From assembly GCF_000002985.6 (NCBI RefSeq), contig NC_003284.9, positions 6,572,001-6,636,000 on the forward strand: a stretch of DNA of 64,000 nt, written 5' to 3'. The translations under genes were made by a program, and so were the position numbers. Origin of the DNA: Caenorhabditis elegans (taxonomy: Eukaryota; Nematoda; Chromadorea; Rhabditida; Rhabditidae). The notes beneath the pieces are model-generated. The model made no database searches and had not been told where the DNA came from. It saw only the letters and a list, made by a program, of their open reading frames with translations. Shown piece by piece: positions 1 through 64,000 of this stretch; the first letter of the stretch is position 1, and each line of letters opens with the position of its first letter.

Positions 1-1538
1 AAAAAAAAACTGAAAATGTTTAAAAATGTTTATTGTTAATTAAAACGCCACATGATTGGTAACAATATTTTAAGAAAATAATCTTTTAAAAATTAACAAA
101 ACACTAGTAGATTAACTCCGTAAGAAAAAACATAGTCTAATACAAGAAGCTGTATGTACGATAATTGTGCTTCTTATTTTAAAAAACTAAACTTGATTCA
201 GGTATAGTTCAATTGATAATAAGCGACATATAAAGTACGTGGTACTACTAAAATTATCCTACTCATAAGTATTCATTGCAAAAAGTGTTGGTTATTGAGA
301 ATTCCGAACTACGGTTTTTACTGCAGCACAATGGGCGTGTGTTCTGCTCGAAATTTTTTTTTGATTGTAGTTGGAAAATGTATGCTTTCTCGTATTATTG
401 TGCTCTATGTTAACTATAATTTTTTTCGGGAAATGTTAAGTCTCAAAATCTAAAATTCGCGTTTGGTTTTGGTTTTGTAGCAAAGGTGGGAGGAAATTTT
501 GGAATTTTTGACAATCGAGCAAAGAAATTCAAAAGTTGAGCAAAAAAGTGGTGTTTTCCTTTTTTTTAACAGGTGTAAATAAATAATTTTTTAAACAGGA
601 TGAACTGGCAATTGCCAAAAATAAAAGAAAACAAAAAACTTTGGAATAGCAAAAAAATTCAGCTTGTCGCCGAACTTTCTTTTCACTATAAAAAATTCAA
701 ATTTCAAGTGTTTGGAATAAAAAATAGTGGAAAAATTGGCCTGGAATGGATTAGGACCCGATGCGATAATGACAACTTAGTTTTCAAAGCGGATAATACC
801 GTAGGATCAAGTGAAGGCGTGCTGACAGAGCAAACAGATGGAGGAAACTTGAAAACAAAAAGACGAAGTAGAAGAAATTTAATAATTTGGGGACTGCAAC
901 GTTTTCAAGCTTAAGCAAATGAAACTGATTCATTCATCGGATGATGCTGAAAAGGAAGAAGTATGAGGAAAAAAAGAAAATAAATGTTTTAATATCTCGA
1001 CTATGTATGTGTGGATGGGGTTGTGTCTGTTTTTATGGAAAAGCGAATGGGGATCTTGAGAATTGGGAGGAGAAGCAAAGAAACCTCCGCATTTCAATGG
1101 TCTGCTTTTCCAAAGGCGGCGTGTGCTTCACGAAAATGGAGGACGACGGCATCGGCGGCAGCGACCGATGAAGGCGATGGCAGGGAGGGCGCCCCCAAAT
1201 AGGGACGACGATTGAATGTGGAAGAACACTGATTTCGTCGTGTGGAGAGGAGGACTCAACAAAGTAACACGAATCGACCCTGGACCCCAACAAGAAAAGG
1301 AAGACGACAAGGAGGAGCCCCCCCCCCCCCACCTCCTTAATCATCGCCTAACAATTTAGATAGAAACGAAACCTAAAGAAATTGAGAAGAGGAGCAGATT
1401 GGGTCGGGGTTTTGGGTTTGACGTACTAGGAAGTGGGTTGGAGCTGATCCTGACTCAATCCGCCTATTTGACTAACTCGCATTTTGCCAAGTTTTTCTTT
1501 ACGCTCAGGTTTTATCAAGGTTTCAAACATTTAAAGAT

Positions 1539-1835
1539 AAAGTACGGCCTGTGGGAAAACAATTAGAAACCAATTTTTATGATGCTGAAATAAGTAAATA
1601 TTGAAAAAAAAACCGTTTTTTTTTTTTGAAAAATCACAAAAATATTTTGTACCAGGTTTATGTTTTAAGTATGTTAAAAAATTTTATATTTCAACATTTC
1701 AGAAGTTCGAATATGCGATAGTGCTTTTGATTTTTCCAAAAGTAACGTAAACTCAGTTTCACAATATTTTAACTTAAAATAGAAACATTTTCAACCATTT
1801 TCATTTTGATATTTGGACAGAACTACATACTTTCA
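1539..1835 (+). repeat. Degenerate copy of a MITE-like repeat
   Basis: The left end (near 1539-1600) reads like the left end of the copy at 2915-3300: a TGGGAAAA block, then ATTAGAAACC, then TATGATGCT. An internal block with the word AACTCAGTTT is shared with the copy near 40,088-40,462. The right end is too worn to place exactly. Boundaries are approximate. Confidence 0.4.
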
Positions 1836-2914
1836 AAATATGGGAGAGTGAAAGTTTTTACTCTTAAATTGAAATATTCCAATTTAAAAAAAAAGCCAAG
1901 CTAACAAATTTTCTAATTCTCAATAAGAAATTCATAATCTTGTACACACTTGATCTGAGATATGCAAATGAAAAAAAGCTGATCCGGAATAAGTGCAAAC
2001 TAGCTTCCTTACACAGGGGTCGATTACACCAAACGGGGACGCATTTATCAAAAATTCCAAATGCAAACACTAATTTGTGGCCTACGCACTTTTTGCCTCT
2101 CCACTTGCGGCTCATTCTTTTCAGGTCAATCTTTCTGTTCTCACTTCCGGCCGCTTGACCAGGTACATTGAAAATCGGAATAACTTCAACTATGACTTTG
2201 AATTTTACGGACCACAAATCAGATTGAGACACTCGTGGTGGTGGAAAGTGGTAGGAACACACAATACACACAACCACCGCTTATTTCTCCAACTCTCCAC
2301 GCGTCATTCATCAATGAACGGCTCCCGGCGGGAGCAAGGCGCGGCAGGGGAAAAAGTAACAGAACAAGCGGATCAAAGTGATGATGGAGATATGAGATGT
2401 GAAAAATAGCAAAAAACAGGGATATAAAACAAGGGAAAGAAGATAATTTTCCATCTTTTTTGTTCCATGCTTGCCAGCGTGCTCCGTCTATGACATACGA
2501 ACGGACTGCGTCCGTCTTGTCAGGTTGCTATCAGTCCCGTGGGGAGTCATAAACCACAAGATAAATCTATGAAAGAACATTTTTTGACTAGAAGAAAAAG
2601 ACTAATATTGGGGAGATTGATGAAGCCTAGTGGCAGAGCACGAATGCGCTGCACAGACAAAATGGGTAAAGAAGAAAAAACTGTACTTCTTTTTGCAAAG
2701 CTCATTCGTCTTGCTCTGCCTGCGGTCGAATTTTATGGCTGTTGAGTACATTAGAAAATTGGTGGAAAACGGAAGGAAAGTTTATAGGGTGTGCTTCGCT
2801 TGATTCTAAAACCATGACGTGCACAAAAGTGAATGCAGAAGTATTTTGAATCCAAAAAAAATTCACGTTTTCAAAATTTGTAACATTACAGATTAACTAA
2901 ACAGTTTCCTATCA

Positions 2915-3300
2915 AAGGCATGGTCACTGGGGAAGCAATTAAAACCTATTTCTATGATGCTAGAATTAATAAATGTAAAAACAGCACTTCTAAAAAATAT
3001 TTGGAGTTTTTTATTTCGAGTCAAAATGTTGAAAACTGACTTAGTTTGCGACATTTTTTGAGAAATATAAGCATTTTCGCATTTTCGAACTCTCTCAATA
3101 TTGAAATAAGAATGTTTAAACATAATTGAAACATACAACTGCAAGATAATTTTTTCGATCGGCGACTTCCAAAAAAATTGGTGATAAATTGTTAACTCGA
3201 AAAAAACAACTTCCAACATTTTTTGAAACGTTTTTTGATGATTTGTAGTCATTTTAGCACCATAGGAATGGTTTTAAGTATTTTCCCACTGGCCGGACTT
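2915..3300 (+). repeat. MITE-like repeat with ~45-bp inverted ends
   Basis: The two ends are imperfect inverted repeats. The left (about 2915-2962) runs GTCACTGGGGAAG..ATTAAAACC..TATGATGCT; the reverse complement of the right (about 3254-3300) runs GGCCAGTGGGAAAA..TTAAAACC..TATGGTGCT. The inside is AT-rich with no coding capacity. Similar copies lie at 1539-1835 and in reverse orientation at 40,088-40,462. This is what a non-autonomous DNA transposon family looks like. I could not name the family or see a clear target duplication. Confidence 0.5.
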
Positions 3301-6300
3301 AATTTTTTGAAATATGTTTACTAGACAATTACCGTAATTTAACAGCTGATATCTCAGTTTCAGTTTGTTCAATTCAAAAATTATTAACTAAAAGTATTAG
3401 TTTTTTTCGTATTGTATTCAATTATTTAAAATTAACCTAGTTATGACTATTTAAATTTGGTATTTGGGTGCAATGTTATTAGTGGAAATACAAAAATATT
3501 TTGTAAGCTAATTTTTATATGAACAAAAATATAAAATATTCAACAAAACTTTTTTGATCTACTTTTGCGTCATTGTTATTCCACTTAAGCAGCCCTCTCC
3601 ACAAATTACTTCTGCGGGAACATTTCATTCATATAACAAGTCTCAAAATGTGTCTCAATTGTTTCGAGAGCTTCTCACGTGAATTTGTATTTGAGGAAGG
3701 ATGTTTTGTACAATCAGAACTTTCATCAAATAGAAGTGAAAACATAAGAATGAGGAAAAATGTTTCAAAGTGACTATCGCAAATTACTTAATTCAAAAAA
3801 AGTGTTTTGCATCTCAACACAGGTAGAATATGTATTTTAGACAAAAGATATGAACGGAAAGAAGCGATTCCGGCCTTTGTGATTAGCGTATCTAGATAAA
3901 AATATAGTCAGAAAGTGTTATGTTAGATGTGAATGTACCAAAAAAACAGGAAAAATATATTGCGAAGTTAGTTGTGTGTGTCAAGTAATTTATGTTCTAC
4001 TAAACATGTGAGAGATGGGCGAGAGGAAGCGGTGATGATGATACAAAATCAAAAAGTGCGTTCGCCAGGTGTCAGTTGGCGGATAATGATAATTTATCAA
4101 GCAGCTTGACGCCAAGTAAATTAGAAGCGGAGGTGAAACTCAATTGACAGGAGGCGCCGCAAAATTTTCTTTTGCGACTTGGCATCTTCAGTGTCTGTTT
4201 TTTTTTGTTGTTTGAAATATTACAAAATCAACTCAACTGATATGATGATGACTGCTTCCTCCTTTCTTCCTACATTCCCAGAGACATTGAAAGAAACTAG
4301 CCGATTAGATCGCACAGAAACAAAACAAAAAATAGCGAGGAAAAAAATACATGTGGTGTGCGTGGTTGTGGCGGGCCGCCGTCGCCGCCGGCCTGATTTA
4401 ACCAAATTATAAACGACACAAAATACAATAGAAACTATGATGCATGTGTCTAAGAATTTCCTAGACCTTCCCCTTGTTGGCTCACATTCGCAGAAGCAGC
4501 CACATCACTTTGGTTGAAAAAGGCGAGATGGAAATAGAAGTATAAAAATAATTTTGAATGAAATATTTTTGTAAATGACATTGCCTGAAAAAACACGCGG
4601 AAAATGAGCTAGATCTGACCATGTATTCGATAAATTTAGACAATTTTCTAAAGGCTAGTTATGAGTCGAAGAGTTCAGCTCATCGATAGCCTATGGCTTC
4701 TTCTCTGAGAAACTATGACTTCTATCAAACTGCCTTATAACATTGCATCACACATATACCTCAAGTTCTATGAATGGCTTTTAATTGGAATAAAGTAATC
4801 ATACAAAGAACCAGTAAACAACAAAAAAACATAGCGCAACTGATAAAAGATGAAATTGAGAACGGGTCACCTCCCTATCGCTGTCATTCATGCAGAAACC
4901 ACGCAAATGAGCAATGAGCTTCACGTATCTTTTGTGAAAACCTTCAAAGAAAAAGATAGACACGCCGTGAAACACTCGTCGCCACAATTGCCAATTAGTA
5001 GATACCATCTCTTTGAGCACAAAAAATGTCGGAGTCAAGATCAAGACAACTCAAATTGTACCAAAGGGAGGCTAGACTTTCAGGTCTTGTTCGAAAAGGA
5101 AATGTTCAAGAAATGATATTTTGTCCGCAATGTTTTGAATATTATGATAAATGTGAAATCATTAAACACCTTAATCAGTGATCTGAAAAATTACGTAGTA
5201 AAACGAATCAAAAAGTTTTTGAAATTTTTTGTGTACAGTCATAATAATCCCAGAAAATGACCAAAAAAAAACTACGAGGTTTAACTCTTAATTAGATTTT
5301 TCAAATTAAAACATTCTAAAGGGTAGTGCTCAAAACTTTGTGAAAAGTCTCTTTTTTTGGAAAAATTGGCAGATTATTAAAACTTACTGAAAAATTAATT
5401 TTTCACATTTTATTCTGACAATCATATTCGATCATTTTACATGTATTGTGGAAAATTAGGGAAGAATGAAAAAGAAAATAGCGTCAAAACATCATTTGAA
5501 TTTTTCAAAAAACTCATCTTTCTGGACTATTTCTGGTTATTTCATAGACCTTAAAAAGTTAAAACTTAAAACTTAACAATTTGCGTTACAAGTTTTAATC
5601 GCCTACCTACAGCCTTAGTCATAACTCTGGCACTGAAAATATTTTGTTGACAAACTAAGAAGCTTTCGCAAAAATTATGAGCACCTGGAGTTTACAAAGA
5701 AAACTGAAAGGCCCTCCAAATTCGTATAAAACGACTTTACTCCGCTCCAAATGTGACCCACAAAACCAGGGAGGCGGGCCGAGTAGTCAATTTAGAAAAA
5801 GTTCAGTGAGCACTATTCTCTTGAAAAACTGTCAGAATCATGAAGCTGTCCGCCGCATATGTCTGGTTTTTACAAACTGAAAAATCGTAGAGAGAGAGAT
5901 ACACCATTCCTTCTTCTCCGCCCCATTCGAAGACGTCGTTCGCGTTTTTTCAACAAAATTCTTCATTGAATAGATATAAGGAGATGTGGGCATCGGGGGG
6001 CACCACCGGCATTGGCATCATGTTCAGACAAAAAATCCAATGGAATTTATTTGTGCCGTCTTCTTTTTTTGCCGTCTTTCTGGTAGTGTTGGTGCTCTGT
6101 GGGGCTTTGATGGATTCCAACTCATAAACCAAAGTGAAAAGAAAATGGATGAATGGGCAAGGAGGAGTGAGTGTGTGGAATCCATAAAAAGAGCATGCGA
6201 ACGAACGAATGAGCTGAATCCTTGTTTGATGATGAATTCATTTGTGTATATGGACAAAAAAAAACCAATAGAAAAAGGTAGAGATTTTCTTCACTTGGTA

Positions 6301-9065
6301 TAAAACGCACCACATAAAACATAAATGAAAATGCATTGGATACTATGTAGAAGGATTTCATGCACACAATATCAAAGTCAAATACACAAATTAAAATTTA
6401 GTACCGTACTTCCTATATTTGTATTGCAACTCGTTTTTCAACTCTGACACCCTTTTTTTCCAATCAGTGTTTGTGCTATTAAAAAATTGTTAACAGACGA
6501 CATACTGGGTATTTCTTCTTCTATCGTTTTGTGGCTGGTTATTTTTTGATACCTTCAAAATGAGTAGAGTTATAATATTTGAAAGTCAAGTAGTGAGGGG
6601 GAGACGATACAATTAGACATCAGCCAAAAACACCGTTCTTTTGGACACCAAAATCAAAAACTCAAATGATTCATGGCCGTATTTTACTCACATAATATTG
6701 AGTGAGCAAATGCTACAAATCATAGACCTCGAACATCAAACCGTGAAAGTTCAAAAACGACGTAATTAGGATATATGCAAGAGTTCAAGCTATGCGTTTT
6801 TCCAGCTTCGGCCATAATATTGGGAAGAACTTATTTGAGTGTTCTAAGTAAATTCCATAATTTAGACGTATTTTGTGCACATTCTAAAAAGTAGTTTCTG
6901 CGGGAAATCATTTTTTCGGGAAAACCGACCTACGCCTGACATGTGCTTACATCTGTAGTGCCAAAGTTCATGTGATAATTATATTCACAAGTTACTTGGA
7001 AGCAACACTAGGCCGTTGGCAGGTTAAGGATTTCCCAGCCTGCAATGAAAACAACTACTTTCCGTGATTTCCCTTTCTAGCACTAAATTTGCACCATTTT
7101 GACAGCCTATATCTCGGTTTTTTTTTAAATTTTGTCAGAAAGCACTTCACTATCAAAACAAGGAGAAATATTTTGCGCGTATTTGCCAGTTGATAAATTT
7201 TTGATAAAACTGAAGGGATTCGATATATAAGTTGTTAAAATATATTGCAATGCCATAAGAGTAAATACGTTAATTGAATGGTTATAAAACAATAGTTTTG
7301 ACTATCAAAGGAGATTAAGTCAATAACCTTAGAAAAACTGTAACAATTCAAATTCAAAGCATTCTAAATGGAAAACGTAAGAAACAACGCGGTTATAATA
7401 CTATCGTTGCATTTCTAAGTGTATTGACCGCCTCCCGCCTCCAAGTTCAAACTTGATGTTTCGATATGGGTTTGCTGTTGTGAGGGTCTGTGAGTTGTCC
7501 GGTAATAGGAGTCAAACGCAGCAGAGACTGATAGTTAAACTTGGACTTGCAAAGACGTGCAGGAAATTAAACTTTTTAATGACACAAGGCTCAAACTAAA
7601 ACTTACAACTTTTACTTATGTCCTTGTTTCTTTTTTTCTATTTTTTTTTAAACAGGAAACGTTGTTCTGAAACGAAAGGCAATTATGTTTCGTCCATTTT
7701 CTTTGGAAAGTCTGGGGGTGGGTCAACCAAGTTTACTGGTAGCGGCAAAAACGATTAGCAGAGGGAAAGGCGGTAAACGGCGAGCTTGCCACGTCATATG
7801 TCAAACTTTAGTGTCACCAAGTGGAGAGAGAAGTTTGGGGAAAGTGCCCGTCTTGCTCGAATTCAGTTTTCCCTCCATCTTACTTTTCCTTCTTGCTTGC
7901 CCAATAAAATTAAACTTTAGACTTCTGTCTATCTCCCCTATCCATTCCCTTACTTTTTCTATTGCTTTGCCGGCTCAGCATCCTTGGAATCTCATTCCGG
8001 AATTCCCGTGCTTGGAGCAGCAGTACTGCTCCACTTTTTTGGGTCTCAGCTAAGAAAAAGTACGAAACAGACTATGGAATTAGTTAGTTCATCTAATTGA
8101 ATGAAATCCCTTGCAAACAAAATAAAATGTGGACAAAAAAAAAGAAAGTGTCTCAGCATCTCAAGTGGGCGGCATACAACTATGACTAGCATTTTTCAGA
8201 GAAAGACAAAAATTGAATTATTGAGAAAATTATCTGGAAATTCTAAAAAAAAGTACCACCCACTGTCATGGCGACGACAAAATCCTATTTACACAAAAGG
8301 CTTCAATTCTTGTCTAGTGATTACATTTGAATTCAATATTTGTAAGCAAAGGCCAGACAAAATTGTAACAACATTTTATTGCAGGAATGAATTCTTTTCG
8401 TTTTTTCACAAGGACAATTACGTGCTTCTTCGAGCTGCTGCTGTTGAGCCGCCTGACGATAGCAGCCATAAAATAAATCAAACGCCATAAGGAGTAATGA
8501 AATTTGTTTTCGTAACGTTCACCGTCGTGTTGGTCTCTTGGCAAACTTCCAATTTCTGCAGCGAGATTCAGCGGAGGGATTTCGACTAATACCCAAAACC
8601 AAATGGGACTGAAGCGGATAAAGGATGACAAGGCAACATACAAAACAACACATAAGATATCAATAATACGATAACAAGAAATGAAAAGGACGTTTTTGAC
8701 TGAATAAAAGTAAACATAGAAAGTTATTTGAGAAACAACTATGAATACACACGCGCGTCGACAAAATATCAGTCAGTACTGCGAAAATAAATTTCCCGTA
8801 AAAGGTAATTTGATAGTTTGTAGAAAAGGAAAATAACAAGGTATTGTTTTTTTTTTTGATAAAAAGAAAAGCTATTAGTCTGAAGAATAAAATAATATTC
8901 AACCACCCTACATAGCAAAATTAGTTTGCAAATGAGTAAATGTGATGAAATTAGTTTGTCAATTACCGTAAAACTTAGATTTTCGTACATATTTTCAGAA
9001 TTAAATATAAAACAAATATTAAAAAACACCGAAGATTGACAACTTTGCCAATTGTAGATTTTCCA

Positions 9066-9230
9066 AATTTCCATCAATCGGCTACACTCACAATTGCCGA
9101 AATCAGAATTCCCAAATACCGGGCATTTTCAGCAACTTTCCAAACAAAGTTTTTCTGAGGAAGGTATACTTTTGAAGTTCAATTTCGGCATTTCCGGCAT
9201 CTGCTACCCACCTTACTATTAGCTTAGAGT
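9066..9230 (-). repeat. Dispersed repeat, AATTGCCG-rich family
   Basis: Contains words such as AATTGCCGAAAT, TTTCGGCA and TTTCCGGCA, also found at 12,125-12,360 and 38,150-38,400 and more weakly near 54,655-54,760. No coding capacity. The copies look old and divergent, so ends are approximate. Confidence 0.35.
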
Positions 9231-10909
9231 GGTATGATTTTTTTCAATCCCCACCTCAAATATGGTCCTCCAGATCTTCCAAATAACTAAAAAAAGTTTC
9301 AATTATACTACATAGATAACATTGAAATAGACCAAGTTCTGTATGAACCAATTTAATAATACTCAATAATAAGTTAAACATATCTATTATTTCCATACCT
9401 AAATGAATAGTAATAAACGTGAAAATTTTCAACAAAAAAAAATGGCCAAGCAAAAACATTGCACACAATTTCGAAGCAAATATAGACAAATAAATAGAAG
9501 CAAAACACAACAGGATGTTTGGAAACCTTCATTTAAGTTAAAATTGCATATTCTGCAGTATTACGTGAGAGCACTGGTATCGGAGTTTCCAACATGTTAT
9601 ACGGTATCTTAGAGTGTAGTGGATTGTGATTACATAACATAAGAATACATATGAATGAACTCGCAAAGAGATTTAAACTACATTTTAACGTTTCCAAAAT
9701 ACATACTTGAATATTGTGTAGTCGAAAATAAATTGAAAAAAAGTGGAAGAAACAGAAAAATATACGCGGTACAAAGTTTTTTTTGAAAAAGGGCAACCAT
9801 ATGTGAACTACGGAAAAATGCTCGAAGCAATAAACTTGTGGGGTGTCGAGATGGGATGGAAAAATGGGTTGAGATTGAAGGGGAAAGAGAGACATGGGAA
9901 GAACACTCTGTTCACAAATGAACACTTTGGGAACTTAGTGTAACATGTTTTTTTCTAACTATGGGATTATTATTTTTAAAAATAATATGTTCAAACAATA
10001 AACCTAAACCATCGTGGTTTGGTATTGTAAACTCCTGTCGGTTACCAGATCAACGTGCTGCATGTTTTCATCGTCAATTTGAACTCTAGATTCCCGTTTT
10101 CGAGATGAGTGACCAGTTGATTGCTGTGCTGAAAACATTTTGTTATTCGATACGAGCTTTCAGAATTATAACTGTTGATTATTTCGGATAGGGTTTTAAG
10201 TTTTTGAAATTATTGATTGCACCAAAAACAGATATTGAAACTTTGAGTTTTTGATGAGTTGATAAACAAAATTTAATTGTCTTTATCTGAATAGAAAACA
10301 TCATTCTCATAGGAGTTAAATTTTTTTGTTGCTTCACAAATTTCTGTATTTGCAAAATTATCAAATTGCTGATTTTACAGACAGTAACGGCTTAAAAAAC
10401 TACAATAGCCTTGCAGTGCCCCTCACAATACAGTGGTGCATCGAAAACCTCAATCGATGTTTGCGGCTTCTTTACGGTAGCATCTTACTGAGTTGCGTTT
10501 ATCTAGGATCGATGATAAAAATACATAGAGATGAAACTGCAATTAACATATAACAAATTATATTTCCACAAAAACAAATTATATTTCCACAAAATTCAGT
10601 TTTCAAAGTTTGTTTTTTTTTCAACTTACTTCACCCATTTTTACACTTACATGATTCTTTTTTATCTCTATCGATTTCCTTATTCAACTTTCTCTGTCGT
10701 CTGGCATATTTAATACTTTTGTGACTTTCTTCGACGAGGTTCAAAAATTTGTGGAATACTATTACAGCGATGTGACATCGGCACCATCTGTAACTCGAAA
10801 ATTAACGTTGACAGCTAGTGAAGTTACGCTAACCTAAAGTACATCCAGGACAACCATCGGAGTTCCGATGGGTCCGGAAGATCTTCATAAAGAACTTTTG
10901 TTCTGAATT

Positions 10910-13237
10910 TTATTTGCATTTTGGAGATTGAGTGATATGTAAATTGTACCGTGTATCTCCTCCAATTGTTTTGAGAGTAACTACATTAAAGGTTTCCGTT
11001 CCGTTTAGATATCTTATCATGGAGCTTTGGAAATGAGGATTCAAAGAGCAAAGGGCGAGCAGTTGAAATGGAGAGATAACATAGTAAATGGTGCGCCTAA
11101 AATATTGGAACCAAACAATGTTAAATCTAAAAAGTCGCTTACATCACAGTTTTACAGTTTCTCAAAGAGAAAAAGAATTCTGCGTTAGTCGGCTCGGTTG
11201 TATAGTGTAAGCTGATTTCATAGACATCGCAGAAGAGATTGAAAAACTGAAATTGTCAACGATCAGACGTCTTCATAGACTCTAGATGTATCTTACCGAG
11301 TCAGTCACAAGAAAAACAATCGTAAATCCAAGAGTTACGACACATCCTCCGTAGTGCTGCTTTTCGCCTCTAGAAATGCAAAAATTGAAATCTCCCATAT
11401 AAAGTTCAAACAACCCACAATTGTAGTCCTCTCCCTTTTCTTCGATCCAAATGATGGTTGAAAATTTTGTATAACGCAAATATCATGTAGAACTAAAAAA
11501 CTGAATAGAAATACAATTACAAAACACAAACCTACGATGCAAAAGAAATAGGGCACTGTATGGCTGAAGATCTGAGTTTCCCACTCCATTCCTTTAACCC
11601 AATTAATGAGTTTAAACCTTAAAAAAAATAGGATTTTTGTAGAAGAATTATTGACTTACTCTAAGAAAAATAGGGTTTAGTAGTACAAAGCACTTGTTTT
11701 GATAGTTCTTGATTTCTGTTGCTTTTGCCATTGTGATCCATGATATGCAGAATATAAACAGTACGTCACAGAGAGCACCCTTAATAATACGGAATTAAAC
11801 AATTCATTAGAGATTACTGCGCACATTAGTTATTATCACGTATATCGTTCGTATGTTGAAATTGGTAAGCTTGATTCCACAAAACGTTGCATTCCATTTC
11901 CGATAATATACCAACAGGAGCATAGAAATTGTGCAGTTCACTAAGTTAAAGCAAAACGCGGGAAGATAATTGAAAAAGTAAAGAAAGAAGAGACAACTGA
12001 ACTTTGTTGTATCGTAATCTATAATTAGTTTCGAATAGTAATTTGGACATTACCCAGATTTATTTCCAGTATCAGTTCTTCATGAAAATCATAGAAATTA
12101 CAATTTTACAATTTATTCCATTAGTCAGGGGTGCGCGGCAATTTCCGTCCGGCAATTTTATAAAATAAGAGGGTTGGGCATGTTCCCGCAATATTTTTCA
12201 TTAAAACTTAATGATACAGTATAGAAAAATATTTGCTTTATTTGAAAATAAATGTTATTTTATTAGAAACCATTGGGAAAATCTTCAGAAATTGTCTGCA
12301 TCTTGGGAATTGTCGGTGAAAATTGCCAAAAATTGACGGCAATTTTCACCTGCAAATCTATACGTTATCTGCCATAAGTACATAATTATTATGAAATGGA
12401 CCACACTGTGTGAAGACCAAGCAGCCCATGACCCGTATTTCTATATATTTTATTTATCTACGTAGTTTCATGTTTTCTGAAACTTTAAAGGTTACAAAAA
12501 TAATTTACTAGTTTTTTAAATTTTCATGACATTAGGAACTGCTCAAAAGTTAAACTTGCCCTCTTCATTTTTCACAGCTCCCCATGTCCAATAAAATATT
12601 GCAAACGACGTTGAAACCAACTGCATGGCAACAATCTCAATAAAAGCGTAACAAACCATGGTAGTTTCAAACTTTCGGACGTGTTTCAGATACGCGACTC
12701 GCAATGTTTTGTACCCAATGAAAAAGGTCAGCAAACAACATAGTGGGAGAATTACTCCATTGCAGACGACATGTAGGGGCTATAATAATTTGATATGTTT
12801 TATTCTGGAAAACTGTACGAGTACCTTATTAGTTTGGTATCCAATAAAGACGGTGTGAAATAGAACTTTGTTTATCTGAAATAACACGCTTTTGAAATGA
12901 AAAATTTGATATTTATTTCCAGTGTTTTTTTTCAGTTTTTGTTGTGAAATATTATTGTGACACCTCAGACATATAATCTAATTAATTTGTTTTTAGTTTT
13001 CTAAGAAAACAAATAAACATCAAGTTAGAAACGAAATAAAATGTTTTAAAACTTTTCCAACTATTTATTACAAATGTTTTTTTTTCTAATTTTTAAAACA
13101 TTGTTCCAATTTAAAAATATTTTCAACATTACAAGATTTAATTATGTATAAGAGAACTTATTCACCGTGCTCAAGTTCATGTCAAACTTGTAGTTCGTGT
13201 AGAAAACGGGAGGCGAGGGAAACGGGTAGTTCAGCAT
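10910..13237 (-). CDS. Orphan seven-transmembrane (serpentine) receptor
   Basis: Rebuilt from nine exons on the minus strand (13237-13166, 12875-12825, 12779-12556, 11996-11840, 11779-11660, 11571-11419, 11356-11297, 11246-11143, 11096-10910). All junction phases agree and give about 375 aa ending in TAA. The start exon encodes MLNYPFPSPPVFY and a possible N-glycosylation site (NLS). Seven hydrophobic stretches follow, for example VVCNGVILPLCCLLTFFIGY (TM1), VGLCFVIVFLFSFLVLHD (TM5), GGCVVTLGFTIVFLVTDS (TM6) and TIYYVISPFQLLALC (TM7). A basic loop (GSKKRERTT) sits between TM5 and TM6, as expected for an intracellular loop 3. The shape fits a nematode chemoreceptor-like GPCR, but I cannot assign the class. 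Weakest points: the 62-bp intron 11418-11357, whose GTGGG donor and AAAGCAG acceptor are poor, and the 46-bp intron 12824-12780. Confidence 0.6.
12125..12360 (+). repeat. Dispersed repeat, AATTGCCG-rich family (in an intron)
   Basis: Begins near GGGTGCGCGGCAATTT and ends near GACGGCAATTTTCACC, between exons 3 and 4 of the 7TM gene. It shares the GGGTGCGC start and CAATT-rich words with the copy at 38,150-38,400. Confidence 0.35.
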
Positions 13238-15001
13238 TTCTAATTCACATTTGGTCGGCCACAAGAAGTGAATGAGAAACGTTGAGTTCCAGAAAAGAAG
13301 TGTTCAAAAATATTCGAGCACATGAGATGTATGTGATGCTGTTCTATTCTAAGACCACGCCCACTCTTAGATGCCGTTGCACAGAAGGCGGGACCACCTA
13401 TGCGGCGTGGATAGGAAGTGAAGGAATAAGCGATCACAAATTGTAATAGGCTAAAAATAAAAATAAAAATAGAAATCAAAATGTTTTGTAGAATTTAATT
13501 GAAATTTCGGTACATCAAAAAATAATGAAAAATCATAATATTAATGGAAAATAAAACATTTTTATTTCAAAATTGGACAACATTTTTGCAGAACTTAATG
13601 CTGAAAGTATGAACAATCGCATTTTACATTTCTTGGCTGACAATTAAAAAATAATTGAAAAAAAACAATTTTTGTCTTTGTTTTGATTTAAAAATTGGGT
13701 ATCGTTTAAAAATTTCAGTTAACGTTTCAGCAAATTTCCAAAATCCAAAAAAAACTCAAAATTATGAGAAATAATTGCATATTTATGTAATGTTCAAATA
13801 CGAATGATTCAAACATTATTTGAATATGAAACTATTTGAAAACATTTTTTTGACTAAGTGCTCACCACTTCTTTACTACACAACAAAAGTTTTCAAAAGA
13901 TTTTTTATAGTGTTACTTTGTATTAATATTATGGTAGCTTTCATAATTCAACATTATGAAGAAAGTTTAAGGGAAAAAACTGACGTCATTCGATCATTAA
14001 AGTGCATAAGTTCCGATTTTCCTTTTGGATAAATATATTTTCTCATTTTTGTTGAAAACACTATTTTCATCTGCAAAAAAAATATTTGGAGGTGGACATT
14101 CATATCCCGACTACAAAATTTGTTCAGAAAAAAACGCTTGTAGTTGTACGAAAAAGCTGAGTGTTGTCATCTGGCAACCGGCGCAAACCTGCACGGTTGC
14201 TATGATATGAATCATGAACAAATTCGTAAAAATATAAATTTCATACAACGCATGTAGGCTACGTAAAAAATGAACATTTTGACATCACATTTGGAAGAGA
14301 TGTTTTAAGTGGATTTTCTGTCTTTTTTCTCCAGCTTTTCATTTTCAAGAAATACGTTTTCTGGGATGAAGTAACATAAGAGAGGCCCATTGAGTTGTTG
14401 GTCGTGAAAGTTAAAAGTGTTCGTTGGAAATCGAATTCGAATTTGAATTCTCTGAAATAACCAAGTGCGTTTTAATTCCGACTCAATTTAGACTGCACAT
14501 CAGACGCGCTTAAAAAGTTTAGAGCCCTTTTTCTTTTATTTCCATTTTTGCACATTTGAAGGTCGACGAAGAGTTTCAAATTGAATAAAGAATTCGAAAG
14601 AAAAAGAACGGCGACTAGTCATTCCCTAATGGACAAAAAAGCAAGCAAATGAAAAAGAATGCGGAAGAGAAAGATGTGAACTTTAAGATTTCTTTCTTGA
14701 TGTATTCTTGATGAGAAAAATTTTGGAATTTTTTACGCGACCCATCGGGCAGTAACCGTCATCACCAAAGCCTCATTTAAATTTAGTGATACTGTATAGT
14801 TGAAATATTTACATTCGCATGTTTTTGTGGAAATTTTCGAACTCTGTTGGTTAAACATGTCATCGAGATTGAGAGGTGTATTTGATTTGATGCGCGCAAA
14901 TCAATTAACCAAACATTTATCCTGCAAAGCACTTCATTTTCCTTCAGATCAACTAAACCTTCTAAAAAACATTTTATTACAGATCCTTCTATTCTGTTTC
15001 A
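13238..15001. other. Intergenic region between divergent genes
   Basis: About 1.76 kb separating the start of the 7TM receptor gene (-) from the first exon of the F-box gene (+). It probably holds both promoters. A GTGGGCGTGG-type GC-rich word lies near 13,350-13,365. A splice-acceptor-like site (TATTACAG) lies at about 14,982, twenty bases before the F-box gene's ATG, and could be a trans-splice acceptor. I see no other gene. Confidence 0.45.
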
Positions 15002-18000
15002 ATGCCACTGGATAAAGAAGCTATTGAATTTGGTAAGGGTTTCATTAAATTATATAAACTACGCAATAGTTTGCTTACAGAAGTTGCGCAATCTTCACTG
15101 CTACGACGGAGATTGGAGCAGGGAGAGCTTTTGAGTTCAAATCCTCTTGATAAAAAATATCGGAGGTATAGTTTTCATTCATTGCGAGGTTTTACCTTTC
15201 ACTATTTCACGTGAAGAAAAAGCAAACGTTTTAATACTTCTTTAACGGTTTTGGGTTTTTGCTTGCATAGATCAAATGAATGAATTTAATAATGAGACTT
15301 CTCTAACATTTCTAAAACACTTTTATGACAGTTCAAAATTTTTTAAAAAAATACATACTTTCAGCTAAAATCTTCCATTTTGCCAACAAATTGTGTTCAA
15401 TTCATTTTTTATTGCATACTTTGGTTGTTTATCTCACGTTTTTTCGTTACTACAATTAAAACAGATAGTTAACTACAAATTACCCGAATTTATTTTAAAT
15501 GTAACGTTATTGTAAATGTAACGTAAATGTTTATTTCCCAAATCTAAAAATGCAAAATATGCTACACGTTTTTATTGTTTATAACTTTTTAGAAAATTTT
15601 AAAATAAGGGAAGGTAATACACAAATACCAATAAAAGTCTGCAACTGCAACACGGAAAAATTAGGTAATTTTTTTCGAAAATTTGAACCGTCATTTTAAA
15701 AATTTAAGTAAATTTTTAAGAAGTTCAATTATAAAATTGGTTTATTAGGGCATATTTTGTGTGCATACAACCAAAAAACATATTCAGAACCGATATTCGT
15801 CCTTTAAATGTTCAATATTTTAGCACCTACACTCTTCTCGGTTCTTCAATGACATCTCTTCAAAAATCATATCTGGAAATACCTGACGGGCGAGTTTTTC
15901 TGCGCCGGAAAACATCGAGCAGTGGTCGGCACCATCATTCCGCAATATACTTTTACGAGGTATTCTAAATTTTTCTCGTTTTATTTTCCGAGGCTACTTT
16001 CATCGGAACTTTACTGCTTTCCCGCTCCCTGCAGACCATAAATTCTGTATGGAGAAAAAAATCGAGGGACACCTTGAACTTGGGGCGCCGGGAGTCAATG
16101 AGACAAAACGACGTCTCTGTTCGCCGCGACTTGTCACTTCGCGGTAACATAGGCACCGGGCGTAGGAAACTGGACAACTGGCCCCTTCTGAATGTGCAAG
16201 AGATAGTGAGGGAAACCTCTCCACAACAGAATATCACAATTGCACAAACGATGTATCTATGTACTTTAAAATATCTTGCGTCAACGACAAGAACCACATT
16301 TTTTCTTCACGTTGTTCTCTTAGATTGGATTTCGTTTTAAGTTGTTAAATACCTTCAGCACAAATCCAACCTAGACATGCTCTAACGACCACACGCATGC
16401 CAATCTTTAATCGCCGCAATCATTACACACATTCAGCGTTTAGTTTCTTCAATTTCATGTGTCTTGATATCAATTTCTCTTGCAAAATTCCGTCTTCTCA
16501 CCGTCGATGACAAATCGCGATACCAACGTGATATGTCCAAGCAAATAGGTACCATAAAATGCCCACGGAGCAAATAACAAACAAAACAATTTTCACACAT
16601 TCACCCACCTGTTTGAGATTCGACGATTTTTTGAGATTTTTGCGAGCTTCACTATTACGCATTGCAATAATCGGTTTTTTCTCACCCTATGTCTCTTTTC
16701 TTAGTTCACTTGAGATTTATATTTCCGTCGACTCTTTTATTTGATCACCACCAACTTTTTTTTTCAAATTGTTCACTTTTTGAACTATTTCATCGTTTCA
16801 GTTGTGTAGTCCTAACGGGTCAATAACTTATCGATGTTGGATCTTTTTCGTTCAAAAGGAGAAGCTAAAGTCGTAAGCCCTTTCTTTCCATTTTTCTTTT
16901 TCTTTGAACTAGACTTATGCTAATTTATTTTCAGTTTCAGTATGCAAATCTAAAAGAATACGGAGCGGTTGTCAAAGTCCAATTTTTAGGGGAACATGTA
17001 AAGTGGCATGATCAGAAAATTTAATGATGCAAAATTTTTATTTTTACTACACAAAAATTATAAATGTTTCAAAGATATTTTCTGTATTATTCGAAAATAT
17101 GAAAGTCAGAAAATGGAAAGTAAACTAATTAAGCTTTATATGATTATAAAAATTATTTCCTCTACTATTGAGGTATGCAATACAATTTTTCAGGCACATT
17201 CTGATGCAATGGTAATAGAGATTTTATAATGCAAATGTTGTAATCTCAAATATAGGGCAAAAATAAAGGGTACAAAACTAATAAAGGCGCCTTACTGATA
17301 AAGAAAATACGGTAATTTCAATAATCCATTAATTATAAAAGTGTCAAACTTTCACGATAGTTGTCGAACAACTTCCTCATGGTGCCAAAAGTTACAGAAA
17401 CATGGCGAAAGTTTCGAATGTTGACTATGTTTAACAGAATATAAATTCTGACTAATGAAACTGGGACCCATGGACAGAAATGAAAGAATAGTTTTTCCAA
17501 ATATTTTGGAAATATTATTAGAGGTCTTATATTGAAATTGAATTTTTGGAGGAACTTTGAATTTTTTTAATGAAAATAATTTTGCTTTGCTACCTTTGAA
17601 GCTTACACCTTTTTTTTTTTCAAAAAAATCAAAATCTTTCATTAGAATTTTTCACTGTTAAATATTTTATGATCTAGTGTTAATTTACATGCATTAAAAT
17701 TGTAATGACTGTAAATATGAATAAAAAAATTACGATTTACTTTTTTTAAAATTAAAACGCATTTTGGCGAGAAGTTGTAAAAAGTGTTAAATGTGAAGAA
17801 ATTGAATCTTAATTGTTTCAGAGTGAACACGCTTCAACGTCCTCAAATACATGGCTTGCAAAGAAGAAACACTTTCGCGATACGGAAGAATGGAAAGTCA
17901 AGAAAACACGAATACTGAACAAGCTGAGAGCACTCTCCAAAATCAACCTTGCACTTGTATTATCGCGTATGCCGGTTTGTTTGTTTTTGACATTTTTAAA

Positions 18001-21000
18001 ATGTTCTATAAATTTAATTTTGCACAAATTTTTTTAAAAAAATTGGTATTAGTAATGTTGAGCTATTAAATGAATATTATCTCGTAAAACATCTATCGTC
18101 AACTTCTCTCAAACCACATTTCAAAACATCTGCTCAAAAAGTTGAACGAAGAAAAAACCAACGCAATTTCTCATCTATCTAACCATTTTTTCTTGCCGGT
18201 TTTCCGCTGACTGCTATCTGCTGTAAAAAGGAAAATAGCCGCTTGCTTCTCGAACTCTGAAGCATTTAACTGAGTATTCTTCCAACTTCACATTCATTTC
18301 TAGCAAACTAATGAGAAATTCTCAGTTATTCTGTGCTAATCATGCATATCATGTTCAGCAAACCGGCAGTGCCGGCGGTAGTCGCACTCGTCGCACCAAA
18401 GTAAGTTATTCAATTTAGTTAATTAGAATCTTAAAACGAAATAATAGAGCAACTTGGAATTTCTGAACTTTGAAAAAAAAGAAATCGTATTTTATTCAAT
18501 TTATTCGTATTACTTTACTCCATAGTTTTTACATAATTTATGAAATATTCCATTAAACTTAAAAATGATTTTCGTATAAAGCGTTTTAAAATGTAATGTA
18601 TAACACCCGGAATTCAATCCGCAAGAAAAAGTGTAATTGAAAAGAAAATTCAAAATATTTAAAACCAAAAAATTAACATAGTTTTAAAAGTAAAAAAAAA
18701 GGAAAATTGTAATATAAAAATGGTGTAATATGCACTTTCTAATTGGTTTTGAATCTTTGAAATGAAGTGAAAATTAGTTTTGTTCGTCTAAATTTTTAGT
18801 GTTTCATCAAAGAAATCAAAAATTATCTGACCAATTTTAAATTAACATGACTCTAAAATTTACTTTTATACACATTTGTTATTGAAGCAAAAATAAGTCA
18901 AATTTGAAACTGAAACACATTTTTTACCTTTCTTTGCTCTCAGGGATCTGAAAACATGAAAAATTCATATTTTAATATTGTCTCGCTTTTTAGTTTCTTA
19001 GTTTCATTAAAAACTCTCACAAATTGAATCAAATAACCGCATCAATAGCTTTGAAAAACATACATTTCGTTTATCATGAGGTGCAATTAAAGCAAAATAC
19101 ATATTATAAAGTAAGTGTAAACGGCAAGGCTTACATCATGTGTATCCTTGAACATTGATTTTTTTTCTGAACACATTAAAATTAATTCAGAGTAATCTAA
19201 CACACTTCAAGATACTTTAGATTTTTGAAAAATAATCCCCAAAATGTTGGTAAATTGTGAATTTTACAACAAATAAAAGATTTTTGAACAAACTTCGAGC
19301 AATGTTAGATGTCCTTCAAATACAAATGAACATGAATAAATTGTGAAAACTTGTAGGAAAACATAATATTTTGGGCAATTTACAAAATTATGATCGGTGA
19401 AATCCAAAGAACCACTACTTTTTGGCATCAACTACGAGCAAGAAAACTGTTTAAAAATTTGTAAAAACGTTAAAGTTAAATGCAAGTATGGCTGTAAAAG
19501 AGGTTCAAAATTATTTCACGGTCACTCTTCTACTTCCAAAAACTTAAGAGTCTGAAAGCTCGTGTGTAACTAAATGAGCATTTCAAGCGCTGTTTCACTG
19601 GCACTACTGCTCCTGTAAAATCTGTGCATAGAAAAATTAAAGTTTTCGGATTGCAAACCTTCATTTAAAACATTTTCTATCACAATTTTCCAGTCGCCTG
19701 AAAACCAACCATTTTAAACTTGTCGCACCTCGCAAAATATGTGCTCCCTGTTGTAACATATTCTCATAAATTTTCAAGAATATTATTTTTCTTCTACCGA
19801 GCACATCAAGACGATCTCTCTGTGTGTGGGTTCCCATACATCCCCCGGGGCAGCTGACGTTGATCGCATTTTTCGCAAAATGACAGCATATTTGCCGCAT
19901 GTGATCTGCGGCAATGCCGTAGGGCCACAAGCAAAAAGTATCTCTTCCGTGGCACCTTCGACATACACACACACAGAAAAGAAAGAGACGCACACAATTA
20001 TAAACCGAGTCTTCGTTTTTCTTGTGGCTCCATTTTCTTTTCCACTCACATTCACGACTTCGCGTTTATCGATTTCGATCACTAATGACTAAATCTATTG
20101 CTGTGTTGATCGAAATTAACTGCAACATTCCAAAAATTATCCTGAGCAGTGCGAAACATTTTTTTTGTACATTTGCAGAATCACCTCTTTCTCAGTATCA
20201 TTCCCTCAGTACCTCATTATCGAAGTTTTTTTGGAAGTTGATATGCACGTGTTTTTTCTGAAAATAGATTCACTTTCAATTGAAATATTTTAAGAAGTTG
20301 CTCAAAAACTGCTTCAAAATCTCAATATGCTGAATGACATGCCGATCGGCGGCAAATTGATATTAGAGCCAAGTTTTGGTTTTCGAGCTTTTCGATACTT
20401 TCGATTGAAAAGAATTATTTTAAGAAAGTACTGAACTTTCTCTATTTTCAATTTAAACTTCCTAAAGAACATTACCACTTTTCCAATGTGCTGCACATCT
20501 TCAATACAGATAATTCGTTTTCGTTCTTAATTTTGATTTTTGACCAGTACATCATTTTACATACTAAATCTGGAAAAGTTCAGAAAAATGACAGCAATAT
20601 ACGATATGACACGTCGTGTCACCATGCATGACGTGAACTCTGAACCAGACTATGATGACATGGACCCTGACATGAAAGACTTTTTCACTGATAGTAATCA
20701 ACAATACTACACTGAACGGAACCAATATGTAGGGTATTCTTAGTCTTAGATTAGGGCTAACTGATTTTTTTAATTAAAATACAAGTATTCATATTATTTC
20801 CATTCATTTTCCATCATTTTCAGACGATCGAAAAACTACCAGACAAAGTCTTACGAGACATTTTCCAGTATTTGTCGCCAAAACAGGTAAGTTCAGTGAC
20901 AATTGAATATTTTCTAAATTATATTCTATTAGATTAACCAAGTAGGACTTGTTTGCAAAAGATGGAGGGTCACGTCTCAAAATCCACTGCTTTGGAAGTT

Positions 21001-23996
21001 TGTTTCGTTCAGGCCAAATTATGGTGGAATTCAGGTATTCAAGCCTACATTTTGAATATTGTTTTTAACCAATCTTTTCAGGTGAATCCGCAATGCATAG
21101 ACCACTTTATTCAATTAATTGGAACTCGATTTTCTGAGTTAAGAATTGTGGAATTGGCTACAGATTTGATCACGCCAAATGTTCTATATGAGTTGGCAAA
21201 TAAAGCTCCAAAACTTCAATACCTTACTCTGGGTTTGCATTTATTAAATGTGTTTTTTAATGATATGTATTTTTGCAGATTTTTCAACAGCCATGCAGCT
21301 TCACGATTTCACAGATCTTCAAAGTTTCCCATCTCGCTTAAAATCGTTGACTCTTTGTCTCTCGGAGAACATTTTTCTTGAGGGATTCCTTCGAAAAGTG
21401 TACACTTTTATTTCATCTGTTGAAACGCTCCATATCATTGGTGAGTGTATTTTTCTTTCTTTTTTTTCCTTCACGCATTGCTGTGCAAACACGATTTGAA
21501 AATAAGACAGATAGAGTAAAGAGAGAAAAGAGAAAACATGTACGTGTGGTGGGAAAAGAGGAATGTCTATGGTTTACTAAAGTAGGGAGACGACTGCCTC
21601 GATAGCTCAGTTGGGAGAGCGTACGACTGAAGATCGTAAGGTCACCAGTTCGATCCTGGTTCGGGGCATTTCTTTTTTCTTTTGTGAACTTTTTCACTTT
21701 TTACAGGAACTTATGAAAAAGTGGAAGATGAAGAAGAGGAAGTTTACGAAACGGTGAACGTGTTCAAATTGAAACAATTTTTGCCAAACTTGCGAGTTGT
21801 AAATCTATGGGGAGTCCCATTCATAACCGATGAACATGTTGACGCAATTTCATCAAACTGTGCTCATCTGGAATGCCTGTGTGTAAACTATTGCCCAAAA
21901 GTAACTGGATCTTGTTTGAAACTAGTACTTCAGAGATGCAGGAAACTGAAGACGCTATTTCTTGCTCACACAAGTAAGTAAGATGGCATTCTGTGAATTT
22001 CCTATCAGATTTATTTATTAAATTTATCATATCTATCAGATTATTAGATTTGATACCTCTATTAGAATTTAGTTAATACTAGAGGTGAACTCACTCGGTC
22101 ACTAGAAGCAATTGGAAACATCATGTTTTAACATGGTTTTATTTTTTATTGTTTATTGAGAACTGATAGTCTTTTTAATAATTAAAAAGTTAAATTTCAA
22201 AAAGATATTTTTGATTGAAGAATAACTATCCTTTCTTTTGAAATAATTTATTGAAAAGTAGTTTTATTGGACTGAAATTGCATGCAATACTTATAGGGAA
22301 AATACAAAATTCAAAAGTTTGAAGAATTAAAAAAATACTGAAGACCACGAAATGCACATTTTTCTTCATTTAATAGTAATCCCTTTTATTTGAAGGGAAT
22401 TGTCAAAAATAACAATTTTCAAAAACATTTGAAAATAGTTTTGCGTAAGTTGTTGGAACATGTTAGTAAATTCAATTGAAACTCAAATAATTTCCTATTT
22501 TAGCCTAAACTAGCCTCAAAATAGCCCCAAAAGACCGAATATTTTAATAACACTTTAAAAACAAATAAATTAAACTTTTTATTTCAGATTTTTACAAAAT
22601 TTGGTAGTATTGGGTCATTTTGGACCAATTTAAGCAGAAAAAACTCTACAATTTTAGAACTCGACAACAACATTGTCAAAATGGTGGACTGGGAGAAAAC
22701 ACGCATTGAAGAGCTTGACATAAAAGGTACCGAACTAAATTCCGACGCGCTTATCTCAATTCTCACTCGGCTCCCTCATCTTCGTTGGTTGGACGCCAGT
22801 TGGTTGGAATGCATGACTGATCAAGTATTGGAAGCATGGCAGAACTCAAATGCAATGGGAAGCCTGCAGTTCTTGAACATGGATACATGTGATTCGATCA
22901 ATGAACAAGCGCTTGTTGACATGATCAAAAGACACGGGCACCAATTCCACGGACTTTGTCTGGGAGGACAACACAAACTTCTTGAGTATTTTTGGATGAA
23001 TATGATCCCACAATTGAGAAACATTAGGTAGGATGTAAACAAGAAAATACACAGCGCATCACATCAAACACCAGAAATGATATTAGAAAAGTTTATTGAA
23101 AACTGAAAATCGGTGACCGTAAAAATCAGAGAAGAAAACGTTAATTTTTCATTGAAAGTAGTTGTATTTCAAAGTGTAAAAAGTGTAACTCAAATGATCT
23201 TATAAAGATGACCTTCAAATGTCCTTGAAAATTTTAATAGATTCTAACTACTGTATTTCAGGTCACTTTAAGATTTCCGAAAAAAATGAGTGTTTTGAAG
23301 AAGAAGAACGCTCAATTAGATTTCATTACAGAATTTAGAAATAAGAAAAGCACTGAACCACAAAAGACCAATTTGAAAAAGGAGAAAAAAGTACACTGAA
23401 TTTTTTCTGATCAGTTTTTTTCTGATTCAAAGTGCCGCTAAATTTTTTGTAGCAACCTATTTAAAAGGTCCTTTTTCAAATGACATAATTTGCTTTAAAA
23501 AAATACTAAATAATAGCAAGTAGTTGTTATGGTAATACACTTCAAAATTGTACCGGAGTATGAAAGGAAGCGCTACAGAAACATTTCAGAGTAATGGTTA
23601 TGGGAATAGCTGAAGACTGCTGCCCAAAAGTGGTTGCAAAAATCCATGTTGATCAATTCGTCGACTGTATCGCTCAGAATTGTCCAAGACTGACCCGTCT
23701 TGAAGTGAGATGGGACGATGAAACTCTTAGATTCTCAGACAAATCGAGGTAAAATACATCAAGATTGAAAACTATAATCTTCAATAAAGCTAAGTTGTTC
23801 CAGTAAATTCATTGACGTGCTCCGTATGAAATGTCTCATGCTTCATTCAATTGTTCTTTCCGATGGGCAATACTATGAACTGGTGCGTAGCAACTTTGAG
23901 AGGGCAGATCGAATGTCGGTTGTTAGGACAACAGAAATGTGCCGTACTGGACTACTTCATTGCTCCAGATACTTCAATAAACTTCTCTTTAACTGA
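15002..23996 (+). CDS. F-box and leucine-rich-repeat protein, several first exons
   Basis: A likely substrate adaptor of an SCF (Skp1-Cullin-F-box) ubiquitin ligase. The shared core is exons 20824-20886, 20933-21034, 21082-21232, 21279-21440, 21707-21973, 22658-23027, 23590-23748 and 23804-23996. Exon 20824 opens the F-box (EKLPDKVLRDIFQYLSP), completed by VGLVCKRWRVTSQNPLLW. LRR-like blocks follow, such as LRVVNLWGVPFITDEHVDAI and LECLCVNYCPKVTGSCLKL. Long isoform: exons 15002-15032, 15081-15165, 15824-15959, 16935-16997, 17822-17974 and 18326-18400 join the core in phase, about 669 aa. Short isoform: ATG in exon 20588-20728, about 535 aa. A third start (ATG 16834) splices in phase to 16935. 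All core junction phases agree. The extra N-terminal region is basic and matches no domain I know. The tRNA gene at 21596-21668 lies in one intron. AATAAA is at 24118. Confidence 0.82.
16834..16872 (+). CDS. Alternative first coding exon of the F-box gene
   Basis: Thirteen codons (MLDLFRSKGEAKV) ending at a good donor (GTAAGC). The exon is in phase with the exon at 16935 (FQYANLKEYGAVV). The exon body has a stop upstream in this frame, so it can only be a first coding exon. It has its own acceptor at about 16,810. It would give an isoform lacking the first three exons. Confidence 0.45.
20588..20728 (+). CDS. Alternative first coding exon of the F-box gene (short isoform)
   Basis: Encodes a 47-aa acidic N-terminus (MTAIYDMTRRVTMHDV, then an Asp-rich stretch) and is in phase with the F-box exon at 20,824. 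The ATG is five bases after an acceptor (AAAGTTCAG), typical of an SL1 trans-splice site, so this exon probably has its own promoter in the GC-richer stretch at about 19,800-20,080. Confidence 0.6.
21596..21668 (+). tRNA. tRNA-Phe (anticodon GAA)
   Basis: A 73-base intronless tRNA. The acceptor stem GCCTCGA pairs with TCGGGGC (one G-U) before the discriminator A. The D arm holds TAGCTCAGTTGGGAGAGC, the anticodon loop is CTGAAGA (GAA), and the T arm is CCAGTTCGATCCTGG. A box and B box are intact. A T-rich pol III terminator (TTTCTTTTTTC) follows directly. It lies in sense orientation in the intron 21441-21706 of the F-box gene, so pol II and pol III transcription overlap here. Confidence 0.96.
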
Positions 23997-24569
23997 ACAC
24001 TCTCACTTTTATCCTTTTTTATGAGTTTTAAAATTGTATGTTTAAAATTTTTATTTTCGATGATGCATAGGTCAAATTTATATGTATATGTAACTGTGAT
24101 TTCATGCTGATTATTACAATAAAATGATACAACTTAATCTTTAAAAAAATCCAAATTGAATAGAAAATAAATCAAATCGACATATATTTTGCGCAGAAAA
24201 ACAGTTTTATTAACTAATAAGGAAAAACTAACTAACATTTCTTTATCTCCTTTTCAGTTTACCTGAGTGAGCCAACATAGAAATTAATTATCTTGCAAAC
24301 TACTTTTTTGAAAGCAGAGCAGACATTTCGATTTCTAGAGTAATGGTGATGGGTTTCTGAACTATGATGCTTGAAACGTAGTAGCAAAAACCCACGTTGA
24401 ACAACTATCATCTTTTAAAGTTTTAAAGTTGTATGTTTAAATTATTATTCGTTTTTGATGATAGGTCAAATTCATAAATATGTAACTTTGATTTCAAGCA
24501 GAATATTACAATAAAATGTTACAATTTATTACAAAAGCCTATAAGTCAATAGAAGAATAAGACAAAAAT
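23997..24569. other. Convergent 3' spacer with relic duplication
   Basis: Separates the 3' ends of the F-box gene (+) and the transthyretin-like gene (-). It holds the F-box 3' UTR with AATAAA at 24,118. It also holds a decayed copy of that gene's 3' end (24,320-24,535), listed separately. Confidence 0.6.
24320..24535 (+). pseudogene. Relic duplicate of the F-box gene 3' end
   Basis: The stretch from ACATTTCGATTTCTAG to ACCCACGTTGAACAACT matches the start of F-box exon 8 (23,581-23,660), including the acceptor and the words GAGTAATGG and TAGCAAAAA. It is followed by a close match to the parental 3' UTR (24,013-24,135), including TTGTATGTTTAAA, TAGGTCAAATT and ATTACAATAAAATG. The rest of exons 8 and 9 is missing, so it is a partly deleted tandem duplicate that kept a poly(A) signal. 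It has no open frame. Confidence 0.7.
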
Positions 24570-25117
24570 TTAGTGAATACAGTCACGGCTCTCTCCTGGG
24601 TATGATCCGGCAAGTTGAATAACTCCAGCGTCATAAACCTTCTTTGGGACCTTTCCTGACGAGGTGTAAGAATCTGGGATCTTGATTCCAAACTTTCTCT
24701 GGCATGGCTTAATTCCGTCATTGCAGTCGTGGTAGATGTTCAGCTTGACGTCAATTGGGGTATATTCCTTAGTCCATCCGGCAAGGTGGAAGTCTCCATT
24801 TCCATCCGTGGTTCCAGAATCGAGAAGATCATCAGAATCCACTAAAATTTTAAATTATAGATATTCTTATTTACAAGTGTGCAATTAAGTACGATTAATA
24901 ACTCACAAGTATCCTTATCCCACAGTTTTACCAAAACTCCAGAAGCTGGTCGACCATCACAAATCAACTTTCCACGAACCTGAAAACAAACTTTAAATTA
25001 AATACTAATAAATTAAATAATTGTCAAAAAACTTACAGCAGAAGACTGATCGCGACCAAACATTTCGATGGAGGCAGCAACGCCGAAAAGTGCACAAACA
25101 ATAAGAACTGAACGCAT
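24570..25117 (-). CDS. Transthyretin-like family secreted protein
   Basis: Three exons (25117-25037, 24979-24907, 24841-24570) give 141 aa. A signal peptide (MRSVLIVCALFGVAAS) precedes a nematode transthyretin-like domain: VRGKLICDGRPASGVLVKLW, then SGTTDGNGDFHLAGWT, LNIYHDCNDG and a C-terminal ESRDCIH. The domain covers nearly the whole mature protein, as usual in this large nematode-specific family of small secreted or hydrophobic-ligand-binding proteins. An acceptor (ATATTACAG) ends two bases before the ATG and looks like an SL1 site. From memory of C. elegans gene order this may be ttr-6; I cannot confirm that, so I leave the symbol blank. Confidence 0.93.
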
Positions 25118-26045
25118 ATCTGTAATATTCACAATTTACTAAAATAGAAGAATGAAAAGATAATCGAGAGCTGTTAGTTACAGGACGTGAAGAATCTGTT
25201 GGACAATTACACAGAATGAGGAAGAGAAGGGTCCTAAGGGGCGTCTCCTCCATCTGCCTGCCAGTGTTTTCAATGTTCTTTTTATGTGGGTCCACGGTGT
25301 ATTATGGCGGGATCCCGAGGACAGCTGCTCGTCACATTAGACACAGAAAACAGAAGAGACGATGAATCAGAGTCAAGGAATCAATGTATACGACATCATG
25401 AGTCAGCTGAAGAGCTCATGAAACTATTCTTCACGTCAGTTTTTTTCTAAATGGAATTGAGTAGTGCCCGAGTCATAAAATGAGTCATACCTATCAGAAA
25501 TGACGTCAGAAAAACAAAACAAAAGGTACAAAGTATTCATTTTTTGGAACATCAAAATTGCGAAATTAAACCGTTTTCCAGAAAGTTAGTAATGCACGTT
25601 TGAAACAGTATCTCACAAGATCCTATTAAGCTGGTGCATTCAAAAGTCGGGTAACTCAGTCCTTCGATGTTTTTGGGTAAATTTCCTAATATTTCTTTTT
25701 GGTCCGTATGAAAAAAATTTCATACGATTTAATAACTATCATCAAAAGTGAACTCATGATACGTAACTTTAATTTATAGCAGGTAACAAGTAGACATAAA
25801 CACATGATGCTTTTCTTTGTTGAACATTTTTCGATTGTATTCCTATTTTTATGTTGAATGTATTTTGATAATATATAAAAATATCAATTAAAAACGGATT
25901 CCTTTGTGGGCCGTACAATAAATTTTTATTTCAAACTCAAAGTTTTCCATTGATTAGACGAATTCAACTGAGCTTGTACAATTGTCAATACTGTTTATTT
26001 TGTCATGAATAAAGCTTTTGCGTTAAGTATGTTCAAGTTAAGTAT
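25118..26045. other. Intergenic: upstream region of the transthyretin-like gene
   Basis: Contains the promoter side of the transthyretin-like gene, with a GATA-type word (TTATCTTTT on the minus strand, near 25,155). The rest is AT-rich up to the 3' end of the next minus-strand gene. No gene seen. Confidence 0.4.
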
Positions 26046-26701
26046 TTATCGGTATTCCGAGTATGCTCCATATCCAGTTGCACTTCCAGATACTAGTAGT
26101 AAAAGAAATGAAAGAATTGTAGCAGCCAAAGTGATTCCCCATGACCATCCGAGCTGAACAATCACACTTTTAAAAAATTGAATTTCAAAACTAATTTACC
26201 TTTAACGAAATCAATGCGTTGTAATAGAAGCTTCCAATATTTGCCGCGAATACAATGATGGAAATAAGAAGTAAAATGAATATGATCAAGGAGAGAAGAG
26301 TACACGCTGCATGAACCGGCATCATTCTTCGGAAAACTCTGTAAAGTAAAATGATATAAGTTGTCTTCAATTTCACTTGTCTTAAACTTTACTTACATTG
26401 CAGGTATGACAAGAAGACAAAACAAGAGCTCAAATGAGAATGCCATTAATTGACAAACCACGACACATTGCAGCCACCCCGCACTTCTTTGGAAACTTCT
26501 GTTCGCGCCTGCCTGTCCCCATTGATAAATTCCCATGTGCAAGTTTCCAGAAACACCCCAATCTAGGAATAAATTTCGCATTTCAGGGAACGACAATTTG
26601 CCAAACTTACAATTTGTAAAAGTTCCCACTCCGGTTAGTATTGTAACAATAATCAGAAGGCCAGCAATGGCGAATGGTGCGTGATGGTGATGATGATGCA
26701 T
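26046..26701 (-). CDS. Claudin-like four-transmembrane protein with His6 start
   Basis: Four exons (26701-26611, 26562-26397, 26338-26200, 26153-26046) give 167 aa. The protein starts MHHHHHHAPFAIAGLL. Four hydrophobic segments follow: IAGLLIIVTILTGVGTF, WLQCVVVCQLMAFSFELLFC, ACTLLSLIIFILLLISIIVF and LGWSWGITLAATILSFLLLL, then a short tail (YSEYR). Topology and length fit the claudin/PMP22/EMP superfamily as found in worms. The first loop is short and carries a GIYQW motif. The ATG is preceded by AATTTCAG, a likely trans-splice acceptor. The first intron is 48 bp and keeps the frame open if retained. It is paralogous to the gene at 27,856-31,198: the TM4 exon starts LGWSW here and LGWSY there. 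Confidence 0.82.
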
Positions 26702-27855
26702 TTTGTGACTGAAATTAACATTTTTTAACCGGAAAAATACTTACAGAAAAGATAAAAAAGATATAACAGGTAGATCAAATTATACTTACGTCATTGTGAA
26801 ATAGTTCAGAGTAGTTTGTGGTTTGAAACTTTTTACGTAACTTGAGAAAACAGAAACTAAAAAATCGTAGGCATCCTGAGCTAATTTCATTTATTTTGTG
26901 GCAACCCACTCGGATTCGTAAAAACTTTAGGACATCATTCGATTTTATGTAATTTAGGAAACGTGCAAGAACATGTTTTCTGAACAAGTAAAAAATAGAA
27001 AGCATTTTTTGAAGTCAGATAATCATTTTTCATGCTTATATAGTGTACAGCGGTTCAACTCGACTTTGTGAGATGTTTATCTGGAGTGAGTCTAGTGGCT
27101 TTCGATAGAATTTTCTACCGGCATTTAAAAACGTCATTACTTGGTTACTTTAGTTTATCTAACTCCTTAGGTTAAGTTCGAAACAATCCTTACGATAGGA
27201 TACAAACTAAATCTGTATAGAAATAAATGGGAAATAAATAGGAAAAAGCTTTTTTGGAATCTTTAACTGAAATTATTACTTGAAAAAAAATTATACTTTA
27301 CAAAAAGCTCGATATACAAAGCTTTAAGTGTGACAGAAACTGCACAAAACTAAAATTCGACTATTTTTCTCGTCAAATAATAACAAAGATAGAAGATCAT
27401 CCAAATGCCGACCTTTCCTGTTAGTTGACATTGGATAGACTGAACTATATTTCTTTTTGATCCACTATTTGAATATGATCCACAATTTTGAAATGTCCGC
27501 CTCTTTGTTTGTTCAGTGAAATCATAGTGATAGAGTTTTCGTGAAAAAAAAATCCTCGCCCTACAGTTTGCTCTCTCATGATTTACCATGTGTGAAACTT
27601 TAGTGTAAATTGTCGCGCAAGCTGAATGATTCACTTCATGAAATCGGTTTATTCATAAAAGTATACAACGACTTTATCGAAAAAGGTGACAATATGAAAG
27701 AGAGTTATGCATATTCATATTCAGAGTCGTGATTTCACAATTGATACAAATAAAAATGAACAATTTTAAGAAATATACTAACAGGTCAGAGGAAAAGATG
27801 ACACAGACAAATGCCAAGTCACGAACTAAGAAATAAAGCATCACGCACGAGCATT
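26702..27855. other. Intergenic between two claudin-like genes
   Basis: AT-rich DNA between the start of the first claudin-like gene and the last exon of the second (both minus strand). It probably contains the promoter of the former and the 3' UTR of the latter; AATAAACC reads on the minus strand near 27,647. No coding exon recognised. Confidence 0.4.
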
Positions 27856-27989
27856 TTACATCGTGAACTTCCAAGTGGCCATCGCTTCTGGAGGGAGCGA
27901 CGATGAAGTGTAGCCCATATTGCTGTTGAGAAAGATTTGAACGGTTTCAAGTGATGTGCAAAGAATTGAGATGATTATGACCAGGACAC

Positions 27990-27992
27990 TAA
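27990..27992. repeat. Left target-site duplication of Tc4 (TAA)
   Basis: TAA precedes the left tip (CTAGGGAG), and TAA follows the right tip at 29,617-29,619. The rebuilt empty site is CTAAG, matching the known Tc4 target consensus CTNAG with TNA duplicated. Confidence 0.9.
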
Positions 27993-28228
27993 CTAGGGAG
28001 TGTTTTAACTATGTGGTGCGATCGGGTAAAAGTAAACGTGTTATGCGATAGCTGGCGTTTTAGGCTTTCAGAATCTGTGATTTGTTTCGGCAGAAGACCT
28101 CTGTGAGTCTGGAAATTTTCATCTGAAAATGTAGTACTGAAATCAGTGCATTTCCTATGGTTAACAGTGGATTTTGTCTCTGGCGCCAACAGAAGTCTCA
28201 CCACAATGGTGGAAGGGTGAAATCATCG

Positions 28229-28295
28229 CTTCGGTGGTCGAGTGGTGAACGCATTCGCCTCTTGAGCAAAAGTTTGTGGGTTCGGTTCCCACACA
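28229..28295 (+). other. tRNA-like segment with pol III boxes, left Tc4 arm
   Basis: A box TGGTCGAGTGG (28,235-28,245) fits the eukaryotic consensus fully. B box GGTTCGGTTCC (28,279-28,289) fits at ten of eleven positions. The T arm is perfect (GTGGG, loop TTCGGTT, CCCAC). The acceptor stem does not pair and the anticodon stem is poor, so I do not call a functional tRNA. It could drive pol III transcription of the arm, or be a relic of tRNA capture. Confidence 0.6.
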
Positions 28296-29314
28296 TGGTT
28301 TAAATTTTGGCCTTTTTTTATACAAAATTTTTAGAACGGGAAACAAATGTTTAAAACAGTTTTTTGAGGTTTTTACATTACTTTTTTGCTTTTTGATTGA
28401 ACCACAATTACCCTGGAAACTTTTCAGAAATTTTTATTTTTTCGAAAATTGCCACTTTTTTCTCCACCAAACTCCACCAAACCATGAGAAAATTGGTTCC
28501 AAAAATTTTTTTTGAAATTTTTTCAAAAATGTATGAAATATTGTAGAGTGTCACAAATAACTTATTTTTCATTGTTTTCAATGACCGAATCACTTATTCT
28601 GATGCCGTATCAAGACGTTTTACCAAATCGATATTGGCAAAACACCTTGTCTTTGAGACTCCATATCTCCGCAGGAAAAAATTGCGCTTAAAAGTGATCA
28701 ACTGAAAACTTGTTAAACACAATGTGATCTAAAACTTTTCAGTTAAACACTTTTTTGTAAAAAATTTGGTTGCTGAGATATAGACCTTTAACTATTTAGA
28801 AAATTCAAAAATAATGAAGCTCAAATCAATTGGTTCCAACTCGGCAACCAAATTTTTTACAAAAAAGTGTTCAACTGAAAAGTTTTAGATCACATTGTGT
28901 TTAACAAGTTTTCAGTTGATCACTTTTAAGCGCAATTTTTTCCTGCGGAGATATGGAGTCTCAAAGACAAGGTGTTTTGCCAATATCGATTTGGTAAAAC
29001 GTCTTGATACGGCATCAGAATAAGTGATTCGGTCATTGAAAACAATGAAAAATAAGTTATTTGTGACACTCTACAATATTTCATACATTTTTGAAAAAAT
29101 TTCAAAAAAAATTTTTGGAACCAATGGTTTGGTGGAGTTTGGTGGAGAAAAAAGTGGCAATTTTCGAAAAAATAAAAATCTCTGAAAAGTTTCCAGGGTA
29201 ATTGTGGTTCAATCAAAAAGCAAAAAAGTAATGTAAAAACCTCAAAAAACTGTTTTAAACATTTGTTTCCCGTTCTAAAAATTTTGTATAAAAAAAGGCC
29301 AAAATGTAAACCAT

Positions 29315-29380
29315 GTGTGGGAACCGAACCCACAAACTTTTGCTCAAGAGGCGAATGCGTTCACCACTCGACCACCGAAG
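29315..29380 (-). other. tRNA-like segment with pol III boxes, right Tc4 arm
   Basis: Mirror copy of the left-arm segment: A box at 29,364-29,374 and B box at 29,320-29,330 on the minus strand. The two segments point inward, toward each other across the loop. Confidence 0.6.
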
Positions 29381-32300
29381 CGATGATTACACCCTTCCAC
29401 CATTGTGGTGAGACTTCTGTTGGCGCCAGAGACAAAATCCACTGTTAACCATAGGAAATGCACTGATTTCAGTACTACATTTTCAGATGAAAATTTCCAG
29501 ACTCACAGAGGTCTTCTGCCGAAACAAATTACAGATTCTGAAAGCCTAAAACGCCAGCTATCGCATAACTCGTTTACTTTTACCCGATCGCACCACATAG
29601 TTAAAACACTCCCTAGTAAGCCAATATGACCAACCAAGATGGCAAAATACTGTTAGACCATCGTAAACATACGTTTCTGAAAATGTATATTTTCCAAACT
29701 TCGTTGCTCAAAACTTATACTTTTATATTAACCAGTTAGTTTAAAAAGTGTGTGCAGTTGAAAACACAAAGTACTTCAAACTTTCACATATTTTATATTG
29801 TCTGAAGTAGGCTTCTTCATTGAAGTTTCAACATAAAAGCTTGGTGAGCGATGGTTTATCAGTAATAAAATATGATTTGTAAGGATTGTAATGAAACTGA
29901 AAAGAGTCGTTTATGTGCTGATACTCATCAACAAAACGGTAAAAATCCGTTGGCACAAAACCAATAAAGGTGCCTGATAGTAACATTTACGCTACTTTTC
30001 TTTAACTATCAATGTTGCTGTTTTAGGGATCATCTGTGTTTTTCCAGGTTAAACAACTTCATTCTAATCTTTGAGCAGTCAGTCAATGAATTGGAAAATT
30101 CTTGAGCCAATAAAACAAACACCTTTCACACTTGGGTTGCCAAGCCCTCATCGTTTTTTTTTCGATAAAACAAACATGTTATTTACATAGATAAGTAAGA
30201 AACACCTCTCTTGTTTGTCTCTTTTCTAGATTTTTTCTTCTAGTAAGATCATTGGTCGACTAATTTCAAATCAACAATAACAGTTGCTCATGACCTACCG
30301 GTTGGTGACATTTTGATCGTTTACTATCCTGGAAAAATATTTCCAATTTTTCAAAATAATTCTCTCCCTTTTTCAGTTTTTTTTTTGGGATGGGAAGTTT
30401 TTTAAACTTTTGAGCTAAAATTGCTTCTAGAATTTAAGGGCTGAACTTTTAAATCAGTTTTAAAGACACACCAAAATAAACTGGTTTCGCTTGTCCTCCA
30501 AAAATACCAATTGCAACCGTAATCAGTAAGAATCCTGTGAACGATAGTGCGGTGCAAACAACCGAAAGGTAATGTTTTCCGCTTTTGATGAACCTCAATT
30601 GATAATGGTCATCTAATGAGATTGGTTGATTGTATTATTTTTTTGTACTTACAAGGAAACGATAGCGCACATGCATAAGAGACATTGCATGGCCAACCCA
30701 AAGCACATACACGTGAATACAGATTTGAGCCAACCAGGAAAAAGCTGAAAAAGTAAATATAATCCGAAAACTTAATAAAGAAACAAACTGGATATTTTGC
30801 AATGCAGTTTCGGTCACTTATATCTTTCTGGTTTATGCAAACCCATTGCATTAATCCTCGGTGTAGATAAAGGTCATGTCCTTTTGGATTTTTTACCTCC
30901 ACGTCTACCCAATCTGAAAAAAAATTGTTTTCAAATCAAAACTAGCAAACTCAATTTCTGAAAAAAAAAGTAGATTAGTTGTAGTAGTAGTTCTGTATGT
31001 GATACTAACACATGAATATAAGGCGTAGAAACAAAACCATATCAATTCAGAAATAAAAACATTTTTACAAATTTATTGTGAGTGTTAGTAAAACAACTTA
31101 CGATCTGTGAACAGGGATGTAGTAGTCAGTGCCATTCCAATAATTGTAAATGTCAACGAGCAATATCGCATTACATTATTCTCAGGGACTACAGCCATTT
31201 CAATTCTGCAAAACAAACATCTTCATTCTATACTTTAAAATCCAAAACGGTATAGTTAATGTTTTGAGAGTGTGAAATGTTTCCTATCAGTTATTCCCCT
31301 TCTTTGCCGTCATTATCAATGATTTATGCGGTTCTCGACTGGGTAAGTTTTCCGGCTTGTTTGCTGCAAGGGCGCAATTATGTCAAATTGGTATACACTT
31401 ACTGAATACGAAAACATGGAAAAACTGTCGTTTTACTACTTTCTGCTGAGAGTATCTAGTGTAGGCAACTGAACTAATAGGGTGTGTGGACTTCATTTAC
31501 GGAAGCTTCTAATTGGGCTTGATCCAATTAAAATTGTGCATGTTTAAGATTTTAAGAATTCAAATAATCAAAATTGAGTTTCCCGATTTTTTGAAATGCT
31601 GGAAGCTGACATTTTTTGAAAACAATTGTCGGAAATATGTATATATGGTAGTTATCCGAAACGTACGTCTTTCTAGCCACACTCGAATATGATTTATACA
31701 TGAAATATTTATGTGAAATATGAACCAATGTAGAAGTATCTTAAAATGTTCCAACGCGTCATTTTGAATATTAAAAAACATACATTCACATCGTTATTGT
31801 AGTTTTTTAGAATTAAATTAATGATTTTTGAAAACTCCAAATGAAAAATTAACAATTTTTTCTCATTTTGTTTGGGAAAAAAATTCGTAAAAAAAGTTTG
31901 ACCGTGTGGTAGAGTTGAACTGTTGAACTCTGATGTTTCACGATAGTTACAAATGAATTGAAAAGGTATGTGTACAATGATTTTAAAGTTTTTCTTTATA
32001 AAACCCCAGTGAAACAATTGATATATTAAAGTCCTCGGTGAGTGTGACTTAATTTTGTTTGTTTTCAGGCCTTTTTTCTGTCCCATTTTTTTGGCAAAAA
32101 AAATTCATAAACAAGATTTGACCTTACTCAATTGTTTTCAAAGTTTTTGATATTTTTGGGAAAGTTAAGCTGGTTAGAAAACTTGGAGTATTATTATATA
32201 TCTCAAAAACTTTTAGTTTAAAGAATAAAAACAATGATACAAAATTATTCAACATAATTTTTTGTGTATTTCTGGAAAGTTCTGGAAAGTGTTGTTAATT

Positions 32301-32695
32301 CTTCTCTAGGATTGTCTCTGATTTTTCAGCAGAATACGAACTTCATTTGTTTAAAAGATTAAAAAAAATTAAAATTATATAAAACATTTCTTTTCAAAGA
32401 TGACAAGGCAGGTTGCATCTCTAAAACGGTCTGAACGCTTTATTCACATAAAAAAAACTAGTAGCATTTAATAAAAAAAATATTTTTGGGTTTTTTGAAA
32501 TGAATTGCGTAGTTACAAAGACGGTGGTGCATCGACCTGAAAGAATGAAAAATATGATAATTTGTCAGGTAGGACACTTTTTGCTACGCAACCAAAAACA
32601 ATTTCCAAACTTTTTAATGGTGGTAGCATTGAATTTTAAAAAACTTTTTTTTTTTGATTTTTGAAATGAATAGTGTAGTTACAGGGCAAATACTG

Positions 32696-32833
32696 AAATA
32701 CTACCTTGTGTTAATACTACTTTTGCTTGAATACTACTATTGCTAGAATACTACTATTGCTAGAATACTACCTTTGCTAGAATACTACCATTGCTGAAAT
32801 ACTACTTTTGTTGCTTAGATACTACCTTTTCTG
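32696..32833 (+). repeat. 17-bp tandem minisatellite
   Basis: About eight imperfect units of a 17-base motif resembling AATACTACTATTGCTAG, with T/C changes and one longer unit near 32,805. Confidence 0.85.
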
Positions 32834-33681
32834 AAAATTTTATAATTTTATTCATTTTTTCATCGGAGTTCTCATTAAGTACTACTTCTGGTCAGATATT
32901 TTGAATAAAAAACAAGTAACACAAAATTTTGTATTGTAGAAGTGGCTTGATCGGTTTTATTTTGCGATCAAATTCGAGAGTATTCATTTGTAGTGAAATA
33001 GATTTAAATTAGGCTGTGGACCGTTCTCAGAAAGTAACTCCGCTTTTAGTTGTTACCTATTTTTGATTGAAATGGTTGTAAAACAACAATAAACTAATTG
33101 CAGAATTCGAATATTTCTTCCCAGAGTGAGGTTGTAAATACCCACACCCGTTCATAGTTTTAAGACTACATATCGTCTCCTTTCTGTTTTGATGACACAC
33201 AATCACGGGTAACTGATTCAAATATGTTACTACTAAATTGTTTCAATTTCAACCACTTTATCTACAAACAAAAATGTTTGCTTATCAATATCAACCATAT
33301 TGGGCGACATAGAAATATTTCCCATATTAAAATCCTCACGATGGCTGAAAAAGTTTTTTGTGTTTGAATTTTTCGAGTTGTTTTTAGGCTTAGGTAGTAA
33401 TGTTTCCTGATTTACCAAGATGTTAGGGAGCTATTTGATATTATCATACATTTTTGTTACATCTAAGTACATGAACACAACGTAGCTCAAAAACCAGAAG
33501 AGATACAGGAAAGTGGTCAACTGAAGAAAAGTAGCTCTTAATATGTTTTTTTAGTTTTTTAATGTTTGATTTTTTCTAATTTACGAGTTTCTTGAGAAAG
33601 CCCCGTTCAAAATTCAAAAATAACATTTTCGAGCATTTTTTGGCATTATGAACAGAGTACCATTAACATGCGACAAACAAG

Positions 33682-34044
33682 ACTACAAAGTTTCTGAAAG
33701 ACATTTAAAAAAAATTACTTTCAAGAGATTTATGAATTTTCAAAGTTTGGAAAATCCATCTATTTTTGCCTATAAATGGTAGTTTTCATTAAATAATAAA
33801 ATACGCACTAAAAGGTAGGGCTGAAAATGTACTATTTCTGTAACTACGTGAAGCTTCTTGTACCTACTGGAATTTTGTTAATATATTCTGAAAGAGCTTA
33901 AAATTTACTACAAAGTTTCTGAAAGACATTTCAAAAAAAATTACTTTCAAGAGATTTATGAATTTTCAAAATTTGGAAAATCCATCTATTTTTGCCTATT
34001 AATGGTAGTTTTCATTAAATAATAAAATACGCACTAAAAGGTAG
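33682..34044 (+). repeat. Direct duplication of ~137 bp
   Basis: 33,682-33,818 and 33,907-34,044 are almost identical, both running from ACTACAAAGTTTCTGAAAG to ACGCACTAAAAGGTAG, with only a few substitutions. An 88-base unique spacer lies between. The small divergence suggests a recent event. Confidence 0.9.
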
Positions 34045-34055
34045 CTTACCGTATT

Positions 34056-34190
34056 TCCTCTATTAGTTAGGCATCTCTATTAGTTTTGCACCTCCATTAG
34101 TCTTGCATCTAAAATCACTAATCGAAAATTAGTTTTGAACCCTCTATTAGTTTTGCACCTTTAATAGTTTTGCACCCCTTCATTTGTTCC
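34056..34190 (+). repeat. Tandem repeat, TTAGTTTTGCACC units
   Basis: Five or six imperfect units of about 17-18 bases centred on TATTAGTTTTGCACCTC, interrupted by a unique stretch in the middle. Confidence 0.7.
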
Positions 34191-34308
34191 CTAATTTTAG
34201 GAATTCAAAATTTGCATTAAAAATCGTTCTAAAAATTAGGAAAACTCTTACAGACTTGGTATAACAAGTCAAAATTGGCAAAATAGGAGTACACCCCGCT
34301 GATATGCT

Positions 34309-34446
34309 CTCAAAAAATTAAATTTTGAATTCCCTCTAAAATGTGTTCAAAAAATTAAATTTTGAATTCCCTCTAAAATGTTTTTTAAAAATTAAATTTT
34401 GAATTCCCTCCAAATTGTTATCAAAAAATAAAAATTTGAATTTCCC
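34309..34446 (+). repeat. ~38-bp tandem repeat
   Basis: About three and a half units containing AAAAATTAAATTTTGAATTCCCTC, with decay toward the right end. Confidence 0.8.
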
Positions 34447-35154
34447 GCCAAAACTTATGTGTCTCACCACGATGAGTCTAGCAACGACGGGTCTCACAAC
34501 GATGGGAATCATCTCGAACACCAATCATACTGATAAAGTCATATAACAGGCACCGCCACGTGTGATGACTTAGCAAGACAGGTCCCGAGTCGGACTCCCA
34601 ACCGCAAATTATGACGTCGCGTGCCAGGCTCTCCCAGAACTGGTGACGATATGTGACAGCCGCGCACCCATGTCATAGAGTAACCAACAGTAGCCTACTG
34701 TCGAAAGTATCTTTGAAAAACGTTATCTTTGTTATAATATTTAATATTTGTTAAAAACGATAATTTTGAAGGCTGATTTTTAGTTAAATTATGAAATATT
34801 TCTCCCAATAACTATACTCGTTTGATACATCATTTTTACTGTTCAATGTTATTTTTTCAACTGAAACTATAATGTTGGGTGCCATTTTTATCGGTGTCAT
34901 TCACTGATTTTAAACTGACATCTGACTTTTTATTAGGTTTTTCCATCATATAACCCTTTCAAACGAAATTAATGTGCTAAATCTGTTAAGTTTCAATATT
35001 TTCCTTGTCTTTAGGTCAATCTTCTTTGCCACACAGTTCAAACTACTACCGCCGAGTCACGTCACACCATCACAGGATAGTGACCGGTCCTAGGATGTAC
35101 CCTGACACTGTGATGGACGCAGCCGACACTCTTATCGAAATGCACAGGGCCAAA

Positions 35155-35215
35155 TTTGATAACGAAAACATGTTCTATAAAAGCATGCTGATAAAAGCGA
35201 GCAGTCAAGCGACGA
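35155..35215 (+). promoter_or_regulatory. cpr-6: Putative compact cpr-6 core promoter (TATA + GATA)
   Basis: TATAAAAG lies at 35,176-35,183. GATA-type sites TTTGATAAC (35,155-35,163) and CTGATAA (35,188-35,194) flank it, about 60-90 bases before the cpr-6 ATG. Paired GATA sites are typical of worm intestinal genes. The TATA position predicts a start near 35,205-35,215. An acceptor-like TTTAG at 35,010-35,014 offers an alternative longer 5' UTR. Confidence 0.45.
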
Positions 35216-35251
35216 CAACTTGCGATCAACACGCTGACCGTCGACGCCAAC

Positions 35252-36970
35252 ATGGTAGGCTTTTGAACTTTGAAGTAATTTTTAGAGAAAATTTGAATTC
35301 TAGAAGACGTTGCTCTTCCTTTCCTGCATAGTGGTAGCAGCTTATTGCGCATGCAATGATAACCTTGAGTCCGTTTTGGGTAGGTTGGATATTGATGAAG
35401 CTTTCTGAAAATTTCAATTTATTAAGACAAATATCGCAATCGTGAAATTGACTCAGAAGCAGCTGAGCTTGACGGAGATGACTTGATCGACTATGTCAAT
35501 GAAAACCAAAATCTTTGGACGGTAAACTTATACTCACAAAATATTCATCTAATGGATTTTTCAGGCTAAGAAACAAAGACGTTTTTCATCGGTCTACGGA
35601 GAGAACGACAAGGCGAAATGGGGATTGATGGGTGTCAACCATGTCAGACTTTCTGTTAAGGTATGCACATCAAATTTGAATTCGGTTATTTGAAAACGTC
35701 AATTGTTTTGATTGATAGACGGCTTATCACAAAATAGAAGAGAATCAGACTGAAACATCAGGTGATCAAGTTATAGATAGTGATCTTATATTCAAACAGT
35801 GCCTATCACTTCACTCACGTGCTCAACCATTCCACCCAAACAGCACTTTTCAGGGCAAACAACACTTGTCCAAGACCAAGGATCTCGATTTGGACATTCC
35901 AGAAAGCTTTGATTCTCGTGACAATTGGCCAAAATGCGATTCCATCAAGGTCATCAGAGACCAGTCAAGCTGTGGATCCTGCTGGGCTTTCGGAGCCGTT
36001 GAGGCAATGTCTGATCGTATTTGCATTGCTTCCCATGGAGAACTTCAAGTTACACTTTCCGCTGATGATCTTCTCAGTTGCTGCAAAAGCTGTGGATTCG
36101 GATGTAACGGAGGAGATCCATTGGCTGCCTGGCGCTACTGGGTGAAGGATGGAATCGTTACTGGATCAAACTACACCGCTAACAATGGGTGCAAGGTACA
36201 AATAGTACAAGAATAAAAAGATTTCAAACTAGAACCTAACCTTTTTCAGCCATACCCATTCCCACCATGTGAGCATCACTCGAAGAAAACCCACTTCGAT
36301 CCATGTCCACACGATTTGTACCCAACTCCAAAATGTGAAAAGAAGTGCGTTTCTGATTACACTGACAAGACTTACTCCGAGGACAAATTCTTTGGCGCCA
36401 GCGCGTACGGAGTCAAGGATGACGTTGAAGCCATCCAGAAAGAATTGATGACTCACGGACCCCTTGAGATCGCTTTCGAGGTTTACGAGGATTTCTTGAA
36501 CTATGACGGTGGAGTCTATGTTGTGAGTTGTACTGTTATTTGACATAAAAACCTGAAAAAAAAATTCAGCACACCGGAGGAAAGCTCGGAGGAGGACACG
36601 CCGTCAAGCTTATCGGATGGGGTATTGACGATGGAATCCCATACTGGACAGTTGCCAACTCTTGGAACACCGACTGGGGAGAGGATGGATTCTTCCGTAT
36701 CCTGAGAGGAGTTGATGAGTGTGGAATTGAATCTGGAGTTGTTGGAGGAATTCCAAAGCTCAATAGTCTTACCTCAAGACTTCACAGGTGAACTTTTCAG
36801 CTATATTGCACGTGACATCTAAAAAAAATATGATGTGATTTCGTTTCATGACTCCCATGCCAATGCCCAATTTCCTAAACGGAAACCTACTTTTTATCTA
36901 CTTAACTACTAAACCAACTTTTTTATGTTTCAGACACCACCGCCGCCACGTCTACGATGACAACTACTGA
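35252..36970 (+). CDS. cpr-6: Cathepsin B-like cysteine protease CPR-6
   Basis: Eight exons (35252-35254, 35304-35379, 35427-35521, 35565-35660, 35854-36195, 36250-36522, 36570-36787, 36934-36970), all in phase, give 379 aa. Exon 1 codes only for the initiator Met. The signal peptide starts [17 protein letters not shown] propeptide runs to about residue 100 and the mature papain-fold (C1A) domain starts near [12 protein letters not shown]. Catalytic residues are visible: oxyanion Gln127, Cys133 (in CGSCWAF), His305 (in GGGHAV) and Asn325 (in ANSWN). The occluding loop with its His pair (CEHH, residues 211-214) marks it as cathepsin B-type, so carboxydipeptidase activity is expected. A basic His-rich tail ([12 protein letters not shown]) ends the protein. 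Lysosomal or gut-lumen protein digestion is the likely role, by family. Confidence 0.96.
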
Positions 36971-38053
36971 ACCATCATTCCATTTGAACAAAACCTTTAT
37001 TTCTTTTAAATTTCTATATGTATAAAAATGAATGAGTTAATCAATATTTGCATTATAGAATGTTTCTAGAAGAAGTTCGTGGCCGATAGAACTTTAACTG
37101 AAATCCTAACAACACACTAAATCATTTGTAATTCTGCGCTCAGTTCCGATTGTGTCAAATGTTTTGCAAAGTTTTCGTGCTGTTGTTCTCTCCGGCAATA
37201 TCTTTTTTCTTTCTAGAAACTTTTTTCAATTCTATATATTTAGAATTTTTGCCAACTTTCAGTTATTTAGCTGTAATCGATCAAGAAGCGACCGGGGGAA
37301 AACATTGTGGATCAAGTCTCCAAAACATATGGGGAAGAATATGAGAGGGAAGATTGGATTGATTCCTCTATGCGGATGAGAAATTTGATATGCACCATGG
37401 GCAACCAACGGGCGACGGATTATGATAATCCGAAAGGAATTAATAAATTGTTTTGTCGGGGCGTCGAATGAAGCCGGATAAAATATGAAATACACCGTTT
37501 GGCACAAAGTGAGTGTGGCGGCGGATTGAGTGTTCCCGGATTGCTCATATGCCTGCCTGCCGTTACTCTCGTTTTCCACTTATCTCCCCTCATTTCGTTT
37601 TGACTCTTCATCACAGAATCACAAGATAGAGAGAGAGAGAGAGAGGGAGGGAGCTTTTTTGGATTCATGCTATGATTTGATTATTCCAGAGTATTAGTTA
37701 ATGGTTTCTTCCGATCGCTACTTTTTTGAATCTATTTTATGTTTTTTGAAATTGTCACACTTTTTGAGCACAAGCGTATCCATTCTCTGCATTATCATCA
37801 AGGTTTATGCTTTTTTCTTTTTTTTAATCTGAACCACCTACTTTTTTTTTTCAAGACCTGCTATTATATTCCAGTGTCAGCGGAAGCATCTTTTCATCCC
37901 TTCAAATCCTGTATTTTACGTTATTTGCAGCTAGTTGATTTAATATTAATTAAACAATTTTTTTTGTGTGAATTTTTGAATTATTCTTCTCTCTACTTGA
38001 TACATTAAATTTAATTTTTCAGAACGGAAGGATTCTGAAAATTTTGTGTAACG
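36971..38053. other. Intergenic between cpr-6 and the four-TM gene
   Basis: cpr-6 3' UTR followed by the promoter region of the next plus-strand gene. It includes a GA-rich run (37,628-37,652) and a GC-richer patch at about 37,280-37,600. No gene recognised. Confidence 0.4.
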
Positions 38054-40743
38054 ATGAAGAAACAAGTAACAATGGACAAAGAGTATTGCAATATGGAGAA
38101 AATCGTTAGCAAGGTATTTTGCAATTATAGCCGTTTTGTATCTGAGATAGGGTGCGCAAAAATTTTAAATATTCGGCAATTGCTGAAACTGCCAAAACTG
38201 CCGATTGCTGGAAATTGCAGCAATTTTTAAACTTAAATATACTTCGAAAATTTCAACATTTAATCTTCACAATATGTGTCCTATTAGTATTCCGGCAATT
38301 ATATTCTTTCAAAAATGCCTTATTACTTGAGGTTTTGGATACATTCAGCTTAAGTCTGCCACGAAATGCCAAAATTTCTAGAACTGCTGATAGCTAAAAA
38401 CGTTGGCAGTCTTCAGACAAATTAAATTTTAAATTTGTTTTTAAACACTAAATTAACTAGACATATTTTGTCATATCAGTAATCCAGCAGTGCAAAGTGA
38501 AAATTCTGCCACTACGATTGCCGGGCTTGCCTGATCTGAACCTCATGCAGCTCAAATACCATTTTGGAGAGTGTTTATAAATTTCAGATAAGCCGCATGT
38601 TCTAAGCTTTATGAGTCAAACACATCCATACATATATCAAAATTGGGCCGGCTCTACCATGTTATCCATGAATTCCTTATAGGCTTTGTCGATGACAAGC
38701 ATTATTTCTAAGAATGTTCTTAGATTCTCATATTCTTTAGGCTTTTATTTATTTTCTGTTGTCTACCAGTAGTTCGATTGAACTCTTAAAATCCATGTCT
38801 AACAGGTTTTCCGAAAACTAGACTTTGATATTTTTGTTGAAAAATTAGAAATCATAATTTGCATTTTTTGTTCGACTTTTGATGTCGATGAAATTGAAAA
38901 ACTATGATGTCGCAGGTGCAAAATAACTTAAAACTTTTTAGTCGTTGATAATTAGATTCAAACTATTCTCAACATTCTCTTCAGCCACACACCTCATCTC
39001 TCTTTTGCATTTATTTTATCCTGGGATCCGTGGTTTATAGAAACTGGTACTGAAAAATTTACATGTAAAAAGCAGTTTATAAATAACTTTGAATCTTCAT
39101 CTTCACGATTTCTTCCGTCATTTGAAGATTAAACAATGATTTTGTTTGGATCAGCTTTTCCACTCCATCATGTCCAATATGACTTCGTATCTCCAATAAA
39201 AAATTTTGGAATTGAAACCAAAAAAGAGCTACGTCGTATTTCTTAGTTTTCGATTAACCCACCCATTTTTTATGACATTGTTGTTCTGTGTCACATCTGA
39301 AAATGACAGGTTTAGTTTTTCTATATGTATGCTGGCAGTTTATTTTATTTCAACATTTTTTTATTAGCACTCCTGAGAAAGAAGTCCCTCCAGCAACTAT
39401 TTAATTTCAAATTAAAACACTACATTATCCATTACTCATTGTGTACTTTACCCACACATCTCAACTTATTTTTTGCATGATAATAACTTTGCACATCTTC
39501 CAGCTTTATCGAAGGGAAAAACCTATTAGCCAAATAGTTTTTTCTCCTATTCGCTTGACATAATTTGGCATAGACAACGGTTAGAAGTGTAGGAAGTCTC
39601 AAGAAAAAAGAAATCGCGTAAAATTTTCATGCGGCTTCTCGCCTGCGTCTCTTTTTCATCCCAAGACGGACTGCCCCTATTTTGAGGGGGCAAATGGTCT
39701 TCCTAGTCGTTGAAGCTCTTAATGGTCACAATTGCCCAAGTTGTCGTGCTCAGTCTATTTTCATGTTTGTAGATGTTCCCTCATTTTTGAGATTTCTAGG
39801 ATTAAAAATCAAATTTAATTTGATTACTAATATTGCACTGCATCCTGTGAATTAGTCATCCTAGTGTGGAGAATATTTTCTTTGCTAGGTGTTCACTGAT
39901 CATTTACATTAGTATAATAATGCAATTGCTACGGCATTCTTGTCTAGAAATTATGAATAATAACTTGTTCTAAACTATGTCCAAATTAATATCTTCGGTT
40001 TTTATTTTTGCCTCCAAACTTATTTAGCCAAGCAGCTGTAGTAATTTAATTGTATTAGTTTTTGTTTGCGATTAACTTTTGTTTCAACGGTGGAGGGGAA
40101 ATGATTAATAACCAATTCTGTAATGCTAAAATGACCAATAATCATGATGAAACATTTGAAAAAAAATTGGATGTCTTTTCATGTCAAGTTAAAAAATGGT
40201 GAAAACTCGGGTATCACAAATTCTTTGGGAGTCGTTGATTTAAAAAATTATTTTCTTCCAGTTTTATGTGCTATTAATGTCTGCAATATTTATATTCAAA
40301 TATTGTAAACATGCGAAAGTGCTTTAGATTTCTTGAAAAGTGACGCAAACTCAGTTTTCACCACTTTTCGACACACGCGAAATAAAAAAATTTCCAAAAA
40401 TTTTGAAAAGTTTTATGAGCACCATATAAATAGTTTCTAATTATTTTCTCAACTCGCCGTATTCTACTTTTCAAAACATTCCTTTTCCTACATGAGGATT
40501 TCCCTCAAATAATTTTTCTAATTTTTAAAAATATATCCAGACAGAAGACCAACAATTTATAGTTTACATATTTTCTTTAAAACGTCTAGTCGTGTGTTTC
40601 CATTTCATTTGTCTCCCACTGACCATTTTATGAGCCCCCATTTATTTCCCGTTCGCACTCGTTCTCCCCGTGGACCTAGTCAGAAATCACGCACTCTGCT
40701 TTATGGACAGCCGCCAATCGTGAGGCAACGGCTCCGTTCCGAA

Positions 40744-40822
<79 letters not shown>

Positions 40823-43059
40823 CACACTTATAAATGACGAGATGTATTCTTTTTAATCTGAAAAGCTTAGATTTCACAAGCTATATGATATAGATATTTT
40901 GAATTTGAATTTCATCGGGATTTCTTTTTTCTATTGCTTTTTATTGTTTTTATTTTTCAGACAGCATGCAAATCTAGCAGCGTTTCCACAGTAGCATCTT
41001 CTTCAAAAAATAAAATGGAGGTTTGTCTCAACCAAACAAATAGACTGCATTAAATTCACGAATATTTCAGCCTACTGATCGGAAAGTGTCCACTGGAACC
41101 TTAAACAGGCTGATTCTGGTGGCTCAAGCGCTGGAATCAGAAGTTGAAACTAGACGAAACGATGATATTAGCGCTATCAAAATTACTTTTTCAATTAGAG
41201 TGGCAAACACGGTGAGATCTAGTGATGTCAAAAAAAAGTCAGAAAACAATTAGTCAGAGACATAGGATTTATTGAAATTATTGGGATTAATCCTTGACAC
41301 GTTCACCACGTACACAGTGAGGGAAAGATCAAAAATAAAGAATCAATTGTTTTGTTTTATCATTTGTTTTCAGATTCTACTGCTTCTTATTAATATTTTG
41401 ATATTTTCGGGATTTGGAAAATATCAAGTACAAAAAGATGGGCGTTATCAGGTACCTTTCAAAAGATTTCAAGGGTAGATCATAAGTTTTCAGGATTTAA
41501 TGTTAACGGCAGACAAATGGACTTACGACTCATCGAACGATGAACTTCCGGAAACATTTGTATACTTGCGGCTGAGCGGACAATACCTATCAGCATGCAT
41601 CACCGTCTTCCTTTTGTTTTCCACAATATTCCTTCAACTTCTTCATTTATGCGGCATATGCATCTCTAGAATCACGGTTAGGTTTACCACCAGCTAATTG
41701 GATTGCCGAGCCTATGCGCTTTCTGCGTTTCTCACCCAAAGAGTGTGCGGCGGTCTCTCGTGTGAGCTGTAATTAGGGCATGGATTGGCTTTGTTTGACA
41801 CGCGAAGGACAAATATGCCTTTGCTGATTGATAGTAAGACGTGTGAGTGTGTGTGAAAGGAACGGAGAAAAACCTGAGAATCACGCAACGAGAGCATGTG
41901 TAATTGGGAAAAGTGCCAGCATTTGTAGTAAATAGTGAATAGGGTTTTAAAATAACGGAATTAACAATAGTACAAAGTTTATTGAAATGAAATGTCAAAT
42001 TCTGAGATATAATGAGACGTGGTTTTTTTTAATGAATATCAATTTTCATGAAATCCATGAAATCCATGAAAAATAACGCACAAGATTTTTCAGCGAAACT
42101 GGACCTTCCTAAGTTTCCGCTTAATTTGACCTCGTCTAATCATTTCAAAATCGTTTTTTTTCGAGTAAAAATAATTCTAATTTAGCCAAAAAATGCACTG
42201 TAAAACTTTCAGATGGAACATAAAGGGGTTTGGGGTGGAGTTCCGCTGGTAATATTCATGTAATTACCATATATATACTTTTTTAAGGTGAAGTAGCGCC
42301 AGTGGGGAGACCATTAAAACCACTCCAATGGTACAAATGGCCAGATATCATAGTAAAACATTCCCAAAATATTTTGACCTTTTTATTTTTATATCATTTG
42401 TTCTCACTTTCAAAAAGTAGCAAAAACTGAGTACTTACCATTTTTAAAACCCATTATTAATGATAAATTCAATGCTAACTTTCAAACATCCATTCCGTAT
42501 GCAATATTATTAAAATGTATTTTAAAAACTAATAGGAGCTACAATACTACAATAAAAGAAAATACCGTACCTCATCTAACCTTAAAACATTTTGTTCCTG
42601 AAAGTGGGCTTTCAATTCCCAATTTTGATTATTTGTCTTTTCAATGTTAAAAAAACAACCATTCAAACAAAAAAGCCAAGAAAATAGACTTCGTGAAAAG
42701 TTTACAATAGTTGTTTTCTACCTGATAATAAACTCAATTCCTTATTTTTCAGAACATGTGTTATTCGTTTGGCGCCGTACCTTTCACGTTATTTGTATTC
42801 GGGTTGGAAATGCATTATTCCACGTGTCCATGGCTCGACGAATACTTCATCTCATACAGTATGTCCGACATGAGCTCACAGTGCGCAATCAATGGATGGG
42901 CGCTTGCGGGAGTAGGTTTTACGGAGCCAAGCCGCCATTCATTCGTTTTTTCTACAGATTTTCTCACTTCTCTCGTGCGGCCTTTTTGTTTCCGAAGGAA
43001 TTATCACAGCATTTTTTGGAAATTCCCACACTGCGGAGAACAAGGAGACAATAGTCTAA
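38054..43059 (+). CDS. Four-transmembrane protein, function unknown
   Basis: Seven exons (38054-38113, 40961-41020, 41071-41211, 41374-41451, 41494-41676, 42753-42911, 42958-43059), phases consistent, 260 aa. The first 80 residues or so are hydrophilic and probably cytosolic (starts [16 protein letters not shown]). Four hydrophobic segments follow: [54 protein letters not shown] and [20 protein letters not shown]. Between TM3 and TM4 is a Cys-containing loop ([16 protein letters not shown]). This is the topology of the claudin/tetraspan type, but I see no claudin W-GLW-C-C signature, so I do not assign a family. An acceptor (TTTTTCAG) lies about 30 bases before the ATG. The first intron is 2.85 kb and contains a TA microsatellite and two dispersed repeats. 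Confidence 0.83.
38150..38400 (+). repeat. Dispersed repeat, AATTGCCG-rich family (in intron 1)
   Basis: Begins GGGTGCGCAAAAATTT and carries GGCAATTGCTG and ATTCCGGCAATT words shared with 12,125-12,360. No coding capacity. Confidence 0.4.
40088..40462 (-). repeat. MITE-like repeat, reverse copy
   Basis: On the minus strand it opens with AATTAGAAAC..TATATGGTGCT. It shares AAAACTGAGTTTGCG with the copies at 1,539 and 2,915 and closes with an inverted version of the same end (near 40,088-40,130). It lies in intron 1 of the four-TM gene. Confidence 0.45.
40746..40819. repeat. (AT)37 microsatellite
   Basis: A pure 74-base AT/TA run in intron 1 of the four-TM gene, about 140 bases before exon 2. 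It is expected to be polymorphic and to extrude cruciforms. Confidence 0.97.
42284..42420 (+). repeat. Dispersed repeat, GGTGAAGTAGC family
   Basis: Starts AGGTGAAGTAGCGCCAGTGGG and contains ATATCATAGTAAAAC. The same two words in the same order occur at 52,676-52,790, and the first word occurs on the minus strand near 62,380-62,405. It lies in an intron of the four-TM gene. Confidence 0.55.
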
Positions 43060-45553
43060 CTTGATTACTATACATGTGGTATATAGCAATTGATGAGGCC
43101 TTCTAGCATTTCGTTTTTCCTCTCTCGTTTCACTCATACACGAACATTTTTTCCATGATGTTCTAATCTTTATGCAATGCTCTCATGTGTACTTATCTTC
43201 TTCTTCATCTTCTTACCTTTCCATTTTTCCAAACTTCATCAATTCGTTTCTCATCTTCATTCCGAGTGTTATTTTTTCGTTCTTACATAATATTTTTCAA
43301 ACGAGTTATATTACTTATCTTTGCAAGAATCTGTATAAATCAAATAAATTCCTGACGCAATTTTAATTTTGTCTATTTTTGATGGTCGACACCTTTGTTC
43401 TTTTCCGTTTTTTGTGCATTTATAAATAATATTCAGCGAAGGAAAATTGACATATTTTATTGCTTCATAGCGGATACCAGCGTTTCAGATAAAATTTGTA
43501 TAGCTTACAAAAACCTTTTTTCAAATAATCTACCTACGTATGAAAATCTTTGTCAGAACCAGAACCTTTGTTTCTTTGGCGACAGCTGAGATTTATTCAT
43601 ACTGAAAATATTAAAGTGTATCCACTCCTACATTATTTGTACTCTTACTCTGACTTGGAAAATTCCATGTAGTGTTCCGTAAAGTTGAACTGGTGAATAC
43701 GTTTTTTTTAGTTTTATTGATTTTTCATAAAGGATTGTGTTTAAATACATTTGAGCCAATAAAATTTGAATGATACCTATATACGTATCTGTGATTTGGA
43801 TTTTGTCTCTTTTGTTCTAACTTTAAATTAGTATGGCATGTGAAGGAGTATGGCATGTTTTTTAGATCTAACTTTTGTCAAAACAATTGAAACCAATATT
43901 CAACCAATTCAAAGCCGAATCTCAAAAATTTAATATTTTTTACGTTTAAAAAGCACATTCAAATTTAAAGAATAAGGGGTGTACACCATTAAAAAATTAA
44001 CTTTTCCATACATTAAAGAGTATGCACTTATATAATATAGTATTACAATCTAGCAAGTGATAAAAACAGTTTTTTAAATTTTACACCACTGAAAAATAAC
44101 ACTGAAGTGCCGGACTAGAGCTGAAAATTGCATGCTGTCATTCAATAATTGACATTCGTCACTTGGAACATTTCTCAAATGGGTTTGAATTTTTTTTATT
44201 GACTGACTAATATTCAGTATACTCATTGTATGCTCTGTTAGACAACGTCCCATCTAAGGAAAAATAGTTTTCCCTAATTAAAAAATAATTTTAAAATACC
44301 TAATTTTAAATGTTGTTTTCAATGACCTCAGTTTTTCTTACAGTCTTCTGAAGTCACATTGATGAAATGTGCATGAATATGCACGAAAACTACATGTGAG
44401 TTTCTGGTGTCACCCCCTCTTATCATTAACATTTCATATCTCATCAATATATTTCTCAAAGTCATTCATCTGTTGACTTCCCAGTAAAGCTATCTATATT
44501 TAATTTTATCACTTTTTAAAGGTTCCAACGGTTTCGTTCCTTTGTAATGAGCACTTTGGTACTATTTTTATTGTAATAAAACGTACTTTAAGCCAAGCTT
44601 TTCACAGGAAACGTGACTTTATGTCAAGAAAGTTAGAAAAAGAATTACTTTTTGAGTTTTTAAATATTTGGTATATCTATGAAAACGGATTTGCTGCGGT
44701 TTCAATTTAGCCGTTAAGTACACGGTAGAACAGGAAAATCTTTTTTTCCTGATTAAAGCTTACTTGCTCTTTATCAAGATGCATTTTTTCAGTACATGTA
44801 TGTTTATTAAGTTTTTTTTTAGTATTTATTGTAGCTATGCTGTAAAAGATTGTATGACTATTGTAGGTACTTTTGTAGAAAAAAAAAGTTTTCTATTATA
44901 TTTTCCATCTTTGAAGGAAAACTTGGAAGATTATGTTTAAACTTATTCACCACAAAAATGTGAACGACTGAACTCATTTCAGAACTCCTGAAAACGCGGT
45001 CTGAAATATTTTTAGTCCATCATTTCTTAGAATTATTTTAATCGCTTACGGGATGTCTGCAGATTTTCTGAATTTTTTCTAGAGTTGTCTGGTGGCAGGA
45101 AAATAATCTGGAAGGCTTTTTTTAAAATTTTTTAATTATTTTTGAAAAAAAACAACTGAACATTTTTGAACTAACTCGATCAAAAAATGTTGAATTTTTT
45201 GAAACATTTTTTGGAGCAGTTTAACGGGTTTAAAAACTAGTGAAAAAACTGCATTCAAAATATTCCAGACCGCGTTTTGGGTTGAGTTCAGCCGCTAAAA
45301 GTTTTGCCTTGACAAAGTCTGAAAACATGACTTCAAATGACCAAATTCGTCATTTTTCCCACTGTTGTTTTTTTTGAATTACCTTTTCAATTTATTATTA
45401 CAAATATAAATTTTCATCCGAAAAAAAGTAAAAAATAATTAATATTATGGAAACTTTATTGAGTTGAACAATTGAAAAATATACATAGTATACAGTTTTT
45501 TATAGACACAAGTTGAGATTAAATACAATTATTGATCGCGTTTATAATACAAT
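43060..45553. other. Intergenic between convergent genes
   Basis: 3' UTRs of the four-TM gene (+) and the lectin gene (-) with AT-rich DNA between. No exon chain, RNA gene or clear repeat recognised. Confidence 0.45.
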
Positions 45554-46877
45554 TTAATCTTGGAAATCAAACTTTCTGTTCAAAAAATCAAGAATAGTTC
45601 CGTTTCTCTCGCAGATCGAGTAGAACTTGAAAGAGCATGGCTGGAAGTATGTGTAGGCAGAAGCGTCCCAGTTGATAGCGGCACTGAAGTGAGCAGCACA
45701 GTTGGCAAGAGCAGACCATCCATTAGAAACTGGTTTGTATGGGCGGATGAGCCAGTTGCTAAAAATTAATACATTTTGAAAAGTTTTTGGTAATGTCAAA
45801 CTTCTGCATTAGGGCAAATGCTTACAGTCTAGTTGGGTTGACGGCTCCTTCGGTCTGCCAAATTGGAGCATCTTGGGATTTCTCAAAGTGGGTGAAACGA
45901 ACAAGACCAATCCAGGTGTAACCGGTTTGTGGGAAATGCTCACGGACGGCATCCTGAAATTGATTTATTAAGTTTTTGCTCACGTTTTCGCAATTGATTC
46001 AGCAGTTAATTTGATGATCATTCCCTTCTCCCACCCGGACCACTTGTGGTTCTCTCTACAGATCATTGGGTATGCATTACCAACTCGCGACATCTATTCG
46101 CAACAAATTCCAAACATATGTGGGTTGGCTTTTCGCCGTGGCAGTGGTGACGGAGCGGCGTTTGTCACAGTCCGCTTCTCTCCTGCCCCTCGCGCCCTTT
46201 TTGTTCGTTTTCTTACCCATTCATCCTGTGAGTTGACCACGAAAAGTGTCGCGTTTTTCTCATAGCACCGTTTCTCAGCCTCAGCAAAGCTTTGCTTGTG
46301 CTGTTCTATCCAGTAGCACGAGTCCGAGAAGCGAACCCATCCGTCCGGGCATGTTCCAGTCTGAAAATAGAATAGCATTTACGGGCCTAGTTGGAACGAA
46401 AAACTATCTTACTGGAAAATCGTGGTAGTGTTGACGTTGGTCAAGGGAAATATCAGTGAAGGCGTTGGTTCCAAAATCCTTGTAGCTCCAGTTGAAGAGT
46501 TTGACTGAAAACTTTCAATTGTAAGTTTCATATAGCAATACATTGCAACCTTCTTCAATTTGTGAGAATGATGTTAATTTTTTGAAAAAGTTTTGGTGCT
46601 GTTCGATAGACAATGTCGAAACATTGAGAAGTATTTCCAAAATAATCTTACCTTGAGCAAACCGAGTTGATACAAATCCCACGGCAGCTACGAGTAGAAC
46701 GAGTTTGAAGATTCTGAAATAACTTTTAGTTACATAGAATTTTTCAAATGAACTTTGGTAAATCGTAACTGTTAAACAAAGAACTGATTTGGAATCAAGT
46801 GAAACGGGGGGTATATTTAATTTCGTCATTACCCTAAAGCACTTCAAAAGTTTCGAGTGTTTTATTGACATAATCAT
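45554..46877 (-). CDS. Secreted C-type lectin-like domain protein
   Basis: Exons 46713-46652, 46504-46413, 46360-46217, 45953-45826 and 45758-45554 are in phase. A first exon 46877-46843 (starting MIMSIKHSKLLK, donor GTGCTT) supplies the start and gives about 221 aa; this exon is the least certain part. The signal peptide core is IFKLVLLVAAVGFVS. A single CTLD follows: TGTCPDGWVRFSDSCYW, EAEKRCYEKNATLFVVNSQ, the WIGL core (GYTWIGLVRF) and closing cysteines (NCAAHF, CSFKFYSICERNG). The usual Ca-dependent sugar motifs (EPN/QPD, WND) are not evident, so carbohydrate binding is doubtful. Worm CTLD proteins are often secreted from gut or epidermis in defence. A TATA-like CTATAAAG lies near 46,930 on the minus strand. 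Confidence 0.85.
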
Positions 46878-47021
46878 AGATATTGATGGGTTGGCTACTC
46901 GTCATTGTTATTGTCTTAGGAACGCGCTTTATAGGTTTTCATATCGCATCACTTAATGTCGAAATTTTTTTCACTTTTCAACTTGCAAAATTTTCACAGT
47001 CAAAGTTTCAATTTTGAAGAT

Positions 47022-50000
47022 ATGTCTCAAGCTTCACAAGAAGACAATGACGGTGGAGATTTATTGTCCCCAGAGTCACCAATGACTCCAGACGGAATGA
47101 TATTGGCACGAATGCCTTGGCACCCAGGTAAGACGACGGCGTGCGAACAAGAGAATCTAATTTGCATTTTTAATCCGTTGCCAGGTCTCATTGGAAATTG
47201 GAACACAGTGAAATCAGTGAGCTGCAGTATGCTCAATGGAGACGAGGTATGTATGTAGGTGGAGTGAAGAAGGGGGATTTATCACCCCAGATGCAAGAAG
47301 CCTGTTGAATGTCTTAATGTCCCCCTCTTCTCCTTTTTTTCCGTAAACATTGCTTCTTCATTTGGATTCCTATTCAATATCAAATCCTTCTTTTTTCTGG
47401 ATTGGGTTGTGCTCACACAAGCTCACAAAACGTTGCTATTTCCCAGACAAACATCAAGATGGAAGCAACAATACAATTTCGATTAACCTTGAGATCGCAT
47501 TAGTATTCTCTATTTAGCGCTGATCCTAAGCCTCAGATTACAGAGCACATTATGTTCTTCAGTCTTTTGTTTTTTCAAAACAAGTTTGTAAGAAAAAAGT
47601 GTATCTCTTTGACAAAAGTTTCTAAATTAGTGAACAATTTTCAAGAAAAATGGGAAAATAGACATTTCATTTTAGTTGCAATTACTTTTCATAATATTTT
47701 GCATCGCAATAATTAAAATTTAAAAAGCGCACCATTCCCTTTACCCTCTCGGTTCGCGTTGTTTCAAGCAACAGAGCACTTTGTGCTCCGTCTCTCAACC
47801 GATATTACTCGCCACCCAATTGCCCCCGCTTTTTCGGATGCAAAAGAGAGAGGAGAAATAGGGATGTGGGCGTGGCGATTCCCCAAGAAAAATAGCGCTC
47901 AGTCGGACAGAGCTCAGAAGCGGTGAGATAACAATCGAAAGGGCACACTGATTGTTAGCAGCGTTGCCTCCCCTTGATAACTGTGCTTTTCTCGTTTCCT
48001 TGATAATTTATGACTTGTCGTCGTAAATCTTGATTTTATTTTGCCCTTTTCCGCAACCCTCCATCAAATCCGAAGCTCAATGGACGAAGAAAGTGGAAGC
48101 TCGGTGAGTATGTGGTTAACAATGAGAAAATTGAGTCCGGTAGCCATGGTGAGCCGGTCACAGAAAAAAACGGTGGGAATATTTGAAGCATGTGACGAAA
48201 ATATTTTGGATTATTGTGACTTGTAACTTGAAACACTACTAGAGCGGACGAACCTAAATCATTTTGACATTCATTTTAGTATCCGGTTTCGACCGAATAC
48301 GCATCCCTCTTGTCTCAAATCTATTGGTGTGCTTCCCACATGACTAAATACGAGTCTGAACACCTTTTTGAATTGTTTTATATTAGAGAAACAAAATAAG
48401 TTGTTATTTTTTGACACTCATTGTCTAGAATATTTATCAATACCAATTCATATTCTGATGATTGTTTTCTGTTATGCAATTTCTCTTTTCATGAAGAAAG
48501 CAGTGGTCATTTCTAAGGCTTCTTCGAGCCGAGCTTGACAGCTCTGATTCTCTCATCTCTTCACACATTTCTCTTCGGCAGTTCCTGACGACTATTGCCA
48601 TACTGATATAATACTGATTGTGAGAGAAAAAAAGAAAACACCAATTTTCTAGTATCACTACGAATTCTGCTTACAAAAATCTTAGATTCCGCACTGGCTT
48701 GATTATAGTCATCGTCATCTTTCTATAAACAAACACCTCTTACCAACTCACCAAAAAATGGTGAAATATAAAATTAGAGCTCACACGCGCGATTAACGTC
48801 ACCTCTGGTTTCAAAAGTGTGTTGGTGTGTGTATAAAGTGCACAGACTCACTCGACAACTCCAATTCTTTGCCTAATAATAGCTATTTTATATTTCTGAG
48901 ACGATGATTTTTATGATTTTTTTTCAATCCGACTAAAAGAGGATGTGAGAAAAAAAGATATCCATGCTTTCCATATTTACTTTTTATAGGTAGAATTCTT
49001 GTATCTCTTTACAACTCCAGCTCACAGCTGAACATACAAAATCTTTTCTATTGTTCACACTATACAGCTCTAGAGCTCATTTTTGAAAGCTAGCAGAATA
49101 AGAATTCAGACAGATTTTATTTTTATATATCATAAACGGTCAACATTGTGACACTCATAAAATCAACACTTTTGCAAATTTACTTTCAACAACATATATT
49201 GATTAACTTAAAGTAATTTCTACTAGCGTGAAACATATAATCAAAGTGGGCGTACTAAACTGCCGATTTTCTCACAAAACCTTCTGTCTATAACTTCCAC
49301 CTGTTCTTGTGAATGTTCAAACATTTGGAAGTGTTTCCAAGTTTTTTGTTATTAGTTTCCTCACATCAAAAACGTCTTGCTCATAATCCATGAGATGTCA
49401 AAGATAAACAAATGTTTAGCATGATTATCCTAGAATAAGAAGATAAGATTAGAACGCAATCATTATACTTACTCTTAACTACGACTATTTAAACTACTGA
49501 GGATTTATTTATTGAATATCATGACTGACTGCTTCTACCTCTACATTTTTCTACTTGTAGTCATTTTTTTTCTGCTCAAAGGGTTACTCTTGTTTACTGA
49601 TATTGGGTAACGAAGTCACTTATGAGAGAATACATTTAGAAGCAGTCGTTGAAAATGGTTTGGGATGAAGTCTTATTAACCCTCAGATGTACTTCTGTTC
49701 AAATTTTCAGTGACGTTTTCAGACTGATCAAGCAGCTCCAAGTGATGAGCAGCAGGAAGCTGGCTCGTCTTCAGCAATCGGTCAAGAATCTCGAAAAACA
49801 GTTGTATTTCAAGAACCCGGTAAGCATTATTAATAAGCTTTTACAATAACCAGTTGAATACTTTCTAGATATTGGATTCCCGAGTGAACACGATCAACTG
49901 ACAACTCTACACGATTCTGAGGTTGGTTTCCACTTAAAATCAATAAATCTTGTGTGTAGGATAGTAAAGTTAAGCATTGCCACATGGAGTTGCCATAAAA

Positions 50001-53000
50001 CCGTCGGGTTGGGTGGCTTCTGCAGGGGAAACATCCCTTTCAACCCATTGCTTTGAATCAATGATTCTCAATTTCTTTGCTCAATCTTAATAATGCTAGC
50101 CTATTTCAGGAAGGAAACCGAAAAATGTCATTAGTTGGAAAACCGTTAACCTATAAAAACTATCGTACTGATCAACGATTTCGAAGAATGCAGAACAAAA
50201 TGCATAACTTTTTGGAAAGGCCGCGTGGCTGGAAAGCTGCCACTTATCATCTTGCAGTGTGAGCTTACGGAGAAAAATAATACAATTAATTTAAAAAAAA
50301 ACATTTTTCAGATTATTCATGGTCCTAATGTGCTTAGCGCTGTCAGTGTTTTCTACGATGCCAGATTTTGAAGTTAATGCAACAATTGTGTTATATTATT
50401 TGGTAAGATAACAAATTTAATTTAATTTAAGTTTAATAGCCCTAAATTTATGACTAAAAGTGTTCAGGAAATAGTATTTGTGATCTGGCTGGCTACTGAA
50501 TATATCTGCCGCGTCTGGTCAGCCGGATGCCGCTCAAGATACCGAGGCATTAGCGGACGGATACGATTTGCCACAAGTGCTTACTGCGTCATCGGTTCGC
50601 ACTACAATAGTTCGTGTCTAGTCTGACTATATTTTCAGACATAATCGTTATTCTTGCATCTATCACAGTATTATGTATCGGAGCAACTGGGCAAGTATTC
50701 GCCGCGTCGGCAATCAGAGGACTACGATTTTTCCAAATTCTACGAATGCTTAGAATTGACCGGAGAGCAGGAACGTGGAAGCTGCTGGGAAGCGTTGTAT
50801 GGGCCCATAGACAAGTAAGTAAATGACTAACCTGGACATTGTACAGTGAAGAGAAAGACGAGAATAGATTGGCAACCTGACTGACTGAGTGGATGGTTGT
50901 CTAGTCTGCCTATTTATACAAGACCATTATTGTAGGCGGGGATGCCCTGTTGACCTCTTCCAGAATATTCCGTTGTATTAATTATTGCGAGAGACAGTGA
51001 TGGCCAAGGGTGGTCCAGAGAATATGGTAGGGTAACAATGGTCTTTGGTCGTATAGTGGTATTGTAGTGTGGTGTCCCAGGTACCAAAGATCAAATAACT
51101 ATTCTTATTCAAATTACATTAATGATGAGAAACACCTAATTATTGCACATACAAACAGTAAGACATAATGAATGAATAATTATTTTTAGAGGTGAATTCA
51201 AATTCTTTATTTTTTGTAGTACAAAAGTTATAGTCTACAATGCTTTATGATGAATGATGGTGAAGGTTCTGAACTTTGAGTTGTAGTATTTTCAAACTGA
51301 GCTCAAAAACTGACTTTCAGTTTGGAAATTTTAATGAAATACCCAAACTGAAACATTTTAATGACCGTTAATTATTTTGTTACAGAGGAGATAAGTTTGT
51401 TCTAAATATATCGGTTCTGCCAATTTTCACGTATTGAATTAGCCGGAAATTATTTTTTTATGTGGTCATACTTCTATTCTGCATATTCTGGTAGTTTATT
51501 ACGTAGTTTTAAGCCAATTTTGGTTTTTTTGAAATGGATAAGTGAATATAACATAACACGTTTGTGCGTTGTCAACTGAAAATGAACCTTAATCCACAAA
51601 GAGAAAATAAACATCTCTTATATAAACTTGATTCTAAATTTTTTTTTACGAAATTTTGTTTTTTTTAGTTTTGAACCGATACTCCTTGTTTTGAAACTCA
51701 TAACAAAAATATCAGAACACAAGAACAAACGGGTAGTTAAAAAAACATATTTGACAATCTCCATCAAAGTTTAAGATTCAAATCGATCACTTTTTTCTGT
51801 TCAGAAATTCATTATAATTATAGGAGTTACTGACAACAGTGTACATTGGATTTTTGGGACTCATATTTTCATCTTTCCTTGTGTATTTATGCGAAAAAAA
51901 CACAAATGACAAGTATCAAACATTTGCCGATGCTCTTTGGTGGGGAGTGGTAAGTTTTTATTATAATGAGCGGCTAATAATAGTTTTCAAATTTTAGATT
52001 ACACTTTCTACTGTTGGATATGGTGACAAAACTCCTGAAACTTGGCCTGGAAAAATAATTGCCGCATTTTGCGCTCTTCTTGGAATTTCATTTTTTGCAC
52101 TTCCTGCGGTTCGAATTTTGGGTTCAAATATAAATTAATTTTCTTCGAATTTTTAGGGAATTCTCGGGTCTGGATTTGCGTTGAAAGTTCAACAACATCA
52201 ACGTCAAAAGCATTTAATAAGAAGAAGAGTTCCTGCTGCAAAACTTATCCAATGTCTTTGGCGTCACTATTCTGCTGCACCGGAATCCACCTCACTTGCA
52301 ACTTGGAAAATACACTTAGCCAGAGAGCTTCCACCAATGTAAAATGTTGCATTATTCTGAAGCATGAAATATTTTATATGTTTTCAGCGTCAAACTTACT
52401 CCAAACGGAAGTAACAATGCTACAGGTCTTATAAATCGATTACGTCAAAGTACAAAACGTAATTCAACTCATTTTTGTGAAGCCAAATTTAGAGTCTAAT
52501 TTTTCAGGAACACCAAATTTGAATAACCAAAATCTAGCCGTCAATTCACAAGCAACTTCAAAAAACCTTTCCGTCCCACGAGTGCACGACACCATAAGTC
52601 TGGTCTCAACGTCAGATATATCTGAAATTGAGCAGCTAGGAGCTCTTGGATTCTCTTTGGGTTAGTTGCTTATTAACGATGGAGTAGCACTAGCGGGGAA
52701 ATCGTCCAAAACTATCCCTATCATGCCACATGACAAAATATCATAGTAAAACTCTTAAAAAAACATTTGCTATTCTGTTCCAATGAATGGTAAACACCTA
52801 CATAGTTTTTTGCCCCATATGAATGTTATTAACAATTTCTCCACTGAAAGCAAGCCACTTCATTTTAAACAGTAAAAACTAAATGTTACGTTTCAGGTTG
52901 GAAGTCAAAGTCCAAATATGGAGGATCAAAGAAAGCTACAGATGATTCAGTTTTGCAATCAAGGATGTTGGCACCATCAAATGCTCATCTAGACGGTAAC

Positions 53001-55704
53001 AATTTCAATTGTTTGAAAATGCACGAGTACATGCACTGTTAAAAACTTTTACTTCTTCTATCTAAACGTATAGTAGTCTATTAAGTTTATTAGTATTAAG
53101 AGGCAAAAAAATTTGACAACATAATGTTTTTGTAAGAATACGTTCAAAAATAGTATTAACTGTTTTCAACAAAAACTTTTAAACCTAACAAAGCAACCAT
53201 CTAGCAACAATTCTTCTAGCAACTAGATTCACATTTTTCGAATAATCAATATTTTCTCATTCACAACCACTTCACCTATTTCTAAATCAACTCTATCCTA
53301 TCAATTGTTCTATCCTGTTTGATGTGACCGAATGGTGTGTCTTTTACTCTCTAGATATGCGGCGGCGCTCTCGGAGGTCCGCATCGCTGTGTCGTGTCGT
53401 CAACACTGGACAACACCTGCGACCGTTGCAACCGCGGTCCACCTTATCGGACAGTGACGTCATTGGAGACTACTCACTCATGATGGCACCCATTTACCAG
53501 TGGTGCGAACAAATGGTGCAACGGAACAGTACACCGGGTGAGGATGGCGTTTGGAGCCAATTATCACAACTAACCACGTGTGCCACTCGACGCACTGAGG
53601 ATATTTCCGATGGTGACGGTGAGCAAGACAAACGGAAAACATAACACTGACAGAAACACGTATTGATTTTTTTCGTTTTGATCAAGCTCCAATTAACTGA
53701 CAATTTACAACTGATAACTTACCCTGATTGAACACTAACAGCAATGCCTGATTCGTGGTTTTGCAATGCTTCGCGGCATGGAACATTGCATCGCTTTGGA
53801 TTTAAATTGAATGCAGCATGCAATTAGCTTGCACTCAAACAATTTTGCTTACTTTAATTCCAAATTTAACGTAGAAAACTTTTTACTGTCTGTTTTTGAT
53901 TTCGCTTCGCTTTTTCATGCAAATTTTCAGTTCCATCAATGTTCCTGTACTTTACCTTTCTGGAAAGTAGATTTTATGTTCTGTATACATGTCCATATTT
54001 TAAGTATAACTACAATTTTTGTCAACCAGAAATGTTATCCAAGGAGAACTTGAAGATTTCAATTCAAAATTCAAAAAGAAGTGTTTTCAAACTAACTATA
54101 AAAATTTTCAGAAGAAGAAGCCGTCGGATATCAACCACAAACAATTGAAGAGTTTACCCCTGCTTTGAAAAATTGTGTTCGAGCGATCAGAAGAATACAA
54201 CTCTTGGTGGCTCGGAAGAAATTCAAGGAGGCATTAAAACCCTATGACGTCAAAGATGTGATTGAACAATATTCAGCTGGTCATGTTGATTTGCAAAGTC
54301 GAGTGAAGACAGTTCAAGCGAAACTAGATTTTATATGCGGGAAAAATATTGAGAAAATTGAGCCAAAAATTTCAATGTTCACTAGAATTGCAACTTTGGA
54401 AACAACTGTGAGTTGGTTTGAAAATCAAGTTTCTCGTTGAAAAATTGTAAATAGAATTAACCAAAACGCAAAGTAACTTAATTACCGCTAATTCTAAAAT
54501 AATTTTAAAAAAAAGTGAAATTTTCTTCAAAATAAGTACAAAATATAAAAAGTAAAAAGAATTAACAATATCAATCTCTAATAAGCGCATTTTATAGAAT
54601 CATTAGTCTCTATTTATAATTGTTTTACATTAAAAATTTCAAATCAATTGGTAATTGGCATTTTTTAAGTTGCTTAAGATAATTGATAAGCTTTGGCAAA
54701 TTGCCGACCTGTTTGCCTTCAGTACATTCAACTAAATGTGAAGCAATTGCCAATATTCCTATTTTTTCTTAGTGAATTTTTATATTAATTTTTGATCAAT
54801 TGCAAAAGTGCCTAAATATTATATTAAAACTATCCAAAACAAATGCTTGAAATGTTTTATTTGTAGTCAAAAATATACTTTTTTTTCACCGTCCTAATTT
54901 GGAAAAGTGACAAAATTGTTATCTTTTTCCACAAATTTTCTGTTCTATTTATGTCGAAAATATTTTCATTTGGACATTGTCAAATTTAAACTAACAGCAT
55001 TGCTTTCAATTTAGTGAAATGTCCCAATTTTTTTTTGAATGTAGAAATTTAGTGAAATACTATTTTTAAAAAAATCTAAAATTATGATATGTGGTAATTG
55101 TGAATTGTATTATCAGTGTATTCAAAGAAATTCCCACTGACTCTTTCTTACTTTTTATAACTGTAGCATAACAATTAGAAAATCGGGAATGTGTTTTGGA
55201 AAAAAATGCTCAAAAAATCCCTATTCCTCACCCGAAATGTGTTTTTGCCTAATTTCACTTTCCAGGTTGGTAAAATGGACAAAAAGCTCGACTTAATGGT
55301 TGAAATGCTAATGGGAAGGCAAGCATCCCAGCGTGTCTTCTCACAGAACACATCGCCACGTGGAGAGTTTTCTGAACCAACTAGTGCGAGACAAGATTTG
55401 ACAAGGTCGCGGCGGTCTATGGTCAGCACTGACATGGAAATGTATACAGCAAGGTAAAGAGACAAATTTGAACTTCTTCAACAAAAACAAAAAAAAATCA
55501 CTAGATAATATATATATATAATATATATAGATATATAAAAGTTTATTCATTAAAATATCTAAATCTAGATCACATTCGCCTGGTTATCATGGAGATGCCC
55601 GACCAATTATTGCTCAAATAGATGCAGATGATGACGATGAAGATGAGAATGTTTTCGACGATTCTACTCCATTGAACAATGGTCCCGGTACTTCAAGTTG
55701 TTAA
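47022..55704 (+). CDS. kqt-1: KCNQ-type voltage-gated potassium channel KQT-1
   Basis: Eighteen coding exons, all in phase, give about 828 aa in the longest form. Starts: 47022-47127, 47185-47246, 49723-49819, 49869-49921, 50110-50258, 50312-50402, 50468-50594, 50639-50814, 51824-51949, 51998-52108, 52157-52338, 52388-52458, 52508-52660, 52897-52995, 53355-53618, 54112-54407, 55266-55453, 55569-55704. S1-S3 lie at about residues 152-246. S4 ([19 protein letters not shown]) carries Arg255, 258, 264 and 267. S5 is 288-309. The selectivity filter is TVGYGD (334-339) followed by [10 protein letters not shown]6 ends [17 protein letters not shown]. Helix A with a calmodulin IQ-like motif ([14 protein letters not shown]) and a C-terminal assembly region follow. 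Function by family: slow M-type K+ current setting excitability. Confidence 0.96.
48080..48103 (+). CDS. kqt-1: Alternative first coding exon of kqt-1
   Basis: Encodes MDEESGSS and ends at a strong donor (GTGAGT). It is phase 0, as is the exon at 49,723 ([10 protein letters not shown]), so it can replace the first two exons. A GC-rich stretch with GTGGGCGTGGC (about 47,730-47,960) just upstream looks like its promoter. Confidence 0.6.
52676..52790 (+). repeat. Dispersed repeat, GGTGAAGTAGC family (in a kqt-1 intron)
   Basis: Starts GATGGAGTAGCACTAGCGGGG and contains AAAATATCATAGTAAAACTC, in the same order as the copy at 42,284. It lies between kqt-1 exons 13 and 14. Confidence 0.5.
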
Positions 55705-56634
55705 AACATATTTATTTGTTTTTTGCAATATCACATTGTTTTATTTTGTATGTTCAATCTATTGTTTTTACCATTGCCCAGGTATTATGTACATTAATTT
55801 TTTTGTAGCGTTTTATTTTTTCAAAATGTGTACACTTAATTCAAAATCGCACTAGCTGTGAGATTTTGTTTTTACGGATATGCTATGAACCCATCTCTGA
55901 TGCATCTTTTTCTTGTTTTTTCCCAGATTTTTTTAGTTAGTGTTTTCACGCTTTTCAAATTCTACCATAAATACATGTTTATTGATAACTCACCAAAAAA
56001 AAAAGAAATGAAAACACTGAATACAACTTTTTCACAATAACAAAAAAATAATTGCATTTTTTCTAAAACCGTGTGCACTGTAGATTTTCGTTGGTCACAA
56101 AAGAGCCGCAGGAGCAAATGCTTGGGAACTTGGCAAGTGGAGCTTTCCTCAAAGTTTTGGTCTGCAAGATGTGATCATAAAAAACAATTAACAAGAAACG
56201 TATTTCAACTCACTTTTATCAGAACTTCGAAAGTGAAACTTACTTCATTCAAAAGAGGACTTTTGAATTATTTAGCCACAAAATTTTTTGAATGAGAAGA
56301 GCATTCGAACAAAAAAAAAGTCAATGGAAAAATTTTTAAAATGCATTTTTTCACTACTTTAGATGCCCGTTGCTCTATTGCGGATGAAACTTTTGATGAT
56401 GTTAAGGATGGTTAGAGGTAGGTACACATGATGGAAATGTTTTTAAATTTTTTTATTGTTTAGAAAATAGTCTTAACACTTTCTAGATGCTGTGAAAAAA
56501 TGTTCTAAACTTTTTCAACAAAACAACAGTTTCTCAAAAACTTTAGGACCTCTAAACATCAAACTACTGCAAACCCCCCACTTTTAAATTTAACGAATTT
56601 AGTGAGCTTTAATACAATTCTGGTAAGTCTGCAA
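55705..56634. other. Spacer between convergent kqt-1 and GPCR genes
   Basis: 3' UTRs of kqt-1 (+) and the first GPCR gene (-). AT-rich, no gene seen. Confidence 0.45.
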
Positions 56635-58880
56635 TTATCTTACATGGTTCTGTTTAGCCATCGTGAGATCAACATAAAACACTTTCGAGGATACAGAATT
56701 TGTTGATGTTATGTTGCTTTTGTTTGTTTCGTAGGAATTCTGATCTTGATAGTTTTTTCTAGATGATTTCCGAACTCTTGAGTATATCATCTGACGGTAT
56801 GGCGCGTAGGCAAATGCAGTTATGAGGGGATTAATTATCTAAAGGATGGCGAATTTGAAAAACTTGGTTTATGTGAAAAAGAAACTCACTGGATTCAAAA
56901 TAAGTAAGTAAAGCATACTCCAGGTCAGCCAGCTCAAGTTTTGACGAGATTCACAGTCTAGGTTGGGCCACCTAAACGAACTTTAATGCGATAACATTAT
57001 GGAAATCACTTTTATTCGTATTTTTCTTATTACTTGCTTTTCTTTTTGTCTTCAATTCCTATCTGTTGTTACGCGTTGAGTAATTCATAACAATTTCACA
57101 GTTTCTAATAGCCTGACACTATGTACATAGAACATTTTCTATAAATTTAGCTGAAAATAGGCTGAATATATCGGTCAATAAAAAAAAAGCACATGTATGC
57201 AATAAAGAAAGTTTCGTAATCAAATTAAAACAACAAAACTAAACGCTGCGACCAGTTGGATAATTTTTTTCACAAGAATGTTCGAAAAATGTTCAAATAA
57301 TAATTTTTTTAAAAATTAAGTGTTACGGCGAGACGTAAACGTGTTCGCACTACTTGGCGATAACAACTCGACAATAAGAAGCACGTGAACTCTCGAACTC
57401 TCTTATTATTATTTCACGTATTATCCACATGTACATTCCTTGATCGACTCTATCATATTCGATCATTCCTCACTATTCTATCATACTGCACTCTTCTGCT
57501 TTCTAATAAAGCTCTTCTATTATTATTACAAATTGGATATAACATTGGCGATCAGGATGAGATATGGTTCATCGTCTTTAGTCTGCTTTAACTTAGTCCG
57601 AACTTAAATTGTTCAAACTTACGCTATAATATGAATTCTCGCTAGATTCGCTATTCTATAAGGAAGCAAACTGCAAGATGTCCAAAGTGTTGTCGCGAAG
57701 ATGAATGCAAAAGATGTTGCCTAAAAAGCCTTTACCGTTTTGAAAAAATTGTTTTTATTACTTTATTCTCAATTTTGCTTGCACTGCTAGTCTTAATCAC
57801 GGTTTTTCGTTTCCTTTTAGTTAAATCGTATAAGTAACAGGATACTAACAGCGATGACACTATCGGAATAACACAGAACACCACTGTGAATACTTCGTAG
57901 AAAATTTTGTTCACCGGAGAAAACTGAATTCAATTTTCTATAAGACTAATCTGATACAAGATACCTGGCCACTGTTCATTAATCCTGTAAGAAACACAAA
58001 TTGTATTTCAAACTGTTGCTGTAATGTAATATTAAGGTTATGAAATGAGTATTATGGAACTTTTACTTGAATATCAACTGTTGCATTTACAAAGTACATA
58101 TAACTATACATCCAGTAGTATGTCGCAAAACTGAAATTTGAGAAGTTAATTTTGTATCTTAATTTTGAAAACTGACCCTATTGATATAATCCAGGAGAGA
58201 TAACAAAATAGCTTGGCTCTAAAATAAGACATCCATATGTCATATTTGAATGGCCAGCAAAAAAATATTAGCTAAAACGTGTCAATTTCTCAAAGTTTAC
58301 ATGCTAGTATCATACCTTATCAATATTCAGCAAAGTGAGTGAAAGCCCGGATACTGCAAGACCCACCCAGTTTGCAAAATTCAAAAAAACAGTTATGAAA
58401 TGAACATGTGCTCCAGAATATCTTCTCGTGACTAGCTCATACGGATGGCAAAACACTGAAAACTATATTATCTAGACCACGTGCCTAAGTGATTGACACT
58501 CACGTGTTAATATTGTGTCTCCAATAGTCATGTTCAAAATAAACAAGTGAAGTGTGTCTCCTTTCTTTTTATATAACTTGGCGGAACATGCAATCACGAT
58601 AAAATTAATCACAGTAGATATGAGACATGCTCCAATTAATACGTCGTCCATCTGTAATACTTTTACAAATTTGCAAGAATCCATTTCAAAAAGGAAAAAA
58701 ACAATTGTGACATACAGCGGTTGCAAAGCGAATAAAGGAATCGGAGTAATAACATGAATACTGCATTGCCTCGGAAGAAGATCCAAATTGAGAAATGAAT
58801 TCTGCCGGAAGATCAGTGAAATCGTTCCATGTTCCAGATGGCATCGTTTCCACGACTCGTTGGCTCAATGAAAATGCCAT
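56635..58880 (-). CDS. Class A (rhodopsin-like) GPCR, tandem copy 1
   Basis: Nine exons (58880-58716, 58651-58504, 58455-58316, 58271-58177, 58130-58067, 57923-57762, 57720-57623, 56971-56890, 56838-56635), in phase, about 385 aa. An extracellular N-terminus (MAFSLSQRVVETMPSGTW) precedes TM1 (LIGACLISTVINFIVIACSA). TM2 has LFILNMTIGD and TM3 has VGLAVSGLSLTLLNIDK. TM3 ends in Asp-Lys rather than Asp-Arg, followed by LIFFCWPFKYD in loop 2. TM5 is VFTVVFCVIPIVSSLLVSCY, TM6 has ATTLWTSCSLLPYRI, and TM7 has NPLITAFAYAPYR, a variant NPxxY. Ligand unknown; peptide or amine is possible from the overall class. All intron positions match the gene at 59,927. The 650-bp intron before the last two exons carries an LTR remnant. 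Confidence 0.85.
57321..57544 (+). mobile_element. LTR-retrotransposon remnant (LTR plus primer-binding-like site)
   Basis: The segment opens TGTTACGG and closes ATAACA, i.e. TG..CA ends with a 5-bp inverted TGTTA/TAACA. It contains AATAAA near 57,506-57,511 and is followed at once by TTGGCGATCAGG, which resembles a primer-binding site next to a left LTR. Base composition differs from the surrounding AT-rich intron. No gag or pol frame follows, so it is a truncated copy. Family not assigned (a BEL/Pao-type Cer element is possible). It lies inside an intron of GPCR copy 1, opposite to that gene's strand. Confidence 0.55.
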
Positions 58881-59926
58881 CGCAGTGAGGAACCTGATAT
58901 TTTGTTTATTTTTGCACAATCTGTCAATTGTCTGTCTATGAATCAAAATTGAAGCTACTATGTAAATGACTTTGCTCATTTGATATAAAGTTCAATTAAA
59001 TTTTCTATCAACTTTGAGTTGTTTTTTGGTTGTTTTTATTTAGTTTAGAATACATATAGTGACGGCTTATATTTTATTGAGTTTTTCGCGTCAATTTTTC
59101 AATATATTCTGTGAAAACAAAATGTTTCACATATTTAAAACTACAACATGATATATGTTTTAATGTTCCAAAAGCAGTTATAAAAAATAAACTTGAATAA
59201 ATTTTGAATTTTGACCGAAACTGTGAAAATGTGGGAATTCACAGAATTTTGGCTATTCTAGAAATAAATTCGAGTTTGCAAATTGAAAAGCTGAAGATTG
59301 GCAAAATTTGTAATTTAATTATTTTCGTGTAGTGGGATTTCCGGCGCTGAATATGTAGTCAAAAAAAGGTCAACTGATGGGTATGTTGATAAATTAAATA
59401 TTCCGGAAAAATTTGTAACTTTGATCTAGAAACTAATTGCAACATTTCTAATTATAGTTTTACCAATACCGAAAAACTCACAGTGAACCAATATGATGCT
59501 ACACAAAAAGTTTAGATTGTCGAAAGCACGAGAAACTGAAAAAGTTTAACTTCCTAAGAATTTTCCATGTTGATATTGATGTCAGTGTCATTAATTTTTA
59601 ACCAATATTTCTTGTCCCTGCATAAAACTTATTTCCTCACGCACACATACTAGAAGGTACCAAGAAATGATAGCCCAATGCATCTACCACCCACAGTGTA
59701 TTTAGTTATTTGTGGTGAAGTACTTTTGAGGAAATAAAGTATTAGTAGAAACTTATTTTCAAAAAAAAAAACTTCATGCATTATATAAATAACCACAGTA
59801 ACCGTTTCTCAAGCTCAAAGAATCGATCACGTGTTACGTGAAAGTTGAATCATTTAAAATGTTAACATTTGTAACATCGTATAATATATAATAGATATAA
59901 AATCAGAAGACAAATAATTATTCGTA
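58881..59926. other. Intergenic between tandem GPCR genes
   Basis: About 1 kb of AT-rich DNA holding the 5' region of GPCR copy 1 and the 3' UTR of copy 2 (both minus strand). No further gene seen. Confidence 0.5.
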
Positions 59927-62900
59927 TTATTTACTTCCGGCTTGCAATTTCTTGTCTGAAGAAGATTGTGATTCAAACGAAAATCCATCATCACTCTTCA
60001 TTGGTGTTACTGGAGGCTCACTCATGGAGATTCTTACAACCTGAAAAATATTAAAATAATAAAACGTTTCTGTAACCAGTCATCATACTTCAGTAGACTG
60101 TCTCAAGCTGGCCAGCTCTGTGCATGATGATCGTCGATTCCTGTTTCGTCGGACCGATGCGAAGCTGCTGTCAGACTGCAAACCATCCGGTTGGTAAGAA
60201 TACAAAGGCCGGTTCCCAACTGGTATATTTACTAAAAACTTCTTGATTGTTAGACGGTAAGGAGCGTAGATCAGCGACGTGATTAGTGGATTGATTATCT
60301 GAAAGGGATATGGTGAGTTGAAATTGTTTGTTCAGACTCTAAAAAAGGTTTGGCATTCGTAATGAAAAATCTCGAAAATGAAAAAAAATATGGAGGTGCA
60401 AAGTTTGAAAACAAAACGTATTTCCAGCTAAAATCAACAATTTTGCTAAGTTTTCGGTGCCACTACTGATTTTTATTGCATAATTTAGTTATTCATTTTG
60501 AATTTTTAAAATTGAGTTGAGTGAATTTTCGGGCGACATGTGAACAAAATATTACCAAACCTGCGACACTGACAAACTGATAAAAATTAAAACTTTAGCT
60601 GATGATATGGTTTTTCTTCTAAAATTTAGAACTGCCATTAAAACACGAGAACTTTTCATCTCCAAATGTCGAGTTTTTGGGGACATTTTAAGTCTAAAAA
60701 AGTTGTGCCCTAATTAATCTACTTCTACTTCACCTTAAATTCAGTACTCTAAAATGTTTTTCATTCTGAGTGAGGTTGATAATAATTTTGCAACGGCCTG
60801 AGTAACTAAAATCGTTCAACAATGATTACACCCTTAATTTAGAAAAAATTGTTTCTTTCCCTCAATCTTTCAGCTCATTTATAGCCTAGCTGAAGATGTT
60901 TCGAGAAGATTTAAGAAGTTATGATTGGAAGAATGCAGATGCTTTTCCGTCACGTAGTCTTTCATGCTTTGATGCTTAGAAATGGTGATTTTCAGAACGA
61001 GAAGAATTCAACCTAGTTTCGGGTTTTGATTAAATTACTGTTTCACGCAGGCATGAATGAATTAAAATTTAATTTTTGGGGTATGGCGGCTACTGCAAGC
61101 ACCGAAAAACTTCATAATCATTTATATGATATAGGCTTTAACAAACACTGATGTTTGAGAAAGAGACACCATAAACATTTTTACATGTTTTTTTTCCAGC
61201 CCCACCGAAGTATCGAAAATCCGAAAAAAACTGTTCAATAGTTATTATAATAGTTAAGAGTATAGTTATTGAAAACCATATTAGTGTTATCTCACGAAAA
61301 TCAAAGTTTTCAAAACAGTACTAACCGGATTGAGAGTAAGAAGATACACAAGTACCCATGCAATCCAATTCATCCTTTGTTTGCCTTCACAACTCAGTTC
61401 GGACCATCTAAAAACCAAACTATGCACATTTGTCCACTACACCATAAACTCACGTGAACAAGTGAATACGAGCCAGATTAACAATGCGATAAGGCAGTAA
61501 ACTGCACGAAGTCCAGGTAGTCGTGGCAAAAATAAATGCCAATGACTTGACCTGAGACAGAACCTTCTAAAAAAACGTATTCTAATCTACTTTTGGTCTA
61601 GTTACCTTGTTCTTGAAAGCGCTCGTGTCACCGGCGTTAGTTGCGTTTCGTTTACTTCTGGTGAGATTAAACAGGTAAATTGAGACTATGAGGGAAGAAG
61701 TTACTGGGAGCACACAAAATAGCATAGTGAAAATCTCATAGTAGAATTTTTTGCTTGGCGACATCTGAAAGGTAACGTAACTATATAAATATGCGAAATC
61801 TACTAGTTTTATGTAACTGACTTGAAGAGAACAATCTTGGTGAAAAATGTAAACAATGTTAAATAACCAGCAATAGGAAACAAATCTGTAAAACTATGTT
61901 TGTTTATTGCTGTCTCAGGACATTCATTAACCCACCCAATAGATACAGCCCAAATAGCCAGACAAAACATTGCTGCTCGTCGTTTTGACATGGAACGATC
62001 ATAATTTAGTGGCCACCGAAAGTAAATAAGCTATAATATTTTTAAATTGTAAATTTGAATAATTATTTAAAAGAACAAACTTTATCAACGTTGAGTAAAG
62101 TAAGTGAAAGACCAGAAACAGCAAGACCAATCCAGTTGAAATAGTGTACAACGGCGCACAAATGTTTTTGTTGGAGAAAATCGTGTTTTCGGATTAATAG
62201 TTCATTTGGATGGCAAAATACTGTAATAATCACAGCTTTTATTTTTACGAATATCACAGTAAAACGCTCCAAAAAATTATAGATTTTTTCATAATTTTTG
62301 GTCACAGTTTTGGCAACTGCTAAAATTTTGCAGAATATGAGCTTTTGTGGAAATCCAAAGCAATACCGATTTTAAAATTTTCCCCACTGGTGCTACTTCA
62401 CCTTTGAGGTTTTGTTTTGACATGGTAAAATTTAAATTTTACCCTCAGACTTTCAAATAAAAAAAGTTCTACAGAATTAACATGTCACTGAAATATTTTA
62501 AGCGGGAAAATATTGACAATTAAACAATTTTGGAATGATTTTTTTTCCAAATATGTGTTATAAAGCTAATATTAACCTATTCTCAAAAACTAAAACATCA
62601 TCGAAGACCGGCGAAACTAGGTTTGAAGTAAATCTGAACTTAATTTTTTTAATTAGAAAAAACATTTTCGAGGAGTAACTTCGAATGATATATATCTTGT
62701 TTTGAAGTATATTTGCAAAATTGCAACCTTCTCTTCTGAGGTCCCCACTTTTTAAAAAATGAGTTCAGATTCGCATACTACACTACATTGCTGAATAACG
62801 TGTATAATGTGATTACATATGTCGGTATTACTTGATCACATTATAAGCATAGTATTAAACAAGGTGTGATATTGAAAACAACAGAAAATAGAATTAGACG

Positions 62901-63273
62901 AATTTTTAGCTCACTTGTTAAAACCAGATCACCAACTGTCATGTTGAGAATAAATAAATGCATAGTATCACCACTGCGTTTGAATAATTTTATAGCACAA
63001 AAAATGACCATTACATTGAACACTGTTGCAGCCATGCTGGCGGCTAACAGCATATCGTCAACCTAAAATTAATAGAATTTCAAAGATAGCAGATAATTAA
63101 TTTGAAAAACATGCCGTGTATGTGAAAATTGTAAACATCGGATCATTGTAACACTCTTCATATTCTGCGTAAACGTCTGCCGTTGTACTTGTTATACTGG
63201 ATACTGTAGTCGTGGTTCCTTCCAAAAATGTGCTGGCCACGGCATCGATGGTTTCGAATGGAATCTCTTCCAT
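59927..63273 (-). CDS. Class A (rhodopsin-like) GPCR, tandem copy 2
   Basis: Ten exons (63273-63115, 63062-62915, 62220-62081, 62030-61936, 61885-61822, 61764-61606, 61551-61454, 61407-61326, 60298-60089, 60040-59927) give about 422 aa. It aligns with copy 1 throughout: LFILNMTVGDLVLT (TM2), GLAVSGLSLTLLNVDK (TM3, again Asp-Lys), LIYFRWPLNYD (loop 2), TSCSLLPYRIVNLARIH (TM6) and NPLITSLIYAPYR (TM7). The C-tail is longer, with Ser/Thr-rich and basic stretches (RRNRNRRSS). The N-terminus is rich in Thr/Ser (EGTTTTVSSITSTTAD). Exon 1 appears to end at a GC donor (ACG then GCATGT), the only phase that joins exon 2. Likely a peptide or small-ligand receptor; the ligand is not inferable from sequence. 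Confidence 0.85.
62300..62415 (-). repeat. Dispersed repeat, GGTGAAGTAGC family, reverse copy
   Basis: On the minus strand the word GGTGAAGTAGCACCAGTGGG occurs at about 62,380-62,404, followed by AT-rich sequence. It lies in an intron of GPCR copy 2. A weaker related word is near 60,720-60,737. Confidence 0.45.
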
Positions 63274-64000
63274 TTTTCAAATCCAACAACGAATCCAGAA
63301 TGTCTAAATTTTTGAAGAATAAGTGAAATAGAAACAAGTTGAATGTGCGAATAGATGAAGGAGGAGACCTCGGAAATGATGACTGTTGTGTCGAAACGTG
63401 CATTGTGGAGATGGGGGCCAATTCGTTTGCGCGCCGTAACAATACATATCATTTTTCGCGATAATTTGTGCTAATTATATCATGTACTGTATCCCGAATA
63501 CGTTTTTTTTTGCATGCTCTCAGTGTCATTCAAATTGGGGTCTCTATTCTTTTTTTTGTTGTTGTGGACTGCTACTATGTCGAATTAGTGTTGTTAGCAC
63601 TGTAAAAATAACACGAACCTCCCATCACGCAAGAATAATAGGGATATGTCTTGTTTTCTTTTTATTAGCTATTCATTTAAAACAAAATAACACTCTTCAA
63701 TAGTCGATTTGTTTTTTGTTTAACAATTGTTAAACGTTAGTCTAATTCTGAATGTAAAAGTAATTCACAAAACAATAAAAATGAATTTTTTTGAAAAATT
63801 CGAATATTTGTGGAAACTGGAGTTTTTTTTTGTCTTATGCGTGATCAGTAAAATATATAAATAAGCTTAATAGTAGGGAATTATATTGTATATTGTGTCT
63901 TTGTTATGCTGCCTTACTGAAAAAAAACATTTTGAGCTTAATTTTCTCATTTGTTCCACTGGAAAATTTTGAAAATTGTCAATACACGCATTATAAAGTT
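63274..64000. other. Upstream region of GPCR copy 2
   Basis: Probable promoter region. AT-rich; no exon, RNA gene or repeat recognised. Confidence 0.45.

Follow-up and report, generated by a model that had tools for sequence, protein, structure and literature searches.

The locus analyzed here raises the question of whether the sequenced strain can still make a working protein from a claudin-like gene, hereafter gene B, whose last exon is split by a transposon. The gene lies in a stretch of 64,000 nucleotides (the window; positions 6572001-6636000 of contig C6, probably chromosome X of Caenorhabditis elegans), in which all positions are given unless another locus is named. Genome searches covered 100.3 Mb in 7 contigs.

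Gene B was modelled from the sequence alone as a five-exon, minus-strand claudin-like gene (31198-27856) with exon phases that join. Exon 1 (31102-31198) contains the start codon and the first helix, with a modest hydropathy peak of 1.37, and ends at the donor GATC/GTAAGT. Exon 2 (30789-30913; acceptor TTTTCAG, donor CCA/GTTTGT) encodes the first extracellular loop, in which W...GLMQWVC...C was recognized by inspection. The second helix (peak 2.33) is encoded by exon 3 (30653-30744; acceptor TTTTCAG, donor CTT/GTAAGT), and the third (peak 2.17) by exon 4 (30472-30593), which has a weak acceptor, AATTGAG, and the donor TTG/GTGTGT. The part of exon 5 that precedes the insertion (29617-29676) follows the acceptor TTTTCAG/AAACG in a phase matching exon 4 and ends LGWSYWL. 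This acceptor places the likely exon start, which the original prediction had not given, further upstream and adds ETYVYDGLTVFCH ahead of LGWSY. The part after the insertion (27856-27992) encodes the remainder of helix 4 (SVLVIIISIL...; peak 2.20), the C-terminal tail, and the native stop, and is open in the frame of the empty site.

The two parts of exon 5 are separated by an unstranded palindromic Tc4-like transposon of 1624 bp (27993-29616), which starts CTAGGGAGTG and finishes CACTCCCTAG. Its arms, of 785 and 777 bp, are 98% identical and enclose a loop of 62 bp. A copy of the target-site duplication TAA is present on the left (27990-27992) and on the right (29617-29619), as had been predicted, and removal of the element together with one TAA leaves the empty site CTAAG. 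Long, near-perfect inverted arms around a short loop and a TNA duplication within CTNAG (here TAA within CTAAG) are features of the Tc4/Tc5 group. The site and the duplications point to the insertion of a putatively non-autonomous, palindromic Tc4-like transposon at a CTAAG site in the codons for helix 4, just after LGWSYWL.

The reading frame of gene B was compared with and without the element. The empty-site product has 209 amino acids and four hydropathy peaks (1.37, 2.33, 2.17, and 2.20), and reads LGWSYWL-SVLVIIISIL across the junction; the claim that excision of the element and one TAA restores the LGWSY frame was thus borne out, the CTAAG site being open to the native stop. The proposed counterpart in the neighboring paralog was also found, in that the last exon of gene A (26153-26046) begins LGWSW. 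Gene A (26046-26794, minus strand; exons assigned by script) is an intact Claudin_3 gene of five exons whose helix 4 starts at this motif, and it scored 34.7 bits against Pfam Claudin_3 (PF06653), over the curated cut-off of 28.7. For gene B, the Claudin_3 score was 27.7 bits for the empty site versus 23.0 with the element, neither reaching the cut-off. The Clc-like score behaved similarly (20.8 versus 17.1), while that for Claudin_2 ran in the opposite direction (19.4 versus 20.4). Gene B is claudin-like, yet under the curated Pfam limit. Four helices, a W...GL.W.C...C loop, and LG[WY]S before helix 4 were found together in gene B only without the element, as judged from hydropathy for the helices and by inspection for the motifs.

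Open frames of 44 codons as hydrophobic as the restored segment, defined by the first 12 residues being at least as hydrophobic, occurred at 26 of 123,538 positions (0.02%) elsewhere in the window (both strands outside 27,700-29,800, coding and non-coding). At other Claudin_3 loci, LG[YW]S was found to open helix 4 in 11 segments, a count that covers motif-bearing segments only; these segments were chosen by eye from 21 rows after two from the window itself, seven without a helix of the right kind, and one duplicate were dropped. Against a helix-4 profile of these 11 sequences, the empty-site version scored 13.6 bits, the version with the element 12.9, and gene A 3.4. The test proved weak, as the empty-site score was reached by 88 of 500 sequences in which the post-insertion part had been shuffled. 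Since so many shuffles score as well and the version with the element scores nearly as high, residue order alone is no proof of family membership, and the post-insertion part is best described as looking like a membrane helix.

With the element in place, the frame of gene B ends inside the transposon at a premature stop codon (29558-29560, minus strand), at bases 57-59 of the element in the reading direction of the gene. Read-through appends 19 foreign residues after LGWSYWL, giving a product of 184 amino acids with the first three hydropathy peaks only. At the DNA level, the encoded protein is thus predicted to lose helix 4 and the C-terminal tail, and a four-helix protein deprived of one helix would most likely misfold. 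Folding of the element RNA gave a near-complete hairpin (97.5% paired), and a transcript carrying this 1.6-kb fold-back structure in its new 3' region would probably be degraded, edited, or silenced. Because the element cuts off helix 4, a working gene B protein is probably missing in the sequenced strain. We consider it most likely, from the structure of the locus, that this strain carries a natural loss-of-function allele of gene B. The insertion is a clean case of a well-known type of natural knock-out, and the mechanism is an ordinary one.

The main rival to the loss-of-function reading is that gene B still works, the element being removed from the pre-mRNA as an intron, with the hairpin joining its flanks and weak sites at its edges being used. 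Tc1 insertions are reportedly spliced out through weak sites at their edges, as described by Rushforth and Anderson in 1996. Among 572 donor/acceptor pairs (26 x 22 sites), 28 keep the frame open to the native stop; VLVIIISIL is kept in 14 of these, and LG as well in 8 of the 14. The pair 29630/27989, for instance, would put C in place of WSYWLS (LGCVLVIIISIL) and matches the donor consensus at 5 of 9 and the acceptor consensus at 4 of 7 positions, equal to the weakest sites in the gene's own model, and the pair 29609/27989 (donor 4, acceptor 4) would yield LGWSYWLTRDVLVIIISIL. All 8 pairs are nevertheless weak, with donors of at most 5 of 9 and acceptors of at most 4 of 7, whereas the gene's own sites score 5-7 (donors) and 4-7 (acceptors), and no acceptor with at least 5 of 7 consensus matches was found in the exon after the element. 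Stronger acceptors (28137, 28123, and 28109) lie inside the element, and stop codons in the helix-4 frame separate them from the exon. The highest-scoring pairs rely on donor 29672 and would need a 4-base exon, and none of the 572 pairs restores the original sequence. The suggestion that the gene may depend on splicing out the element was therefore unsupported, only weak pairs keeping helix 4 and none doing so exactly, and we regard continued function by this route as unlikely.

Two further explanations appear far less probable. Firstly, a truncated three-helix protein with a basic tail (TRECFNYVVRSGKSKRVMR) might be made and have a function of its own, as the frame is intact as far as the new stop. 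However, a claudin-type protein has four helices, the Claudin_3 score falls when the element is present, and the hairpin that follows the new stop would be a likely target of decay or editing; a functional short form thus seems very improbable. Secondly, the post-insertion exon might never have been part of gene B, helix 4 being supplied by another exon or the gene having been dead already. The weak shuffle result for the helix-4 profile is compatible with this, as are four nearby hydrophobic stretches, of which two lie within intron 4, with peaks of 1.76 and 1.52, and the others downstream, near 27,799 (peak 2.15) and near 27,247 (peak 1.52). The TTTCAG acceptors in these regions, however, are only those at 29897, 29677 (exon 5 itself), and 27267, and joining exon 4 to 29897 or 27267 leads to stops after short tails, in frames other than those of the hydrophobic stretches. 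None of these four weak candidates for an alternative helix-4 exon is joined in frame by a TTTCAG acceptor, the only type of site tried. Moreover, the LGWSYWL half is encoded ahead of the element and, once the frame is restored, leads into an open stretch of hydrophobic residues, and we give this explanation very little credence. Least probable of all, and hardly to be expected, is that the claudin-like promoter now drives a Tc4-like 1.6-kb hairpin whose double-stranded RNA silences Tc4-type elements, the allele being kept for that reason.

The loss-of-function reading agrees with the core of the original prediction, namely a Tc4 insertion in the helix-4 exon of a claudin-like gene: the transposon, the helix-4 exon, and the open remainder of the frame were all recovered, but the identification with classical Tc4 was not. 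Similarity to Tc4/Tc4v is seen in the near-perfect 1.6-kb palindrome, the CTAGGGA ends, and the TNA duplication within CTNAG. A genome search with the element gave at least 109 matches, a number in which the two strands of a single palindrome may be counted separately, and 20 other places were compared with the element in the window. Both ends were found by similarity in 9 of the 20 copies, 8 of which had equal TNA flanks and CTAGGGA-type ends. By a script that requires TNA, paired ends were found in 15 of 21 copies (the window element included), and 13 of the 15 lay in CTNAG.

The inner arms of the window element were 88.5-90% identical to those of three copies (L054-L056), whereas over the outermost 140 bp the identity was only 57% (86 of 150 aligned columns). 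Compared with another copy (L047), the inner and outer arm were both about 96-97% identical. Primers for Tc4v are listed in the available text of PMC6829131, and each matched five places in the genome with zero mismatches. One of these five places, L078, has CTAGGGAATGACCAG ends as in L054-L056, and the assignment of L054-L056 to classical Tc4 is made through L078, the ends of the other four primer places being undefined. At all five, the arm matches reached query position 1642 of 1845, short of the outer arm. The difference in the outer arms ruled out classical Tc4/Tc4v as the identity of the window element, which is best called, from its arm sequences, a sister family of Tc4.

The element is too short for the transposase region present in long copies. 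A long copy with the same arm type (L058; G000:C5:6417100-6422700, about 641-4934) spans 4.3 kb and has arms of 1033 bp that are 100% identical, with transposase-like frames between them and an altered right end. Its transposase fragments scored 22.5 bits for HTH_Tnp_Tc5 (cut-off 22.2) and 20.6 for DDE_1 (cut-off 22), and the frames of L058 and L078 were alike by eye. This copy is likely an autonomous-type relative of the window element, and a related transposase may have been supplied in trans.

A related copy of 1168 bp with TTA duplications was observed elsewhere (L062; G000:C4:16551400-16553800, element at 586-1753). It sits in a collagen-like minus-strand frame (...GNEMEDQVS / ...CCSCGVGAAGPPGA), and the G-x-y repeat continues in different frames. 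The two flanking pieces gave no Pfam family at an E-value of 0.05. This locus looks like a second broken gene, as judged from its frames.

The age of the insertion in gene B was estimated from its arms, which differ by 12 substitutions. Seven of them are isolated (columns 47, 87, 228, 311, 437, 754, and 783), and five lie close together at 494-500, next to a length difference of 8 bases. Five of the seven isolated differences were absent from all 11 other arms aligned, and those at 754 and 783 were also variable among other copies. The mutation rate is 2.7e-9 per site per generation; at this rate, 5 to 7 changes over some 1,560 bases allow an age of no more than about 1.2-1.7 million generations (roughly 1-2 million), which is an upper age only, as the arm differences could be inherited from the source copy. 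Such inheritance or conversion between the arms could shift the age in either direction. Over this possible age, the approximately 630 coding bases of gene B would be expected to gain only two or three neutral changes. That the remainder of the frame is open therefore says little.

Two other copies (L046 and L047; 1614 bp), located on different chromosomes, carried identical sequences in both arms, including five differences between the arms, which suggests that they may have moved very recently from one source. Since these two are identical, the window element is not the youngest-looking copy. The insertion had been described as recent, and this was not demonstrated, given the seven isolated arm differences, five of them private, and the younger appearance of L046 and L047. 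A very recent or laboratory-era insertion found no support, as the arms differ by 12 substitutions. In the laboratory strain Rec-1, Tc4 positions were reported to be identical to those in WormBase (PMC2837035); provided that the sister element was included in that count, this agrees with stability of the insertion in laboratory lines.

Comparable insertions have been described in C. elegans. In wild strains, 240 of 2,246 classified transposon insertions in protein-coding genes fall in coding sequence, and reference transposon copies absent from wild strains have also been described (PMC5850821). In CB4856, 70 large deletions were explained by transposable elements (PMC4023591). A derived insertion breaks col-182 in the laboratory strain N2, the gene being intact in wild isolates (PMC7341120). 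Both col-182 and gene B are genes of the reference strain broken by an insertion, but that in col-182 is 8 bp long and was shown to be derived by population and species comparisons, whereas the case of gene B concerns a transposon in one strain. If the reference strain lacks gene B and wild strains keep it, phenotypes measured in the reference strain would carry a hidden background mutation, as with col-182. In addition, the site is well suited to asking what becomes of a transcript that carries a long hairpin, namely whether the structure is edited, removed by splicing, or processed into small RNAs. The available text of PMC9635669 contains nothing on the insertion site in gene B. No paper on the insertion was found among those listed by a literature search that included Tc4 together with claudin-like and the coordinates of the element, supplements and WormBase lying outside its scope; the insertion may already be annotated in WormBase.

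Several other features were noted in the window and the genome. A tRNA-Phe gene (anticodon gaa) was found at 21595-21669 on the plus strand, and an exon of a transthyretin-like gene at 24573-24854 on the minus strand (PF01060, 67.7 bits). An exon of a papain-family cysteine protease was identified at 35719-36213 (Peptidase_C1, 100.4 bits), which we take to be probably cpr-6; C25B8 is presumably the clone name for this neighboring cathepsin gene. Claudin_3 exons at G000:C3:8336856-8347907 appeared twice, about 8.2 kb apart and with equal scores, pointing to a possible recent tandem duplication.
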